From: Pseudarthrobacter sp. AL07
Lineage (GTDB): Bacteria > Actinomycetota > Actinomycetes > Actinomycetales > Micrococcaceae
DNA: 64,000 bases
Direction: 5' to 3'
Assembly (NCBI RefSeq): GCF_029960665.1
Contig: NZ_JASBRB010000003.1
Coordinates: 62,001 to 126,000 of the forward strand
Of the stretch, positions 1 through 64,000 are shown one piece after another. A model generated the notes under the pieces. That model saw nothing but the letters and a program-made list of their open reading frames with translations, did no database searches and was not told the origin of the DNA. Numbering within the stretch: position 1 is the first letter of the stretch; each line of letters begins with the position of its first letter. The position numbers and the translations under genes are program-made.

Positions 1-42
1 ATTGGGGAGGACCGGGTGGCCATCTCGGTGGAGCCCATCTAA
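1..42 (+). CDS. 3' end of a gene that starts before the window
   Basis: The first 42 bases form an open frame ending in TAA, giving the tail IGEDRVAISVEPI of a plus-strand protein. It stops 24 bp before the end of the convergent aroE-like gene. Nothing in 13 residues identifies a family, and a chance open frame is possible. Confidence 0.3.
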   Translation: MGEDRVAISVEPI

Positions 43-66
43 GAACGATTCCCTACCGCGCGCGTC

Positions 67-885
67 CTACCGGGCACGCATAAAGTCCTCGGCGGCCCGG
101 ACCTGCTCGTCGGTGGGCCGGACGCCGGTGTAGAGCACAAACTGCTCGAGCGCCTGGATGGTGGCCACCTCGGCGCCCGTGATCACCTGTTTCCCGGCGG
201 CGCGTGCCGCCTTGATCAGTGGCGTCTCGGCCGGCAGCGCCACAACATCGAACACAACCTTGGCCGCGGCGATCGCAGCTTCCGGGAAGGACAGCGAGTC
301 CACTTCCGGGCCGCCTGCCATACCGATGGGGGTGACGTTGATGATCAGGTCCGCGGTCCCGCCGTCGAGCGTTGCACGCCAGTGGAAACCGTACTGCTCA
401 GCGAGCGCCCGTCCTGTGTCTTCGTTCCGGGCGATGACCGTGACGTCCGTGAAGCCGGCGTCGCGCAGGGCCGCGACGGTGGCCTTGGCCATGCCGCCGG
501 CACCCTGGACCAGCACCGAGTAGTCCGTGGGCACGGCGTTGCTTTTGAGCAGCTGTTCGATCGCGGTGTAGTCGGTGTTGTAGGCCAACAGACGCCCGTC
601 GGTGTTCACGATCGTGTTGACCGAATCGATGGCCCTGGCGGAGGGATCCAGCTCATCCACGAGGGCCATCACGTCCTCCTTGTACGGCATGGACACCGCA
701 CAGCCGCGGATGCCCAGGCCCCTGACGCCGGCGATCGCCTGGGCCAGGTCGGTGGGGGCAAAGGCCTTGTAGATCCAGTTCAGGTCCAGTTGGTCGTAGA
801 GGTGGTTATGGAACCGGGTCCCGTTGTTGCTGGGCCGGGCCGACAGCGAAATACACAAGGTCATGTCTTTATTCAGAATGGGCAC
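67..885 (-). CDS. aroE: Shikimate dehydrogenase family protein (AroE-like)
   Basis: NADP-dependent dehydrogenase of the shikimate/quinate type, about 272 aa. The N-terminal substrate domain carries LSARPSNNGTRFHN, then AVSMPYKEDV, where the Lys is the expected catalytic residue, and NTIVNTD. A Rossmann domain follows with VLVQGAGGMAKA and NVTPIGMAGG. The N-terminal motif is that of the atypical AroE-like subgroup rather than classical AroE (SxSP at the substrate site), so the true substrate may not be 3-dehydroshikimate. The GTG at 885 gives VPILNKD, matching the usual N-terminus of this subgroup. A longer frame back to 912 would run into the palindrome at 907-974. It is convergent with whatever ends at base 42. 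Confidence 0.8.
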   Translation of the reverse strand: MPILNKDMTLCISLSARPSNNGTRFHNHLYDQLDLNWIYKAFAPTDLAQAIAGVRGLGIRGCAVSMPYKEDVMALVDELDPSARAIDSVNTIVNTDGRLLAYNTDYTAIEQLLKSNAVPTDYSVLVQGAGGMAKATVAALRDAGFTDVTVIARNEDTGRALAEQYGFHWRATLDGGTADLIINVTPIGMAGGPEVDSLSFPEAAIAAAKVVFDVVALPAETPLIKAARAAGKQVITGAEVATIQALEQFVLYTGVRPTDEQVRAAEDFMRAR

Positions 886-906
886 CTGTCCATTAAACGC
901 GTTTCC

Positions 907-974
907 CCCCAACTGGGTCGCAGTTGATGTCGTTATGAGCGCTCAAAACGACATCTGCTGCTACCTAGTTGGGG
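907..974. repeat. 68-bp intergenic palindrome (family B)
   Basis: Left arm 907-934 and right arm 947-974 are 28 bp each and complementary at all but four positions. The centre 936-945 is itself the perfect palindrome TGAGCGCTCA, so the whole block is symmetric about 940/941. It lies 13 bp past the nagZ-like stop and just upstream of the aroE-like start. It has no T-run. The symmetry and length suggest a dispersed intergenic palindrome, which may also serve as a transcription terminator. It is unrelated in sequence to the 59-bp family elsewhere in the window. Confidence 0.75.
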
Positions 975-987
975 TGGACACGTTCCG

Positions 988-2706
988 TTACGGGCAACCC
1001 GTTCCGGCCGGATAGCTTCCGACGGCGGCGGGCAGCTTCCCCGGGGCAGTCGCCTTGCCTGCCAGCACGGCAACGAGGGCGTCAAAAGCGCCAGGCGTGC
1101 GGCCGTACAGCGCAACCTTTACCGGGGCAGTGGAATCCTGCAGCGGCCACGGCGCATCCAGGGCCACAGCGATATCGCCCCCGACCGGACGTCCGGCGTA
1201 ACCGATGAGGCTGACCAGGGGGCCAGCCCCGGTGCCGAGCCCGGCCTTCGCTGCGGCAGCTTCAAACCGTGCTCTGTCCTGCGCTGATCCGCCCGCGATC
1301 CGGATGCTTCCCTGGACGATCGGCGCGCCGCAGTGTCCGGACAGAACTGTGACGGCACCCGCGGAGACCCGCGCCGAGATATCGCCGCCGCTGCCGGGGG
1401 CGGCGCTGGCAGGGGCCGAGCCGTCGGGCGGCGAGGTGACGCGGCCGCGCCAAATCATCATGGTCGCCACCCGGATGGCTGCTTCGTCCAGGCGCGCCGC
1501 GGGCAGGGTTCCGGCCGCCACGGCGCTGACGATGGCCGCGTGAGACTGCCCCACATCCGTCGGCATCAGCAGCAGGTCCGCGCCGGCAACCAGCGCCGCC
1601 GTTGCTGCGGAGCCGCCCGGGTACTGCTTCTGGACTGCCCCCATATTGAGGGCATCGGTTACGGCCACACCCTCGTAACCCATGCCGCGCAAAGCAGCGT
1701 AAGCAGGTCCTGACAACGACGCCGGAACGCCGGGTTCCAGGGCCGGTACGGCGATGTGCCCGGTCATGACCATAGGAACACCGGCTGCGATGGCTGCCCG
1801 GAAGGGCTTCCAGTCCCGGGCCTCGAGCTCCGCGATGCCCGCGGGCTGCACCGGAAGATCCTGGTGCGAGTCAACGGTCACGGAGCCGTGGCCCGGGAAG
1901 TGTTTGAGGGCCGGCAGGACGCCGGCCTCCTGCATGCCCTGTGAGAACCCCACGGCCAGCGCTCCCGCTGCGTCCGGGTTAGCGGACATTGACCGGGCAC
2001 CGATGGTTGGATCTGCGGGCCCGATGGTCACATCCGCAACAGGCGCGAAGTCCACGGTGAAGCCCAGCGACCCGAGCTCCGCGGCCATGGCGCGGCCTGC
2101 TTCCTTGGCGAGCGGCACATTTCCGGCGGCTCCGTAGCTCAGGGCGGTTGGCCATTCGGTCAGGGGCGCACCGAGCCGCGCCACGATCCCGCCCTCCTGG
2201 TCCACGCCGATGAGCCCGGGCCAGGGCCTGCCGTCAGCTTTTGTGGCCTGGGCCAGCCGGGCGTTGACCGCTGTCAGGGCAGCCGGATCTGTCTGCCCGC
2301 GCGCGTCGAGCGGGACGTTGTCGCCCATGATGATGGACCCCGCCAGATGGAGGCGTTCTATGGTTGCGGCCTGGGCTTCGGCATCGGTGCCGGCATATAC
2401 CGGCATCAGCACCTGGCCGGCCTTCTCCTCGACAGACATCGCCGCCACGGCGGCTACGGCGGCATCCTGGTCCCGCTGTTCGGGCCCCCAGCCCAGCGGA
2501 CGGAGCCCGGGGTCAGGTGAGGGGGAAGCGGACGGGGGTGCCGTCGTCGCACGCTCTGATCCCGGGGTTGAGGCCGGCGCGGGGCTGGAGGACGCCGGGG
2601 TGGTGGTGGGAACCGCCGTGCAGGCCGTCATGGCGGCCACGGCGGCGGCCGCGAAAAAGAGGGTGGATTTGTGAACACACTCACGGCTCCATATAAACAA
2701 GGCCAT
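988..2706 (-). CDS. nagZ: Glycoside hydrolase family 3 lipoprotein (NagZ-like beta-N-acetylhexosaminidase)
   Basis: Exported GH3 hydrolase of about 572 aa, probably removing N-acetylglucosamine from cell-wall fragments. The N-terminus is a lipoprotein signal: a charged start, a hydrophobic run and Cys at residue 29 (AAMTAC), followed by a Pro/Ser/Thr linker to about residue 70. The TIM-barrel domain has GVDQEGG at about 168, the NagZ signature KHFPGHG at 268-274 followed by DSH, and VTDALNMGAV with the likely nucleophile Asp at 351. A C-terminal extension of roughly 170 aa follows the barrel and is not assigned. ATG at 2706 is preferred to the TTG one codon upstream. It stands alone, divergent from the YbdK-type gene. 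Confidence 0.85.
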   Translation of the reverse strand: MALFIWSRECVHKSTLFFAAAAVAAMTACTAVPTTTPASSSPAPASTPGSERATTAPPSASPSPDPGLRPLGWGPEQRDQDAAVAAVAAMSVEEKAGQVLMPVYAGTDAEAQAATIERLHLAGSIIMGDNVPLDARGQTDPAALTAVNARLAQATKADGRPWPGLIGVDQEGGIVARLGAPLTEWPTALSYGAAGNVPLAKEAGRAMAAELGSLGFTVDFAPVADVTIGPADPTIGARSMSANPDAAGALAVGFSQGMQEAGVLPALKHFPGHGSVTVDSHQDLPVQPAGIAELEARDWKPFRAAIAAGVPMVMTGHIAVPALEPGVPASLSGPAYAALRGMGYEGVAVTDALNMGAVQKQYPGGSAATAALVAGADLLLMPTDVGQSHAAIVSAVAAGTLPAARLDEAAIRVATMMIWRGRVTSPPDGSAPASAAPGSGGDISARVSAGAVTVLSGHCGAPIVQGSIRIAGGSAQDRARFEAAAAKAGLGTGAGPLVSLIGYAGRPVGGDIAVALDAPWPLQDSTAPVKVALYGRTPGAFDALVAVLAGKATAPGKLPAAVGSYPAGTGCP

Positions 2707-2780
2707 CAACTCGATGCTACCCCTGCACTAGACTTGAATGCGGCGCGTGCCCAGTGATATTCGAACAGTTAGGGGAACGC

Positions 2781-3932
2781 ATGAAGATTGATTTCGCTTC
2801 ATCGAAGCAATCAACTCTTGGTGTGGAATGGGAGCTGGCCCTGGTGGACGGCCAGACCGGCGAACTGGCATCGGTCGCCAACGAAGTGCTCAGCGGCGTG
2901 GTTGCCAGGCACCCCGAACTCAACGAAGACGACGAACACCCGCACATCAAGCAGGAACTGCTGCTCAACACCGTGGAGCTGGTCACCGGCATCTGCGAAA
3001 CTGCCGCCGAAGCCAAGGAAGACCTCAGCCGGTCCCTGGCCGCGGTCCGCGAAATCACCGATCCCATGGGCGTGGAGGTTTTCTGCGCCGGCAGCCACCC
3101 GTTCAGCCCGCCGCAGCTGCAGCCCGTGACGGACAAGGCCCGGTACGCCAAGCTGATCGACCGCACCCAGTGGTGGGGCCGGCAGATGGTCATCTACGGC
3201 GTACACGTCCACGTGGGCCTGGACCGGCGCGAAAAGGCCCTGCCTGTGATGGACGGGCTCCTGAACTACTTCCCGCACTTCCAGGCGCTCTCGGCGTCGA
3301 GCCCGTTCTGGGGTGGGGAGGACACCGGCTACGCGTCGCACCGGGCCCTCATGTTCCAGCAGCTTCCCACCGCCGGTTTGCCGTTTACGTTCCGCTCGTG
3401 GACCGAGTACGAGTCCTACGTCCAGGACATGTTCACCACCGGTGTGATCGACACCCTGTCCGAAATCCGCTGGGACATCCGGCCGGTCCCGAACCTGGGC
3501 ACCATCGAGATGCGGATCTGCGACGGCCTGGCCACGCTGGAGGAAGTGGGCGCGATTGCAGCCCTCACCCAGTGCCTGGTGGATGAACTCTCCACCACGC
3601 TGGATAACGGCGGGACCATCCCCACGATGCCGCCGTGGCACCTCCAGGAGAACAAGTGGCGTGCCGCCCGCTACGGCATGGAGGCCATCATCATCCTCGA
3701 CGCCGCCGGCAACGAACAGCTGGTCACCGACCACCTTCTGGAGACCTTGAACCGGCTGGAGCCGGTGGCCGCGAAACTCGGCTGCCCCGACGAACTGGCC
3801 GACGTCGAAAAGATCATCCGCCGCGGCGCCGGGTACCAGCGGCAGCGCCGCGTCGCTGCCGAGCACGGCGGCGACCTGCAGGCCGTGGTGCTGGACCTGG
3901 TCAAGCAGATGCGGAACGGGCCCACGGGCTAG
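2781..3932 (+). CDS. ybdK: Carboxylate-amine ligase, glutamate-cysteine ligase type 2 family (YbdK-like)
   Basis: ATP-dependent ligase of the GCS2 family, 383 aa. The start GVEWELALVD carries the conserved Glu pair of the family. HVHVGLDRREKA, FPHFQALSASSPFW and NLGTIEMRICDG are typical downstream motifs. Actinobacteria use mycothiol, and family members are weak gamma-glutamylcysteine ligases, so the physiological product is uncertain. The ATG at 2781 follows AGGGGA at good spacing and starts MKIDFASS; the longer frame from 2754 adds nine residues with no ribosome site. A 59-bp palindrome begins 10 bp after its stop. Confidence 0.88.
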   Translation: MKIDFASSKQSTLGVEWELALVDGQTGELASVANEVLSGVVARHPELNEDDEHPHIKQELLLNTVELVTGICETAAEAKEDLSRSLAAVREITDPMGVEVFCAGSHPFSPPQLQPVTDKARYAKLIDRTQWWGRQMVIYGVHVHVGLDRREKALPVMDGLLNYFPHFQALSASSPFWGGEDTGYASHRALMFQQLPTAGLPFTFRSWTEYESYVQDMFTTGVIDTLSEIRWDIRPVPNLGTIEMRICDGLATLEEVGAIAALTQCLVDELSTTLDNGGTIPTMPPWHLQENKWRAARYGMEAIIILDAAGNEQLVTDHLLETLNRLEPVAAKLGCPDELADVEKIIRRGAGYQRQRRVAAEHGGDLQAVVLDLVKQMRNGPTG

Positions 3933-3942
3933 ATCCCACCCG

Positions 3943-4001
3943 TTGCCCTATCAGTTGTGGGCCCTAACCCGGCGGTTTGGGGACCACAGCTGATAGAGCA
4001 A
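3943..4001. repeat. 59-bp intergenic palindrome, copy 1 (family A)
   Basis: Arms 3943-3960 (TTGCCCTATCAGTTGTGG) and 3984-4001 are complementary at 16 of 18 positions, around a 23-base centre. It sits between two convergent genes, 10 bp past the YbdK-type stop and 20 bp past the tsaD stop. Its right half (TTTGGGGACCACA then CTGATAGAGCAA) is shared with copy 3. There is no T-run. Confidence 0.8.
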
Positions 4002-4021
4002 GTGGGGTTTCAACAGTCAGG

Positions 4022-5146
4022 TCAGGCGGGGAGTGACACCGCGGTGACCGGCATCGAGGAGTCCGGGGCGAAGCGGATGCCGCTGGGCCCGATCCCGGCC
4101 ATCACCAGCTGGGCACCGAGGGCCGCCACCATGGCGCCGTTGTCCGTGCACAGCTCCAGCGGCGGCACATGGAGTCTGATTCCGGCGGACGAACAGCGCT
4201 GACCGGTGAGTTCCCGCAGCCTGGAGTTGGCTGCCACTCCCCCGCCCAAGAGAACGTCTTTGATGCCATGCTCGCGGCAGGCCAGGACGGCCTTGGACGT
4301 GATAACGTCCACCACCGCTTCCTGGAAGGCGGCGGCGACGTCGGCCACCGGCACCTCTTCGCCGCGGGCCTCGAACTGCTCGACGCACCGCGCCACCGCA
4401 GTCTTCAGGCCGCTGAAGGACCAGTCGTAGCGGTGTTTTCCCGGCTCCTCGGCGGTGCCCATGTACTTTGGCTGGCTGAGGCCGCGCGGGAAACGGATGG
4501 CTTTGGGGTTGCCGGTGCGGGCGAGCTTGTCGATGGCCGGGCCGCCCGGGTAGCCGAGGCCCAGGATGCGGGCCACCTTGTCGTAGGCTTCGCCGGCGGC
4601 GTCGTCGATGGTGGAGCCGAGGAGCCGGACGTCGCTGGTGATGCTGTTGATCTTCAGGATCTCGGTGTGCCCGCCGGAGACCAGCAGGGCACCCAGGTTC
4701 TCCGGGAGACGGCCGGCATGACCGAGCCCAACCGCAGCACCCGCGGCAGCACCGCCGTCGGGGTTTACATCCAGCAGCCCGACGCCGACATGCGCCACCA
4801 GGTGATTGATGGCATACAGCGGCTTGCCGGTGGCCACGGCCAACGCCTTCGCGGCGCAGACCCCCACCATCAGGGCGCCTGCCAGCCCGGGGCCGGAGGT
4901 GACGGCAATCGCGTCCACGTCCGCCAGGGTCACGTCGGCGTCGGCCAGGGCCTGCCGCAGAGTGGGCACAAAGGCATCAAGGTGTGCGCGGGAGGCGATC
5001 TCGGGGATCACGCCGCCGAAGCGGACGTGCTCGTCCATCGAGGAGGACACCGTGTTGGTGAGCAGCGTGGTGCCGCGGACGATGCCCACGCCGGTTTCGT
5101 CGCAGGAGGATTCGATGCCCAGCACCAGGGGCTGCGAGCTGTTCAT
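4022..5146 (-). CDS. tsaD: tRNA N6-adenosine threonylcarbamoyltransferase TsaD
   Basis: Catalytic subunit that transfers threonylcarbamoyl from TC-AMP to A37 of ANN-decoding tRNAs, working with TsaB and TsaE. It has 374 aa. The Kae1/TsaD fold is clear: [11 protein letters not shown] at the N-terminus, metal-binding [18 protein letters not shown], and ATP-site motifs [19 protein letters not shown] and [15 protein letters not shown] Gly/Ala-rich insert of roughly 15 residues sits between the metal site and the SGGHT strand. It is last in the alr-tsaE-tsaB-rimI-tsaD operon and overlaps rimI by 4 nt. The 59-bp palindrome copy 1 lies 20 bp beyond its stop. Confidence 0.97.
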
Positions 5147-5697
5147 GACTTGCCTGCTTCTGTTGTGGGGTCCGGGGCTGGTGCCGGGTCGGCTGGTGCG
5201 GGGGCTGTGCCTTCGGGGAGCAGTTGCAGCCGCATGATGAGGGCGTCAACCCCGTCGCGGTAATACCCGCGGCGGACGTGGATCTGCTCGAAGCCGAACC
5301 GCACGTACAGCTGCTGCGCCCGGGGATTGTCCGCACGGACCTCCAGGAGGACGTCCGCGGCCCCGCGGAGCCGGGCTTCATCGATCAGCCGGGTCAGGAG
5401 CCTTGAGCCAATGCCCCGGCCTTCACATTCAGGCACGACGGCGATGGTCTGGACATCCGCGATCGGCTCGATGCACATCAGACCGGCGTAGCCCACAATG
5501 TCCCCGCCACTTTCCGCCACGAGGTAGCGGCGCGTTTCGTGCTGGGACAGTTCGGACAGGAACATGTGCACCGGCCATGCGTCCGCCGGGAACAGGCGCT
5601 GCTCCAGAGCGTCCACTGCGGGCACGTCTTCCAGGGTCATGTCCCGGAACACCACGCCGTCGGCGCTGGAACTGTCTGCGCTGGTAGGCATGCTCAC
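5143..5697 (-). CDS. rimI: Ribosomal-protein-alanine N-acetyltransferase RimI
   Basis: GNAT acetyltransferase of 184 aa. The acetyl-CoA loop is [15 protein letters not shown], and the C-terminal block [16 protein letters not shown] then RRGYY is the RimI signature. The family acetylates the N-terminal Ala of ribosomal protein S18; substrates in actinobacteria may be broader. A Pro/Ala-rich tail of about 25 aa follows the domain. It sits inside the tsa operon with 4-nt overlaps on both sides, so translation is probably coupled. Confidence 0.93.
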
Positions 5698-6365
5698 AGG
5701 GCCCGCTTCCGTGGGCCCGGGACCTGGGCGTCCGACTCGCGGAGGTACAGGGGCGTGGAGTCGAGCAGTTGCTTGCCGGAGGCGAGCCGGGCCAGGGCGA
5801 ACTGTCCGAGGTAGAGAGCGTCGGGCTGCTCGTTACTGAAACCCGCGTCGGCGCGCAGCACGTCACTGTAGAGTCCGGCGCCGGCGCCGTAAGCCGGGAG
5901 GTCCGGGAGGTCGGCGGCGAAGCTGACGTGCGGGCCGTCCTCAAGCTGCGGCAATTGGCCGTCGGCGAGGCTGTACCGCGCCCAGTACACCTCTTTGCGC
6001 CGGGCGTCCGTGACCACCAGGAATTCGGCCGCGGCCTCGGTGGACTCTGCCACTTCCAGCGCCACGGCGTCCAGGCTCATCAGCCCGTACAGCGGTTTGT
6101 CCCAGACGAAGGCGAGCGTCCTGGCGGTTGCGATCCCCGAGCGCAGTCCGGTGAACGGGCCTGGGCCCACGCCTGTCACGATCGCGTCAATGTCCCGGCC
6201 GGTGACGCCGGCGGAGGCAAGCAGGTCCTCGATGCCGGGGGCCAGAACTTCGGCGTGGCTGCGGGTGTCCTCGGTGGAGAAGCTGGCCACAACGCCTTCG
6301 AGGGCGTCGTCCGAGACCAGCGCAGCACTGGCCACGGCGGAGGTGTCGATGGCAAGAATAAGCAT
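5694..6365 (-). CDS. tsaB: tRNA threonylcarbamoyladenosine biosynthesis protein TsaB
   Basis: Non-catalytic partner of TsaD in t6A synthesis, 223 aa, the usual length. The ASKHA-fold N-terminus LILAIDTSAVASAAL and the VTGVGPGPFTGLRSGIATAR block identify it. It bridges TsaD and TsaE in the complex. Its start overlaps the tsaE stop by one base and its stop overlaps rimI by 4 nt. Confidence 0.95.
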   Translation of the reverse strand: MLILAIDTSAVASAALVSDDALEGVVASFSTEDTRSHAEVLAPGIEDLLASAGVTGRDIDAIVTGVGPGPFTGLRSGIATARTLAFVWDKPLYGLMSLDAVALEVAESTEAAAEFLVVTDARRKEVYWARYSLADGQLPQLEDGPHVSFAADLPDLPAYGAGAGLYSDVLRADAGFSNEQPDALYLGQFALARLASGKQLLDSTPLYLRESDAQVPGPRKRAL

Positions 6366-6988
6366 CAGGGTGTCCCTTCGAAGGCCCCGCCCAGGGCAGG
6401 CTTGGTGCTCCAGCGGGGACCGAAGCCGCGCATCACGACGGTGCGGGGCTCATCGAGGTCCTCGGTGTCGAAGTCCAGGATTTCGGTGTGGGCGGGGTTG
6501 GGTTTCCGTTCCGCCGGATCCGTCGCCCCTTCCAGCCCGACCGGTTCCAGCCCGATCGCCCGGTGCAGGTCCACTTCCAGCCGGCTCTCGCTCAGGTGCT
6601 CCACCCGGCCGCGTCCCCACTCCACCACGGTCACGGCCGAGTCCAGCGTGTTTTCCAGGTCAATGTCGTCGATTTCCGACGCCGATCCCAGCCGGTACGC
6701 GTCCACGTGCACCAGGTCGGGGCCACCGGGCCGCGGGCCGTCGGGCAGGTTGGGGTGGATACGGACCAGGACAAAGGTGGGCGAAATGATGCCCGCACGC
6801 ACACCGAGGCCTTCGCCGAGGCCCTGCGTGAAGGTGGTTTTCCCGGCACCCAGCTCGCCGGTCAGTACCACCAGGTCCCCGGCCTGCAGCTCCGCACCCA
6901 ATGCGGCGGCGAGCGCGTGGGTCTGGTCCGCCGTTGTGACCCTCAGCGTCTCTTCCCAGTGGGGCATCTCTGCCGGGGCCATGCTCAC
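6365..6988 (-). CDS. tsaE: tRNA threonylcarbamoyladenosine biosynthesis ATPase TsaE
   Basis: P-loop ATPase that resets the TsaB-TsaD complex during t6A synthesis, 207 aa. Walker A is LTGELGAGKTTFTQGL, followed by SPTFVLV and HVDAYRLGS, all standard for the family. The protein is longer than the common 150 aa form because of an insert and tail (about residues 125-207) rich in Glu, Pro and Asp, as often seen in Arthrobacter relatives. It overlaps alr by 4 nt. Confidence 0.94.
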   Translation of the reverse strand: MSMAPAEMPHWEETLRVTTADQTHALAAALGAELQAGDLVVLTGELGAGKTTFTQGLGEGLGVRAGIISPTFVLVRIHPNLPDGPRPGGPDLVHVDAYRLGSASEIDDIDLENTLDSAVTVVEWGRGRVEHLSESRLEVDLHRAIGLEPVGLEGATDPAERKPNPAHTEILDFDTEDLDEPRTVVMRGFGPRWSTKPALGGAFEGTP

Positions 6989-8223
6989 GGTGTTGCCTGC
7001 CCGGCGTCGGGATTTCCCACGGCAGGATGGCCGACGGCGGGACTTTCGTTAATTACCCGGCGTGGCACCCGCGGGCTGATCCGGGTCACGATCTCGTAGT
7101 TGTTGGTGCCGGCGGCGGCCGCCCAGTCGTCCGCCGTGGGACCGCCGTCGTCCCCGTTACCGAACAGCACCGCTTCGGCGCCGAAGAGGTCCGCGCCGGC
7201 GGGGCCGATGTTGCCGAGGTCGATGACCATCTGGTCCATGGCGATCCGGCCCACCACGGGGTAGGTCCGGCCGGCCACCCGGACGGGACCGCCGGTGGCA
7301 ATGCGGGGCACGCCGTCCGCGTAGCCCAGCGGGATCAGCGCCAGGGTGCTGGGGCCGCTGGTGCGGTAGCGCAGGCCGTAGGAAACGCCCTGCCCATCAG
7401 GGACCTGCTTGCACTGGGACACCAGGGTGCGCAGCGTCATCGCGGGACGGAGACCCAGTTCGGCGGAGGTCTGGCCTTCAAAAGGCGAGAGGCCGTAGAT
7501 GCCCAGGCCCACGCGGACCATGTCAAAGTGGGTATCGGGGCGGGACAGCGTGGCCGGGGTGTTGGCCAGGTGGCGGACTTCGGGGTCCACACCGGCGTCC
7601 TCAGCCACGGCCAGCACCTCGCGGAAGGCCGCCAGCTGATCGTCGGTTTCCGGCCGTTCGGGTTCATCCGCAACAGACAGATGGGAGAAGATGCCCACTA
7701 CCCGCAGGAGGCCCTGGTCCTGGTACTCCATGGCCTCGCCCAGCAGCTGGTCCCAGGCATCGAGCGTTGCACCGTTCCGGCCCAGGCCCGTGTCCACTTT
7801 CAGGTGGATCCGGGCGGGACGCTCCTGGTCACGCGCGGCCGCCACAATGCGGTCCAGTTCCCAGCCGGAGCAGCCGATGTCCACGCCGGCAGCCACCGCC
7901 GCAGCGAAGTTGCTTTCCGCCGTGTGCAGCCAGGCCAGCAGGGGGGCTTCGATGCCGGCCGCCCGCAGTGCCAGCGCCTCGGAGATGTGTGCGACGCCCA
8001 GCCAGGATGCGCCGGCTTCGAGGGCAGCCCGGGCTACAGGAACCGCGCCGTGTCCGTACGCGTCAGCCTTCACCACGGCCATGACCTTGGCGGGCAAGGC
8101 CGCGTCCGCCAGCCGCCGCACGTTGTGGCGGATTGCGTCCAGGTCTATAACGGCGGACCGCTCGTTCACAGGATCCGTTCCTGGGGCCGCGCGGAAGTCA
8201 CCGGTTGTTACGGGATAAGTCAC
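6985..8223 (-). CDS. alr: Alanine racemase
   Basis: PLP enzyme making D-alanine for peptidoglycan, 412 aa. The PLP-lysine motif VVKADAYGHG is at about residue 50, GLGRNG and LANTPATL line the active site, and GVSYGLRYRT carries the second catalytic Tyr. The C-terminal beta domain has GRIAMDQMVIDLG. It is the first gene of the t6A operon in the direction of transcription, tying a cell-wall enzyme to tRNA modification. The PfkB kinase gene ends 48 bp upstream and may be co-transcribed. Confidence 0.95.
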   Translation of the reverse strand: MTYPVTTGDFRAAPGTDPVNERSAVIDLDAIRHNVRRLADAALPAKVMAVVKADAYGHGAVPVARAALEAGASWLGVAHISEALALRAAGIEAPLLAWLHTAESNFAAAVAAGVDIGCSGWELDRIVAAARDQERPARIHLKVDTGLGRNGATLDAWDQLLGEAMEYQDQGLLRVVGIFSHLSVADEPERPETDDQLAAFREVLAVAEDAGVDPEVRHLANTPATLSRPDTHFDMVRVGLGIYGLSPFEGQTSAELGLRPAMTLRTLVSQCKQVPDGQGVSYGLRYRTSGPSTLALIPLGYADGVPRIATGGPVRVAGRTYPVVGRIAMDQMVIDLGNIGPAGADLFGAEAVLFGNGDDGGPTADDWAAAAGTNNYEIVTRISPRVPRRVINESPAVGHPAVGNPDAGQATP

Positions 8224-8271
8224 GCTAGTGATTCTAGTGCGGGCGCTCAGGGCGGGATAATCGCGGCGCCC

Positions 8272-9363
8272 TCAGGCATCGGACAAGTGCGCGATCGTGG
8301 CGGTGGCCCGGCGCTGGGCCCCAAGCGGTATGTCGTGGAGAATGTCGGCCAGGAAGCCGAAGCGGCGGAGCCACTGGCTGCTCTGGCGTTCCGGCCTGGA
8401 GTTGGCCCGCTGCCACCAGTCTGCGATGTCTCCCCAGCCGGGTGCCGCCAACGAACCGCCCACTTCCTGCACAGCGAGGGAGGCGCAGAGGTTTGCGAAG
8501 CGAAGCCTGTTGCCCAGCGGCCAGCCGGCCAGGCTGCCCACGATGAAGGCCGCGTCGAAGCAGTCCCCGGCGCCGGTGGGATCCAAAGCAATGACCGGCG
8601 GCGACGGTACCCACTCCTCCTCCCCCGTCTCCGAGTCCACGGCCATGGCACCCTGCGCGCCGAGCGTCACCACGGCCACTGGCACGCGATCGGCGAGGGC
8701 GTACAGCGCGGACCACGGATTATCCTTCCCGGTGAAGGCCATGGCCTCGCGCTGGTTGGGCAGGAACGCATGGAAGTACTGCAGGTTGTCCAGCCGGACC
8801 CGTGACCATTCACCGCTGGGATCCCACCCCACATCCCCAAACAACTTCACGCCTTCCTTCTGCGCGGCCACGGCCCAGGGTTCAATCTCGACGCCGAGCT
8901 CGGCAATGCCGGCGAGCGCCCGGGGCGGTGAACCAATCAGTTCGGACGACGTCACGGGGGCCGGGTGGCCGTGCGTCACCAGCGACCGGTCCTTCGCCAC
9001 GCAGAGCGAGACGGTGACCGGCGAATGCCACCCCTCGACTTTGCGGGACATACTCAGGTCCACGTGCTCTTGCCGTGCCAATATCTTCCAGTTGTAGTCC
9101 CCGTAACCGTCGTCCCCGAACGCGGCGGCCAATCCGGTGCGCAGTCCCAGCCTCGCCGCCGCAATGGCCTGGTTCGCGACGCCGCCGGGGCAGCTGCCCA
9201 TGCCATCGCTCCAGATTTCCGTGCCCGGCTCGGGCGCGTGGGGCAGGCCGGTGAAGATGATGTCCTGGAAGACCGTTCCGGCGAGGATCAGGTCGAACCC
9301 GCCGCCGGACTGCGCGCGGACGGTTGCGAGCGGATCGAAGCGGCGGTCCGGGATGGCGTCCAT
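8272..9363 (-). CDS. PfkB-family sugar kinase
   Basis: Ribokinase-like carbohydrate kinase of 363 aa. The N-terminal PfkB region has GSCPGGVANQAIAAARLG, and the C-terminal signature DPTGAGDCFDAAF carries the catalytic base Asp. ALGIxG-type sugar contacts are not diagnostic, so the substrate is not assigned. It is divergently placed from the GH4 gene across a 70-bp gap, which suggests a shared control region for sugar use, and it lies 48 bp before alr on the same strand. Confidence 0.85.
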   Translation of the reverse strand: MDAIPDRRFDPLATVRAQSGGGFDLILAGTVFQDIIFTGLPHAPEPGTEIWSDGMGSCPGGVANQAIAAARLGLRTGLAAAFGDDGYGDYNWKILARQEHVDLSMSRKVEGWHSPVTVSLCVAKDRSLVTHGHPAPVTSSELIGSPPRALAGIAELGVEIEPWAVAAQKEGVKLFGDVGWDPSGEWSRVRLDNLQYFHAFLPNQREAMAFTGKDNPWSALYALADRVPVAVVTLGAQGAMAVDSETGEEEWVPSPPVIALDPTGAGDCFDAAFIVGSLAGWPLGNRLRFANLCASLAVQEVGGSLAAPGWGDIADWWQRANSRPERQSSQWLRRFGFLADILHDIPLGAQRRATATIAHLSDA

Positions 9364-9433
9364 GTCCGGCAGACTACGCCCTGCCGCGGCCCCACGGTAG
9401 GGGCGCGCCTGGCGGAGGCCTACACTGCTGACT

Positions 9434-10906
9434 ATGCGGCTTATGATTGCCGGCGGCGGCGGATTCCGCGTGCCGCTTGTCTACCGGGCGCTGGCGTCCG
9501 GCGCGTTCGCGGGGCTGGTCAGCGAGCTGGTGCTGTTCGACGTCGATCCCGCCCGCCTGCGAGCCATCACCGCGGTTCTGCGCGCCATGCCGGAGTCCGA
9601 CGGCCGCCCCGCCGGAGGCCCCACCGCCGGAGGCCGCCCCGCCGGCGGCCCCGCCGCTGGCCCTCGCTCCGGTGTCCGGCCGCCCGCCGTGCGTTCCACC
9701 ACGTCCCTGCCCGAGGCCCTGGCGGGGACAGACCTGGTGTTCGCGGCGATCCGCCCCGGCGGCACAGCCGGCCGGATCCACGACGAACGGGTGGCCCAGG
9801 ACCTCGGCCTTCTTGGCCAGGAAACCACCGGCGCGGGCGGCATCTCCTATGCGCTGCGCACCATTCCGGAAATGCTGCACCTGGCGCGGCAGATGAAGGA
9901 GTTTTGCCCGGACGCGTGGCTGATCAACTTCACCAACCCGGCCGGCATGGTCACCGAAGCGCTGTTGCCTGTCCTGGGCCGGAAGGTCATCGGGATCTGC
10001 GATTCCGCGGGCGGCCTGGTGCACCGGGCGGCCCGCGCGGCCGGCCTGCCGCTGCCGGACGGAAGGCTCGACGGCGTGGGTTACTTCGGATTGAACCACC
10101 TGGGCTGGCTCTACCGGCTGGAGTCCGGTAGCCAGGACCTGCTGCCCGGCCTGCTTTCGAACCCGGCTGCCCTCAGCACTTTTGAGGAAGGCCGCCTCTT
10201 CCCGCAGCGGTTCCTCCAGGACCTCGGCGCCCTGCCCAACGAATACCTCTATTACTACTATCAGCAAGACAGCGCCGCCGCGGCTATGCGCGCCATGGCC
10301 CAGACCCGCGGCGAGTCCATCCACCACCAGCAGGCCGAGCTGTACCCGCGGCTCGCCTCAGCCGGCCCTGACGCCTACACCCTGTGGGACGCCGCCCGCC
10401 GCTCGCGGGAGGAAGGCTACCTTGCCGAGGCACGGACCCGCGGCGAGCAGCGTGACGAGGACGACCTCGCCGGCGGCGGCTACGAACGCGTCGCCCTCGC
10501 CGTGATGCGCGCATTGGCGGGGGCCGGGGAGGCCCAGCTCATCCTCAACACCCCCAATATGCTTCCGTCCGATCCTGGCGGGGGTGCCGCCCCCGGAAGC
10601 ACCACCACGGAACCGGCCATTCCGGGACTGCCGGCGGACGCCGTCGTCGAGGTCCCCTGCACCGTAACGCCCGACGGCGCGGTGCCGCTTCCCCAGTCGC
10701 CGCCGGGGACGGAGCAACTCACCCTGCTCCGGCGCGTCAAGGAGGTGGAACGGCTCACTGCCCGGGCAGCGACGCACGGAGACCGGACGGCCGCCGTCGA
10801 CGCCTTCAGCCGGCACCCCCTGGTAGGCTCCCCCGCGCTCGGGGCCAAGCTGCTGGCCGGCTATGAGCGCGCGTTCCCGCCGCTGCTGGAGCTTTGGCGC
10901 GGCTAA
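9434..10906 (+). CDS. 6-phospho-beta-glucosidase family protein (GH4)
   Basis: NAD- and metal-dependent GH4 glycosidase, 490 aa against about 440 for the family. MIAGGGGFRVPLVY is the dinucleotide fold; NFTNPAGMVTEAL, GICDSAGG and GLNHLGWLYRL are the active-site blocks with the metal-binding Cys and His. A Gly/Pro/Ala-rich insert at about residues 56-80 comes from short GC-rich DNA repeats at 9600-9680. The normally conserved DSPT after the Cys is DSAGG here, so preference for 6-phospho-beta-glucosides is likely but not certain. It is divergent from the PfkB kinase. Confidence 0.85.
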   Translation: MRLMIAGGGGFRVPLVYRALASGAFAGLVSELVLFDVDPARLRAITAVLRAMPESDGRPAGGPTAGGRPAGGPAAGPRSGVRPPAVRSTTSLPEALAGTDLVFAAIRPGGTAGRIHDERVAQDLGLLGQETTGAGGISYALRTIPEMLHLARQMKEFCPDAWLINFTNPAGMVTEALLPVLGRKVIGICDSAGGLVHRAARAAGLPLPDGRLDGVGYFGLNHLGWLYRLESGSQDLLPGLLSNPAALSTFEEGRLFPQRFLQDLGALPNEYLYYYYQQDSAAAAMRAMAQTRGESIHHQQAELYPRLASAGPDAYTLWDAARRSREEGYLAEARTRGEQRDEDDLAGGGYERVALAVMRALAGAGEAQLILNTPNMLPSDPGGGAAPGSTTTEPAIPGLPADAVVEVPCTVTPDGAVPLPQSPPGTEQLTLLRRVKEVERLTARAATHGDRTAAVDAFSRHPLVGSPALGAKLLAGYERAFPPLLELWRG

Positions 10907-11017
10907 AGTTTCCGGTACATCACGTGCCGGGCGGCCGTCCCGGAGCGGCTGGAGTAGTGTTTTACCGAGCGGGCAACTTCAGCGCCCGCGCCGCGCCAGC
11001 GGTGGGAAGGAGAAGCC

Positions 11018-12283
11018 ATGACATTGATCCGCAGGGTCGCGTTACTCTCCCTCCACACCTCCCCGATGGAGCAGCCAGGCTCCGGCGACGCCGGCGGGAT
11101 GAACGTCTACATCCGGGAGCTGGCCTCCGCGCTCGCCGAGACCGGCGTGCACGTGGAGATCTTCACGCGCTCCACCTCAGCCAAGCAGGCCGCCGTCGAA
11201 CATCCCTTCCCCGGCGTGTGCGTCCATAACGTGCTGGCCGGCCCGCCGCGGAAGATCCCCAAGGAAGAACTGCCGGCGCTGCTCCACAGCATGGTGGCCG
11301 AGATCGACCAGATCCGGCAGCGCCAGCCGCACGGCCGCTACGACGTCATCCATTCGCACTATTGGGTGTCCGGGATCGCCGGACTGGAGCTCTCGGAACT
11401 TTGGGGCGTGCCGCTCGTCCACACCATGCACACCATGGCCAAGGTCAAGAACCTCCTGCTGGAGTCCGGCGAACAGCCCGAGCCGCGGCAGCGTGAGGAG
11501 GGCGAGCACCGGATCGTCGACGGCGCCGCCCGCCTGATTGCCAACACCACGGCCGAAGCCGAAGAGCTGGTGTCCCACTACGGTGCAGATTACGACCGTA
11601 TCGATGTGGCGCCGCCGGGCGTGGACCTCAGCACCTTTACACCCGCGTTCCGCGCGCGGTCCCGGGCCGAACACGGTGTTTCGCCGGAGACGTTCCACCT
11701 GGTGTTCGCCGGCCGGATCCAGCGGCTGAAGGGCCCGCAGATCCTGCTCAAGGCGGCTGCCCTGCTTCGCGCCCGGCGGCCCGGGATCGATCTGCGGCTC
11801 ACCATCCTGGGCGCCCTCAGCGGCAACAAGGACTTCAACCTCCGGCACCTGATCTCGGAGTCCGGAATGGACGACGTCGTCACGCACCTTCCCCCGGTCA
11901 GCGCGGCTGACCTGGCGTCCTGGTTCCGGGCGGCCGACGTTGTGGTGATGCCTTCCTACAGCGAATCGTTCGGACTCGTGGCCATTGAGGCGCAGGCCTG
12001 CGGGACCCCCGTGGTGGGCACCCGGGTGGGCGGACTGTCCCGCGCCATCTGCCATGGCCGGACCGGGCTGCTGGTGGACGGGCACCACGCCTTGGTCTGG
12101 GCGGACGCGCTCGAGGCCATGTACGACGATCCGGACACGCGGGCCGACATGGGGCGGGCCGCGGCCATCCGGGCGGAGAACCTGGGCTGGAACCGCACTG
12201 CCGCGATCACGCTCGAGACTTACCACGCCGCCGTCGAACAGCAGCTGGCCCGCCGGCTGATCCCGGCGGACTCGGCACCCTAA
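11018..12283 (+). CDS. mshA: MshA-like D-inositol-3-phosphate glycosyltransferase
   Basis: GT4 glycosyltransferase of 421 aa that starts mycothiol synthesis by joining GlcNAc from UDP-GlcNAc to 1-D-inositol-3-phosphate. MshA hallmarks: SLHTSP then PGSGDAGGMNVYIREL at the N-terminus, HSHYWVSG, VPLVHTMHTMAKVKN, VAPPGVDLSTF, and the donor site MPSYSESFGLVAIEAQACG. The start ATG follows GGAAGGAG at ideal spacing. The ino1 gene that makes its acceptor is only 3 kb away, which supports the assignment. It ends 55 bp before fhs. Confidence 0.88.
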   Translation: MTLIRRVALLSLHTSPMEQPGSGDAGGMNVYIRELASALAETGVHVEIFTRSTSAKQAAVEHPFPGVCVHNVLAGPPRKIPKEELPALLHSMVAEIDQIRQRQPHGRYDVIHSHYWVSGIAGLELSELWGVPLVHTMHTMAKVKNLLLESGEQPEPRQREEGEHRIVDGAARLIANTTAEAEELVSHYGADYDRIDVAPPGVDLSTFTPAFRARSRAEHGVSPETFHLVFAGRIQRLKGPQILLKAAALLRARRPGIDLRLTILGALSGNKDFNLRHLISESGMDDVVTHLPPVSAADLASWFRAADVVVMPSYSESFGLVAIEAQACGTPVVGTRVGGLSRAICHGRTGLLVDGHHALVWADALEAMYDDPDTRADMGRAAAIRAENLGWNRTAAITLETYHAAVEQQLARRLIPADSAP

Positions 12284-12338
12284 GCGGTGGTCAGCCGCCG
12301 TCTGCCTTTAGTACCCGGCCCCCAACAAAAGGACAAGG

Positions 12339-14021
12339 ATGTCTGAACGGAATTCCCTCAGCGACCTCAAGATCGCACGGCAGGCACAGATGAGGCCCAT
12401 CGAGGAGATTGCAGCTGCCGCGGGCATCAACGCCGCCGCTCTGGAACTTTACGGGCGGTACAAGGCGAAGGTTGATCCGGCGTTGCTGACTGCGCCGGCG
12501 CCCGCCGGAAAGGTGGTACTCGTCTCTGCGATGTCGCCGACGCCCGCCGGCGAGGGGAAGTCCACCACCACGGTGGGGCTCGCCGATTCGCTGGCCCGGG
12601 CCGGGCACAAGGTGATGATCGCGCTGCGGGAACCCTCGCTGGGCCCGATCCTGGGAATGAAGGGCGGCGCCACTGGCGGCGGCTACTCCCAGGTGCTGCC
12701 GATGGACGAGATCAACCTGCACTTCACCGGTGATTTCCATGCCGTGACGTCTGCGAACAATGCCCTGATGGCGCTCGTGGACAACCACATCTACCAGGGC
12801 AACGAGCTGAACATCGACCCCCGGCGGATGACGTTCAAACGCGTCCTGGACATGAATGACAGGTCGCTCCGCGAGGTCATCATTGGCCTGGGCGGTCCCA
12901 CCCAGGGTGTGCCCCGGCAGGACGGCTTCGACATCACCGTGGCTTCGGAGATCATGGCGGTTTTCTGCCTGGCCACCAGCCTGGCCGACCTCCGCGAGCG
13001 CTTGGGCCGGATCACGTTCGGCTACACGTACTCCCGCGTTCCGGTCACCGTGGCGGACCTCGGCGTCCAGGGCGCCCTGACCCTGCTCCTGAAGGAAGCC
13101 ATCAAGCCCAACCTGGTGCAGACCATTGCCGGCACTCCCGCGCTGGTGCACGGCGGGCCGTTCGCCAACATCGCGCACGGGTGCAACTCGCTGATTGCCA
13201 CCCAGACGGCCCGGCGGCTCGCGGACATCGTGGTCACCGAGGCTGGCTTCGGCGCAGACCTGGGCGCGGAGAAGTACATGGACATCAAGGCGCGGATCGC
13301 TGACGTGGCGCCGTCCGCCGTCGTGGTTGTGGCCACTGTCCGAGCGCTCAAGATGCACGGCGGCGTGCCCAAAGACCGGCTGACGGAACCCGACCTTGAG
13401 GCGCTGCAGGCCGGCGTCGCGAATCTTCGGCGGCACGTGCACAACGTGGAGAAGTTCGGGGTGGCACCGGTGGTGGCCATCAACAGGTTCTCGTCCGACA
13501 CGGAAGAGGAGCTGGACTGGCTCCTGGAGTGGTGCGCGGCGGAGGGGGTCCATGCTGCGGTGGCGGATGTGTGGGGCCGGGGCGGCGGTGGCGACGGCGG
13601 CGACGAGCTGGCCGCGAAGGTCGCCGCCGCGGTTGCTGGGCCGAACAGCTTCCGGCATCTGTATCCCTTGGACGTGCCCGTGGAGGAGAAGATCCGGACC
13701 ATTGCGCAGGAGATCTACGGCGCGGACGGGGTGGACTTCTCAGTCCCCGCCCTGAAGCGCCTGGCCGAGATCGAAAAGAACGGCTGGTCCGGGCTTCCCG
13801 TCTGCATGGCCAAGACCCAGTATTCCTTCACCGACGACGCCTCCCGGCTGGGGGCTCCCAAGGGCTTCACCGTGCACGTCCGGGACCTCATCCCCAAGAC
13901 CGGCGCGGGCTTCATCGTGGCCCTGACCGGTGCCGTCATGACGATGCCTGGCCTCCCCGCCGCCCCCGCCGCCATGCGAATGGACGTCGACGACGCCGGC
14001 AACCCGGTAGGCCTCTCCTGA
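12339..14021 (+). CDS. fhs: Formate-tetrahydrofolate ligase
   Basis: ATP-dependent ligase making 10-formyl-THF from formate and THF, 560 aa, the usual length. The P-loop-like [51 protein letters not shown] and [15 protein letters not shown] are family signatures. The internal segment [14 protein letters not shown] is Gly-rich. The start follows AAGGACAAGG directly. A 59-bp palindrome begins 6 bp after its stop. Confidence 0.97.
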
Positions 14022-14027
14022 CCCACG

Positions 14028-14086
14028 TTGCTCTATCACTTTGAGCTCTTATTCCGGGGCCAGAGCGACCAAAAGTGATAGAGCAT
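14028..14086. repeat. 59-bp intergenic palindrome, copy 2 (family A, divergent)
   Basis: Perfect 14-bp arms TGCTCTATCACTTT (14029-14042) and 14072-14085, around a 29-base centre. Measured between the same outer positions as the other copies, it is 59 bp. Its arms share TTGCTCTATCA with copies 1 and 3, but the centre differs (GGGGCCAGAGCGACC). It begins 6 bp after the fhs stop and marks the left side of the DUF559 gene. Confidence 0.8.
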
Positions 14087-14133
14087 CGGGAGCTGTGGAT
14101 AACTTCTGCGGGAGAGATTGGCTTCGGGCGACA

Positions 14134-15060
14134 ATGGTGCGCATGCGACCCTCCGCACCTCTGCCGTTCAGCCTTTCGTCCGCTCCGTTCACTGTCCATG
14201 AGGCGCGGGCTGCCAGCCTGAGCAGCGGAAGACTTCGTTCCTCCGACCTCGCGTCCGCCGGACGGTTGCTGTATCTGCCCACGGGCTGGGACTTTGAAAT
14301 CCGGGGCCTTGCCAGGGCACTCTCCGCTGCCACTCCGGGCGCCTGGATCTCGCACCTGACGGCCGCCGTCGTGCTTGGGCTCTGGCTTCCTACCTGGTTC
14401 CGCGACTGCCGGGAACTCCATCTGAGCAAGCCCAGGAACCTGCCACCGGTGCGGCGCGAAGGCGTGGTCGGCCATACCGTCCTTGCCTTTGATGGGGAGA
14501 TCATGATGCTGGACGGGATGCGGATCTCCACGCCGGCCCGCACTTGGCTTGACCTTGCCAACCTCGTGCCGCTGGAGGACCTCGTGGCTGTGGGTGACCA
14601 ACTGATCCGTCTGCCTCGGCCCGGCCTCGAAGACCGCGCAGAGCCTTGGTCAACCCTTCCGGAGCTGCAAGAAATGCTGAAGAGGCACCCGAAGCTCAAG
14701 GGCATCGTGAAAGCAAGGGCAGCTGTCGAGCTCATCCGTCCCGGTGCAGATTCCGCTCCTGAGACGTTCCTGCGCCTCGCATTAACTGCCGCGGGCCTGC
14801 CGGAGCCAGAACTGCAACTACGGATTGTGAAGGCCGACCCGTATTCGCCGGCGGCAGACCTGGGCTACCGCGCCCATCGGATCGCCATCCAGTACGACGG
14901 CGGCCATCACCTGACCCGCGAGCAGCAGTCGCGCGACAATCGCCGCGACGAAACGTTCAATGCCGCTGGCTGGAGGTACTTCAAATTCAACGCGGACGAT
15001 CTGGCCCACGACTTCCACCGCGCGGTCAATCAGGTCCGGCTTGCACTCAAGTCCCCTTAA
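14134..15060 (+). CDS. DUF559-type, restriction-endonuclease-like protein
   Basis: 308 aa, unknown function. The N-terminal 190 residues resemble the AbiEi-like region found in actinobacterial DUF559 proteins (THLTAAVVLG-like segment, LHLSKP, RISTPARTWLDLANL). The C-terminal 100 residues have the Vsr/PD-(D/E)XK-like pattern: ADLGY at 241-245, AIQYDGGHH at 251-259, RD at 267-268 and GWRYFKF. At residue 253, where these proteins usually carry an acidic Glu, there is Gln, so nuclease activity may be weakened. The ATG at 14134 is favoured because earlier codons overlap the palindrome; ATG at 14143 is possible. The gene is framed by two copies of the 59-bp palindrome. Confidence 0.7.
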   Translation: MVRMRPSAPLPFSLSSAPFTVHEARAASLSSGRLRSSDLASAGRLLYLPTGWDFEIRGLARALSAATPGAWISHLTAAVVLGLWLPTWFRDCRELHLSKPRNLPPVRREGVVGHTVLAFDGEIMMLDGMRISTPARTWLDLANLVPLEDLVAVGDQLIRLPRPGLEDRAEPWSTLPELQEMLKRHPKLKGIVKARAAVELIRPGADSAPETFLRLALTAAGLPEPELQLRIVKADPYSPAADLGYRAHRIAIQYDGGHHLTREQQSRDNRRDETFNAAGWRYFKFNADDLAHDFHRAVNQVRLALKSP

Positions 15061-15067
15061 ACGCCTG

Positions 15068-15126
15068 TTGCCCTATCAGTTGCAGTCGCCAAACCATAGA
15101 TTTGGGGACCACAACTGATAGAGCAA
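15068..15126. repeat. 59-bp intergenic palindrome, copy 3 (family A)
   Basis: Arms 15068-15082 (TTGCCCTATCAGTTG) and 15112-15126 pair with one mismatch. The segment TTTGGGGACCACA before the right arm is the same as in copy 1, placing both in one subfamily. It lies between convergent stops: 7 bp after the DUF559 gene and 19 bp past the ino1 stop, almost the same distance as copy 1 from the tsaD stop. Confidence 0.8.
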
Positions 15127-15145
15127 CGAGAGGGTGGAGAGCGGG

Positions 15146-16231
15146 TTAGCGCTCCAGGTCTCCGCGGATGAAGGCCTCGACCTTTTCACGGGCGAGGTCG
15201 TCGTTGAACTGCTCGGGCGGGGACTTCATGAAGTAGCTCGAGGCGGAGAGCAGCGGGCCGCCGATGCCTCGGTCCAGGCCGATCTTGGCGGCGCGGATGG
15301 CATCGATGATCACGCCGGCGGAGTTGGGTGAGTCCCAGACTTCCAGCTTGTATTCCAGCGACACGGGGGCGTCACCGAAGTTGCGGCCTTCGAGGCGGAC
15401 GAAGGCCCACTTGCGGTCATCGAGCCACTGGACGTAGTCAGACGGACCGATGTGGACGTTGCGCGGTGCAATGTCAGCTTCAACGTTGGACGTCACCGCC
15501 TGGGTCTTGGAGATCTTCTTGGACTCAAGGCGGTCGCGCTCCAGCATGTTCTTGAAGTCCATGTTGCCGCCGACGTTCAGCTGGTACGTGCGGTCCAGGG
15601 TGACGCCGCGGTCTTCGAAGAGCTTGGCCATCACGCGGTGCGTGATGGTTGCACCGATCTGGCTCTTGATGTCGTCGCCCACGATCGGCACGCCGGCGGC
15701 GGTGAACTTGTCGGCCCATTCCTTGGTGCCGGCGATGAACACGGGGAGGGCGTTGACGAACGCCACGCCGGCGTCGATGGCAGCCTGCGCGTAGAAGTGT
15801 GCAGCATCCTCGGAACCAACCGGGAGGTAGCACACCATAACGTCTGCCTTGGATGCGCGGAGCGCGGCGACGATGTCAACGGGCTCTTCGGCGGACTGTT
15901 CGATGGTCTCGAGGTAGTACTTGCCGAGGCCGTCGAGGGTGTGGCCGCGCTGGACGGTCACACCTGTGGGGGGCACGTCGGCGATTTTGATGGTGTTGTT
16001 CTCGCTGGCCAGGATGGCGTCGGCGAGGTCCACGCCCACTTTCTTGCCGTCAACATCAAAAGCAGCAACAAACTGGACATCGTTGACGTGGTACTTGCCG
16101 AACTCCACGTGCATCAGACCCGGGATCGTGGCCTGGGGATCGGCGTCACGGTAATACTGCACGCCCTGGACGAGCGAGGCGGCGCAGTTACCTACACCAA
16201 CGATGGCAACACGAATCGGATTTGCAGACAC
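15146..16231 (-). CDS. ino1: Inositol-3-phosphate synthase
   Basis: NAD-dependent enzyme converting glucose-6-phosphate to 1L-myo-inositol-1-phosphate (numbered 3-phosphate in the D system), the acceptor for MshA and precursor of phosphatidylinositol. It is 361 aa, the actinobacterial short form. Signatures: [16 protein letters not shown] at the N-terminus, [44 protein letters not shown] and [16 protein letters not shown]. It is a single-gene unit; the aldo/keto reductase gene upstream is separated by 162 bp with a hairpin. It complements mshA at 11 kb. Confidence 0.95.
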
Positions 16232-16347
16232 GGAACTCCTTTGAAGAAAACTTCAGCCGCCAGGACGGTCAGTACCGGAAAGGTACGACGGCGGCACGCT
16301 GGCAGTGCGCCATTATTCGGCGCCATTTCATCTTACCCAACCAAGAG

Positions 16348-16371
16348 GGGGCCGGGATTGTTCCCGGCCCC
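16348..16371 (-). terminator. Hairpin terminator after the aldo/keto reductase gene
   Basis: Perfect 10-bp arms (GGGGCCGGGA at 16348-16357 and its complement at 16362-16371) with a 4-base loop, 23 bp past the stop of the minus-strand reductase. There is no clear T-run on the minus strand, so it may be a T-less actinobacterial terminator. Confidence 0.6.
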
Positions 16372-16393
16372 TTTCAGTCGAAGCGTTACGTGG

Positions 16394-17431
16394 TTACTTT
16401 TGCTTCCACAGGTTGATGTCCGACTCAACGGCGAACTCGTCGATGGCATCAACCTCGTCGGCGGTGAAGTCCAGGTTGTTAATGGCGGACAGAGTGTCTT
16501 CCAACTGCCGGACACTGGATGCGCCGACGAGCGCTGAGGTCACGGACGAGCCCTTGCTCTGCTCGCGCAGGATCCAGCCGATCGCCATCTGAGCCAGGGT
16601 TTGGCCCCGGCCCTCGGCGATCCGGTTGAGCCCGCGCACGCGGTCCAGGTTTTCTGGAGTGATCATGGCTTGGTCCAGGGACTTGTGCTGCGCTGCCCGG
16701 GAATCTGCGGGCACGCCGTTGAGGTAGCGGCCTGTGAGCATCCCCTGGGCCAGCGGCGAGAAGGCGATGCAGCCGGCGCCCACCTGCTCCAGCGCTTCGT
16801 AGAGGTTGGGGCTGCCGTTCTCGGTCCAGCGGTTCAGCATGGAGTAGCTCGGCTGGTGGATCAGCAACGGCGTACCGAGTTCCTTCAGGATCCGGGCCGC
16901 TTCGAGGGTCTGGGCCGGAGTGTAGGACGAGATGCCGGCGTACAGGGCCTTGCCCGAGCGGACTGCGTGGTCCAGGGCGCCCATGGTTTCTTCCATCGGC
17001 GTTTCCGGGTCCGGACGGTGGCTGTAGAAGATGTCCACGTAATCCAGGCCCATGCGCTCCAGGGACTGGTCCAGGCTGGCCAGCAGGTACTTGCGGGAGC
17101 CAAAGTTGCCGTACGGTCCCGGCCACATGTCGTAGCCGGCTTTGCTGGAGATGATGAGTTCGTCGCGGTAGGGCTTGAAGTCGTCCTTGAAGTGGCGGCC
17201 GAAGTTGGTTTCGGCGGCGCCGTAGGGCGGACCGTAATTGTTCGCGAGGTCGAAGTGGGTGACGCCCAGATCGAAGGCTCGGCGCAGGATAGCGCGCTGC
17301 ACTTCGAAGGGCTTGTCGTCGCCGAAGTTGTGCCAGAGGCCCAGGGAAATGGCTGGCAGTTTCAGTCCGCTGCGTCCGACGCGGCGGTAGGGCATGGATT
17401 CATAGCGGTTTTCCGCGGCTGAATAAGTCAT
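16394..17431 (-). CDS. Aldo/keto reductase (YghZ/L-glyceraldehyde-3-phosphate reductase group)
   Basis: NADPH-dependent reductase of 345 aa with the AKR TIM barrel: THFDLANNYGPPYGAAE holds catalytic Asp and Tyr, IISSKAGYDM the Lys, and DIFYSHRPDPETP the His. The GPYGNFGSRKYL block is characteristic of the AKR14/YghZ and Kv-beta-like group, which acts on L-glyceraldehyde-3-phosphate and toxic aldehydes. The start at 17431 is chosen for its AGGATGG ribosome site and matching family N-terminus; a longer frame to 17473 has no support. A single gene. Confidence 0.9.
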   Translation of the reverse strand: MTYSAAENRYESMPYRRVGRSGLKLPAISLGLWHNFGDDKPFEVQRAILRRAFDLGVTHFDLANNYGPPYGAAETNFGRHFKDDFKPYRDELIISSKAGYDMWPGPYGNFGSRKYLLASLDQSLERMGLDYVDIFYSHRPDPETPMEETMGALDHAVRSGKALYAGISSYTPAQTLEAARILKELGTPLLIHQPSYSMLNRWTENGSPNLYEALEQVGAGCIAFSPLAQGMLTGRYLNGVPADSRAAQHKSLDQAMITPENLDRVRGLNRIAEGRGQTLAQMAIGWILREQSKGSSVTSALVGASSVRQLEDTLSAINNLDFTADEVDAIDEFAVESDINLWKQK

Positions 17432-17524
17432 ACATACCATCCTGCCACCTGTGACGCGCACTACAGACCGCAAGGGTCAGTCTGAACGGAGCCCCCTGGG
17501 ACGGCCCGACTGGTACCCACCTGA

Positions 17525-17680
17525 CCGACATACCGAACCAAGAGGGCCGGGCTGGGCATCGACACCCCGCATCCGACCACCGAGGGCAAACCGGCCCGGA
17601 TCGGTGCGTTCAGCCGCGGCCACTGGGCCATCGAGAACGGACTTCGCTGTCGCGACGCGACCTAGATGGAAGACCGGTGA
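17525..17680 (+). pseudogene. Remnant of an ISAs1/IS4-like transposase
   Basis: One plus-strand frame reads IGAFSRGHWAIENGLRCRD then AT, a stop at 17663, and MEDR. This matches the conserved C-terminal block of ISAs1-type DDE transposases (R-GHW-IEN-LHW--DV-F-ED), whose Glu is the third catalytic residue. The frame is open only from 17525 and has an internal stop, and no inverted repeats or other transposase parts are visible, so it is a decayed fragment between the reductase and the permease. Confidence 0.5.
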
Positions 17681-17691
17681 TGACCTACATG

Positions 17692-19182
17692 TCAGCGGTC
17701 GAGATGGGAAGTGTGGACGACAAACTTCCGCATCGCCATCCAGTGGAAGAGCCCGCCGAGCGCAGCACCGAGGATCCAGGCGAAACCGCTGAGCTGGGCC
17801 ATCTGCGGCAGCCATACGGCCAGGACCGAGAAGACGGCAGCCAGGCCGAAGGCCATGAGCGCCCTGCGGTTCCATCCGCCGGTGAAGTGGTAGGCGCCTT
17901 GGGGGTCGGTCGAGTACAGGTCGTGAAGATTAAGGCGTTGCTTCCGCACAACGTAGTAGTCGGCAATGATGATGCCGTACAGCGGGGCCAGCACAGCGCC
18001 CAGCGTGTCAACGAACTTGGGCAGCCCGATGCTTGAGATGACCGCAACCCACAGCGCCCCGATGATGAATCCAGCAACCGCTGTGATCATGCCCGCCTTG
18101 CGGAAGGAGATCCTGGCCGGGCTGATATTCGACAGAGAATAGGACGGGGGGATGAAGTTGGCCACGACATTGATGCCAAGGGTCGCGACCAGGAAGGTCA
18201 CGGCTGCCAGGACGGTGAGAGGAACGCTGTCCACGAGACCGACAATGTCGGCCGGATTGGTCAGAGGCTCTCCCTGCCCGTCCTGGTACAGGAGATAGGC
18301 GCCCGCCGTGATGAATACCGAAAGAAAGGTGAACAGAGCCAAACTGATCGGCAGCCCGGTAAGGTTGCCGAAGCGCATGGCCCGCTCCGTGCGAACGTTG
18401 CGTGCGAAGTCACCGAAGTTGATGACGACGGCGGCGAAGTAGGCCACCATGGTGCCAGTGACTCCTGCGAACGCGGAGAAGGCAGCCCAACCCGTCACAT
18501 CGGCGCGGGAGAAGATGGTCCCGACGGCTTGGGGCAGTTCAGTGCCGACCTGAACCCAGATCGCCACGAGCAGGGCGATCATCACCAAGTAAACGGCTGG
18601 CCCTGCGACGTTGAGGAAGCGTGCAATCCGTTCGATACCGCCAAGGAAGAGCGCAACCTGCAGGGCAGATGCGAGCACATAGGAAACCCAGGACACCCAG
18701 TCCATCCCGAGGAACTCGGCGCCTCCCGGCCTCCCCAGCAGAGCGTTCAAGGCCAGTGAGATTGCCGTCGAAGCGAAATATGTCTGGGCGCCGTACCAGA
18801 AAATGGCGACCACGGCACGGACAATGGCCGGGAACTGGGCTCCTCGCACACCCATTGAAGCCCGGGCAAGCACCGGGAACGGAAACCCATACTTGACACT
18901 TGGCCGCCCGCTCAGATCGACGAGGACCTTGATGATGAATCCGGAGAGCAGGATGGCGGCAAAGACGAACCAGCCGTTGATCCCTGCGGTAATGAACAGG
19001 CTGGCGGCCAGGGTGTAGCCGGCCAGGCTTTGAATGTCGTTTGACCAGACGTTGAAGATGGCGAACCAGCCCCAGGTACGTCTCGACGCCGGCAGCGGGG
19101 CAAGATCCTCGTTATACAGGGACGGATCCGCACCAGTTACCGTCAGGTCGGCGTCCTCAAGGTCATTGTTATGAATGGTCAT
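17692..19182 (-). CDS. NCS1-family nucleobase/allantoin-type permease
   Basis: Integral membrane cation symporter, 496 aa with about 12 hydrophobic segments. The N-terminal NEDLAPLPASRRTWGW and FNVWSNDIQSLAGYTLA are the NCS1 signature, as are GRPSVKYGFPFPVLARASMG and FWYGAQTYF. The family moves allantoin, cytosine, uracil, thiamine or hydantoins with Na+ or H+; the substrate cannot be read from sequence and no catabolic gene is adjacent. The ATG at 19182 follows GAGG five bases upstream; an earlier start at 19200 lacks a site. A good promoter lies at 19250-19278. Confidence 0.88.
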   Translation of the reverse strand: MTIHNNDLEDADLTVTGADPSLYNEDLAPLPASRRTWGWFAIFNVWSNDIQSLAGYTLAASLFITAGINGWFVFAAILLSGFIIKVLVDLSGRPSVKYGFPFPVLARASMGVRGAQFPAIVRAVVAIFWYGAQTYFASTAISLALNALLGRPGGAEFLGMDWVSWVSYVLASALQVALFLGGIERIARFLNVAGPAVYLVMIALLVAIWVQVGTELPQAVGTIFSRADVTGWAAFSAFAGVTGTMVAYFAAVVINFGDFARNVRTERAMRFGNLTGLPISLALFTFLSVFITAGAYLLYQDGQGEPLTNPADIVGLVDSVPLTVLAAVTFLVATLGINVVANFIPPSYSLSNISPARISFRKAGMITAVAGFIIGALWVAVISSIGLPKFVDTLGAVLAPLYGIIIADYYVVRKQRLNLHDLYSTDPQGAYHFTGGWNRRALMAFGLAAVFSVLAVWLPQMAQLSGFAWILGAALGGLFHWMAMRKFVVHTSHLDR

Positions 19183-19249
19183 GACAGCCTCAATCCGCAC
19201 TCAAAAACGCTGGAGAAATTACGTATCGTGGAAACTTTCTTCCGCCGCT

Positions 19250-19278
19250 AGAATATGACCTGGATCACAAAGAGTCAA
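19250..19278 (-). promoter_or_regulatory. Sigma-70-type promoter for the NCS1 permease
   Basis: On the minus strand, TTGACT (19273-19278) and TATTCT (19250-19255) are separated by exactly 17 bp. The predicted start near 19243 gives a leader of about 60 nt before the ATG at 19182. Confidence 0.6.
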
Positions 19279-19464
19279 TGGGGCGATACCCGACCCCCGA
19301 GGTCCGGCGGGCCGCAGAGGACCCGTACACAGTTTCCCTGCACCTGATTCTTTGGCGCTAATGAACAGCGCAGGACGAGGATACTGTGAGGGCACCCGGG
19401 GCTATGATGAAGATGTCCTGTCGGGACTACCCGGCGGACCATCCGCTCGATAGGGGAAAAGATC

Positions 19465-19641
19465 ATGGGTTTGGGTGACAAGTTCAAGCACGCCGCCGAA
19501 AAGGCCGCGGGCAAAGGCAAAGAAACAGCCGGCGAGGCGACCGGGAATGAAAGCCTGAAAGCCCAAGGCAAAACCGACCAGAGCAAGGCAAACCTGAAGC
19601 AGGCCGCAGAAAAAATCAAGGACGCCTTCAAGAAACACTGA
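19465..19641 (+). CDS. csbD: CsbD-family stress-response protein
   Basis: Small, highly charged protein of 58 aa that starts MGLGDKFKHAAEKAAGKGKE and ends KIKDAFKKH. The repeated Lys-Ala-Gly pattern with AGEATGNESLKAQGK is the CsbD signature; members are induced in general stress but have no known biochemical role. AGGGGA eight to nine bases before the ATG is a good ribosome site. It is transcribed away from the permease, so 19183-19464 carries divergent promoters. Another frame immediately downstream encodes a membrane-like segment (see the next entry). Confidence 0.85.
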   Translation: MGLGDKFKHAAEKAAGKGKETAGEATGNESLKAQGKTDQSKANLKQAAEKIKDAFKKH

Positions 19642-20009
19642 GGCCCACGGCCCGCAGGCTGCCGCGGACCGGGGGCGCCGGGCAGAGCGGAAACTCAACC
19701 GTACACACCACGGCCACGCCAAAACATGGCTGACCGCGGGCCTTCTCGCGGCGGCCGCGGCCGCAGGGGTACTCATCTGGCGGGGCCTGCCCGGACGCGG
19801 AGAGCCCGAAGCAGCCCAGGACGGGGAGGGGCCCACGGACGCATCTGACACCAAATCCGGATAACTACCCGGAAGCGACACCAGCCAGGCAGCCCGCGTG
19901 CAGAAGAGAGCGGAGCGGCACAGGGTGCGCCGCCCGCCCTGATTCCCCAGCGACACAAATTCCCATCCTAACTTCCAGTCAACGGGACAACGTCACCCTA
20001 ATTTCCGCG
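19642..20009. other. Intergenic region after csbD with a start-less membrane-like frame
   Basis: From the csbD stop to 19864 the +1 frame stays open and reads ERKLNRTHHGHAKTWLTAG, then a 15-residue hydrophobic stretch, then an acidic tail ending TDASDTKSG at the TAA. Its third positions are GC-rich as in coding DNA, but no ATG, GTG or TTG start exists in frame. It could be a decayed gene, a CTG-started small membrane protein, or a frameshifted extension of CsbD. From 19865 to 20009 nothing was recognised. Confidence 0.3.
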
Positions 20010-21806
20010 TCAGGGAGGGCTCGAGGCTACTTCTGCCCCTGCAGTAAGAACCGCCCCACTGTGCGCCGCCAGCACGAACGAATCGTCGTGGAACAGGGTG
20101 TCCTCGTCCGTCGACAGCAGCACCGAGCCGCCCAAACCGTCCAGCCGCACCGGCGATGCCGAGAAGTTCAGCAGCACCTCCATCGACCCGCGCCGGAAGC
20201 GCAACCAGCCGGCGTCGTCGTCGAACGTCACGTCGGTTTCCTCGAACCCCAGCCCGGCCAGTTCGGGGTGAGCCCGCCGCAGCGCCGTCAGCGAACGGTA
20301 GAGGGACAGGAGCCGCGCGTGGTCACCCTCAGCGGCCTCCGCCCAGTTGAGTTTGGAGCGCCGGAACGTTTCGGGATCCTGTGGATCGGGGACGACGGCG
20401 GGATCCCACCCCATGCGTTCGAACTCGCGGATTCTGCCCTCCGCCGTCGCCTTGCCCAGCTCCGGTTCGGGGTGCGAGGTGAAGAACTGCCAAGGGGTAG
20501 AGGCCCCGAACTCCTCGCCCATAAACAGCATGGGCGTAAACGGCGCGGTCAGCGTCAGCACTGCGGCTACGGCCAGCGGGCCGTACGGGAGGGACTGGGA
20601 CAGCCTGTCGCCGATGGCACGGTTGCCGATCTGGTCGTGGTTCTGGCTGCAGACCACCAAGGCCGCGGGGTGGACCAGCGAGGTGTCGATGGGCCGGCCG
20701 TGGTGGCGTCCGCGGAAGCTGGAGTAGCTGCCGTCGTGCAGGAAGCCATCCTTGAGGACCTTGGCCAGCACGCCGAGGGACGCGAAATCGCCGTAATACC
20801 CTGCGGTCTCGCCGCTGACATTGACGTGCACCGCATGGTGGAAGTCGTCGCTCCACTGCCCGGCAAGACCGAAGCCGTTGGAATCGCGGGGATAGATCAG
20901 CCGCGGATTGTTCAGGTCCGATTCGGCGATCAAGGTCTTGGGAAGCCCTGTCTCCGTGGAGATGGCATCGCCCAGCGCGCCGAACTCCTCCAGGAGGTGC
21001 ACGGCCCGCTCATCGCGGAGTGCGTGAACGGCATCCAGTCGCAGCCCGTCCACGTGATAGTCGCGCAGCCACAGGGCCGCGTTGTCCAGGATGTATTCAC
21101 GGACGACGTCGGAGCCCGGGCCGTCGAGGTTGACCGAATCGCCCCACGTGTTGGCGTCCCCCTGTTTGAGGTAGGGGCCGAATTTGGGCAGGTAGTTGCC
21201 GCTGGGGCCCAGGTGGTTGTAGACCACGTCCTGGATGACGCCCAGTCCGGCGGCGTGGGCGGCGTCCACAAAGCGCTGGTAGGCCGCAGGCCCGCCGTAG
21301 CCTTCGTGGACCGCGAACCACTGGACACCGTCGTAACCCCAGTTGTGGGTACCGTTGAATCCGTTGACCGGCAGCAGCTCCACAAAGTCGACGCCCAGGT
21401 CCGCGAGGTATCCGAGCTTATCCGCGGCGGCGTCCAATGTTCCTTCGGGGGTGAAGGTTCCCACGTGAAGTTCGTAGATGACCGAACCGCGCAGTTCCTT
21501 GCCCTGCCAGCCGGCGTCCTGCCAAGCGTAGGAGCCGGGATCGAAGGTGCGGGACAGGGCATGGACACCATCCGGGAGGCGGCGGGACCGGGGGTCCGGC
21601 AGTGGATGCGTCTCGCCGTCGAGCAGGTAACCGTACTCCACGTCTGAGTCCGCCGGCGCGTCCGGCGCGGACCACCAGCCATCTGCACCAGGGGCTGCCG
21701 CCAGCTGCTTCATGGGGTACTGCTGCCCGTTGGCGAGCAGCGAAACGGCCGAGGCGTCCGGGGCCCAGACATCGAACCGGCCGGAACCGTGGTGCGTCAG
21801 GCTCAT
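20010..21806 (-). CDS. treZ: Malto-oligosyltrehalose trehalohydrolase
   Basis: GH13 enzyme that releases free trehalose from the maltooligosyl trehalose made by TreY, 598 aa. An N-terminal E-set domain ([15 protein letters not shown]) leads into the barrel: [14 protein letters not shown], then [11 protein letters not shown] with the nucleophile Asp, [11 protein letters not shown] with the acid Glu, and [12 protein letters not shown] with the transition-state Asp. It is last in the glgX-treY-treZ operon and overlaps treY by 4 nt. Confidence 0.96.
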
Positions 21807-24138
21807 GCGTTCTCTCCGTTCACGGGCGCCAGCAGCGCCACAGGGTAAGGCTGGAGGATGTCGGCCACCGGCACCGGGCCTGGGCCGTGCGTCCGTCCTG
21901 TAAGTTCATCGCACATGGCCGTGGAAAGTTCGACGGCGGTATCCCGCCACCCGCCGGCGCGTTCCAGTCCGCAGGGAAGCCGAGTTGCCAGGGTCAGGGC
22001 GCCTCTTGTGGCGCCAGCCCCACGGTCGAACGCCACCAGGTGGTCAGCGGCCGGGCCGGACGCAAGAACGGGCCGGTAGCCCTCGAAAAGTTCGGGCCGG
22101 TCCCGGCGCAGCCGGAGCGCCCGGGAGGTCACCAGCAGTTTGGCGGCTTCGTCCCGGAAGTCTGCCGGAAGGGTACCCGCATCCAGCACGGCCAAGGCGG
22201 TTTCGCGCCGTTCGAAGTCGACAGCCCGCCGGTTGTCCGGGTCGGCCAGCGACCGGTCGTGGAATTCGGTGCCCTGGTAAACATCGGGCACCCCGGGCAT
22301 GGTCAGCTGGAGCAGCTTCAGGGACAGCGAATTGGTTGCGGCAAAGGCAGCCGTCCGGGCGACGAAGTCCTCGATCACGGTCGTGACCCGGTCGTCGTCG
22401 AACGCAGCATTCACAGCAGCCGTGACCCGTGATTCGAACTTCTCGTCCGGATCTGTCCACGTGGTGGAGTTGGCTGCCTCCCGGGCGGCTTTCTCGGCGT
22501 AGGCATGCAACCGTTCCCGCGACGCCGGCCACGCACCGATGACCGCCTGCCACAGCAACGCCTCGAACGGGCCGTCGGGCACCGGGGCGAGCCCGCGAAG
22601 AGTGTCCAGGGTTCCTGCCCACTCCGCCGGCAGCTCAGCGATCACGGAGATCCGTGCCCGCGTGTCCTCGCTGCGCTTGGTGTCGTGCGTGGTCAGCGTG
22701 GTCATGGACAGCGGCAGGGACTCTTGGCGCTCGGCCATCCGCCGGTGGAACTCTTCCGGGGCGAGCGAGAAGTGGGACGGGTCCGCTCCCACTTCCGTCA
22801 GTGTCCCCAGCCGGTTGTAGCGGTAGAAGGCCGTGTCCTCAACACCCTTGGCCATCACCATGCCGGACGTCTGCTGGAACCGCAGGCCCAGTTCAGTCTC
22901 GGGCTTCAGCAGGAGGGGAAGCAGAGCCTCCAGCGTGTCGGAAAGGTCAGGACGCTGGCGAGCAGCAGCCGCGCAGGCTTCACGCAGCACATCCTCACCC
23001 GTGGGCAGGTAGGTGCGGTACACGGGGAAAGCCGCGATGACCTCGGCCAGGGCATCCGCCGAGGCTTCCGCGGACAGGTCAGCAGACAGCCCGGCGTCAG
23101 CATGGACCAGGCGGGCCAGCCGCAGGACCTCGGACCGCAGCATGCCATCAGCCACGGCACGCTTGGTCCCCAGGATCATGCCCGCATAGTCGGCAGGCTC
23201 CCCGGAACGGAGCTGTGCATCCAACGCGTTCAGAGCAGCCTCGCCGGCCGGTTCCACCAGCAGCCGGTCCAGGTCGGCCAGGGCGTCATAGCCGGTGGTG
23301 CCCTCGCAGGCGAATTCCGTCGGGAGCTCCTCCCCCGGCTCCAGGATCTTCTCCACCAGGACGTACGCTCCGCCGCTGAGGTCCTTGAGCCACCGAAGAT
23401 ACCCGGCGGGATCCGCCAGGCCGTCCGGGTGGTCCACGCGCAGCCCGTCAACCAGGCCGGCATCGAACCACCGCTTCACCTCTGCGTGGGCCTGGTCGAA
23501 GACCCAGGGGTTCTCAACCCGGATACCCGCCAAGGTGTTGACCGCGAAGAACCGCCGGTAGTTCAGCTCATTGTCCGCCCGGCGCCAGGAGACGAGTTCG
23601 TAATGCTGCCGCTCATGCACAGCCCGCGGAGAGTCGCCGTCGGAGTATGATCCTGCGGCCAACGGAAACCGGTGGCCGTAATAGTGGAGCTCGCCATCGG
23701 CAACCTCCAGCACATCAAGGTCGTCATCGCCGCCCAGGACGGGGATCCGGATCCGGCCGGCACCAAAGTCCCAGTCGACGTCGAACGCTTCCGCGTACGG
23801 CGAGCCGCGCCCTTCCTGCAACAGCGACCACCACCACGGGTTCTGCGCCGGCGAGGCCACACCCACATGGTTGGGGACAATGTCCACAAGCACGCCCATG
23901 CCATGTTCCCGCGCGGCAGCAGAAAGCGCCAGCAGTCCTTCCGGGCCGCCCCGCTCCGGATCCACCGACGACGGATCCGTCACGTCGTAGCCGTGATCGG
24001 ATCTTTGTTCCGCCGTCAGGATCGGAGACAGGTAGACCCAGTCCACACCCAGTGATTTCAGGTACGGAACCGTTTCGGCAGCATCGAAAAGCGTGAAGCT
24101 GCTCCGGATCTGGAGCCGGTAGGTGGACGCCGGAACCT

Positions 24139-24142
<4 letters not shown>
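21803..24142 (-). CDS. treY: Malto-oligosyltrehalose synthase
   Basis: GH13 isomerase converting the reducing-end alpha-1,4 bond of maltodextrins to alpha,alpha-1,1, 779 aa. Signatures are [20 protein letters not shown] at the N-terminus, [43 protein letters not shown] with the nucleophile, and [12 protein letters not shown] with the acid Glu. Overlaps of 4 nt with glgX upstream and treZ downstream show a tightly coupled operon turning glycogen into trehalose, an osmo- and desiccation protectant. Confidence 0.96.
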
Positions 24143-26394
<2,252 letters not shown>

Positions 26395-26435
26395 GCGTAC
26401 TCCTCATAATTGTTCGACAGCCGGGGCGTGGACAC

Positions 26436-26454
26436 AAAAACCGCCCCAGCCGGT
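26436..26454 (-). terminator. Weak hairpin with T-run after nnr
   Basis: On the minus strand, ACCG (complement of 26451-26454) pairs with CGGT and is followed by TTTTT (26436-26440), 14 bp past the nnr stop. The stem is only four base pairs, so termination before glgX may be partial. Confidence 0.3.
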
Positions 26455-26467
26455 GCAGAACCTCTGC

Positions 26468-28081
26468 CTACGGTAGCGGGTGGGTGAGACTATTACGTTT
26501 CTGACCCGTCGGTTTACTAAGCATGCTGGCTTTACTCCAAACGTCTGGTACGGCGTCGGCAATGCGGCCTGCTGTCAGCGGCCCGCCGCCGGACGCCGTT
26601 GCCCCGGCAAGCCCGTGGAGACTTGCCCCGAGGGCTGCAATCGCCGCCCAGCGCTCGTCCGGATCGATGCCCGCGTCACGGAAGCGCCCGACGTCGGACC
26701 CCATCTGGGCGAGCAGCGCACCGATGATCCCGGCCAGGACGTCGCCGCTTCCGGCGGTGGCAAGCCACGGCGTGCCGTCCGCCTGGCTGTAGAAGTCTTG
26801 AAAGGGCGACGCAACCACCGTGGTGGCGCCCTTCAGCAGGACGGTGGCCTCGGTCAGCACGGCCGCACGCCGGGCAGCACCGAGGGTGGAGGACTCGACG
26901 GCGCTACGCTCGGGGGCAGGATCAAAGTCGGGGCTGTCCGGGGACGAGGCAAGCCGCTGCAGGAGGGACGCCAGTTCGCCGGCGTGCGGCGTGAGCACCA
27001 CCTGCGGCCCCAGGACCACGGGCAGGGCAGGCAGCGCCCCGGCGTCGGCGATCACGGGCAGGCCGGACTCCACGGCGTCGTGGGCGCGCTGGAGCTGTTC
27101 GGTGTCGCCGGGCCCCATGCCCGAACCAACGAGCCACGCCTGGACGTGGGTGTCCGCAACGGAGCCCGTGCTGCAGACTACTTCCGGGCAGGACTGCCGG
27201 ACCAGGTTGGCTACCTCGGGCGGACCCAGGTAGCGGACCATCGCCGCGCCGGCAGCCAGCGCGCCACGGCAGGCGAGCACGGCGGCGCCGGGATAGTCGG
27301 CGGATCCGGCCACAACGCCCAGGACGCCGCGGGAGTACTTGTGCGAGCGCCTCCCGGGCTGCGGCAGGAGCCGGGCCAGGTCCGGCAGCTCAAACCTGCG
27401 CAGCGCCGGCCACGGCAGGTGTTCTTCGATGCCTATGGGCACCACGTGGACGCGGCCGGCATGATCGGCGCCAGGGTCCGCCAGCAGTCCCACCTTGGCT
27501 GCGCCGAATGTTACGGTCACATCCGCGGAGAGCACCGGCTCATGCGCTTCCCCGGTATCGGCGTCCACGCCGCTGGGAACATCGCAGGCCACCACGATCC
27601 CCGGCTCCCCGGACGAGAGCCGCAGTTCCGCAAGACCCCTGACCAGGTCAGCGGCCACCCCGCGTAAACCCCCGTTGGCGCCTGTCCCCAGGATTGCGTC
27701 AATTACGACGTCGGCACTCGCCAAGTGTGCCGCCAGCTGGCCGGCATTGACCTCAGTGAGGAGGTGCACGCGCCCGCCGGCGCGCTCAAAAGCAGCCAGC
27801 GCCTCGGGGTGCGCCGCTCCGGCGGTGAGCACCGCCGTCGCACGCATTCCCCTGGCGGCCAGGAACGAGGCGGCGAAGAGGCCGTCTCCGCCGTTGTTGC
27901 CTTTGCCTGCGAGGACGGCCACGCTGGCGCCGTAAAGTCGCCGGCCGCGTGCCTTCAGCTCGTGCACCACCGCGTTGGCAAGCCCGTGGGAGGCTCTCTG
28001 CATCAGAACAGCGCCCATCCCGGCAGTCAGGAACGGCTGTTCGGCCACCCTGATCTGGGTTCCGGTATAGGCGCTGATCAC
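26468..28081 (-). CDS. nnr: Bifunctional NAD(P)H-hydrate epimerase/dehydratase
   Basis: Repairs damaged NADHX and NADPHX. The fused protein is about 537 aa: an N-terminal YjeF_N epimerase half (VLAGKGNNGGDGLFAA at about 55-70) and a C-terminal ribokinase-like ADP-dependent dehydratase half (RGVLGVVAGSADYPGAAVL, GSGMGPGD, VLTPHAGELASLL, TAGSGDVLAGIIGALLAQ). GTG at 28081 (VISAYTGTQIR) is chosen because it places the start at the usual family N-terminus and clears the acpS stop by 37 bp. The longer frame to 28162 would overlap acpS by 44 bp with a Pro-rich leader. Confidence 0.92.
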   Translation of the reverse strand: MISAYTGTQIRVAEQPFLTAGMGAVLMQRASHGLANAVVHELKARGRRLYGASVAVLAGKGNNGGDGLFAASFLAARGMRATAVLTAGAAHPEALAAFERAGGRVHLLTEVNAGQLAAHLASADVVIDAILGTGANGGLRGVAADLVRGLAELRLSSGEPGIVVACDVPSGVDADTGEAHEPVLSADVTVTFGAAKVGLLADPGADHAGRVHVVPIGIEEHLPWPALRRFELPDLARLLPQPGRRSHKYSRGVLGVVAGSADYPGAAVLACRGALAAGAAMVRYLGPPEVANLVRQSCPEVVCSTGSVADTHVQAWLVGSGMGPGDTEQLQRAHDAVESGLPVIADAGALPALPVVLGPQVVLTPHAGELASLLQRLASSPDSPDFDPAPERSAVESSTLGAARRAAVLTEATVLLKGATTVVASPFQDFYSQADGTPWLATAGSGDVLAGIIGALLAQMGSDVGRFRDAGIDPDERWAAIAALGASLHGLAGATASGGGPLTAGRIADAVPDVWSKASMLSKPTGQKRNSLTHPLP

Positions 28082-28118
28082 GGTGTCAGGTCCGTCGGTG
28101 GGCTGAGCAGTAGGTGGC

Positions 28119-28466
28119 TCAGCCTTCGGCCAGGACCGTGGCGGTGGCGATCCCGCCGTCATGGCTCATGGAGACGTGCCAGCGCTTGACGCCCTTGGAC
28201 TCGGCCACCGCGAGGACGGTGCCTTTGACCTGGATGGTGGGGCCGTGCTGGTCCAGGCCAATCCAGCAGTCCTGCCAGTTCATGCCGGCGGGCGCGCCGA
28301 GGACCTTGGCCACGGCCTCCTTGGCGGCGAACCGCGCGGCCAGCGAGCGGGTGTTCAGCTCGCGTTCCGCGGGTACGAACAGCCGGTCGCGGAGCCCCGG
28401 GGTGCGCTCAAGCTGGCGGCCGAACCGCTCGATGTCTACAACGTCTACGCCAATGCCAACAATCAT
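28119..28466 (-). CDS. acpS: Holo-[acyl-carrier-protein] synthase
   Basis: Transfers phosphopantetheine from CoA to acyl carrier protein; 115 aa, typical length. [15 protein letters not shown] carries the Mg-binding Asp, [15 protein letters not shown] the catalytic Glu-Lys motif, and [18 protein letters not shown] the C-terminal signature. It precedes nnr by 37 bp on the same strand, a common actinobacterial pairing. It is divergent from hipBA. Confidence 0.95.
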
Positions 28467-28515
28467 GGCGCTATTCTACGGGGACGCTCCGCACCTGCCG
28501 TGCACAGCGCGCGCC

Positions 28516-28561
28516 ATTACGTTTTCGTAATCACGCTGGTATGATTACGAAAAGGTAATCA
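28516..28561 (+). promoter_or_regulatory. hipBA promoter with paired operators
   Basis: Two palindromes lie 28 bp apart centre to centre: ATTACG-TTTT-CGTAAT (28516-28531) and TGATTAC-GAAAAG-GTAATCA (28542-28561). Between them TTTTCGTAATCA (28522-28533) and TGATTACGAAAA (28542-28553) also form a perfect 12-bp inverted repeat. The likely -10 box TATGAT (28540-28545) overlaps the second site, the layout expected for autorepression by HipB. Confidence 0.65.
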
Positions 28562-28599
28562 TTAGTCAGCTACTACGAATAACTTATCAAGGAGGCTGC

Positions 28600-28827
28600 G
28601 TGCACGGCGTCATGAAGTCAGTAGCGGACCTGGGCCTGATGGTCTACGGCATCCGCCAACGCAGCGGCCTCTCCCAGCGCGAGCTTGCCAGCCGACTCGG
28701 CGTCAGCCAGCGGTACCTCTCCGAGCTGGAGACGGGCAAGCCCAAGGTGCTCAACGACCAGTTCTTCGCCGTCATGGAAAAACTGGGCATCGAACTGACG
28801 TTCCGGGAAGGTGCCGACCGTGGCTGA
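28600..28827 (+). CDS. hipB: HipB-like antitoxin, XRE-family repressor
   Basis: 75-aa helix-turn-helix protein. LSQRELASRLGVSQRYLSE is a textbook Cro/CI recognition unit at about residues 25-43, followed by LETGKPKV and a short beta-like end LGIELTFRE. It should bind the operators at 28516-28561 and neutralise HipA. GTG at 28600 is favoured by AAGGAGG four bases upstream; ATG at 28612 would be too far from that site. Its stop overlaps the preferred hipA start by 8 nt. Confidence 0.88.
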   Translation: MHGVMKSVADLGLMVYGIRQRSGLSQRELASRLGVSQRYLSELETGKPKVLNDQFFAVMEKLGIELTFREGADRG

Positions 28828-30115
28828 AGCTCAGGATGTCCACCTCTACGGCACCGTCATCGGCCGCATGGTCCGCAACAGTGCGGCCACAGTCACGTTC
28901 GAATCCTCCGAGGCGGGGATGGCCCGGTTCGGGATCGGCTCCAGAATCCTGTCCGCCAACCTCCCCCTCGGACCCCGTCCCTCGACCCCGGAGTCGGCCA
29001 CCGCATTCTTTGGTGGACTACTGCCTGAAGGCTCCGGCCGGACCAACCTCGCCAAACAGGCTCAGGCCGGCCGCAACGACGTGTTCGCACTGGTCTCCTA
29101 TGCCGGCCGCGACGTCGCCGGCGCCATCCGTGTCGGCGGCGCCCCCGGGGAACCGGCCGAATCCTATGAGGCCCTGACCGATGAGCAGATCGCCGAGCGG
29201 TTGACCCTCATCAACGACTACGCGCTTGGCGCCGTCGGCGGCGGCGGCTCTTTGGCCGGTTACCAGCCTAAGACCACCCTTGCCCTGCTGGACGGAGCCT
29301 GGCACGCGGGCGTCGACGGCGCCGCCTCCACCCACATCCTCAAGCCGGTGGCCGCCGGGAACGAGCATGCCCTGCACGCCGAGGCGTTCTGTCTAGAGCT
29401 TTCGCGGCGGATCGGTCTGACCACGTTCGCCAGCGACGTGCGCTCCTTCGCGGGCCGGAGCGTCCTCGTCCTGGAACGCTACGACCGCCGCATGGCCGGT
29501 CGGAGCGTGGAGCGTATCCACCAAGAGGACGGCGCCCAGGCCCTCGGACTGCCTTGGGACACGGACAGCAAATTCGAAGGCGTCAATCCCACGGCAAAGC
29601 TGAAGAACCTCGCCGGGCTGCTGCGACGACGCCGGGACATCCTCGGAGCCGGGCCCGACGACCGCGAGACACTACTCGCGCACACGGCGTTCAACACCGC
29701 CGTCGGCAACACTGACGCCCACGCCAAGAATTTCTCCACGCTGCGGAGCCCGAACGGAACCGTCACTCTGGCGCCCCTCTACGACGTGTCAACACACGCC
29801 CTCGCGCCCAACGGTCAGCTGAACATGTCCCTCCGGATCAACTCCCGCGCCTATCAGCCGTCACTGACCGTAGATGACCTCGTCGCCGAGGGCGTCTCCT
29901 GGGGACTCGACGAACGGCAAGCACGGCACTCGGTCACCGGAACGCTCGAGGAGCTGGCCCACGTCCTCGAACAAGCGGACGCATCCGCCGTCGGAGAGAA
30001 AGTGGCGCGGTACATCGGCCACGGGACGAGGAACCTTCTGAACGGCAAGGCCGCCGGGATTGGCGGCGCGCACCCGTCCCTTGCCGCACTGGGCCCAGTT
30101 CCGGGCCCTAGCTGA
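28820..30115 (+). CDS. hipA: HipA-like serine/threonine kinase toxin
   Basis: Toxin kinase of about 431 aa. The N-terminal HipA domain (LPLGPRP, AFFGGLLPEGSGR) is followed by the Gly-rich ATP loop GGGGSLAGYQPKTTLAL at about 140-157, catalytic GNTDAHAKNFS at about 295-305, and metal-binding APLYDVSTH, so all kinase residues look intact. The E. coli enzyme phosphorylates glutamyl-tRNA synthetase and causes growth arrest; targets here are unknown. GTG at 28820 lies inside the hipB stop (GTGGCTGA) with a purine-rich site before it; GTG at 28811 is the alternative. Its 3' end overlaps the convergent gene by 8 bp. Confidence 0.88.
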   Translation: MAEAQDVHLYGTVIGRMVRNSAATVTFESSEAGMARFGIGSRILSANLPLGPRPSTPESATAFFGGLLPEGSGRTNLAKQAQAGRNDVFALVSYAGRDVAGAIRVGGAPGEPAESYEALTDEQIAERLTLINDYALGAVGGGGSLAGYQPKTTLALLDGAWHAGVDGAASTHILKPVAAGNEHALHAEAFCLELSRRIGLTTFASDVRSFAGRSVLVLERYDRRMAGRSVERIHQEDGAQALGLPWDTDSKFEGVNPTAKLKNLAGLLRRRRDILGAGPDDRETLLAHTAFNTAVGNTDAHAKNFSTLRSPNGTVTLAPLYDVSTHALAPNGQLNMSLRINSRAYQPSLTVDDLVAEGVSWGLDERQARHSVTGTLEELAHVLEQADASAVGEKVARYIGHGTRNLLNGKAAGIGGAHPSLAALGPVPGPS

Positions 30116-31262
30116 GCCGGCGGTATTCATCGATCAGTGATGAAGGCACCGGCGTGACGCCAGGAAGTTCTTTGTCCCGGGTGAAGTTCGGCTTGTGCAG
30201 GCGGAGCAGGGCCACGCCGTCGTGCTCCCAGCGGAATCCGGGGCTGGACAAGGCAGCCCGGTAGGCGGCGTCGACCGTGTCCGGGTATTTCGCTGCAAGG
30301 TCCTCAAGGACGTAACCGGGAACCGTCTTGTCCTCCACATAGCCACGCAGGACTTCCGCAGCGGGGTCCTCCGCATTGGCCGGAGGCGTCCGGCATGCCG
30401 CCTCGACCTGCCCGTAGCAGACCAGGAAGGAGACACCCATCAGCGGATGATGGTAGAGCGCTACGTCGTCGGACTCTGCCAGCTCCGGCGGGAAGGAATC
30501 ATCCGGCGCGATCTGTTCGGCGGCGGTCACCAGCGCGGAAGCCTTGGGATTTGCAGCGACGGACGCCTCGCTGCAGGCATTCAGGAAACTGCGGTACGCC
30601 GCAATGATGTCACCCCCGGTACCGCTCACGATATGCGCGCCAAAGAGGTCCAGGAACGTGGTGTGGTGCTCTCCGACGATCCTGCGTCCCTGCTCGACAT
30701 TCGCCGGATTATTGAATACCAAGGTGGGAAAGCGTTTGAGCAGGGACGCGGCCAGGGTCTGGACGCCGGGGAGGTCCCGCGGGCCGAACAGGCGCATGGT
30801 CCCGCTGATCGTCCAGAGATCCCCGATGGGCACCAGACGCGTCATGACGTAGCCGCCTCGCTGGACGAAGCTGATTGCCTCCGCCCCGGCGGTGGCGTAG
30901 GAATCGTAATCCATCTGATCGATGAGGTTATGCAGGCTAAGCCGGGCACCTTTGCGGGCATCGACGCGGAAGACGCCGATAACATTACGCTCCCGCCAAC
31001 CCTCGTAGACGAGTCGCTCGTCAGGCTCAATATTCTTGTTGGTGCGCAGATAGCGGTCGAGTAGCGGCTCGCGTCCGCCCTGGTCCGGGTCATAGAGCAG
31101 CGACTCGACGGCCTCCGCCCACTGATTCTGTTCCCCACCCCCAAGCCCGGAGAAGTCTGACATGGCCTGCGAAAGACGCCGGGCGAACCCCGGGGAGGAT
31201 GCGTAGGCGACCAGGGCTTCCTTGAGGTTCCCCGCCCGGTCCAACAGTTCGTCGGTGTTCAT
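30108..31262 (-). CDS. Protein of unknown function downstream of glmS
   Basis: 384 aa, mostly soluble, no signal peptide. I do not recognise a named family. A central module (about residues 85-165: RLVYEGWRERNVIGVFRV, LSLHNLIDQM, YVMTRLVPIGDLWTISGTM) has the alternating strand pattern of a small beta-barrel-like domain seen in uncharacterised proteins. The C-terminus ends with FRWEHDGVALLRLHKPNFT. The gene starts 10 bp after glmS on the same strand, so co-transcription is likely, and its end overlaps hipA convergently by 8 bp. Confidence 0.75.
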   Translation of the reverse strand: MNTDELLDRAGNLKEALVAYASSPGFARRLSQAMSDFSGLGGGEQNQWAEAVESLLYDPDQGGREPLLDRYLRTNKNIEPDERLVYEGWRERNVIGVFRVDARKGARLSLHNLIDQMDYDSYATAGAEAISFVQRGGYVMTRLVPIGDLWTISGTMRLFGPRDLPGVQTLAASLLKRFPTLVFNNPANVEQGRRIVGEHHTTFLDLFGAHIVSGTGGDIIAAYRSFLNACSEASVAANPKASALVTAAEQIAPDDSFPPELAESDDVALYHHPLMGVSFLVCYGQVEAACRTPPANAEDPAAEVLRGYVEDKTVPGYVLEDLAAKYPDTVDAAYRAALSSPGFRWEHDGVALLRLHKPNFTRDKELPGVTPVPSSLIDEYRRLS

Positions 31263-31272
31263 CAGCCTGCGG

Positions 31273-33162
31273 TTACTCCACGGTGACGCTCTTGGCGAGG
31301 TTGCGGGGCTGGTCCACGTCGTAGCCCTTGGCCGAGGCGAGGGCCAGGGCGAAGATCTGCAGCGGGACCGTGCTGAGCAGCGGTGCCAGCAGCGTGTCCG
31401 TCGCCGGGACGTAGAAAACGTGCTCGGCGTAGGCCTTCACGGCCTCGTCGCCCTCTTCGGCGATCACGATGGTCTTGGCGCCGCGGGCCCGGACTTCCTG
31501 GATGTTCGAGACCACCTTGGCGTGCAGCGAGTCGCGGCCGCGCGGGGACGGGACCACCACAAACACGGGCTGGCCTTCCTCGATCAGCGCGATCGGGCCG
31601 TGTTTGAGCTCGCCGGCGGCGAACCCTTCGGCGTGGATGTACGCGAGCTCCTTGAGCTTCAGCGCACCTTCCATGGCCACCGGGAAGCCAACGTGGCGGC
31701 CCAGGAACAGCACGGACTTCGCATCCTTCATGGACGTGCCGAGTTCCTTGATCTGCGCCTCGTTGTCCAGGATCCGCTGGATCTTGGCCGGGATCTTGTT
31801 CAGGTCCGCCAGGATGTCCTTGATCTCGCCCTGGAACTTGTTCCCGCGCAGCTGCGCCAGGTACAGGCCCAGCAGGTAGGCGGCGGTGATCTGGGCCAGG
31901 AATGCCTTGGTGGAGGCCACCGCAATTTCCGGGCCGGCGTGCGTGTAGAGCACGGCGTCGGATTCACGCGGGATCGTGGAGCCGTTGGTGTTGCAGATCG
32001 AGACTGTCTTGGCGCCCTGTTCCTTGGCGTAGCGGACGGCCATCAGGGTGTCCATGGTCTCGCCGGACTGGGAGATCGAGACGATCAGAGTGTTCGCGTC
32101 CACGATCGGGTCCCGGTAGCGGAACTCGTGGGAGAGTTCCACCTCGGTGGCGATCCGGCACCAGCGCTCGATGGCGTACTTGGCCACCTGCCCGGCGTAC
32201 GCGGACGTGCCGCAGGCCAGCACAATGATCTTGTCGATGTTCTTCAGCAGCTGCGGGTCAATGCGGAGCTCATCGAGGGTCAGCTTGCCGTTGACGTCCG
32301 AGCGGCCCAGCAGGGTCTGCAGCACGGCATTGGGCTGGTCATGGATTTCCTTCTCCATGAAGGACGGGAACCCGCCCTTTTCCGCCGATTCCGGATCCCA
32401 GTCCACGTGGTATTCCTTGCCCTCGGCCGGGGCGCCATAGAAATCGGTGATCTCCACCGTGTCCGCGGTGATGGTGACAATCTGGTCCTGGCCCAGCTCC
32501 ACCGCACGGCGGGTGTAATCGATGAACCCGGACACGTCCGAGCCCAGGAAGTTCTCGCCCTCGCCCAGGCCCACCACCAGGGGTGAGTTACGGCGTGCAG
32601 CCACCACAACGTCGGGCTGGTCCGCGTGCACGGCAAGCAGCGTGAAAGCACCCTCAAGGCGCTGGCAGGCGAGCTGCATCGCCAGCGTCAGGCCGCCGCC
32701 GGACGCAACACCACCCAGCTTGTTGCGGAAAATATCACCCAGCAGCACGGCCGCGACCTCGGTGTCCGTCTCGGACTCGAACGCGTAGCCCTTGGCCACG
32801 AGCTCCAGCTTCAGCTCGGCAAAGTTTTCGATGATGCCGTTGTGGATCAGGGCCAGCTTGCCGCCGTCGGCCAGGTGCGGGTGCGCGTTCTGGTCAGTGG
32901 GGCCTCCGTGCGTGGCCCAGCGGGTGTGGCCGATACCGGTGAACGTCTCCGGCAGCGGGTGTTCCTCCAGCTCGGCGAGGAGGTTGCTCAGCTTGCCGGA
33001 CTTCTTCCGGGACTCGATGGACCCGTGAGAGACCACCGCCACGCCCGCGGAGTCGTAACCCCGGTACTCAAGGCGGCGCAATCCTTCAAGGACTACATCC
33101 AACGCGCTGTGACCGGAATTCCCACGGTCAGGATGGCCCACATATCCAACGATTCCACACAT
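31273..33162 (-). CDS. glmS: Glutamine-fructose-6-phosphate aminotransferase
   Basis: Makes glucosamine-6-phosphate from fructose-6-phosphate and glutamine, first step to UDP-GlcNAc. 629 aa. The start [10 protein letters not shown] exposes the catalytic N-terminal Cys of the glutaminase domain after Met removal, which fixes the start at 33162 rather than 33267. [33 protein letters not shown] and the C-terminal [11 protein letters not shown] are family signatures of the two SIS domains. No glmS ribozyme-like leader is visible. It is divergent from coaA; glmM, acting next in the pathway, is 2.4 kb away. Confidence 0.97.
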
Positions 33163-33188
33163 GGGCCCCAGCTTATCGGCAGCTGGGT

Positions 33189-33203
33189 TGAGTTTTAAAC
33201 TCA
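33189..33203. promoter_or_regulatory. Palindrome between glmS and coaA
   Basis: TGAGTTT-T-AAACTCA is a perfect 15-bp palindrome in the 88-bp divergent gap, 27 bp from the glmS start and 48 bp from the coaA start. It may be an operator or part of a promoter; no partner regulator is identified. Confidence 0.35.
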
Positions 33204-33250
33204 GGGCGCTCCATTTCGCTCTCAGCCGCCCGAGGGGCAGAATCTCTAAA

Positions 33251-34216
33251 GTGACTTTGCAACGCAACGAAGCGAATGGAGAGGGTGCCTCCCCGTTCGT
33301 TGAGCTGGACCGTCAGACCTGGTCCCGGCTCGCAGCCCAGATGGAGCAGCCGCTTAACGAAGAGGACATTGTCCGTCTGCGTGGCCTCGGCGATCCTCTG
33401 GACATGAAGGAGATCCGCGAGGTCTACCTGCCCCTGTCGCGGCTCCTGCACCTTTATGTGGAGGCCGCGGGCCAGCTTCATTCGGCCACCACCACCTTCC
33501 TGGGAGAGCAGACCCAGCGCACTCCCTTCGTCATCGGTGTGGCCGGCTCGGTGGCCGTGGGGAAGTCCACCATTGCGCGCGTGCTCCGGGAGATGCTGCG
33601 GCGCTGGCCCGGCACCCCGAACGTCGAGCTGATCACCACCGACGGCTTCCTCTATCCCCTGGCTGAGCTCAAGCGCCGGCAGCTGCTGGAACGCAAAGGT
33701 TTCCCGGAGTCCTACGACCGCCGCGCCCTGCTGCGCTTTGTGAGCGAGATCAAGGGCGGCGCAGAGGAGGTCAGGGCACCCTGGTACTCCCACGTTACCT
33801 ACGACATCGTGCCGGAGAAGGAAGTGGTGGTCCGCCGCCCGGACGTGCTGATTGTGGAGGGCCTGAACGTGCTGGCCCCCGCGCGCCCGCGCCACGACGG
33901 CAAGCAGGGGCTGGCGCTGAGCGATTTCTTCGATTTCTCCATCTATGTGGATGCCAAGACCTCCTTCATCGAGGAGTGGTACGTGGAGCGGTTCCGGAAG
34001 CTCCAGAGCACCGCATTCGCGCAGCCGGAGTCCTACTTCCACCGGTATGCCACCCTCTCCGAGTCCGAAGCGGAGACCACTGCCCGGGACATCTGGAAGC
34101 GCATCAACGAGCCCAACCTGGAGGAAAACGTCCTCCCCACCCGTGGCCGCGCCCAGCTGGTGCTGACCAAGGACGCGGACCACTCCATCCGCCGCATGCT
34201 CCTGCGGAAGGTTTAA
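33251..34216 (+). CDS. coaA: Type I pantothenate kinase
   Basis: Phosphorylates pantothenate, the first and regulated step of CoA synthesis. 321 aa from the GTG at 33251. The P-loop is [17 protein letters not shown] at about residue 96, followed by [38 protein letters not shown] and [18 protein letters not shown], all typical of bacterial CoaA. Reading from 33161 would extend into glmS, so the GTG is preferred. The downstream lipoprotein gene starts 5 bp after its stop and may be co-transcribed. Confidence 0.93.
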
Positions 34217-34221
34217 CCCAC

Positions 34222-35094
34222 ATGTGCCACAACTGCGTGGCAGGCGGCCTTCTCCCTGGGGCCAGCCGCCGGTCCTTCGCCCGCTTCCTCGCCGCCGGAG
34301 CCGGGCTGACTGTCCTGGCAGCGTGCACGCCGGAGGCACCCGCCGCGATGACGCCGTCGTCCTCCTCCCCTGCATCTGGGGTGACTTCCGCATCCCCGTC
34401 CGCAGTAGCTGTCCCTTCTGTCGAAAGCACGACGGCGGCAGCTGAGCCGCCGCCGCAGGCTCCCGTACCGCCGTCGGCAGCGCTGCCCCGTCAGTTCTCG
34501 CTGACGGATCCGGCCAGCCCATGGCTGGTGGTCAACAAACACCGTCCGCTGGCGCCGGCGGACTACGTTCCGGCGGATCTGGTCCAGCCCAACATCCCGC
34601 TGGCCGTTCCCGGCGAGGCGGCACTGCTGAACAGCACGACGGCGGCTGCCGCGGAAGCAATGTTCGCCGCGGCCGCGCAGGACGGCGTGAACATGACGCT
34701 GGCGAGCGGTTACCGCTCATACGGCACGCAGGTGGCGACCTACAACGGTTATGTGGCGGCCCGCGGCCAGGCCGATGCCGACACCGCCAGCGCCCGCCCC
34801 GGCTACTCGGAGCACCAGACCGGCTGGTCCTTCGACATAGGCGATGGCGGCGGTGCATGTGGCTTCCAGCCGTGCTTCGCGGATCAGCCGGCGGCGGTGT
34901 GGGCGAAGACGAACGCCCACCGCTTCGGTTTTGTGGTGCGGTACCCGTGGATGTTCCACCCGATCACCGGCTACTACTACGAGCCGTGGCACCTGCGGTA
35001 TATCGGCGTGGAAGCGGCCACCGACATCTTTGGGCGCGGGATTAGCACTGTGGAGGAGTACTTCGGGGTGGACGCGGCACCAGGGTACGCGTGA
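34222..35094 (+). CDS. Tat-exported lipoprotein D-alanyl-D-alanine carboxypeptidase (VanY/LAS family)
   Basis: 290 aa. The N-terminus has the twin-arginine motif SRRSFARFLAAGAGL and a lipobox LAAC, so it is probably exported folded by Tat and then lipid-anchored. A Ser/Pro/Ala linker follows to about residue 90. The LAS zinc peptidase domain has SGYRSYGTQ, SEHQTGWSFDIGD (zinc His and Asp) and EPWHLRYIG (catalytic Glu and zinc His). The family trims the terminal D-Ala from peptidoglycan stem peptides. It starts 5 bp after coaA; nothing suggests vancomycin resistance. Confidence 0.9.
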   Translation: MCHNCVAGGLLPGASRRSFARFLAAGAGLTVLAACTPEAPAAMTPSSSSPASGVTSASPSAVAVPSVESTTAAAEPPPQAPVPPSAALPRQFSLTDPASPWLVVNKHRPLAPADYVPADLVQPNIPLAVPGEAALLNSTTAAAAEAMFAAAAQDGVNMTLASGYRSYGTQVATYNGYVAARGQADADTASARPGYSEHQTGWSFDIGDGGGACGFQPCFADQPAAVWAKTNAHRFGFVVRYPWMFHPITGYYYEPWHLRYIGVEAATDIFGRGISTVEEYFGVDAAPGYA

Positions 35095-35158
35095 ACACCG
35101 GGCTGATGTGTTTCAGTGCGTCATCCGCTGTGAACGGCGATGCGCTAGCTTGGTACTC

Positions 35159-35548
35159 ATGCTGACAGGATTCAGGAATTTCATTATGAAGGGCAATGTC
35201 GTTGACCTTGCTGTAGCCGTTGTGATGGGTGCCGCATTCAGCTCCGTCGTGACCTCTATCGTCCAGGGCCTGCTGACGCCCCTGATCGGACGTCTGTTCA
35301 ATGCCAAGGGCGTTGAAGAGATGCAGTGGGAGGGATTCATGTATGGGTCCGTCATCTCCTCCATCATTTCTTTCGTGCTGGTGGCCGCCTCCATCTACTT
35401 CGTGGTGGTACTTCCCATGAACCACATGATCGAGCTCCGTAACCGCAAGCTGGGAATCAACAAGGACGTCAAGGAAGAGGCTGCGGAAGACCCGCAGATC
35501 GCCCTGCTTACCGAAATCCGGGATGCGCTGAAGGTCAGCGACCGCTGA
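35159..35548 (+). CDS. mscL: Large-conductance mechanosensitive channel
   Basis: Homopentameric membrane channel opened by stretch to release solutes in osmotic downshock. 129 aa. LTGFRNFIMKGNVVDLAVAV with VVMGAAFSSVV is the N-terminal helix and pore-lining TM1; the second TM is SIISFVLVAASIYFVVV; a charged C-terminal helix ends ALLTEIRDALKVSDR. No ribosome site precedes the ATG. TAGCTT at 35146-35151 is a possible -10 box exactly seven bases before it, so the mRNA may be leaderless. A rho-independent terminator follows. Confidence 0.95.
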   Translation: MLTGFRNFIMKGNVVDLAVAVVMGAAFSSVVTSIVQGLLTPLIGRLFNAKGVEEMQWEGFMYGSVISSIISFVLVAASIYFVVVLPMNHMIELRNRKLGINKDVKEEAAEDPQIALLTEIRDALKVSDR

Positions 35549-35555
35549 CAAAGGA

Positions 35556-35595
35556 GAATGGCCAGTCTCCCTGCGGAGGCCGGCCATTCTTTTTT
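35556..35595 (+). terminator. Rho-independent terminator of mscL
   Basis: GAATGGCC (35556-35563) pairs with GGCCATTC (35582-35589) and is followed by six T (35590-35595), 7 bp after the mscL stop. Confidence 0.85.
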
Positions 35596-35607
35596 GTGCT
35601 TTCCGGG

Positions 35608-36969
35608 TCAGTCCGCCACCAGCTCCAGCGCGAGCTCGGTGCGGACAACCTGGGCAAGGCGCTCGGCGACGGACTGGGCCGTGGCTTCGTCGCCGGCTTC
35701 CACCATGACCCGCACTACGGGCTCGGTGCCTGAGGGGCGGAGCAGGACACGTCCGGTCTCGCCTAGTTCGGCTGCGGCCTCGGCCACGGCCACTGCCAGC
35801 ACCTCGGAGCTATGCACGCGGCTGCGGTCCACGCCCTTGACGTTGATGAGTACCTGCGGGAGCTTGGTCATCACAGTGGCGAGCTCCTTGAGCGGTTTGC
35901 CTGTCAGCGCGATCTGCGCAGCGAGCTGCAGGCCGGTAAGGACGCCGTCGCCGGTGGTGGCGTGGTCGGCGAAGATCACGTGGCCGGACTGCTCGCCGCC
36001 GAGGTTGAATCCGCCGTCGCGCATGCCTTCAAGAACGTAGCGGTCCCCCACCGCTGTTTCGCGGATGCTGATGCCCGCTTCGCGGAGGGCGATCTTGAGG
36101 CCGAGGTTGCTCATGACGGTGGCAACCAGGACGTCGTCGATGAGTTTGCCTGAGGCTTTGAGGGCGACGGCCAGGATTGCCATGATCTGGTCGCCGTCCA
36201 CTTCGGTGCCTTCGTGGTCCACGGCGAGGCAGCGGTCAGCGTCGCCGTCGTGGGCGATGCCCAGGTCGGCGCCGTGCTTCAGCACCGCGGCCTTGAGCGG
36301 ACCGAGATGGGTGGAACCGACGCCGTCATTGATGTTGTGGCCGTCCGGCTCCGCGCCGATCACCAGGACGTCGGCGCCGGCGTCCTTAAAGACCTGGGGC
36401 GAGCAGCCGCTGGCGGCGCCGTGGGCGCAGTCGAGGACAACCTTCAGGCCGTCGAGGCGGTGCGGGAGCGTCTGCAGGAGGTGGACGACGTAGCGGTCTT
36501 CGGCGTCGGAGAAGCGTTGAATCCGGCCCACGTTGCTGCCGACGGGCCGCACGGGCTCCTTGCTCATCTGTTCCTCGATGGCGTTCTCGACATCGTCGGG
36601 GAGCTTCTGGCCGCCGCGGGCGAAGAACTTGATCCCATTGTCAGGAGCGGGGTTGTGGGAAGCCGAGATCATGACGCCGAAGTCGGCGTCGAGGTCTGCC
36701 ACCAGGTACGCCGCCGCGGGAGTCGGAAGGACACCGGCGTCGTAGACGTCAATACCGGAGCTGGAGAGCCCTGCCTCCACAGCGGCGGCGATGAATTCCC
36801 CGCTGGCGCGGGGGTCACGCGCCACCACGGCACGGGGCCGGGTGCCGTTGGTATTGCGGTCATGACCAAGCACGACGGCGGCCGCCTGGGCAAGCTTCAT
36901 AGCCAGCTCGGCCGTCAACAGGCCGTTAGCCAGGCCCCGGACACCATCTGTTCCAAATAATCTAGACAT
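35608..36969 (-). CDS. glmM: Phosphoglucosamine mutase
   Basis: Converts glucosamine-6-phosphate to glucosamine-1-phosphate for UDP-GlcNAc, directly after GlmS. 453 aa, four alpha-D-phosphohexomutase domains. [14 protein letters not shown] opens the protein; [13 protein letters not shown] holds the phosphoserine at about residue 104; [11 protein letters not shown] binds Mg; [10 protein letters not shown] selects the sugar; [13 protein letters not shown] binds phosphate. It is convergent with mscL and starts 47 bp from the small gene on the same strand. Confidence 0.96.
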
Positions 36970-37016
36970 CGTGGATAAGTCTAGGTGATGGACGCTTGGG
37001 CGCTTGAAACGACTGG

Positions 37017-37250
37017 TCAGGGGGACACCAGATTGGTCTGTCCCTTACCGTGGTCCTGAAGATGGAGTTGCCACTTGATTGCCTTCCCCTTGGCCCGCTT
37101 CGACGTCAGATGCCATCCCTGGCAGTCTCCACATGGGTGGACGCTGGCGGGCTGCTTGCCGCCCGATGAGGAGCCTTTGAGAACGATGATTCGGAGCGCG
37201 CGGTTTGCGTCCCAAACGGTCGGATAGGTGATCTTGGTGCAAGTAGCCAT
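37017..37250 (-). CDS. Small CxxC/GWHLTSK protein
   Basis: 77 aa from an ATG at 37250 with AAGGA seven bases upstream. The core reads [16 protein letters not shown], a Cys-x-x-Cys followed by GWHLTSK that I know from small uncharacterised proteins of actinobacteria and their phages; a preceding segment [14 protein letters not shown] fits the same family. The Cys pair and His suggest metal binding, but no function is established. It lies immediately outside the rpsI 3'-end copy, so it could be a leftover of an integrated element. Confidence 0.65.
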
Positions 37251-37637
37251 GGGCGAGTCCTTGTTCAAGGAGGCGCATGGCTCATATCCACACTTGGACG
37301 CCACCTAACAGTGACGTCCCGGGTCCACTCGAAGTGGTCGTGTGACGTAAAGCTAGTTCATACAAGTCATCAATTGCAATGGTAGGAAAACTCCGCACCA
37401 AACGTGAGACGGGCTCCCGAGTAAGCGGTTATAGCCCTTGGAGTAATGCGGAGCGTTACTGGCCTGTTTGAGACCGGCCGCCATCGTGGATGCCGGCCGT
37501 GACGTCGTAGATGTCACTGCCGGAGCCATGCGGCCCCATTTAGACTCCGTCGCCCCGGGCTTGACCTGACCGAATTCTCGATGATGCGAGTATGCTCGCT
37601 GCAGCAGTTGGTAACGACGGCGAGGGGGACGTAGGGC
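37251..37637. other. Intergenic region at the left edge of the glycosyltransferase block
   Basis: 387 bp without a recognised gene. It contains the degenerate copy of the rpsI 3' end and terminator (37406-37479, separate entry) and the GAGGGGGA ribosome site of the acyltransferase gene. No integrase, tRNA or inverted terminal repeat was found in it. Confidence 0.6.
37406..37479 (-). pseudogene. Degenerate copy of the rpsI 3' end and its terminator
   Basis: Ungapped alignment to 43947-44020 gives 57 of 74 identical bases by my count, and 40 of 47 over the coding part (37433-37479). On the minus strand it reads AGLKQASNAPHYSKG against [15 protein letters not shown] of the intact S9 protein; the stop is lost. 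The match continues past the stop into the first arm of the rpsI terminator. The copy keeps Pro where the resident gene has Gln, as in the usual actinobacterial S9 tail, so it may come from a different rpsI allele. Confidence 0.7.
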
Positions 37638-38750
37638 GTGCCGACAATTCGCACTCAATTGAACAGTCTGACGGGGCTTCGCTTTTTCGCAGCGATGGCG
37701 GTGGTCCTCTACCACTTGCGAATCTATGTCCCCCAGCTCAGCGACGGCCTAGCTGTGTTCGGGTACGGGTTCACTGGTGTAACTTTCTTCTTCATTCTCT
37801 CCGGATTTGTCCTCGCATGGTCCTACCGTTCCGATGTCCGATCGGGGCGGTTCTATTGGAATCGGTTCGCTCGGATCTGGCCCCTCCATATGTTGACCAT
37901 GATCGCCTCGATCTGGATTCCGTTGTTGAGCGCCACGTCTTCAGCTACTTTCTCGGCGGTGCCGTTCGTTGTAACGTTAACCCAGGCGTGGATCCCGGGC
38001 AGCCCTTTCCTGACATCGTTTAACGGGGTTTCTTGGTCGTTATCGTGCGAGGCATTCTTCTATTTACTGTTTCCGCTCCTTTTTCGGAAGCTTGGCAGTC
38101 ATCGGTCAGTGGCCTGGATTGCTGGAGGCGTTCTGGTGGCTCTTGCCCTGGTAGGTCTAAGCTTGTCCTCCTTCGCATCGTTTTCGGTAGCGGATTATCT
38201 CTTGGGAACCATGCCGCTCTACCGCCTCGGAGAGTTCGTCCTCGGCATGTGCCTGGCCACGGTTATGAACCGTGGCTGGCGCCCCCGGTTTCGTCTTGTG
38301 CACGCGATTGGACTATCAGCGATTTCCCTGGTTGGTTTGACCACTGTGTCGCTGATCTTCATGGGGACATCCGGTGGTCTGCCTGTTATCTACGCCAACT
38401 TAGCCATGATCCCCGGTTTCCTTGCGGTCATCTCTGCGTCAGCGAGCCGAGATCTATCGGGCAGTAGCGGCAGACTCGCCTCGAGTGCGCTGGTGCGTCT
38501 CGGCCAGTGGTCGTTCGCGCTGTACCTCGTTCACGAGCTCGTACTGAGAGTGGTCAGACCTCTCATCGGCGAGCAGCCTGTGGGGGATGCATTGATGGCC
38601 GCGGTCATCGTGATATTTGCCTCCATTGCACTTTCTGGCCTCCTGCACGAGTTCGTAGAGAAACCTGCGGAAAAATGGCTGCGATCTCTTCGCGGTTCTA
38701 AGATGAAACCCTCGGCAACGCCCCGTGAAGTACACCACCCGGGTAAGTAG
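37638..38750 (+). CDS. Acyltransferase family 3 membrane protein (OafA-like)
   Basis: Multi-pass membrane O-acyltransferase of 370 aa with about ten hydrophobic segments. LNSLTGLRFFAAMAVVLYHL carries the family Arg and catalytic His; FFFILSGFVLAWSYR and RFARIWPLHML are the next conserved blocks. Such enzymes acetylate or otherwise acylate exported glycans. No C-terminal SGNH domain is present. GTG start with GAGGGGGA upstream. It leads the low-GC glycosyltransferase block and probably decorates the sugar built by the next genes. Confidence 0.88.
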   Translation: MPTIRTQLNSLTGLRFFAAMAVVLYHLRIYVPQLSDGLAVFGYGFTGVTFFFILSGFVLAWSYRSDVRSGRFYWNRFARIWPLHMLTMIASIWIPLLSATSSATFSAVPFVVTLTQAWIPGSPFLTSFNGVSWSLSCEAFFYLLFPLLFRKLGSHRSVAWIAGGVLVALALVGLSLSSFASFSVADYLLGTMPLYRLGEFVLGMCLATVMNRGWRPRFRLVHAIGLSAISLVGLTTVSLIFMGTSGGLPVIYANLAMIPGFLAVISASASRDLSGSSGRLASSALVRLGQWSFALYLVHELVLRVVRPLIGEQPVGDALMAAVIVIFASIALSGLLHEFVEKPAEKWLRSLRGSKMKPSATPREVHHPGK

Positions 38751-38866
38751 GTAGCCGAACCCTTGGCTGGTCTAGAGTCCCTCGCACTACTTGGTTTTTG
38801 CGGCTGAGTACTCGACTTTTGAAGGAACTCTCGCCAGCAAGATCTTTGGACCTCTACGATCCATTC

Positions 38867-40105
38867 ATGACACCTAGCTATGGGGGCTTGGCGCTCGAAA
38901 TTGTAGTACCGGTTTTCAACGAGGAAGCGGTACTCGAAAACAGCATCACGACGCTCTCCGAATATCTGACGCTCGAAATGCCTTCGGCGTGGAAAATCAC
39001 CATTGCGGACAATGCAAGCACTGACAGAACACCAGCGATTGCCGCTCGGCTCAGTGAGCAGTTGCCTCATGTGCATTACCGCCGTCTGGAAGTAAAGGGA
39101 CGGGGGTACGCTCTCCGGGATGCTTGGGGAGCTTCGGAAGCGAAAGTCCTCGCCTACCTGGATGTCGACCTTTCCACTGACCTGGCGGCGTTGCCACCCT
39201 TGGTGGCGCCGCTGCTTTCGGGTCATTCGGATATTTCCATCGGCACCCGGCTGGGACAGAGCTCGCGTGTGAGTCGCGGACCGAAGCGGGAATTCATTTC
39301 GCGTTCGTATAATTTCCTGCTTCGGCGGACAATGCAGGTCCGGTTTTCGGATGCGCAGTGTGGCTTCAAAGCAATACGGGCCGACGTGGCAAAACGCCTG
39401 CTTCCGCATGTTGAGGACAACGGTTGGTTCTTTGATACTGAGCTGCTGATCATTGCCGAACGATCCGGGCTGCGCATCCACGAAATTCCCGTGGACTGGG
39501 TTGATGATCCGGACAGCCGCGTTAACCTCAAACAGACTGCTTACGACGATCTTCGCGGCATGGTCCGGGTCGCTGGTTCCCTGATCAGGGGAACAATTCC
39601 TGTGCAGGCCATCTATGCCGAGCTTGGCCGCCGGCCAATCGTTCCGCCCGCGCGGCCAAGTTTCTTCGGGCAAGTCATCCGGTTTGGCTTGGTGGGAGCT
39701 GTCTCGACCCTCGCCTTCGCGCTGCTCTATTTGGTGCTCCAAGGTCCCTTCAGCTCTCAAGAGGCAAACTTCCTGGCCCTGCTAATGACAGCTGTCGGCA
39801 ACACGGCGGCCAACCGCCGGTTCACCTTCGGCATCAGCGGCCCCGGACGGTTATTTACGCAGCAATTGCAAGGCCTTATCGTCTTCCTGCTGGCTTGGGG
39901 AATTACGTCCTCTTCGCTTCTGATCCTTCATTCGATCAACGTCAATGCCGCACCTAGTACGGAGTTACTCACCTTGACGGCCGCCAACGTTTTCGCAACG
40001 CTGATGAGGTTTGTGCTCCTCCGGATCTGGGTGTTCCGCGTCCGCCAAATGGACGAACGGTCCGCGGTGCTCGGACTACGGCCTGCCGGACAGTCTGTCC
40101 GTTGA
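38867..40105 (+). CDS. GT2 glycosyltransferase fused to a GtrA-type membrane domain (copy 1)
   Basis: 412 aa. The N-terminal 230 residues are a DPM1-like GT2 domain: EIVVPVFNEEAVLE, ADNASTDRTP, YLDVDLSTDLAALPPLV (the DxD region), TRLGQSSRV and CGFKAIRADV. The C-terminal 150 residues hold four hydrophobic segments starting VIRFGLVGAVSTLAFALL, the GtrA family linked to flipping of polyprenyl-phosphate sugars. A combined synthase-flippase for a lipid-linked hexose is likely (inference). ATG at 38867 aligns with the start of the paralogue at 55941; an upstream TTG at 38798 is not needed. Its TGA overlaps the next TTG start. Confidence 0.85.
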   Translation: MTPSYGGLALEIVVPVFNEEAVLENSITTLSEYLTLEMPSAWKITIADNASTDRTPAIAARLSEQLPHVHYRRLEVKGRGYALRDAWGASEAKVLAYLDVDLSTDLAALPPLVAPLLSGHSDISIGTRLGQSSRVSRGPKREFISRSYNFLLRRTMQVRFSDAQCGFKAIRADVAKRLLPHVEDNGWFFDTELLIIAERSGLRIHEIPVDWVDDPDSRVNLKQTAYDDLRGMVRVAGSLIRGTIPVQAIYAELGRRPIVPPARPSFFGQVIRFGLVGAVSTLAFALLYLVLQGPFSSQEANFLALLMTAVGNTAANRRFTFGISGPGRLFTQQLQGLIVFLLAWGITSSSLLILHSINVNAAPSTELLTLTAANVFATLMRFVLLRIWVFRVRQMDERSAVLGLRPAGQSVR

Positions 40106-41982
40106 GCATCAAAGAAGCGAGCCAGGTCCCGGTTCGCGCGAATGATACTGCCCGGCATCGCCTGCCGTGGGAGCAAATCGGTCTGACAGTCCTCCTCTTG
40201 GGCACAGCGGCAGCGTTCCTATGGGGGCTGGACCGCAATGGCTGGGCGAATCCCTACTACTCCGCTGCGGCGCAGGCCGGATCCGAGGACTGGAAAGCCT
40301 TCTTCTTCGGCTCACTTGATGCCGGCAACCTCATCACTGTCGACAAGCCCCCCCTGAGTATTTGGATCATGTCCTTGTCAGTGCGGCTGTTCGGCCTGAA
40401 CTTTTGGGCCATTTTGGTTCCCCAGGCTCTCATGGGTCTAGCCACGACCTGGCTGATATACAAAGTCATCCGCCGCAGCCACCCTGCCGCTATCGCATTG
40501 TTGGGCGGTCTCATCTACGCCACCACCCCAGTAGTGCTGCTGATGTCGCGGTTCAACAACCCTGAGCCGCTTATGGGGTTACTGACCGTGGCAGCCGTCT
40601 ACTTCGCACTCAGGGCCATGGACAACAACTGCTGGGCCTGGTTCCTACTGACCGGGACAGCCCTGGGCCTTGGGTTCATGGCAAAGCAGATCCAGGCCTT
40701 CCTGGTGATTCCCGCACTCCTCCTCGCGGTGCTTCTACTTGGCGTCGGCACCATAGGGGCGCGCCTCCTCCGGCTGCTAGGAACGCTAGCGGCGATGGTA
40801 ATAAGCGGCGGCTGGTGGATGACCATAGTGGATGTGACCCCCGCCGCCGACAGACCCTATGTTGGCGGATCCGCGTCGAATAGTATGCTCGAACTGACGC
40901 TGGACTACAACGGCCTGGCTCGTTTCCTTCGGTTCAGCGCGGATTCACAGCCTGGGACCGCGGAAGCCCCTGTCCCGTCCGATATGAACTACGACGGCGG
41001 CCCGGGCCGTCTCTTTAACGCCAATTTTGCTCCCGAAGGAGCGTGGCTACTTTTCACCGCGCTGATTTGCGCCCTCGCGTTGGTAGTGCTGTGGCGACAG
41101 TCAGGGAGCGGCAGACAGGGTTCACGTCTGATGGCCGTTGGCGTTGTGTGGCTGGTCACCGTCTACCTTGTCCTGAGCTACATGGGCACGATGACACACA
41201 CGTACTATATTTTTTCCATCGCGGCTCCCGTCGCCATCGTGGTTCCTTTGGGAATCCAGGTTCTGTGGAATCTGAGGCATCGAGGAGTTCCCCGCCTTAT
41301 CGGCGCTGTCCTTGTGTCCGGGACCGGATATATCGCATTCCGCATTTTCCAGTACAGCAACGATTGGGGCCTGTGGCCGCTCGTCGTCGCATGCGCCACG
41401 TGTCTGGCCACGGCTGGGTGGCTCTTGGCAGCACGGCCGCTCGCGCGCGTCGCTGCCATGGCCCTGGTGATGTTATCCATGGTGATTTCTCCAGTGGCAA
41501 CGGACGTTATTACCTTAACTCGACCCCAGTCGGGCACCAATCCCCTGTCGGGGCCGGTGGCCAACAATCCTGACGCACTGTCGGCACACCTTGAGGCAGC
41601 CCGTCTCGGGAATCCTCCCCTGGCACGCCATCTCGGATACGGGGTTACGCCAGCAGACGGCGTGACGACACTTCTCAGAGAAACCAGCGAGGCTAAATGG
41701 GCGGCGGCCACCTATACCGCCCAGAACGCGGCCCAATATCAGTTGGCCTCTAACCGGCCGGTTATCGCGCTGGGAGGGTGGCTGGGTGAGGACCCCGCCC
41801 CTACCTTCGAACAGTTCAAGACCCTGGTCCAGAAGCAGAAGATCGGTTACTTCATATGGCAACAACCAATCCTTGACGGAGTACCGCTTGGAATGGATGC
41901 TGCCGCCATCACGGATTGGGTCCACGCCAACTACAAGGGAGAAGAAGTTGACGGTGTCACAATCTACGACCTTACGGAATAG
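40102..41982 (+). CDS. GT39-family membrane glycosyltransferase (copy 1)
   Basis: 626-aa integral membrane enzyme of the ArnT/PMT type that uses a polyprenyl-phosphate sugar. The first external loop has LDRNGWANPYYSAAAQAG and LITVDKPPLSIWIM, then RFNNPEPLMG, and a periplasmic-side C-terminal domain ending DWVHANYKG. More than ten hydrophobic segments are visible. The start TTG shares bases with the TGA of the GT2-GtrA gene (TTGA at 40102-40105), so translation is coupled and the two proteins probably act in sequence. The acceptor is unknown. Confidence 0.85.
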   Translation: MSIKEASQVPVRANDTARHRLPWEQIGLTVLLLGTAAAFLWGLDRNGWANPYYSAAAQAGSEDWKAFFFGSLDAGNLITVDKPPLSIWIMSLSVRLFGLNFWAILVPQALMGLATTWLIYKVIRRSHPAAIALLGGLIYATTPVVLLMSRFNNPEPLMGLLTVAAVYFALRAMDNNCWAWFLLTGTALGLGFMAKQIQAFLVIPALLLAVLLLGVGTIGARLLRLLGTLAAMVISGGWWMTIVDVTPAADRPYVGGSASNSMLELTLDYNGLARFLRFSADSQPGTAEAPVPSDMNYDGGPGRLFNANFAPEGAWLLFTALICALALVVLWRQSGSGRQGSRLMAVGVVWLVTVYLVLSYMGTMTHTYYIFSIAAPVAIVVPLGIQVLWNLRHRGVPRLIGAVLVSGTGYIAFRIFQYSNDWGLWPLVVACATCLATAGWLLAARPLARVAAMALVMLSMVISPVATDVITLTRPQSGTNPLSGPVANNPDALSAHLEAARLGNPPLARHLGYGVTPADGVTTLLRETSEAKWAAATYTAQNAAQYQLASNRPVIALGGWLGEDPAPTFEQFKTLVQKQKIGYFIWQQPILDGVPLGMDAAAITDWVHANYKGEEVDGVTIYDLTE

Positions 41983-43852
41983 AGATATTGCCGCCCTCAG
42001 TGACTCTCGCTTGTTCCTCCGCAGGCCTTGGTGGGAACTTCCAGCACTCGTGCTAATTATGGTTGGAGCCGCCGTCCTATATATTTGGGGATTGGCAGCG
42101 AACGGATGGGCTAACCCCTACTACTCGGCGGCAGTGCAGGCTGGCCTTCATGACCCGGCAGCATTCTTCTTCGGATCTGCGGACTGGGGCAACTCAATAA
42201 CAGTCGATAAGCCGCCTCTCAGCCTTTGGATCATGGGCTTGTCCGTCCGACTCTTCGGACTGAACACATGGGCCCTGCTGCTGCCTCAGGCGGCGATGAC
42301 CTCGTGTAGCACGCTTCTAATTTACCGTCTGGCCAGACGGCACCTTCCGTCCTATGCTGGCCTCCTTTCGGCCGCCGTCTTCGCCAGCACGCCCATCACA
42401 GTGCTTCTCGCACGCTACAACAACCCTGATCCACTGATGGTGCTCCTGATGCTATTGGCCATTTATGCAGGCATCCGAGCAACAGAGTCAGGGCGGGTCC
42501 GGTATCTATACCTAGCGGCCGGATTTCTGGCTCTGGGCTTCCTCGCGAAACAGCTTCAGGCGTTTCTTGTCTTGCCAGCTATCGCCATTGTGTTCTGCCT
42601 GTACGGCCAGAAGAGCTGGCGGAAACGCGCGGTCTCGCTGGTTCTGGCCGGTCTGCTTCTAGCAGCTGGCGCTCTTGCATGGCCGCTAGCCGTTGACCTT
42701 ACGCCGTCTAACTCCCGCCCGTACGTGGGGGGGTCAACAACTAATAGCATGCTCGAGTTGACTATGGGTTACAACGGAATCGATAGAATTGTCCAGTCGG
42801 GGGACGGACCCTCGGCAGCACTGACCCCTCAAGAATTCCAGAGCATCACTACGGACGCCAGCTTTTTCCGTTTATTCAACTCCAATTATGGTCAGGAGTC
42901 AGGCTGGCTGCTGCTGCCAGCACTGATGGTCTGCGCCATCATTGCGGTTCAGGCCGTCCGTCGACGAAGTGAGGCCAGTCGACCCATATTTGCAGTAGCC
43001 GCAGCAACCTGGATGATCTCGACGTACGCTGTGCTTAGCTTTATGGGCAATAGCATTCATTCGTACTACACCGCCTCAATAGCGGCGCCCTTGGCACTTT
43101 GCATCGGGCTGGGAAGCCAGATGATAGTTTCATCGGCTAGGTCGATTCCGCAGCGTATCGGGATCGCGGCCGCCATCGTGCTCAGTTCGCTATTCTCACA
43201 CGCAATGTGGCAGGTCAGTGCGTCCTATCCTGAGGCTGTGGGGACGGCGTTGCTGCTTATCGGGCTGATCGGCGCAGCAGCGCTCTCGGTGCCGGCCCCC
43301 TTCAAGTGGGTTACGCCGGTCGCGGCCAGTCTCGGTATCGGCGCTTTGCTAGTTGGGCCCCTAGTATGCTCCATGCTGACTTTGACTTCTCCACAGCAGG
43401 GCTCCAATCCGCTCTCAGGCGGCCTCTCCCGGAGCCCCAACACCATCAGCCGGTTCTTGGACGGCGTCAAGCGCAATGACCCCGCATGGGCAACTGGCTT
43501 GGCAATAGGTGTCACACCCAGCCCTACACTGTCGGCCTACATTAGAAACGCTTCGCCGGGCTGCACCTGGGCCGCTGCCACTTATCCAGGGCAGACTGCT
43601 GCCCGCTTCCAACTGGAGGTGGGGAGGCCGGTTATGCCGCTCGGCGGCTTTGCCGCCCTGGACGCTACGCCAACCCTTGAACAATTCAAGGAAATAGCCC
43701 AGAACGGGCAACTTTGCTACTTGGTTGTACAGCCCGAGCAACTAAAAGTGCCAGGCCTCAGCAGCGAACTCTTGGCCATCCAGAAATGGGCTTCTGATAC
43801 CGTCACGCCGCAGCATATTGACGGTATCACCGTATACGACTTGCGCAGATAG
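41948..43852 (+). CDS. GT39-family membrane glycosyltransferase (copy 2)
   Basis: 634 aa and clearly paralogous to its neighbour: LAANGWANPYYSAAVQAG, SITVDKPPLSLWIMGLSVRL, RYNNPDPLM and YVGGSTTNSMLELTMGYNG match blocks in copy 1. The TTG at 41948 is preferred because AAGGGAG lies six bases upstream. This start is inside the previous gene, overlapping it by 35 nt; the longer frame from 41786 is an artefact of that overlap. It is last in the block and is followed by a bidirectional terminator shared with rpsI. Confidence 0.83.
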   Translation: MTVSQSTTLRNRDIAALSDSRLFLRRPWWELPALVLIMVGAAVLYIWGLAANGWANPYYSAAVQAGLHDPAAFFFGSADWGNSITVDKPPLSLWIMGLSVRLFGLNTWALLLPQAAMTSCSTLLIYRLARRHLPSYAGLLSAAVFASTPITVLLARYNNPDPLMVLLMLLAIYAGIRATESGRVRYLYLAAGFLALGFLAKQLQAFLVLPAIAIVFCLYGQKSWRKRAVSLVLAGLLLAAGALAWPLAVDLTPSNSRPYVGGSTTNSMLELTMGYNGIDRIVQSGDGPSAALTPQEFQSITTDASFFRLFNSNYGQESGWLLLPALMVCAIIAVQAVRRRSEASRPIFAVAAATWMISTYAVLSFMGNSIHSYYTASIAAPLALCIGLGSQMIVSSARSIPQRIGIAAAIVLSSLFSHAMWQVSASYPEAVGTALLLIGLIGAAALSVPAPFKWVTPVAASLGIGALLVGPLVCSMLTLTSPQQGSNPLSGGLSRSPNTISRFLDGVKRNDPAWATGLAIGVTPSPTLSAYIRNASPGCTWAAATYPGQTAARFQLEVGRPVMPLGGFAALDATPTLEQFKEIAQNGQLCYLVVQPEQLKVPGLSSELLAIQKWASDTVTPQHIDGITVYDLRR

Positions 43853-43922
43853 GGCCGCGCTGTCGCTGACTGGGTACAAGAGCGCCTGCACCATCAAAAG
43901 CGGCACCCATGTCGGCGCACGC

Positions 43923-43955
43923 AAAAAAGCCCGCCCCACCAATGGCGGGACGGGC
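43923..43955 (-). terminator. Terminator of rplM-rpsI, probably bidirectional
   Basis: On the minus strand GCCCG...CCC pairs with GGG...CGGGC across ATTGGT and is followed by TTTTTT (complement of 43923-43928), 17 bp past the rpsI stop. On the plus strand the same stem is followed by TTCTTT and can end the GT39 transcript. Confidence 0.85.
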
Positions 43956-43971
43956 TTCTTTGCGAGCGGAA

Positions 43972-44478
43972 TTAGCGCTTGGAGTACTGCTGAGCCTTAC
44001 GGGCCTTCTTGAGACCGGCCTTCTTACGCTCGATGACGCGTGCGTCACGACGCAGGTAACCGGCCTTCTTCAGGGTGGCGCGGTTGTTCTCGGTGTCGAT
44101 CTCGTTCAGTGAACGGGCGATGCCGAGGCGCAGGGCACCGGCCTGGCCGGAGATGCCGCCACCGTGGATGCGGGCGATGACGTCGTAGGCGCCGTCAAGA
44201 TCAAGGATCTTGAAGGGCTCGTTGACGTCCTGCTGGTGCAGCTTGTTCGGGAAGTAGTTGTCCAGCGCGCGGCCGTTGATGGTCCACTTGCCGGTGCCGG
44301 GGACGATGCGCACGCGGGCGACAGCTTCCTTCCGGCGGCCAACTGCGGCGCCGGCGACGGTCAGTGCCGGGCGTTCCTTCTTCGGCGCTTCTGCTTCTGC
44401 AGGACCGCTCTCCGAGGTGTAGCTGGTCGGGTTTTCCTCAGCCACAACGGCCTCGGTGGTCTCTTCGTTCTGAGCCAC
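43972..44478 (-). CDS. rpsI: Small-subunit ribosomal protein S9 (uS9)
   Basis: 168 aa. The N-terminal 40 residues are an acidic, Ala/Glu-rich extension common in actinobacteria. The S9 core follows: [50 protein letters not shown], and the C-terminal tail [11 protein letters not shown] that reaches the P-site tRNA. It follows rplM by 38 bp as in most bacteria. Its last codons and terminator have a decayed duplicate 6,541 bp to the left, on the same strand. Confidence 0.98.
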
Positions 44479-44516
44479 GATTCTCCTTGTATAGATAAGT
44501 TGTTTGGTGGCCAGGA

Positions 44517-44960
44517 CTACTGGGCGACCTGGGAAATTTCGAACGTCTTGGGCTGCTGGGCGGCGTGCGGGTGCTCTGCACCGCGGTACACCTTCAGCTT
44601 GCCCAGCTGCTGTGCAGCGAGGGAGTTCTTGGGAAGCATGCCCTTGATGGCCTTCTCAACGGCGCGAACCGGGTTTGATTCCAGGAGTTCCGCGTAGTTG
44701 ACGGAGGTCAGGCCGCCCGGGTAGCCGGAGTGGCGGTATGCGCGCTTCTGCTCCAGCTTGGCGCCGGTCAGGGCTACCTTCTCAGCGTTGATGATGATGA
44801 CGAAATCGCCCATGTCCATGTGGGACGCAAAGGTGGCCTTGTGCTTGCCGCGCAGCAGGATTGCGGTCTGGCTCGCAAGACGACCAAGGACAACGTCTGT
44901 GGCGTCAATGACGTGCCACTGGCGGTTGATATCGCCGGGCTTCGGGGTGTACGTACGCAC
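44517..44960 (-). CDS. rplM: Large-subunit ribosomal protein L13 (uL13)
   Basis: 147 aa from the GTG at 44960, which gives [19 protein letters not shown], the normal N-terminus, with GAGG eight bases upstream; a frame to 45005 is too long. [44 protein letters not shown] and [19 protein letters not shown] are family blocks. First gene of the rplM-rpsI operon. The 296-bp gap to the divergent prepilin peptidase gene must hold its promoter, which I could not place securely. Confidence 0.97.
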
Positions 44961-45256
44961 GGTTTTTGCCTCGTTCTTGTTCTGGCGTTCTTGTTTAGGT
45001 GTCACTCAAGCGTGTGCACCTACTATCTATGCGCTACCGGAACAGAGGTGAGGGCTCTATGTAACCAGTAATCCTGAGGTCCCGAATGTGCTCGTTGAGT
45101 AGTCATCCTGCAACCGGATTCTCAAGCGGGCACGCATCATCGAGAAAGGACACGCACAACGACTACCAATGTTAGCTTGAACCTGGCCTCAGGGTCAAAA
45201 TGGGGTAGCCGGACACCCATGAGTAATTCCGCCGGGCCGACATAACAGGGGATGCA

Positions 45257-45922
45257 GTGACTTCTTGGGGCGACGCTGGCTTAGCAGGACCACTTTTTGT
45301 GGCCGTCATCGGCCTGATAGGACTCATCGCCTCACCGTTGGCTGAGTTGCTTATCGCAAAGCTGCTCCCCCGCGTCGGCCCGATGCCCGGTCGGGGAGCA
45401 AGGATCACGACGGCGGCGATCACCGGAGCCCTCAGCGGAGCCTTCGCACTCCGTTTCGGCGCCGACCCTGCGCTGCCGGCCTTTCTACTCTTCGTCATTT
45501 TGGGTGTACAACTGGCTCGAATTGATATCTCGCTGCATTTGCTGCCGAATCCGCTGGTTCTTTTGCTGTTAACAGGATGCCTTTTCTTACTTCTAGGGGC
45601 CGCCTTTAGCGGGGAACAGTGGTCCAGCCTCGCTCGCGCACTGGGTGGCGCTGCAATTCTGTTTGCCACCTACCTGATTCTGGCGTTAATTTCGCCTGCG
45701 GGCATGGGAATGGGCGACGTAAAGCTTGCGGCGCCGATCGGCCTCTACTTGGGGTACTTAGGGTGGAGCCAGCTCCTCTATGGCGGCCTGCTGGGCTTCA
45801 TCCTCAACGGAGTTATCGCACTCTTGGTAGTACGCAGAACCCGCGTAGAACGCCCCTCCGAGGTGCCGCATGGCCCTTCAATGCTGGCCTCAGCGGTGGG
45901 TATAGCTCTCTTCTTCGGATAG
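45257..45922 (+). CDS. cpaA: Prepilin peptidase, A24 family (TadV/CpaA)
   Basis: Membrane aspartyl protease of 221 aa with about six or seven hydrophobic segments; it cleaves the Flp, TadE and TadG leaders at Gly. Both catalytic regions are present: ARIDISLHLLPNPL (first Asp) and PAGMGMGDVKLAAPIG (second Asp, GxGxGDxK). There is no N-terminal methylase domain. GTG start with AGGGGA upstream. First gene of Tad locus 1, 276 bp before flp; locus 2 shows no peptidase within the window and may depend on this one. Confidence 0.88.
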   Translation: MTSWGDAGLAGPLFVAVIGLIGLIASPLAELLIAKLLPRVGPMPGRGARITTAAITGALSGAFALRFGADPALPAFLLFVILGVQLARIDISLHLLPNPLVLLLLTGCLFLLLGAAFSGEQWSSLARALGGAAILFATYLILALISPAGMGMGDVKLAAPIGLYLGYLGWSQLLYGGLLGFILNGVIALLVVRRTRVERPSEVPHGPSMLASAVGIALFFG

Positions 45923-46198
45923 CTCGCCAGGGGTGGCCTGAGCCCAGACTGGCGGAGTTGCAGCATCCCGCCTAAGTAGTGATCTGCTCACTCTCCGTTC
46001 AGAGGTGAGTACTCCGGTTCTTGTTCCGAGTATGCCGGAAAAACATCCCTTAGAAATTCGAGTACCGCTACGCATTGTTGCCGTGAAAGCCCAGTGCCAA
46101 TCTTTTCTTAGCGAAGTCCAGCCGCTAGGGAATTATGGGGGCAGCTGGAAATTCGTTGAAAGTATCCATATCAATTTCATCGAATTAAGGACAATAAA

Positions 46199-46399
46199 AT
46201 GACTTCTCTTATGGTCTCAATGATGGCTTTCGTAGCCGGAGTAAAGGATCGATTCTCCTCCGAAAAAGGTGCAACGGCAACGGAGTACTCACTCCTCGTC
46301 GCATTCATCGCCCTGCTCATCATTGCCGGCGTAACGCTTTTTGGCAACGCGCTCAACGCCTGGTTCTCCACGCTCGCTTCGCGGGTCGGCACCTGGTAA
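46199..46399 (+). CDS. flp: Flp-type pilin 1
   Basis: 66-aa class III type IV pilin. The leader ends EKG at residue 24; cleavage before ATATEYSLLVAFIALLI leaves Glu at +5 and Tyr at +6, the Flp hallmark, with one hydrophobic helix. It differs from Flp pilin 2 at only six residues, and residues 20-53 are identical. The ribosome site AAGG is ten bases upstream. A hairpin follows at 46402-46463. The 276-bp leader region before it must contain the pilin promoter, not located with confidence. Confidence 0.9.
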   Translation: MTSLMVSMMAFVAGVKDRFSSEKGATATEYSLLVAFIALLIIAGVTLFGNALNAWFSTLASRVGTW

Positions 46400-46401
46400 C
46401 T

Positions 46402-46463
46402 GAAACTTCCCGGGGCGTGCCGCTCCAGTTCCTGGAACGGCGCGGCACGCCACCGAGAGTTTC
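46402..46463 (+). promoter_or_regulatory. Stable hairpin after flp 1
   Basis: GGCGTGCCGC (46414-46423) pairs perfectly with 46442-46451; TCCAG/CTGGA inside and GAAACT/AGTTTC (46402-46407, 46458-46463) outside extend the stem. There is no T-run. It may protect the flp message or act as a partial terminator. Confidence 0.6.
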
Positions 46464-46545
46464 CAATCCAAGCCGCGATCCCGTCGAGCGGAGGTGGGAC
46501 TTGGCCGCAGACTCAACGAGCTTTGACCAAAATAAGGAATTCACA

Positions 46546-46746
46546 ATGACAACACTGATGGTCTCCGTCCTCGCCTTTGTGAGCGGAGTCAAAGACCGAC
46601 TTTCTTCCGAAAAGGGCGCAACAGCCACCGAATACTCCCTCCTCGTCGCATTCATTGCCCTGCTCATCATCGCCGGCGTCACCCTTTTTGGAAACGCCCT
46701 GAACGATTGGTTCTCCACGCTGGCGTCCCGCGTCGGGACCTGGTAA
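46546..46746 (+). CDS. flp: Flp-type pilin 2
   Basis: 66 aa, cleaved after Gly 24 (SEKG then ATATEY). Compared with pilin 1, it has T3, V8, L9, S13 and L19 in the leader and D54 for A54 near the C-terminus, so the mature proteins differ by a single charged residue. Ribosome site AAGGAATTCACA before the ATG. It appears to be a tandem duplicate of flp 1, including the following hairpin. Two near-identical major pilins could mix in one fibre. Confidence 0.9.
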   Translation: MTTLMVSVLAFVSGVKDRLSSEKGATATEYSLLVAFIALLIIAGVTLFGNALNDWFSTLASRVGTW

Positions 46747-46748
46747 CT

Positions 46749-46795
46749 GCACACCACCCGCGTGGTGTGCCGCGCCTAATTGCGCGGCACACCAC
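46749..46795 (+). promoter_or_regulatory. Alternating hairpins after flp 2
   Basis: Three 9-base segments can pair in two exclusive ways: GCACACCAC (46749-46757) with 46762-46770, or 46762-46775 with 46782-46795 as a perfect 14-bp stem and 6-base loop. There is no T-run. It lies between the pilin and tadE. Confidence 0.6.
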
Positions 46796-46824
46796 CAAGC
46801 TTCCAGCCGCCCTCGGGGGATCCG

Positions 46825-47217
46825 TTGAAGAAGACATGTAATAAACATAAGGACAACAAAAGCCGTGGCGCTGTCGCCGTCGAGTTTGCCTTAGTTGCAC
46901 CGTTGCTGCTGGCCGTCCTGACCGGAATCGTCGAATTCGCGAATGCATATAACGCACAGATCTCGGTGACACAAGCGGCGCGTGAGGCGGCCCGGACCAT
47001 GGCCGTCAAGAACAGCCAGACTGATGCAAAAGCGGCCGCCGTCGCCGGCGCACCGGGCCTGAATACAGGCGCCTTTGTCTATACGTTCAACCCGACTGCC
47101 TGCACACCCAATGCCACGGCGAAAGTGACCATTTCCTACACGTCGGCAACATTGACCGGGCTGTTTGGAAGTTCCGTAACCCTTACAGGAGTAGGAGCCA
47201 TGAGATGCGGCGGATAG
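46825..47217 (+). CDS. tadE: TadE-family pseudopilin (locus 1)
   Basis: 130 aa from a TTG at 46825 with GGGGGA upstream. The prepilin-like site SRG then AVAVEFALVAPLLLAVL places Glu at +5 after cleavage at Gly 15, followed by one TM helix and IVEFANAYNAQISVTQAARE, the TadE signature. It is a minor pilin in Tad assembly. The last 13 bases overlap tadG. Confidence 0.85.
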   Translation: MKKTCNKHKDNKSRGAVAVEFALVAPLLLAVLTGIVEFANAYNAQISVTQAAREAARTMAVKNSQTDAKAAAVAGAPGLNTGAFVYTFNPTACTPNATAKVTISYTSATLTGLFGSSVTLTGVGAMRCGG

Positions 47218-48215
47218 TCACCCGTACTGAGTCACGTGAACGAGGTGCCGCCGGCGTCATGGTGGCCGTGATGATGCTCGTGCTCATCGGCGCGGGTGCA
47301 ATGGCTGTGGATGTTGGTCAGATTTATGCCGAACGGGCGCAACTCCAGAACGCCGCTGACGCCGGAGCACTCGCCGGAGCTGATCTCTGCTCGGAATCCG
47401 GCGGATGCACCCAGGCAAATGCAAACGCCGTGGCCGCTTCTCTTGCGAATAGTAATTCCAACGACGGGAAGTCGACGGTGGAGTCCGTAGATTTATCTGT
47501 GGCCGGCCAGGTGACAGTCACCACATCAACGAAGGACGGCACCACAAATGCCGGGTTCCTCACAAAGATGTTTGCGAACGTCCTGAACTCGCCCCCCGCC
47601 AAAGTGGGTGCGACGGCGACAGCCAAATGGCTATACCCGACAAAAGGCGTCTCGATTCTCCCCCTGACGTTCGCACCCTGCGAGTTCCAGGACGACGGGA
47701 TGCCCCACAAGATCCTGGTTCAAGGTGGTGCCAGGGATTGCAATGGGTTGAACCCTTCGAACCAGATCATTCCCGGCGGATTTGCTTGGCTCATGCCGGA
47801 CGGCAACACGGGCTGCACCGTCACGGCGACGGTAGACCAATGGAGCTACACCAGTTCGGGCGCCAGCGTCCCCACTGGCTGCCTGGACCTCTTCAATCCA
47901 GCGCTCAACCCCTCGCTGGCGAACTCCACAGTGGCGATTCCAGTCTATAAGTACACCTGCAATGGAATGTCCACAGCGACATTCGGAACGTGTTCCGGTA
48001 GCAACGTCCAGTATTTCATCGAGAAGTGGGCGGGCTTCGATCTCCAGGCATGGAATTTGTCCGGTCAGGCGAAATATGACCCGACCAACATATTCAGCGG
48101 TAGTGAGAAGGGACTTTACGGCACCTTCAAGGGTTTCGCCGCGGATCCGAGCCTCTTCACGGGAGGCTCGACCACTCAAAACGGCAACGTCACCATCCTC
48201 GGTTTGACCAAGTAA
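47205..48215 (+). CDS. tadG: TadG-like pilus assembly protein (locus 1)
   Basis: 336 aa with an N-terminal Tad/TadG motif: ERG then AAGVMVAVMMLVLIGAGAM, and VDVGQIYAERAQLQNAADAG AA-type blocks for the first 60 residues. The +5 position after Gly 14 is Met, not Glu. No von Willebrand domain is visible; the remaining 270 residues are an exported Cys-containing domain with no match I can name. Its ATG lies inside the end of tadE (13-nt overlap), exactly as in locus 2. Confidence 0.8.
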   Translation: MRRIVTRTESRERGAAGVMVAVMMLVLIGAGAMAVDVGQIYAERAQLQNAADAGALAGADLCSESGGCTQANANAVAASLANSNSNDGKSTVESVDLSVAGQVTVTTSTKDGTTNAGFLTKMFANVLNSPPAKVGATATAKWLYPTKGVSILPLTFAPCEFQDDGMPHKILVQGGARDCNGLNPSNQIIPGGFAWLMPDGNTGCTVTATVDQWSYTSSGASVPTGCLDLFNPALNPSLANSTVAIPVYKYTCNGMSTATFGTCSGSNVQYFIEKWAGFDLQAWNLSGQAKYDPTNIFSGSEKGLYGTFKGFAADPSLFTGGSTTQNGNVTILGLTK

Positions 48216-48236
48216 TAAGTAGCAAAGGGGAAAACA

Positions 48237-49010
48237 TTGAAAACACGCCTACTGGGAGGCATCGCCGCATTAGTTGTTGCAATACTCGGCACAGTCCTTC
48301 TCATCACCTATGTACAAAGTGCGGATCAACGGGCAATGGCCGGCACGGAGACCTCAGAGGTCTATGTTGTTCAAAAGGCCATTCCCGCCGGGACTCCGGT
48401 TAGCGGACTGAGCGATTCTGTCACCAAGAGACCCATCCAAAAATCGACTCTCACTGAGGGAACTGTTACGGACCTTGCTGAGTTTGGTTCGAAGGTGACC
48501 GCCGTTTCACTGGTCCCCGGCGAACAGCTACTTTCCAGCCGACTGGTGGACGCCAGCGCCTTCCTCGGCCCTTCGAGGATCGCAGTGCCAGACGGAATGC
48601 AGGAGATCTCCCTGAAGCTTCCCATAGAGCGCGTGGCCGGCGGAAAGATCAATGCCGGTGACACCGTAGGCATTTTCATCTCGCTACAGTCGGCATCGGG
48701 AGATGCGGCGGCAAAGTCCGAAGCGACGCAGCTGACCTTCCACAAAGTTCTGGTTACTGCGGCTCAGTTCAGCAACGGCAGTCCAGCGCAGCCGGACTCC
48801 GCACAACAAGGACAATCACAGGGCTCGCTGAATTCCGCTAATAACAACCAGACGGACGGCACCTACCTGATTACTCTCGCCAGAAACTCTGTCGACGCTG
48901 AACGCCTGGTTTACGCAATCGAATTCGGCAAAATCTATCTATCCAAGGAACCGGCCGGCGCAATCGAAGGAACTGCCGGGCCAGTGGACAATACGAAGGT
49001 ATTCCGATGA
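48237..49010 (+). CDS. cpaB: CpaB/RcpC-type pilus assembly protein (locus 1)
   Basis: 257 aa from a TTG after AAGGGG. An N-terminal membrane anchor (LLGGIAALVVAILGTVLL) is followed by a SAF domain: VYVVQKAIPAGTPV, LVPGEQLLSSRLV, then a second domain with PDGMQEISLKLPIERV and GDTVGIFISLQ. CpaB proteins help stabilise the Tad secretion channel at the envelope; in Gram-positives the partner is unclear. Overlaps cpaE by 4 nt. Confidence 0.85.
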   Translation: MKTRLLGGIAALVVAILGTVLLITYVQSADQRAMAGTETSEVYVVQKAIPAGTPVSGLSDSVTKRPIQKSTLTEGTVTDLAEFGSKVTAVSLVPGEQLLSSRLVDASAFLGPSRIAVPDGMQEISLKLPIERVAGGKINAGDTVGIFISLQSASGDAAAKSEATQLTFHKVLVTAAQFSNGSPAQPDSAQQGQSQGSLNSANNNQTDGTYLITLARNSVDAERLVYAIEFGKIYLSKEPAGAIEGTAGPVDNTKVFR

Positions 49011-50212
49011 GCCGGTTTGTTCTCATCACACCGAACTCCGATTTCGAACGCCGCGTACGAATGGCTACCGCCGGGATGCAAGGGTCCCTGCAGTTTTTCC
49101 AAGCCGACTATCTCCCCTCGGGTCCAGAGGAAGTCCTCAAGCAGCTCCTCGGGGAACCGCCTGAAGTCTTTATCCTAGGGCCGGGACTGCCTGAGGATGA
49201 CGCACTGAAATTTGCCTCCGTCATGGACCTTCAGTACCCGGAGATCAGCATGATCCTCGTTGCAGGCGAGTCGTCCGATATCGCAATCCAGGCGATGCGC
49301 GCCGGCATCCGGGACCTTTTGGACCCGGCCGCCGAAACTGATCGCATTCGGATCATTGTGGAACGGGCCAGCCTGGCAGCAGCCGGTCGTCGGCGAGGCC
49401 TCGCGCCAAGCAGTTCCGAACACCATGAGCATGCCGAAGGCGGACGTATCATTGCCGTCATCTCCCCGAAGGGTGGCGTAGGCAAGACCACTGTGGCGAC
49501 GAACATCGCAGTTGGCCTGGGTCAATTCGCCCCGATGGGCGTAGTGATTGTTGACTTGGACCTCCAATTTGGCGATGTTGCGAGTGGCCTCATGCTGGAG
49601 CCTGAACACACCATCACCGATGCCGTGGTTGGCGCCGCCAGTCAGGATTCCATGGTCCTCAAGACCTATCTCAGCGTGCATCCAGCAGGAATCTATGCGC
49701 TCTGCGCGCCGCGGAACCCAGTGGAAATGGACCGAATCAGCGGTGAAAACGTCAGCCACTTGCTCAAGCAACTGCGGCAGGAATTCCAGTACGTCGTGGT
49801 CGACACCGCCCCGGGGTTGGGCGAACATGTCCTCGCAACCTTGGACCTGGCGTCGGATGCCGTATGGATCTGCGGCATGGATATTCCCAGCATCAGGGGT
49901 CTGCGGACTGGAAGTCACATCCTAGCGGAACTGAACCTTTTGCCTGAGCGCCGGCACGTGGTTCTAAATATGGCAGACCGTCGAACTGGTCTGACTCTGC
50001 AGGACGTCGAAGCAACGATAGGCGCGCCAATTGACGTGGTGCTTCCGCGGTCCAGGACCCTTCCGTTTTCCACGAACAAGGGCGTTCCCCTGCTCCAAGA
50101 CAACAGCCGAGACCCTGCAACCAAGGGACTCCGACAGCTGGTCGATCGATTCAAGCCCAATTGGGAAGCCAGACCTCATAAGAAACTGCACCGAAGGGCG
50201 GTCGTCCAGTGA
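49007..50212 (+). CDS. cpaE: CpaE/TadZ-type localisation ATPase (locus 1)
   Basis: 401 aa. An N-terminal receiver-like domain (about 1-125; ILVAGESSDIAIQAMRAG) without an obvious phospho-Asp precedes a MinD/ParA-type ATPase with deviant Walker A SPKGGVGKTTVATN at about residue 153 and VDLDLQFGDVASGL. CpaE places the Tad machine at its site in the cell. The C-terminus ends KLHRRAVV, nearly as in locus 2. Flanking overlaps of 4 nt couple it to cpaB and cpaF. Confidence 0.9.
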   Translation: MSRFVLITPNSDFERRVRMATAGMQGSLQFFQADYLPSGPEEVLKQLLGEPPEVFILGPGLPEDDALKFASVMDLQYPEISMILVAGESSDIAIQAMRAGIRDLLDPAAETDRIRIIVERASLAAAGRRRGLAPSSSEHHEHAEGGRIIAVISPKGGVGKTTVATNIAVGLGQFAPMGVVIVDLDLQFGDVASGLMLEPEHTITDAVVGAASQDSMVLKTYLSVHPAGIYALCAPRNPVEMDRISGENVSHLLKQLRQEFQYVVVDTAPGLGEHVLATLDLASDAVWICGMDIPSIRGLRTGSHILAELNLLPERRHVVLNMADRRTGLTLQDVEATIGAPIDVVLPRSRTLPFSTNKGVPLLQDNSRDPATKGLRQLVDRFKPNWEARPHKKLHRRAVVQ

Positions 50213-51690
50213 ACCTCGCACGCAGACTCGAAAAAGTACGTGGCACGGAGGCCAGCCCGGCCGCCATCGAGGCCATACCGCCAAACCCATTCACGGCGTC
50301 GGCCGCAGCCGAGCCCGCGACACTTGGGCGAATCCATGAGGCTAAGACCGCTGAGACCGCCCATGCCGCGGACGTGGTGGAACTCACCCCGACGGCAGCT
50401 GCTGCCAGTGGGGCGCTTGGCGCCCTGAAGGAACGCGCCAGCCAGGCACTATACGAGCGCCTCGGCGCCCGAATTACTGACTCTTCACTCGAGGAAGCTG
50501 AACTCCATCAGTATGTCAAGGACGAACTGAAAATCGTCGTCGACGAGGAACAGGTGCCGTTGACAGCGACCGAGCGCCAGAGGTTGATCCGCGAGATCAT
50601 CGACGACGTCCTTGGTCACGGCCCAATTCAGCGGTTCCTGGACGATCCGACAGTGACCGAGGTTATGGTCAACCGTTACGACCAGGTTTATGTTGAGCGA
50701 GATGGCAAGCTGACCATGACAGACACTAAGTTCGCTTCCGATGACGCGTTGCGGCGCGTGATCGAAAGGATCGTGTCAAAGGTCGGCCGGCGGATCGACG
50801 AATCCTCGCCGCTCGTGGACGCCCGTCTGGCCGATGGGTCCCGCGTCAATGCGATCATTCCGCCCTTGGCAGTCAACGGCCCCGCCCTCACGATTCGAAA
50901 GTTCGGCAGGGACGCGTTGACTGTCCAGAAGCTCATCGCTTACGGCAGTCTGTCGCCAGAGATGGCTGAGCTTCTTCAGGCATGTGTCCTGGCACGGATG
51001 AACATCATCGTTTCGGGAGGGACCGGCACCGGCAAGACGACGTTGCTCAACGCACTCTCCTCATTTATCCCGGATTCAGACCGCATCGTGACCATTGAGG
51101 ACGCCGTTGAACTCCAGTTGCAGCAGGACCACGTTGTCCGGTTGGAGAGCCGTCCGCCAAATATCGAGGGCAAGGGCGAAGTAGCTATCCGGGACCTCGT
51201 GAGGAACTCACTCCGCATGCGGCCCGACCGGATTGTTGTCGGCGAAGTCCGCGGAGGCGAGTGCCTGGACATGTTGCAAGCAATGAACACCGGCCATGAT
51301 GGATCGCTGTCCACCGTCCACGCCAACTCCCCCAGGGATGCCATTGCGCGTCTCGAGACGCTGGTGCTGATGGCCGGCATGGACATCCCACTGCGGGCTG
51401 TTCGGGAACAGGTGGCCTCCGCCGTCAATCTCATCGTCCATATTTCAAGGCTCCGAGATGGAACTCGCAGGGTCACCCACATCACCGAGGTTCAGGGCAT
51501 GGAAGGCGATATTGTCACCCTCCAAGATGCCTTCATTTTCGATTATTCGGCGGGCGTGGACTCCAACGGTCGATTCCTTGGCAAACCTGTCCCGACAGGC
51601 GTGAGGCCGCGGTTCACGGACCGTTTCGTAGAACTCGGCATCAAGATTTCGCCCCACGTCTTCGGGGCCCAGTCAGTAAGGGGCAGGTAG
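50209..51690 (+). CDS. cpaF: CpaF/TadA secretion ATPase (locus 1)
   Basis: Hexameric ATPase powering Tad pilus extension and retraction, 493 aa. A variable first 75 residues leads to the N-terminal domain (DDVLGHGPIQRFLDDPTVTE), then Walker A GGTGTGKTTLLNALSSF at about 268, the Asp box IVTIEDAVELQLQQDHVVRL, Walker B RIVVGEVRGGECLDML and the His box STVHANSPRDAIARLE. GTG start overlapping cpaE by 4 nt. All catalytic parts are present. Confidence 0.95.
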   Translation: MNLARRLEKVRGTEASPAAIEAIPPNPFTASAAAEPATLGRIHEAKTAETAHAADVVELTPTAAAASGALGALKERASQALYERLGARITDSSLEEAELHQYVKDELKIVVDEEQVPLTATERQRLIREIIDDVLGHGPIQRFLDDPTVTEVMVNRYDQVYVERDGKLTMTDTKFASDDALRRVIERIVSKVGRRIDESSPLVDARLADGSRVNAIIPPLAVNGPALTIRKFGRDALTVQKLIAYGSLSPEMAELLQACVLARMNIIVSGGTGTGKTTLLNALSSFIPDSDRIVTIEDAVELQLQQDHVVRLESRPPNIEGKGEVAIRDLVRNSLRMRPDRIVVGEVRGGECLDMLQAMNTGHDGSLSTVHANSPRDAIARLETLVLMAGMDIPLRAVREQVASAVNLIVHISRLRDGTRRVTHITEVQGMEGDIVTLQDAFIFDYSAGVDSNGRFLGKPVPTGVRPRFTDRFVELGIKISPHVFGAQSVRGR

Positions 51691-51692
51691 CC

Positions 51693-52643
51693 ATGGCCAC
51701 CGACATGCCTGTATCCCTGTTCATTGGTGGTCTCCTATTGGTCTATCTGTCCCTTGTCCTACTTTTCGGCGTTGTATTTAGGGGCAGGGCTGGGGTTCCT
51801 CTCTCGCGCAGACGTCCTGACGCTGTGCAGAATTCCTCCAGTCTGACGAGGTTGACGAATCAGGCCGTGGGGGCCCTCAACCGTGGCCTTAAGAGCCGCC
51901 CCGCCGGCTTCTTCAGCCGAGAAAGGTTGGAGCAGGCTGGGCTCAATAAGGAGCCGGGAGACTATCTGCTGATGGCTGGGGCAATCACTCTCGTGGCGAC
52001 GGTGCTGGGGTTTTTTCTCGGCGGCGTTGGCATCGGCATCCTGTCCTCGCTGCTGTCCCCCTTCCTGCTGTACCTGGCCGTCAACGTTCTGATCGGCCGG
52101 CGTCGCAGGAAGTTTGACGAGCAGGTTCCGGACACCCTTCAGATGTTTTCCGGAGGCCTCCGTGCCGGTCATAGCCTGTTGCGGGCCATAGATGCCGCCG
52201 CCCAGGAAAGTGAAGCCCCGATGTCCGAGGAGCTGAGCAGAGTTGTAAATGAGACCAGAATCGGACGGGACTTGGGGGAATCGCTGGCCGATGTCTCGCG
52301 GCGAACTGCCAGCGAGGACTTCTATTGGATTGCACAGGCAATTGAGATCCACCGTGAAGTGGGTGGCGACCTGGCCGAAGTCCTTGACCACGTGGGCGAA
52401 ACGATCCGCGATAGGAACCAGGTAAGAGGCCAAGTGCGGGCACTGAGCGCAGAGGGGCGGGTCTCGGCTTTGGTCCTGATGGCATTGCCGATCTGCATGT
52501 TCATCGGATTAGTGCTCTTCAACCCCCTCTACGCCAAGGTCTTTACGACGACCGTCATCGGTTTTGCGATGCTGGGTGCCGCCGTGCTGCTTCTGTCAGT
52601 TGGCGGGCTCTGGCTCAGTCGAATCATTAAGCCAAAGTACTAG
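51693..52643 (+). CDS. tadB: TadB inner-membrane platform protein
   Basis: 316 aa type II secretion F-domain protein. One TM at the N-terminus (PVSLFIGGLLLVYLSLVLLF), a pair around 85-130, a cytoplasmic GspF domain (PDTLQMFSGGLRAGHSLLRA, EVGGDLAEVLDHVGETIRDR) and two C-terminal TMs. It pairs with TadC as the membrane base on which CpaF acts. Starts 2 bp after cpaF. Confidence 0.92.
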   Translation: MATDMPVSLFIGGLLLVYLSLVLLFGVVFRGRAGVPLSRRRPDAVQNSSSLTRLTNQAVGALNRGLKSRPAGFFSRERLEQAGLNKEPGDYLLMAGAITLVATVLGFFLGGVGIGILSSLLSPFLLYLAVNVLIGRRRRKFDEQVPDTLQMFSGGLRAGHSLLRAIDAAAQESEAPMSEELSRVVNETRIGRDLGESLADVSRRTASEDFYWIAQAIEIHREVGGDLAEVLDHVGETIRDRNQVRGQVRALSAEGRVSALVLMALPICMFIGLVLFNPLYAKVFTTTVIGFAMLGAAVLLLSVGGLWLSRIIKPKY

Positions 52644-52655
52644 GGGGCAGAAGAG

Positions 52656-53531
52656 ATGCAACCCATCGCATCAGCAGCAATCTTGGCCATCGTCCTGCCA
52701 ATATCCGGCATGATCTGGCTGACCTTCACGGGAGACCGCGCCGGCCTGCGGAATATCCAGACGAATCTGGGCTTGCGCCGCGGTCAAGCGCCCCAGGCAG
52801 TGAACGTCAATGAGCATATCGCTGCATTGTCGCGTCGTTTGACCCCTCACAGCTACGAGGCGTGGCTGGACAAACAACTGGCCGGTGCGGGGCGGCCCAA
52901 GCAATGGCCATTGGCACGCGTCATCATGGTCAAACCAATGCTGGCATTCGGAGGAGCCATCTTGGGTCTCCTCATCCTGATAGGAGAACCATCCAGTGCC
53001 AGGTTCGTGCTCCTCCTTGGAATCGCTGCCCTGTGCTACTTCGTCCCGGACATCCTAATACGCAACATGGCACAAAAACGCCGTGAAGAAATCAGGCTCG
53101 AACTGCCTAATGCCCTTGACCAGATGCTTATCTCAGTGCAGGCCGGCCTCGGTTTCGAGACGGCAATGGGACGTGCAGGCGAGAACGGCCGGGGCCCGCT
53201 TGCCGACGAATTGATCAGAACACTCCAAGACATCCAGGTCGGACGGTCCCGCAAGGAAGCATATCTATCCTTGTCCGACCGGGTAGACGTTCCTGATGTC
53301 CGCAGCTTTATCAGAGCAGTGGTCCAGGCAGACACATACGGTATTGCGATTGCCGGCGTTCTCAAGGCCCAAGCCAAAGATATGAGGATCAAGCGGCGGC
53401 AACGCGCTGAAGAACACGCCATGAAGATGCCAGTCAAGATGCTGTTCCCCTTGATCTTCTTCATCCTGCCAACTCTGTTCATTGTCTTGCTGGGGCCGGC
53501 TGTGCTCCAGATCATGGCCGCTTTCAAATAG
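52656..53531 (+). CDS. tadC: TadC inner-membrane platform protein
   Basis: 291 aa, F-domain paralogue of TadB. N-terminal TM (ASAAILAIVLPISGMIWL), central TMs at about 85-130, then LPNALDQMLISVQAGLGFET, LSDRVDVPDVRSFIRAVVQA and a final TM FPLIFFILPTLFIVLLGPA. Follows tadB by 12 bp and precedes the third flp gene by 8 bp. Confidence 0.92.
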   Translation: MQPIASAAILAIVLPISGMIWLTFTGDRAGLRNIQTNLGLRRGQAPQAVNVNEHIAALSRRLTPHSYEAWLDKQLAGAGRPKQWPLARVIMVKPMLAFGGAILGLLILIGEPSSARFVLLLGIAALCYFVPDILIRNMAQKRREEIRLELPNALDQMLISVQAGLGFETAMGRAGENGRGPLADELIRTLQDIQVGRSRKEAYLSLSDRVDVPDVRSFIRAVVQADTYGIAIAGVLKAQAKDMRIKRRQRAEEHAMKMPVKMLFPLIFFILPTLFIVLLGPAVLQIMAAFK

Positions 53532-53539
53532 GGGGAACA

Positions 53540-53755
53540 ATGTTCCATCAACTCACCAACCTCGTCGAGCAAGCCGCGGAAGCTCTCACAGCTCTCCGTC
53601 GCGACCAACATGGGGCCACTGCAACCGAGTACGGGATCTTACTCTCGTTCTTGGCACTGGCCCTTGTCTTTGGAGTTACAGCCTTTGGACAGGCCCTTAA
53701 CCTCCACTACGAGGGCATGACCACAACTCTGAAAACCGCCCTCGGACTTCCCTAA
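53540..53755 (+). CDS. flp: Flp-type pilin 3 at the end of Tad locus 1
   Basis: 71 aa. Leader of 25 residues ending RRDQHG, then ATATEYGILLSFLALALV with Glu +5 and Tyr +6. It is clearly different from pilins 1 and 2 in leader and tail (LHYEGMTTTLKTALGLP). Its position after tadC, with GGGGGAA upstream and its own terminator downstream, means it is expressed at the level of the machinery genes and may be a minor or tip pilin (inference). Confidence 0.85.
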   Translation: MFHQLTNLVEQAAEALTALRRDQHGATATEYGILLSFLALALVFGVTAFGQALNLHYEGMTTTLKTALGLP

Positions 53756-53790
53756 GCCCTGCCCTCGCGCCACTCGGCGCCCCAAATACC

Positions 53791-53828
53791 GGACCCCCTC
53801 GGAACCCAGAACCGAGGGGGTCCGTTTT
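53791..53828 (+). terminator. Rho-independent terminator of Tad locus 1
   Basis: GGACCCCCTCGG (53791-53802) pairs perfectly with CCGAGGGGGTCC (53812-53823) across an 8-9 base loop, followed by GTTTT. Confidence 0.85.
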
Positions 53829-53908
53829 CGTAAACAACACCACCCCAACCCAACAGGGGTACTTAAGAGATACAAGCTGAGAAAGCCCAGTTTCGTGAGA
53901 AATCGAGG

Positions 53909-55909
53909 CTACAGGTCGCAACCCACGAATCTATACAGCACCGCGGAGCCTTGCTGGTCCATTTTGACGAACGCCGGCGAATTGTCGGGAACTTTAATGC
54001 CCGGAAAATCATTGACTTCCTTGCGTAGGGGATCAATGAAGTGGTCGCCAAAGTCGAGGAGAAATTGAATGTTCTCCCGTTTCGCAGCCGCGCAGGCCTC
54101 AGATCCCGGCGTGGCTTGATTCAGCATCTTGGCCAGAAGTAAACGGTCTGCATTCGAACCCGTGTACGCGTGCGGGAATAGTACCCGGCGATCCGCAATG
54201 GCATAGGCCGTGGAACTACCATCCCAAGGATTGTTGGCCATCACAGCACCCTCCGGTACCTCTGCGCTGAGCCGCTTCAACAGGTCAAGTTCATTGGGGC
54301 TCAGCAGCGGCGAGTCCCCAGTTAAAGAGTACGTATGTTCCCGGCCCGGCGCCGTTTGCGAATTCGTTGGCCAGATGATGGCGGATGTCGCGATCGCTGC
54401 GATGCCAACGGGAACGAGCCATTTGATGCGGTAGCGGGGGGCAATACCCTCAAAGATCCAGATGGCCGCTGCACCGACAAAGACGGTCCAGAACATTGGC
54501 AGAAGGGCCGCAAGGCGAGGTGGGTCACCATACCAGGCGCCAATAATAATCTGTCTAGCGAGTGGCTCCGGAACCGATGCCGCCACCAGGTACAACATAA
54601 CTGCACCTCCGTACGAGGCCAAAAACCACCGTTCGGTTGGCCGCCCGATCAGAAGAGCGGTTCCGAGCAGGGTAAGCACCGCCAGGCCCCAGTCCACGTC
54701 CCCGTGCGTAGGTGCTGCCAGGAGCACGCTCCCCACAGCCGCCGGTAACGAGTCAATCGGATCCCAGGTGGTGGTCCAAGGTCGCACAACTACCCAAACC
54801 ACCAGGCCAAAGGCAAATACGCTAATCCAAAATGCGATCCATTGCAGGTATCCAAAGGGATCGGACCGTTGCTGTTTGAGCTGCCGGAACGAACGCGCGG
54901 CAGCCATGGCGGCGAAAGCCGATGAAAGTCCAACGAGGGCCACAAGCGCCGACATATGCGTGCATACGAGTCCTGACAGACCGACAACCAGCGTGGTCAG
55001 CCCTAGCGGCCAAGGCACGGGCGTTGTCTTGCCAAACTTAAATATCGTCGCCAAAACCATAAGTAGCGGAGCCAAAAACGTCACCGCAAGCATGTAGGGA
55101 AATAGCGGTCCGAAGTCACTCTTTTGGCTCTGCATGACTGTGAAAGGGAAGGCGAAGAAACCCGCACTGGCGACCCCGGCAGACAACAGGGCAACGATCT
55201 TGGGCCCAACTACCACATGGACCAAAAGAAGCACGCCCAGGGGCCAAGCGGCAGCTACTATCGCAAAATTGAGGGCGTTCGCCGCTTCAACCACCGGTAG
55301 CCGGGTCGCCTCAGCCACCAAAGCGGCAAGCGCGTGCCAGATCTGAGGGTAAAACCCGGTCGATTCGCCCATCAGTCCTCTCACCGAGAAGGGCGATCCG
55401 TCGCCCGAATCTATGATCTGCTGGACCAGATTCAGGTGGAATGGCACGTCAATGCCCTGATTGATGTTGCCGGGACGCTCAACGATCTGGACATAGCGCA
55501 AGGTCAGAAGGACCCCGCTAGCCACTAAGGCAAACCAGTACGCCGTGCCAGCGCTTTGTTCGGCCGGGGGCCATCCAAAGCTTTTCGGCCATAGCCTGGC
55601 CGCTGTCCGGAGCAGGACTAGAACGGCTCCGACAAGTAATACCACGGCCACGGCAAAGACGCCGATCTGCCAGTCGATATGCAACCACCAACAGACAAGA
55701 GTGGACACGGCAACAAGTGATGCCGTCAGTACGGGCGCAAGTGACACCATCCATATGCGCCGAAGCCCCAGCGCCCAGCCCAAGAGTAGCCCGGGCAGCA
55801 TGAGTACTGCCGTCGCGACACCGAGACCCGGCAGTGCGGCAAGCCAAGAGATCAAGGATTCGCCAAGTAGTTCATCAGTATTCCCCAAGTTTCGACATTC
55901 TGCCCACAA
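53909..55909 (-). CDS. Large multi-pass membrane protein, probable glycosyltransferase-like (DUF6541-type)
   Basis: Up to 666 aa with roughly 13 hydrophobic segments and an extracellular C-terminal domain of about 170 residues. The first large loop has NINQGIDVPFHLNLVQQI followed by GESTGFYPQIWHALAAL, resembling actinobacterial DUF6541 proteins thought to have a GT-C fold; no activity is known. The start is uncertain: TTG at 55909 is only two bases from GGGAGG, and later TTG codons are possible. It diverges from the GT2-GtrA gene only 31 bp away, suggesting shared control and a role in the same glycan pathway. Confidence 0.75.
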   Translation of the reverse strand: MWAECRNLGNTDELLGESLISWLAALPGLGVATAVLMLPGLLLGWALGLRRIWMVSLAPVLTASLVAVSTLVCWWLHIDWQIGVFAVAVVLLVGAVLVLLRTAARLWPKSFGWPPAEQSAGTAYWFALVASGVLLTLRYVQIVERPGNINQGIDVPFHLNLVQQIIDSGDGSPFSVRGLMGESTGFYPQIWHALAALVAEATRLPVVEAANALNFAIVAAAWPLGVLLLVHVVVGPKIVALLSAGVASAGFFAFPFTVMQSQKSDFGPLFPYMLAVTFLAPLLMVLATIFKFGKTTPVPWPLGLTTLVVGLSGLVCTHMSALVALVGLSSAFAAMAAARSFRQLKQQRSDPFGYLQWIAFWISVFAFGLVVWVVVRPWTTTWDPIDSLPAAVGSVLLAAPTHGDVDWGLAVLTLLGTALLIGRPTERWFLASYGGAVMLYLVAASVPEPLARQIIIGAWYGDPPRLAALLPMFWTVFVGAAAIWIFEGIAPRYRIKWLVPVGIAAIATSAIIWPTNSQTAPGREHTYSLTGDSPLLSPNELDLLKRLSAEVPEGAVMANNPWDGSSTAYAIADRRVLFPHAYTGSNADRLLLAKMLNQATPGSEACAAAKRENIQFLLDFGDHFIDPLRKEVNDFPGIKVPDNSPAFVKMDQQGSAVLYRFVGCDL

Positions 55910-55940
55910 GTCCTCCCTGCGCGCCTATAGCATACATAGC

Positions 55941-57179
55941 ATGAAACTTAGCCACGGGGGCCTGGCGCTTGAAATTGTTGTACCGGTTTTCAATGAGGAA
56001 TCGGTACTCGAAAAGAGCATCATCGAGCTCGCAAGTTACTTACAACTTGAAATGTCAATGACGTGGCAGATTACCATCGCTGACAACGCCAGCACTGACA
56101 GAACACCCATTATTGCTGCCAACCTTGCCGACCGTATGCCAAACGTTGCTTATCGGCGCCTCGAGGTTAAGGGACGCGGATGGGCCCTTCGGGATGCTTG
56201 GAGTTCCTCCAAGGCCACGGTCCTGGCGTATTTGGATGTGGACCTCTCCACTGATCTCGCGGCCCTGCCGCCGTTGGTGGCACCGCTGCTGTCCGGCCAT
56301 TCCGATATCTCCATCGGCACGAGGCTTGGCCAGAGCTCCCGCGTGAGCCGAGGCCCGAAGCGCGAATTCATTTCGCGCTCATACAACTTTCTGCTAAAAC
56401 GAACCATGCAGGTGCGTTTCTCCGACGCTCAGTGCGGTTTCAAGGCCATCCGTGCCGACGTCGCCAAAACGCTCCTTCCCCACGTCGAAGACAACGGCTG
56501 GTTCTTTGACACCGAACTCCTAATCATTGCGGAGCGGTCCGGCCTACGAATTCACGAGATTCCCGTGGACTGGGTGGACGACCCGGACAGTCGGGTGGAC
56601 ATCAAGCAGACTGCAATCGACGACATTCGCGGACTGGTCCGCGTTGCTGGCTCCTTGGTGAAGGGTGTGATTCCCGTCCAAGCAATTTATGCAGAGCTCG
56701 GGCGGCGCCCGATAGTTCCGCAGTGGCGCCCCAGCTTTTTTGGTCAGGTTATTCGGTTCGGGGTGGTCGGGGCCGTATCAACATTGGCATTCGCTTTGCT
56801 CTTTGTGCTGTTTCAGGAGCCTTTTGGGGCACAGGAGGCCAATTTTCTAGCCCTCCTCCTGACGGCGATCGGAAATACAGCCGCTAATCGCCGTTTCACG
56901 TTCGGCATCAACGGCCCGGATAGGCTCTTCACGCAGCAGTTCCAGGGGCTTGTTGTCTTCACAATGGCCTGGTCAATCACATCATCATCACTCTTGGTAT
57001 TGCATGCTGCTACACCGAATTCGTCATCTACTATGGAGCTTGTGACTCTGACAGGCGCCAATATCCTCGCGACACTAATGCGCTTCGTCCTGCTGCGCGT
57101 CTGGGTATTCCGTGTTCGCAGAGCCGACGGAGCTGCCCGTCTGATGACCTCAAGCCTTAAAACGGCTCGGGTAGCTTGA
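55941..57179 (+). CDS. GT2 glycosyltransferase fused to a GtrA-type membrane domain (copy 2)
   Basis: 412 aa, exactly the length of copy 1 at 38867, with long identical stretches (ALPPLVAPLLSGHSDISIG, QCGFKAIRADVAK, LRIHEIPVDWVDDPDSRV). GT2 domain first (EIVVPVFNEESVLEKS, YLDVDLSTD), then four GtrA hydrophobic segments from VIRFGVVGAVSTLAFALLF. Differences cluster in residues 25-75 and the C-terminal tail. It starts MKLSHGGLALE at 55941; the longer frame from 55545 is antisense to the neighbour. Its TGA overlaps the TTG of the GT39 gene, as in copy 1. Confidence 0.86.
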   Translation: MKLSHGGLALEIVVPVFNEESVLEKSIIELASYLQLEMSMTWQITIADNASTDRTPIIAANLADRMPNVAYRRLEVKGRGWALRDAWSSSKATVLAYLDVDLSTDLAALPPLVAPLLSGHSDISIGTRLGQSSRVSRGPKREFISRSYNFLLKRTMQVRFSDAQCGFKAIRADVAKTLLPHVEDNGWFFDTELLIIAERSGLRIHEIPVDWVDDPDSRVDIKQTAIDDIRGLVRVAGSLVKGVIPVQAIYAELGRRPIVPQWRPSFFGQVIRFGVVGAVSTLAFALLFVLFQEPFGAQEANFLALLLTAIGNTAANRRFTFGINGPDRLFTQQFQGLVVFTMAWSITSSSLLVLHAATPNSSSTMELVTLTGANILATLMRFVLLRVWVFRVRRADGAARLMTSSLKTARVA

Positions 57180-59101
57180 AGCCCTCCGCCCCGAGCCCGA
57201 TCACCCCCCCTGAGGTTCCATCAGAAGTACTTCAGACGCCCGCCCTCCCCGCTACGCCGCGCCCGCAGTCCCCGCCCCGGCGGAGGGAAAACCAGATGTT
57301 ATGGGTACTCTTAGCCCTGACCGGTCTCCTCTATCTTTGGGGCCTTGATCGAAATGGATGGGCTAACTCCTATTATTCTGCAGCAGCCATGGCAGGCTCG
57401 CAGGATTGGACAGCATTCTTCTTTTCGTCCTCCGATCCAGGCAACGCCATTAGTGTCGACAAGCCTCCGCTGAGCCTCTGGGTAATGTCGGCTTCCGTCG
57501 GGGCCTTTGGTCTGAGTCCCTGGAGCATCTTGGTGCCACAGGCGCTGATGGGCGTTGCCAGTGTCTACCTGCTTTACCGCATGGTCCGCACTTATATCGG
57601 TAGCGCCGCGGGGCTTCTCGCAGCGACGTTTTTCGCCGTAACGCCGGTTGCAGTGGTGATGTTCCGCTATAACAATCCGGATGCGTTGCTTACCCTGCTG
57701 ATGATCGGCATAGCCTATGCTGCGTTGGAGTCCATCCGCCGCAACAGGGTTCGGTGGCTGATTTTGGCCGGTGCGCTCACGGGCGCTGCTCTGCTGACCA
57801 AGCAGCTGCAAATAGCACTGGTACTGCCTGCCGTTGCTGCGGCCTATCTCATGTTTGCCGCGGCGCCATTATTAAAGCGCGTTCTGCATCTCGCCACAGC
57901 CCTTGTAGCAGCCGCGATTACGGGCGGTTGGTGGTTTGTCCTGGTCCAATTGGTCCCGGCTGCCAACCGGCCCTTCGTCGGAGGATCCCGTTTTAACAGC
58001 GCCGTGGAATTGAGCTTGGGCTACAACGGCCTGGACCGCCTTAGCGGTGAGGACGCCAGTCGGACGATGTCTCCCAGCACAGCGAGCCTGGCGGAAAAAC
58101 TGGATCCAGGATTTCAGCGTTTCCTGCAACCGCAATTCTCTGGCCAATTCGGATGGTTCCTGCCTCTGGCTGTAGCAGGCCTGTGCCTTGCGATCTGGCA
58201 CATCACACGGCAAAGCGGTAGCAGGCGGTATCGCGCGTTCCTCAGTCTTTGTAGTGTGTGGTTTCTCTGCTCCTCAACTGTGCTGGCCTTCATGTCCGGG
58301 ATTGTCCATCCTTATTACTCTCTAACTGCTGTACCGCCGCTATCCTGCCTCGCAGCGACCGGTCTGTTGCACTTGTACCGGCTTCGTCATCGGCGAAACA
58401 TACGTGGGGTGCTCGCTGGAACGCTCCTGGCGACCATGGTTCTGGCCTTTGTCTCGGCGAGTCGCTCAACCGCTGATTTCCCCCTTGGTCCCTTGGCGGC
58501 ATTGTTGGTCTGGTCAGTCGCCATCGCCGTTCTGGCGGTCCCACCTCCGTTTCCAGCACTCCGGAACGTGCCAAGGGGACTTTTGGCTGTGGCGCTAATG
58601 GCCGGTCCTTTCGTCTGGTCCGTTAATACAGTTCTGAGTCCCCACGAGGGTGCAGGCGTCGTGGCTGGTCCCAGTATTCTCGGCCTCCGCACGGACCATC
58701 CCGACCGTCAGCAGATGGGTTCCAATGTGCCGCCCAGTTTTGTGGCGGTGATGTTCGGCAATCTACCGGAATCCGGCATCGTTTCGCGGCTCCGTTCCAC
58801 TCCAGCCAGTAGCACATGGGCGGCGGCCATGGTGGGCTCGGAGACAGCGGCCAACTATCAGCTGGCGAGCAAACGCTCGGTGCTGCCGCTGGGCGGTTTT
58901 GACGGCACTGATCCCTTCCCGACCTTGGAGCAGTTTCAGCGTATGGTCGCCGGCCAGCAGGTGGCCTCAATAGTCATTCAGGACCTGCCCCCGCTGACCC
59001 TTGAGGGGCGCGGGGAGTCCGCAAGAATCGTCGAATGGGTAAGAGACCACTATCGGGCCGAACAAATCGGCAGCGCCCAGTACTACAGCACGCTGCCGTA
59101 G
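57176..59101 (+). CDS. GT39-family membrane glycosyltransferase (copy 3)
   Basis: 641 aa, same family as the two enzymes at 40-44 kb: LDRNGWANSYYSAAAMAG, AISVDKPPLSLWVM, RYNNPDALLTL and FVGGSRFNSAVELSLGYNG. A Pro-rich cytoplasmic N-terminus of about 35 residues precedes TM1. Starts at a TTG within the stop of the GT2-GtrA gene (TTGA at 57176-57179). Expected to transfer a sugar from polyprenyl phosphate to an exported acceptor; its location between two Tad loci makes pilus proteins candidates (inference). Confidence 0.85.
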   Translation: MKPSAPSPITPPEVPSEVLQTPALPATPRPQSPPRRRENQMLWVLLALTGLLYLWGLDRNGWANSYYSAAAMAGSQDWTAFFFSSSDPGNAISVDKPPLSLWVMSASVGAFGLSPWSILVPQALMGVASVYLLYRMVRTYIGSAAGLLAATFFAVTPVAVVMFRYNNPDALLTLLMIGIAYAALESIRRNRVRWLILAGALTGAALLTKQLQIALVLPAVAAAYLMFAAAPLLKRVLHLATALVAAAITGGWWFVLVQLVPAANRPFVGGSRFNSAVELSLGYNGLDRLSGEDASRTMSPSTASLAEKLDPGFQRFLQPQFSGQFGWFLPLAVAGLCLAIWHITRQSGSRRYRAFLSLCSVWFLCSSTVLAFMSGIVHPYYSLTAVPPLSCLAATGLLHLYRLRHRRNIRGVLAGTLLATMVLAFVSASRSTADFPLGPLAALLVWSVAIAVLAVPPPFPALRNVPRGLLAVALMAGPFVWSVNTVLSPHEGAGVVAGPSILGLRTDHPDRQQMGSNVPPSFVAVMFGNLPESGIVSRLRSTPASSTWAAAMVGSETAANYQLASKRSVLPLGGFDGTDPFPTLEQFQRMVAGQQVASIVIQDLPPLTLEGRGESARIVEWVRDHYRAEQIGSAQYYSTLP

Positions 59102-59795
59102 GAGCGCCGAAATTGTTGTGGGCGGCAAAGACGAATCAAAAACGGGCAACCGCGGTCGCTCTCTGGCCGGTATGGTTTGATGCCGTTCCCTTCCCTGGCT
59201 TCACGGTTGGTGGTGAACCCGGGGTTCGTGTCCTAGCAAAGTAGGGACCCGTGACCCTGCTGGGATGGATGTGTCTAAGCATTCATCATCAGTCAGGAAC
59301 CACGAGCCTAGATCCAGCCTAGCCAGTCGTGCCCGGATGCGGCCACGACAATCTTCAATCTGCCCGATTACCAGGTGCTTTCCGCCATCAATGACGACGC
59401 CGCCGGCATCCGTGTTGTCACGGTCGCCGCGGACTTCCCACAGGGTTGCCCCGACTGCGGCGTGATCAGCACCCGCGTTCATTGCCGCCGCCCCCAACGC
59501 CTGCGCGATATCCCTGTCGCCGGCCCGATCGAAGTGGTTGAGCTGCGCGGGCATCTTGATTCCTCGGGGAGCCCATTCCCTTCGAAGCAGCCATACTTGG
59601 GGCCGGCTTCGCCTTCGAGGCCTGCAGGCTTTTCCAGTTTCGCAGGGTTTTCCAAGTAAATGCGCAGGAAAGGAATACGTTGAAAAGCCTTTGCGCAGGA
59701 TCTTGCAAGACTCGGTCAACACCGCGTCAAGCCTTGCTAGCTTCGTCTTAGAGCTGGTGCAGGGCCAGCCAAACCCACTCGCTCAGGAGTTCATA
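59102..59795. other. Region between GT39 copy 3 and Tad locus 2
   Basis: 694 bp without an intact gene. It holds an ISL3 transposase remnant (59312-59553) and, from 59554 to 59795, the leader of flp 4. No complete inverted repeats of the insertion sequence were recognised, and 59102-59311 shows nothing I can name. Confidence 0.6.
59312..59553 (+). pseudogene. N-terminal remnant of an ISL3-family transposase
   Basis: The frame reads TTIFNLPDYQVLSAINDD, then GCPDCGVISTRVHCRRPQRL and RDIPVAGPIEVVELRGHLD. This is the start of ISL3 transposases, including the first Cys pair of the zinc-finger (CPDCG) and the RDLPVAG block. It breaks off after about 80 codons; the second Cys pair and the whole DDE domain are missing. 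It was probably truncated by deletion next to Tad locus 2. Confidence 0.75.
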
Positions 59796-59987
59796 ATGCT
59801 TTCTCTCATAGCCACCCTTCAGACCATCGGCTTCAACCTCAAGAGCCGCCTCCACGACGAAAAGGGCGCAACAGCTGTCGAATACGGCATCATGGTCGGC
59901 CTCATCGCCGTCGTCATCATCGTCGCTGTGAGCACCTTGGGCGGCCAGCTCAACACGCTGTTTACAGATGTGACTGCCAAGCTCTAA
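59796..59987 (+). CDS. flp: Flp-type pilin 4 (locus 2)
   Basis: 63 aa. Cleavage after Gly 24 (HDEKG) leaves ATAVEYGIMVGLIAVVIIVA, with Glu +5, Tyr +6 and a single hydrophobic helix; the tail is short (LFTDVTAKL). Ribosome site CAGGAG six bases before the ATG. The only pilin of locus 2 in the window, followed by a hairpin and tadE. Confidence 0.9.
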   Translation: MLSLIATLQTIGFNLKSRLHDEKGATAVEYGIMVGLIAVVIIVAVSTLGGQLNTLFTDVTAKL

Positions 59988-60037
59988 GGCACGGCCCGCA
60001 TGCAAGACCTGGCGGCCTAACACTGTCCAGCTGTTGT

Positions 60038-60064
60038 GCGGTGCAGGAGGCGTACCTGCACCGC
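60038..60064 (+). promoter_or_regulatory. Stable hairpin after flp 4
   Basis: GCGGTGCAGG (60038-60047) pairs perfectly with CCTGCACCGC (60055-60064) across a 7-base loop, 50 bp after the pilin stop and 57 bp before tadE. There is no T-run. Same position as the hairpins after flp 1 and 2. Confidence 0.6.
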
Positions 60065-60121
60065 CCAACGTGTTTCCAACTGCGCCGACGCGAAGAACCA
60101 GTCAACCAAAAGGTGCACCGA

Positions 60122-60493
60122 ATGCAGAACAACGAACGCGGGGCGGCCGCCGTCGAGTTCGCGATCCTGGCGCCCGTCCTTGTCATGCTCCTCTTGGGCA
60201 TTATGGAATTCAGTCGGGCGTACAACGCGCAGGCATCACTCTCAGCTGCCGCCCGTGAAGGGGTCCGGGTCATGGCCATCTCCAGCAGCGAAACGGCAGC
60301 CCGCACTGCGGCCAAGAACGCGGCGGTGTCCCTGAACCCTGCGTTGACCGACGCCAACATCATTTTCGGCAGCACGAAATGCACCCCCAACGCCCAGATG
60401 ACTATCACCATCACATACAACCTATCCACCATGACAGGCATTGCAGGCCCGTTCGCCATGACGGGCAAAGGGGCCATGTTATGCGGCGGCTGA
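60122..60493 (+). CDS. tadE: TadE-family pseudopilin (locus 2)
   Basis: 123 aa. MQNNERG then AAAVEFAILAPVLVMLLLG: cleavage after Gly 7 with Glu +5, a TM helix, and IMEFSRAYNAQASLSAAARE. Same layout and similar end (MTGKGAMLCGG against GVGAMRCGG) as the locus 1 protein. ATG at 60122 is preferred to a GTG at 60041, which lies in the hairpin. Overlaps tadG by 13 nt. Confidence 0.87.
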   Translation: MQNNERGAAAVEFAILAPVLVMLLLGIMEFSRAYNAQASLSAAAREGVRVMAISSSETAARTAAKNAAVSLNPALTDANIIFGSTKCTPNAQMTITITYNLSTMTGIAGPFAMTGKGAMLCGG

Positions 60494-61506
60494 CACGCAG
60501 AAAGCACGACGGCGAGCGCGGCGCCGTTAGTGTAATCGTCGCCCTGATGCTGGTCGCGTTTCTGGGCTTCGGAGCAATGGCTGTGGACGTGAGCATGCTC
60601 TACTCGGAACGCACGCAGTTGCGGAACGGAGCCGACGCCGCAGCACTTGCCATCGCACAAAAGTGTGCCAAGAGCGCCACAGATCCGGACTGCGTGTCCA
60701 CGTCCTCCCTGGCGCCGAGTCTTGCCAATAGCAACGCCAATGACGGTCTCAGCAACATCAAGTCCGTGGCGCTGGACAAGACCGCCCGCACCGTCACGGT
60801 CACGGTCGGCTCCCAAGAAGCAGGGCACACACCCAACCAAGTATCCCTGTTCTTCGCCCACGTCTTCGGCCTCAAGACCACCGAGGTCAACGCCCCGGCA
60901 ACCGTCAAATGGGGTAGCCCGGTGAAGGGCACCACGCCGTTTCCCATCACAGTTTCCATCTGCCAGGTGCGCGGCAACACGGATGTTATGCAGCTCCTCC
61001 AACTGCACGGGAAAAACGCGAACGCCGACTGCAATTACGGTCCGTCGGGCGCCGCGGTGGAGGGCGGCTTCGGCGGCCTTAAACAGGATGCGGGACAGTG
61101 CGGGGCGTTCATCGACATCGCAACGAGCACGGCCGGTGGAGATACCGGTAACAATGCGCCGCCAAATTGCGAGGCCACGCTAAATGGCTGGGCGGCAGAC
61201 ATGAATGCAGGCAAAGACGTAATCGTGTTGCTGCCCATCTTTAATGCCGTCACCGGAACCGGAACCGGCGCTGTCTACGGACTGACAACGTTCGCCGCGT
61301 TCAAGGTTGCCGGGTGGAAGGTTGGCAATACAGGACTTCCCTACACCTTCCGCAACAGAACACCGGACGTACCGGCAGGTCTAGAATGCCGGGAACCATG
61401 CCGCGGAATCATCGGCACATTCGTCAAATACGTTTCCCTGGCAAACGGCTATACCTTGGGGCCAGTAAACCCCGACGGCGCGACCGTTGTCGCGCTTAGC
61501 AGTTAG
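60481..61506 (+). CDS. tadG: TadG-like pilus assembly protein (locus 2)
   Basis: 341 aa. N-terminal ERG then AVSVIVALMLVAFLGFGAM and VDVSMLYSERTQLRNGADA match the locus 1 paralogue; Ile stands at +5. The exported remainder has several Cys and Gly-rich stretches and no domain I can name. The start is fixed by the ATG inside the tadE stop region, identical in geometry to locus 1. Confidence 0.8.
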   Translation: MRRLTRRKHDGERGAVSVIVALMLVAFLGFGAMAVDVSMLYSERTQLRNGADAAALAIAQKCAKSATDPDCVSTSSLAPSLANSNANDGLSNIKSVALDKTARTVTVTVGSQEAGHTPNQVSLFFAHVFGLKTTEVNAPATVKWGSPVKGTTPFPITVSICQVRGNTDVMQLLQLHGKNANADCNYGPSGAAVEGGFGGLKQDAGQCGAFIDIATSTAGGDTGNNAPPNCEATLNGWAADMNAGKDVIVLLPIFNAVTGTGTGAVYGLTTFAAFKVAGWKVGNTGLPYTFRNRTPDVPAGLECREPCRGIIGTFVKYVSLANGYTLGPVNPDGATVVALSS

Positions 61507-61548
61507 ACCGAATAGCACCATGATTTTTCAAAAAACCAGGAGCAGTCA

Positions 61549-62319
61549 GTGAAATCACGTTTGTTGGCAGGAGTGATAGCGGTCCTGCTGGCCATCGTCG
61601 GGGCGGTGATCGTTGTCACCTACGCCCAGGGCGCGGACCAGCGGGCCGTTCGGAACCTTGATCCTGTAGGCGTCCTGGTGGTCACCAAGGCCGTGCCGGC
61701 TGGCTCTTCGGCAGATACGCTAAAGGCGGCAGTCACCCTCCAGCAACTGCCGGGCACCGCCGTCGCAAAAACCGCCCTGAACACCCTGGACGGAGCGGCT
61801 GGAAAAGTAACTGCCGCAGACCTGGTCCCCGGCGAGCAGTTGCTGGCCGAACGCCTTGTCTCCCCGGAGGAGCTGAAGTCTTCCGGCTCTGTGCCGGTGC
61901 CGGCAGGCCTGCAGGAAGTCTCCTTCCAGCTGGAGCCGCAGCGCGTCGTCGGCGGCCGCGTGACGCCCGGCGACCATGTTGGCATCTTCATCTCGATGCC
62001 CAGTGGTGGCGTTGAGGCGAAGTCCGATAAGGAAACCGTCCAGCTCTCGATCCACAAGGCTCTTGTGACCGCCGTCCAGCGAGCGCCGGAAGGAGCGGCC
62101 GCCAAGCCGGCGCCCACGGCGACCGGTGAAGCGCAGCCCGATCCCCGTGACGTGAACCTACCCACCGGACTGCTGATGGTCACAGTTGCGGTTGACGACA
62201 TCAACGCCAACAAGATCGTCTTCGCCGCCGAGTACGCTTCCATTTGGCTCAGCAGGGAACCCCTTGATGCCACCGACACCGGGCCGCGCATCATGCTGAA
62301 GTCGGACCTCTACAAATGA
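61549..62319 (+). CDS. cpaB: CpaB/RcpC-type pilus assembly protein (locus 2)
   Basis: 256 aa, GTG start. Membrane anchor LLAGVIAVLLAIVGAVIVV, SAF domain with VLVVTKAVPAGSSADTL and LVPGEQLLAERLV, then PAGLQEVSFQLEPQRVVGG and GDHVGIFISMP. Nearly the same length as locus 1. Its GC content looks higher than that of locus 1, as for the other locus 2 genes. Overlaps cpaE by 4 nt. Confidence 0.86.
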   Translation: MKSRLLAGVIAVLLAIVGAVIVVTYAQGADQRAVRNLDPVGVLVVTKAVPAGSSADTLKAAVTLQQLPGTAVAKTALNTLDGAAGKVTAADLVPGEQLLAERLVSPEELKSSGSVPVPAGLQEVSFQLEPQRVVGGRVTPGDHVGIFISMPSGGVEAKSDKETVQLSIHKALVTAVQRAPEGAAAKPAPTATGEAQPDPRDVNLPTGLLMVTVAVDDINANKIVFAAEYASIWLSREPLDATDTGPRIMLKSDLYK

Positions 62320-63512
62320 GCCGCTTCGTCCTCATCACACCCGACGTCGACTTCGACTCCCGTATCCGCGAAGCGGTGGCTGGCGGCCTACACGGCGGCG
62401 TGCAAACCTTCGCCACGAGTTCGCTCCCCCCTGACCCGCACCAGCTCTTCGCGAGCCTGGACCAGGAGCAGCCGGAGGTCCTGATCCTGGGACCCGAGGT
62501 TCCTTTGGACGAGGCACTACGTTTCGCTACTGTCCTGAACGTCAGCTTCCCGGAGCTCGCCGTGATTGTGGTCGCCGAACCCGAACCCGAATTCCTCCTG
62601 CATGCCATGCGGGCAGGCATCACCGACATCGCCGCCCCCGATTCGGACGCCGCCCAGCTGCGTGTCCTCTTGGAGCGCGCCAGCCAGTCCTACGCCAGCC
62701 GCCACCGCACCCTCGCACCCCAGCAGGTCGCTGAGAGCAACAAGGGCCTGGTCATCGGCGTCTTCTCGCCCAAGGGCGGCGTAGGCAAAACCACCATCGC
62801 CACCAACATCGCCATCGGACTGGGGAAAATCGCCCCCATGAGCGTCGTCATCGTGGACCTCGACCTCCAGTTCGGTGACGTCGCTTCAGGGCTCTACCTG
62901 GACCCTGAGCACACTGTCACGGACGCGGTCTCCCCCGCCGCCAGCCAGGACTCCCTGGTCCTCAAGGCCTTCCTCACGGTGCATCCAGGCAGCATCTATG
63001 CCCTTTGCGCTCCCCCCACGCCCGTCGATGCGGACGAGATCACCTCCGACCAAATCACCCGGCTGATCGAACAGCTGTCAGAGCAGTTCCAGTATGTCGT
63101 GGTGGATACCGCGCCAGGGCTGCCCGAGATTGGGCTGGCGGCCATGGAAAAGTGCACCGATGTGGTCTGGGTAAGCGGCATGGACATCCCCAGCGTGCGG
63201 GGCCTGCGTTCAGGCCTTGAGGTCCTGCGCCAGCTGGACATCGTTCCCGAGACCCGTCACGTGGTGTTGAACATGGCTGACTCCAAGAATGGCCTTACCG
63301 TCCAGGACCTCGAATCGACTATCGGGGCGCCGATTGATGTGAGCATCCCGCGCTCCAGGGCGGTGGCCCTCTCCACAAACCGCGGAATCCCGGTACTCCA
63401 GGAGCCGGTGAAGGACCCTGCGATCAAAGGGCTCAACCAACTCGTGGAGCGCTTCAATCCTGCGTGGCGGGCAAAATCCCAGCGCAAACTGCACCGAAGG
63501 GTAGTTGTCTAA
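62316..63512 (+). CDS. cpaE: CpaE/TadZ-type localisation ATPase (locus 2)
   Basis: 398 aa. Receiver-like N-terminus (VVAEPEPEFLLHAMRAGI), then Walker A variant FSPKGGVGKTTIATN at about residue 150 and VDLDLQFGDVASGLYL. Long blocks are shared with locus 1 (VVLNMAD, GLTVQDLESTIGAPIDV, KLHRRVVV). Its TAA overlaps the cpaF ATG (TAATG). Confidence 0.9.
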   Translation: MSRFVLITPDVDFDSRIREAVAGGLHGGVQTFATSSLPPDPHQLFASLDQEQPEVLILGPEVPLDEALRFATVLNVSFPELAVIVVAEPEPEFLLHAMRAGITDIAAPDSDAAQLRVLLERASQSYASRHRTLAPQQVAESNKGLVIGVFSPKGGVGKTTIATNIAIGLGKIAPMSVVIVDLDLQFGDVASGLYLDPEHTVTDAVSPAASQDSLVLKAFLTVHPGSIYALCAPPTPVDADEITSDQITRLIEQLSEQFQYVVVDTAPGLPEIGLAAMEKCTDVVWVSGMDIPSVRGLRSGLEVLRQLDIVPETRHVVLNMADSKNGLTVQDLESTIGAPIDVSIPRSRAVALSTNRGIPVLQEPVKDPAIKGLNQLVERFNPAWRAKSQRKLHRRVVV

Positions 63513-64000
63513 TGAAACTTTCAGAGCGCATCACCGCCGCCCAGGCCAAGTCCCGGCCAACTGCCCAGTCTTCTTCCGTGAAGGCCTCAGCTCCTACCCT
63601 CGATATCCCGCGGCCGGAGGTACAGTCCCAGCGCGTGCAGTGGTCGGACCAGACCCCGCAAAAACGGACGACGCCGGCACCGCCTGCCGCCGTTGTCGTC
63701 CCCCCGCACACACAGCCCGAGGAGACAAAGCCAAAACCCCAGAAGCCCGTCGATGTTTTCGCGGCCCTGAAGGAACGGGCAGCGACGGCACTGTTTGAAC
63801 ACATGGGCGCCCGGTTCAACGACTCCGCCATCACGGAGCATGAGCTGAAATCCTCTGCCCGCGATGAGCTCACGCGGATCATCGACGCAGAGCAGGTGCC
63901 GCTCTCCGCTGAAGAGCGAACACGGTTAGTCCAGGACGTAGCCGATGATGTTCTTGGCTTCGGCCCGCTTCAGCGGCTGCTGGATGATCCCGCTGTTACC
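63512..64000 (+). CDS. cpaF: CpaF/TadA secretion ATPase (locus 2), 5' part only
   Basis: The window ends after 163 codons. The first 85 residues are a Pro/Lys-rich variable region; then FAALKERAATALFEHMGARF and DDVLGFGPLQRLLDDPAVT match the N-terminal domain of the locus 1 ATPase. The Walker motifs lie beyond the window. Further genes of locus 2 (tadB, tadC) are expected downstream. Confidence 0.88.
   Translation, partial: MKLSERITAAQAKSRPTAQSSSVKASAPTLDIPRPEVQSQRVQWSDQTPQKRTTPAPPAAVVVPPHTQPEETKPKPQKPVDVFAALKERAATALFEHMGARFNDSAITEHELKSSARDELTRIIDAEQVPLSAEERTRLVQDVADDVLGFGPLQRLLDDPAVT

Follow-up and report, generated by a model that had tools for sequence, protein, structure and literature searches.

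The interval between rpsI and glmM of Pseudarthrobacter sp. AL07 raises the question of why the end of a ribosomal protein gene is found twice, once on either side of a block of genes for sugar transfer. A first-pass annotation of the window, i.e., the whole stretch of 64,000 nucleotides that was analyzed, had interpreted the repeat as attL/attR of an element integrated at the rpsI 3' end. A Pro residue in the copy had been taken as the mark of a foreign rpsI allele. Here, the locus was compared with its counterparts in related genomes. All coordinates refer to the window.

Gene Content of the Interval

The left flank is formed by glmM (35608-36969, minus strand; Pfam PGM_PMM I-IV), which adjoined the interval in 160 of the 161 loci read. 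A Cys-containing small ORF of 77 amino acids without a Pfam match follows (37020-37250, minus strand), and then the repeat. The cargo is encoded on the plus strand and consists of a membrane acyltransferase (37638-38750; Acyl_transf_3, PF01757), a GT2 glycosyltransferase fused to a GtrA/DPMS transmembrane domain (38798-40105) and two GT39-like membrane glycosyltransferases with PMT_2 and YkcB_C domains (a, 40102-41982; b, 41954-43852), so that the gene content originally assigned to the block was confirmed by Pfam. The rpsI terminator region (43922-43971), the intact resident rpsI (43972-44478; PF00380) and, as upstream flank, an ORF at 44517-45005, which by its position we take to be rplM, are again found on the minus strand. 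Compared to the sister species Arthrobacter sp. AQ5-06 (genome G160, locus L147), dN/dS was 0.02 for rpsI and 0.08-0.30 for the cassette (GT2-GtrA 0.08, both GT39-like enzymes 0.17, acyltransferase 0.30). The cassette is under selection. Judged by domains only, a GT-A component (PF00535), a flippase (PF04138) and GT-C components (PF13231/PF24878) are present. Probably, the GT2 domain makes an undecaprenyl-phosphate-sugar, GtrA flips it, and the GT39 enzymes add the sugar outside to a cell-wall polymer. The lower GC content noticed earlier holds true in comparison to glmM and rpsI. Nevertheless, as 45-60 kb of the window have the same value (0.584 and 0.584), it does not mark the block alone, and we rejected it as a specific sign of foreign origin.

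The Repeat Is Derived From rpsI

The 74-bp repeat was recovered as first described: 37406-37479 matched 43947-44020 without gaps in 57 of 74 bases, in the same orientation and at an offset of 6,541, while the next best ungapped sites in a scan of the window reached 35/74 (plus strand) and 37/74 (minus strand). It covers, as annotated, the last 15 codons of rpsI and part of the terminator; gapped local alignment extended it further, to 37393-37479 versus 43934-44020 (66/87; score 69, with 200 shuffles reaching 30 at most). This first piece, on the minus strand, comprises about 15 codons, the stop codon and part of the terminator in decayed form, and the repeat pair represents the sole two sites in the 3.86-Mb genome (E 0.001). 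A second colinear piece (37480-37510, minus strand) directly abuts the first and matches 44158-44188 in 27 of 31 bases (local score 42 versus at most 28 in 500 shuffles), a sequence located 184-214 bp inside rpsI. As both pieces abut, what was copied is a part of rpsI that lacks 44021-44157, corresponding to an internal deletion of approximately 137 bp. On these alignments, the repeat is an rpsI stump of about 118 bp in total with an internal deletion, rather than an att core made up of the 3' end alone.

The same stump was found in the sister species, where it carries its own indels. In two cargo-free relatives (G021 and G017) the order is glmM, small ORF, rpsI end; the small ORF has the same place in the sister species, and the stump of the window is colinear with this arrangement. 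Going by gene order, the stump sits at the native end position of rpsI. We are aware of the fact that the identity between window and sister species was 77% for the small ORF, 74% for the DNA above it, and 84% and 81% for the two stump pieces; other parts thus diverged more than the stump, which counts against the reading favored below. The exact ancestral allele was not found among the empty sites of the window's clade, because these sites lack the small ORF. No rpsI similarity was detected beyond 37510, although decay may have erased the initial join.

A second, independent stump was found at locus L054; it holds the rpsI start codon and the 3' end of rplM. In both cases, old sequence was retained. 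The main piece of the three stumps gave E values of 1e-12 to 7e-33, compared to a best E of 0.002 for a control with reversed queries in 78 intervals. The 77 filled intervals yielded no more than two independent stump events, indicating that most turnover proceeded without a detectable stump, maybe by another route. On the glmM side no stumps were found: all glmM matches within the intervals were 41 bp or shorter (best E 4e-5).

The Source of the Stump

We compared the C-termini of 161 resident rpsI genes. RKAQQYSKR was found at the end of 159 of them, L189 has the same motif, clipped at the match boundary, and L202 ends with RRAPQYSKR; AQQY is thus present in 160 genes and APQY in one. The Pro codon of the stump differs by a single base from the near-invariant Gln codon. 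It is present in the stumps of both window and sister species and hence arose before the two species split. For the coding bases of the stump, 32 of the 161 genes including the window's own tied for best with 34/39 (L202, 31), so these bases cannot tell sources apart. Using the 72 bases at which the two stumps agree, the top three rpsI ends scored 65, 64, and 64 and the window's own gene 60, a difference held by the terminator. All three belong to members of the clade with empty sites. With the terminator included, the closest matches are therefore rpsI ends of the window's own clade, and the assumption of a foreign allele is not supported. The resident rpsI is 97-98% like the rpsI of this clade.

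An Exchange Hotspot for Glycosylation Cassettes

Using an interval length below 800 bp as cutoff (longest short interval 530 bp, shortest filled interval 1,267 bp), 83 of 160 genomes were found with a short interval and 77 with cargo. Empty sites, the expected counterpart of an insertion, do exist in relatives, and the block is not kept in all of them; the picture of a one-off island was replaced by one of variable cargo at a fixed place, with glmM and rpsI as constant neighbors, in many members of the genus. GT2 plus GT39 were encoded in 67 of the filled intervals, GT39 only in 8 and neither in 2 (GT39-type in 75 overall). The cassette is composed of GT2-GtrA and one or two GT39-type enzymes, to which some genomes add an acyltransferase, DUF6541 or GT87. 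All GT2 (70/70) and all GT39 genes (106/106) were oriented on the same strand. On a glmM tree of 155 loci (five with short glmM matches left out), at least 36 changes between empty and cargo states were required, 31 of them forced by well-supported branches; this tree represents a single gene beside the locus, and exchange may affect that gene as well. Across the genus, the interval between rpsI and glmM is a hotspot at which surface-glycosylation cassettes are exchanged.

The integrase predicted by the element reading was searched for. Within the window, the genes between glmM and rpsI encode the small ORF, the acyltransferase, GT2-GtrA and two PMT_2 proteins, and the Pfam scan found no tyrosine or serine integrase among them. 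For the other intervals, 228 ORFs of at least 110 amino acids from 78 intervals (the 77 filled ones and L200, which is short with a partial glmM match) were clustered, and 15 representatives that fell in none of the GT39, GT2 or acyltransferase clusters were scanned with Pfam, shorter singletons being left out. Few mobility genes became visible on this scale, with matches restricted to L145 (IS110-type, and a weak rve match below cutoff) and L088 (Mutator).

In 11 of 14 sister pairs, homology stopped 14-41 bp above the start of glmM (outside this range: window, +60; L170, -1; L043, with a shortened glmM match), and in all 14 it stopped 48-77 bp below the end of rpsI, for the window about at the terminator region. 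As conserved functional DNA also ends at these shared stop points, just upstream of the glmM start and at the rpsI terminator, no site-specific claim is made, and precise recombination sites at the edges were rejected. In 18 pairs compared over glmM and rpsI-rplM alone, identity along these genes did not drop toward the interval; accordingly, no imported flanking tract was seen.

As a separate observation, covarying hairpin modules of about 77-91 bp are located in other Micrococcaceae at the stop codon of rpsI. After most of them comes a copy of about 10-11 bp of the gene end, and the modules sometimes form tandem arrays of up to four. They constitute a structured element of their own at the stop codon of a ribosomal gene.

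Origin of the Stump

The insertion at rpsI as such was corroborated, with the block bounded by two copies of rpsI sequence and empty sites elsewhere. The repeat is probably the decayed end of a former rpsI copy, left when the sugar genes and a fresh copy arrived. We favor, as the better-supported though far from certain reading, that the cassette and a complete rpsI were added by recombination anchored in rpsI/rplM and that decay of the older rpsI followed. In the common ancestor of Arthrobacter sp. AQ5-06 and the window's species, the order would have been glmM, small ORF, rpsI. The incoming cassette with its complete rpsI would have been added without replacing the old rpsI, which would have persisted toward glmM. 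Such an outcome may have arisen via a homologous anchor in rpsI/rplM and a non-homologous join at the other end (homology-facilitated illegitimate recombination), or alternatively from a circular molecule by a single crossover. Being redundant, the old rpsI would then have decayed to the stump, with selection continuing to act on the cassette and on the other rpsI.

Tandem duplication in situ followed by loss of one cassette would give the same picture: unequal crossover doubles cassette plus rpsI, the first cassette is lost and the first rpsI decays. Stump and resident gene both fit the clade's own rpsI, and no foreign DNA is required for the copy. Nevertheless, two steps are needed, and the left flank, the small ORF followed by an rpsI end, fits cargo-free alleles and not a cassette-deleted one, which makes this course rather unlikely. 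Insertion by a tyrosine integrase since lost, with the stump as the displaced 3' end (attR), has precedent, as the rpsI 3' end is described as an integrase target for Streptococcus ICEs (PMC4701971) and for Macrococcus mecD islands (PMC5341023). It is improbable here. The stump contains mid-gene sequence and that of L054 even reaches the rpsI start and rplM, unlike flanking repeats made of an att core only; no integrase is present in the window's interval, and the 15 representatives from other intervals added only transposase-type matches in two loci. Moreover, the glycosyltransferase cargo has one orientation at one locus in many divergent alleles.

A chance or convergent match, in which the 74 bp were conserved terminator-like sequence rather than a gene copy, might be suspected from the identity of only 77% and the GC-rich terminator motif in one part. 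The shuffles, the distance to the second-best site, the two colinear rpsI pieces, the large coding part, and the copy in the sister species refute it, so that the rpsI origin of the repeat is upheld and coincidence can practically be dismissed. Finally, it is highly doubtful that the last rpsI codons and the terminator form a general recombination target in Micrococcaceae, at which cassettes and hairpin modules are added by one process without a classical integrase.

Comparison With Known Systems

The apparent att site would represent a fossil of surface-sugar gene sets moving without a dedicated mobile element, with the stump marking the former position of the old gene end. In Arthrobacter-type bacteria, the locus offers a clean system, locked in its orientation, in which to measure the gain, loss and swap of cassettes that are possible determinants of surface chemistry and phage sensitivity. 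Among the open-licence PMC papers listed by our searches, no description of the rpsI-glmM locus or of the hairpin modules was found.

The McRImecD islands of Macrococcus, for which imperfect repeats of 160-163 bp and a core att of 61 bp were described (PMC5341023), and the streptococcal ICEs integrating at the rpsI 3' end (PMC4701971) share with our locus the insertion next to rpsI and the repeat of its 3' end. They differ in that no integrase is present here, and that the copied part extends to mid-gene and in L054 to the start codon and rplM. Integrase-poor core-gene hotspots, as outlined in 2017 (PMC5635113), have in common that accessory genes turn over at a site framed by fixed core genes on both sides, that mobility genes are few or absent, and that empty and filled alleles are intermixed among relatives; however, our comparison was across species with one genome each and not across strains, and the flank recombination rate is a feature of theirs. 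For Vibrio T6SS arrays, gene displacement by homology-facilitated illegitimate recombination was proposed (2017, PMC5361080). That account combines an anchor by homology at one end with a non-homologous join at the opposite end and has the older resident persist beside the newcomer, as the route favored here would; the leftover there is an immunity gene kept by selection and here a decaying copy of a housekeeping gene. With the multi-component transmembrane glycosylation systems of Gram-positive bacteria, as presented in 2021 (PMC8035078), the cassette shares GT-A, a GtrA-type flippase and PMT_2-type GT-C, while the fusion of GT2 and GtrA and the location in a hotspot distinguish the locus analyzed here.

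A decayed rpsI fragment flanks the glycosyltransferase cassette

The cassette of the window, consisting of an acyltransferase gene, a GT2-GtrA fusion and two GT39-like genes, lies between the intact resident rpsI and, on the glmM side, a decayed piece of rpsI, here called the stump. The first-pass annotation had described a 74-bp direct repeat of the rpsI end on both sides of this block, and the repeat was borne out at 37406-37479 and 43947-44020 with 57/74 identical bases. The runner-up ungapped placements in the whole window reached 35/74 on the plus and 37/74 on the minus strand. Gapped alignment widened the repeat to 37393-37479 and 43934-44020 (66/87; score 69, with 30 as the highest of 200 shuffles), and at an E-value of 0.001 no third place was found in the genome (3.86 Mb, 107 contigs). 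Directly behind this first piece, 37480-37510 matched 44158-44188 (27/31; local score 42 versus at most 28 in 500 shuffles), a segment located 184-214 bp inside the rpsI coding sequence. As the second rpsI match abuts the first, the copy is a rpsI fragment with an internal deletion of approximately 137 bp. No rpsI similarity past 37510 was found by alignment or interval search. Differences between stump and resident rpsI were distributed 3/1/3 over third, second and first codon positions, small numbers without third-position excess. No NCBIfam match above cut-off was obtained for the four block proteins.

The stump marks the former rpsI end and is shared with a sister species

Between glmM and the stump lies a small Cys-containing ORF (37020-37250, minus strand). 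The cargo-free genomes G021 (locus L094) and G017 (L128) have glmM, a relative of this ORF and intact rpsI in that order. The left side of the window is colinear with both, through the terminator and the gene end; thus the stump sits where rpsI natively ends. The small ORF has a sparse distribution (matches in 15/206 genus genomes), and the four empty sites of the window's own clade, with about 142-144 bp, are too short for it. Above the ORF, 37251-37392 contains the blocks CTCATATCCACACTTG and TCCACTCGAAGTGG, which the window has wholly or partly in common with G017 and G021, and part of this segment also matches G085 beside another small-ORF relative. Upstream of glmM, at 36961-36990 and at the same place in other loci, inspection by eye revealed no obvious ribosome-binding site and a conserved TAGACT/TAAACT-like box near the glmM ATG, as for a leaderless promoter.

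The sister species Arthrobacter sp. AQ5-06 (G160) carries the arrangement of the window, from the small ORF and the stump through acyltransferase, GT2-GtrA and two GT39 genes to rpsI, in a single 9.6-kb alignment of 90% identity. The two stumps differ by substitutions and indels, their pieces being 84% and 81% identical, while the 77 bp upstream of the acyltransferase gene show 92% identity. Identities lower than those of the stump were seen in the small ORF (77%) and in the DNA above that ORF (74%). The cassette genes gave dN/dS values of 0.30, 0.08, 0.17 and 0.17, indicative of purifying selection. The insertion is older than the separation of these species, or it was passed between them.

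The claim of a foreign rpsI allele, based on a Pro that is absent from the resident gene, found no sign in its favor. The codon in question is CCG versus CAG in the resident gene, and rpsI C-termini read AQQY in 160/161 loci and APQY in L202 only. Among 161 rpsI ends compared over the 72 bases common to both stumps, the highest scores were those of L148 (65/72), L146 and L143 (64/72 each). These three loci belong to the window's ten-species clade in the glmM tree, and their intervals are empty. L130, from outside the clade, reached 63, and the window's own gene 60. This ranking is carried by the terminator part; within the coding part (39 agreed bases), 32 genomes share the best score.

The rpsI-glmM interval is a hotspot of cargo turnover

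Intervals between rpsI and glmM were examined in 161 of 206 genus genomes (160 plus the window); L077 stops before glmM, leaving 160 scored. The empty sites sought in relatives were indeed present: 83/160 intervals were short (<=530 bp), and 77/160 carried cargo (>=1,267 bp), namely GT2 plus GT39 in 67, GT39 only in 8 and neither in 2. Further cargo included GT87 and additional acyltransferase genes. On a glmM tree of the 155 loci with a near-full glmM match (81 empty, 64 GT2 plus GT39, 8 GT39 only, 2 other), the state must have switched between empty and not empty 36 times or more, and well-supported branches force 31 of these changes. The mean for shuffled states was 51.7, and 0/500 shuffles were as low as 36, so the state is also partly inherited. 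Within the window's clade of ten, four loci carried GT2 plus GT39, four were empty, one had GT39 only and one other cargo; L146, the sister of the window on this tree, has an empty interval.

Glycosyltransferase orientation was uniform, with 70/70 GT2 and 106/106 GT39 genes on the plus strand of the oriented loci; 5/5 close acyltransferase relatives (>80 bits) were also on this strand. Distant acyltransferases (L097, L124, L145) and DUF6541 genes were found on the opposite strand. Mobility genes were detected in L145 and L088 only among 15 unassigned representatives scanned. Outside the genus, a GT2 gene of the same orientation, roughly 2 kb from rpsI, was present in G211, one of the 76 other genomes in a family sample of 80. 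The layout glmM-GT2-GT39-rpsI was seen in two records of Sinomonas (L214, L218).

The window contains a second cassette at 53909-59101 with a DUF6541-like gene (minus strand), a GT2-GtrA gene 81% identical to the first one, and GT39. Its surroundings presumably represent something like a Flp/tad pilus locus; neighbors and the DUF6541 label were assigned by eye. A DUF6541 gene also occurs in rpsI-glmM intervals, in a cluster of 8 loci, e.g., L174.

Hairpin modules at the rpsI stop codon

In 15/161 genus loci (plus one shortened case) the last 10-11 bp or so of rpsI, CAAGCGCTAA and variants, recur 84-88 bp downstream. The gene-end copies enclose a hairpin with the rpsI stop codon as part of the stem. 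These covarying modules of about 77-91 bp were found in L060, L081, L082, L104, L154 and 10 more loci, as well as in L276-L281 and L285-L292. One typed member folded with -54.9 kcal/mol (z -5.6), and an alignment of 15 hairpins, with relatedness not controlled, showed compensatory changes in 10/32 pairs. A covariance model matched 31/206 genus genomes at E <=0.01. Of these, 24 scored below 1e-9, including the 15 from which the model had been built. In a family sample of 149 genomes it matched 25, from 10/32 genera. Around 19 model matches, 14 loci had the hairpin at the rpsI stop codon, with CAAGCGC again behind it in 11, a partial copy in 2 and none in L286; the 5 weaker matches lay elsewhere. 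Tandem modules occurred in G292 (four model matches; 180-bp double unit repeated, 96%) and G214 (86-bp unit, 2.8 copies, 98%), and the model found two copies each in G223 and G261. In L111 (12840-13005, oriented) two adjoining hairpin copies with the rpsI end, 98% identical over 56 bp, are a young tandem duplication. Module presence in 16/155 loci implied 13 or more changes on the glmM tree and was split evenly between empty (8) and filled (8) intervals. No Rfam match was obtained at the module in four loci scanned. A 17-base piece of its core was present in 27 viral contigs, where the model gave no significant match (best E 0.28). The model detected no module in the window (best 17.4 bits, E 0.16). 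The module may be an unusual terminator, a reading which does not account for the gene-end copy and the tandem copies.

Proposed recombination at rpsI and comparison with known systems

Cargo and an intact rpsI adjoin the former rpsI end, and one copy was kept and decayed; this supports the proposed insertion at rpsI. The further claim of attL/attR ends of an integrase-type element was not supported, as the stump reaches into mid-rpsI and a stump in L054 (G047) reaches the rpsI start and rplM. The latter became visible when each interval was queried with its own rpsI-rplM region. Strong matches (E below 1e-5) were limited to the window, L147 of the sister genome, L054 and L111, the last being the hairpin duplication and not counted as a stump; with reversed queries, the lowest E over 78 intervals was 0.002. 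Of the 31 named loci that contained both genes, only L203, from the same sister genome, had a stump, and no glmM stump was found in any interval. Located between a GT39 and a GT87 gene, the L054 stump combines a partial terminator with 27 bp from the middle of rpsI, the start region of this gene including its leader, and some 30 bp from the end of rplM. It stems from an event separate from that of the window and is incompatible with a 3'-end att site.

The simplest route would be recombination with a homologous anchor in rpsI/rplM and a non-homologous junction towards the cargo, a combination proposed for Vibrio T6SS arrays (PMC5361080). Alternatively, a single crossover of a circle could have produced the arrangement. 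Stump-free cassettes of the order GT2-GT39a-GT39b exist elsewhere, e.g., in L101 (also with acyltransferase), L110/L205 and L209, so possible donors exist. In close empty/filled pairs, glmM-side homology stopped 14-41 bp above the glmM start (11/14 pairs) and rpsI-side homology 48-77 bp below the rpsI end (14/14 pairs), even with an identical gene edge. These are also the edges of conserved functional DNA and are therefore no proof of a recombination site. Along glmM and rpsI-rplM, 18 pairs showed no fall in identity towards the interval and no visible imported flanking tract. Routine turnover without a detectable stump would fit an exchange through homologous flanks, the process described for integrase-poor hotspots (PMC5635113).

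Islands inserted site-specifically at the rpsI end are known from Firmicutes (PMC4701971, PMC5341023), the latter paper describing a 61-bp core and an integrase. Two features of these islands could be tested in the window's locus, which differed from them in both. The locus is a newly recognised case of a known kind of hotspot, with a fossil record.
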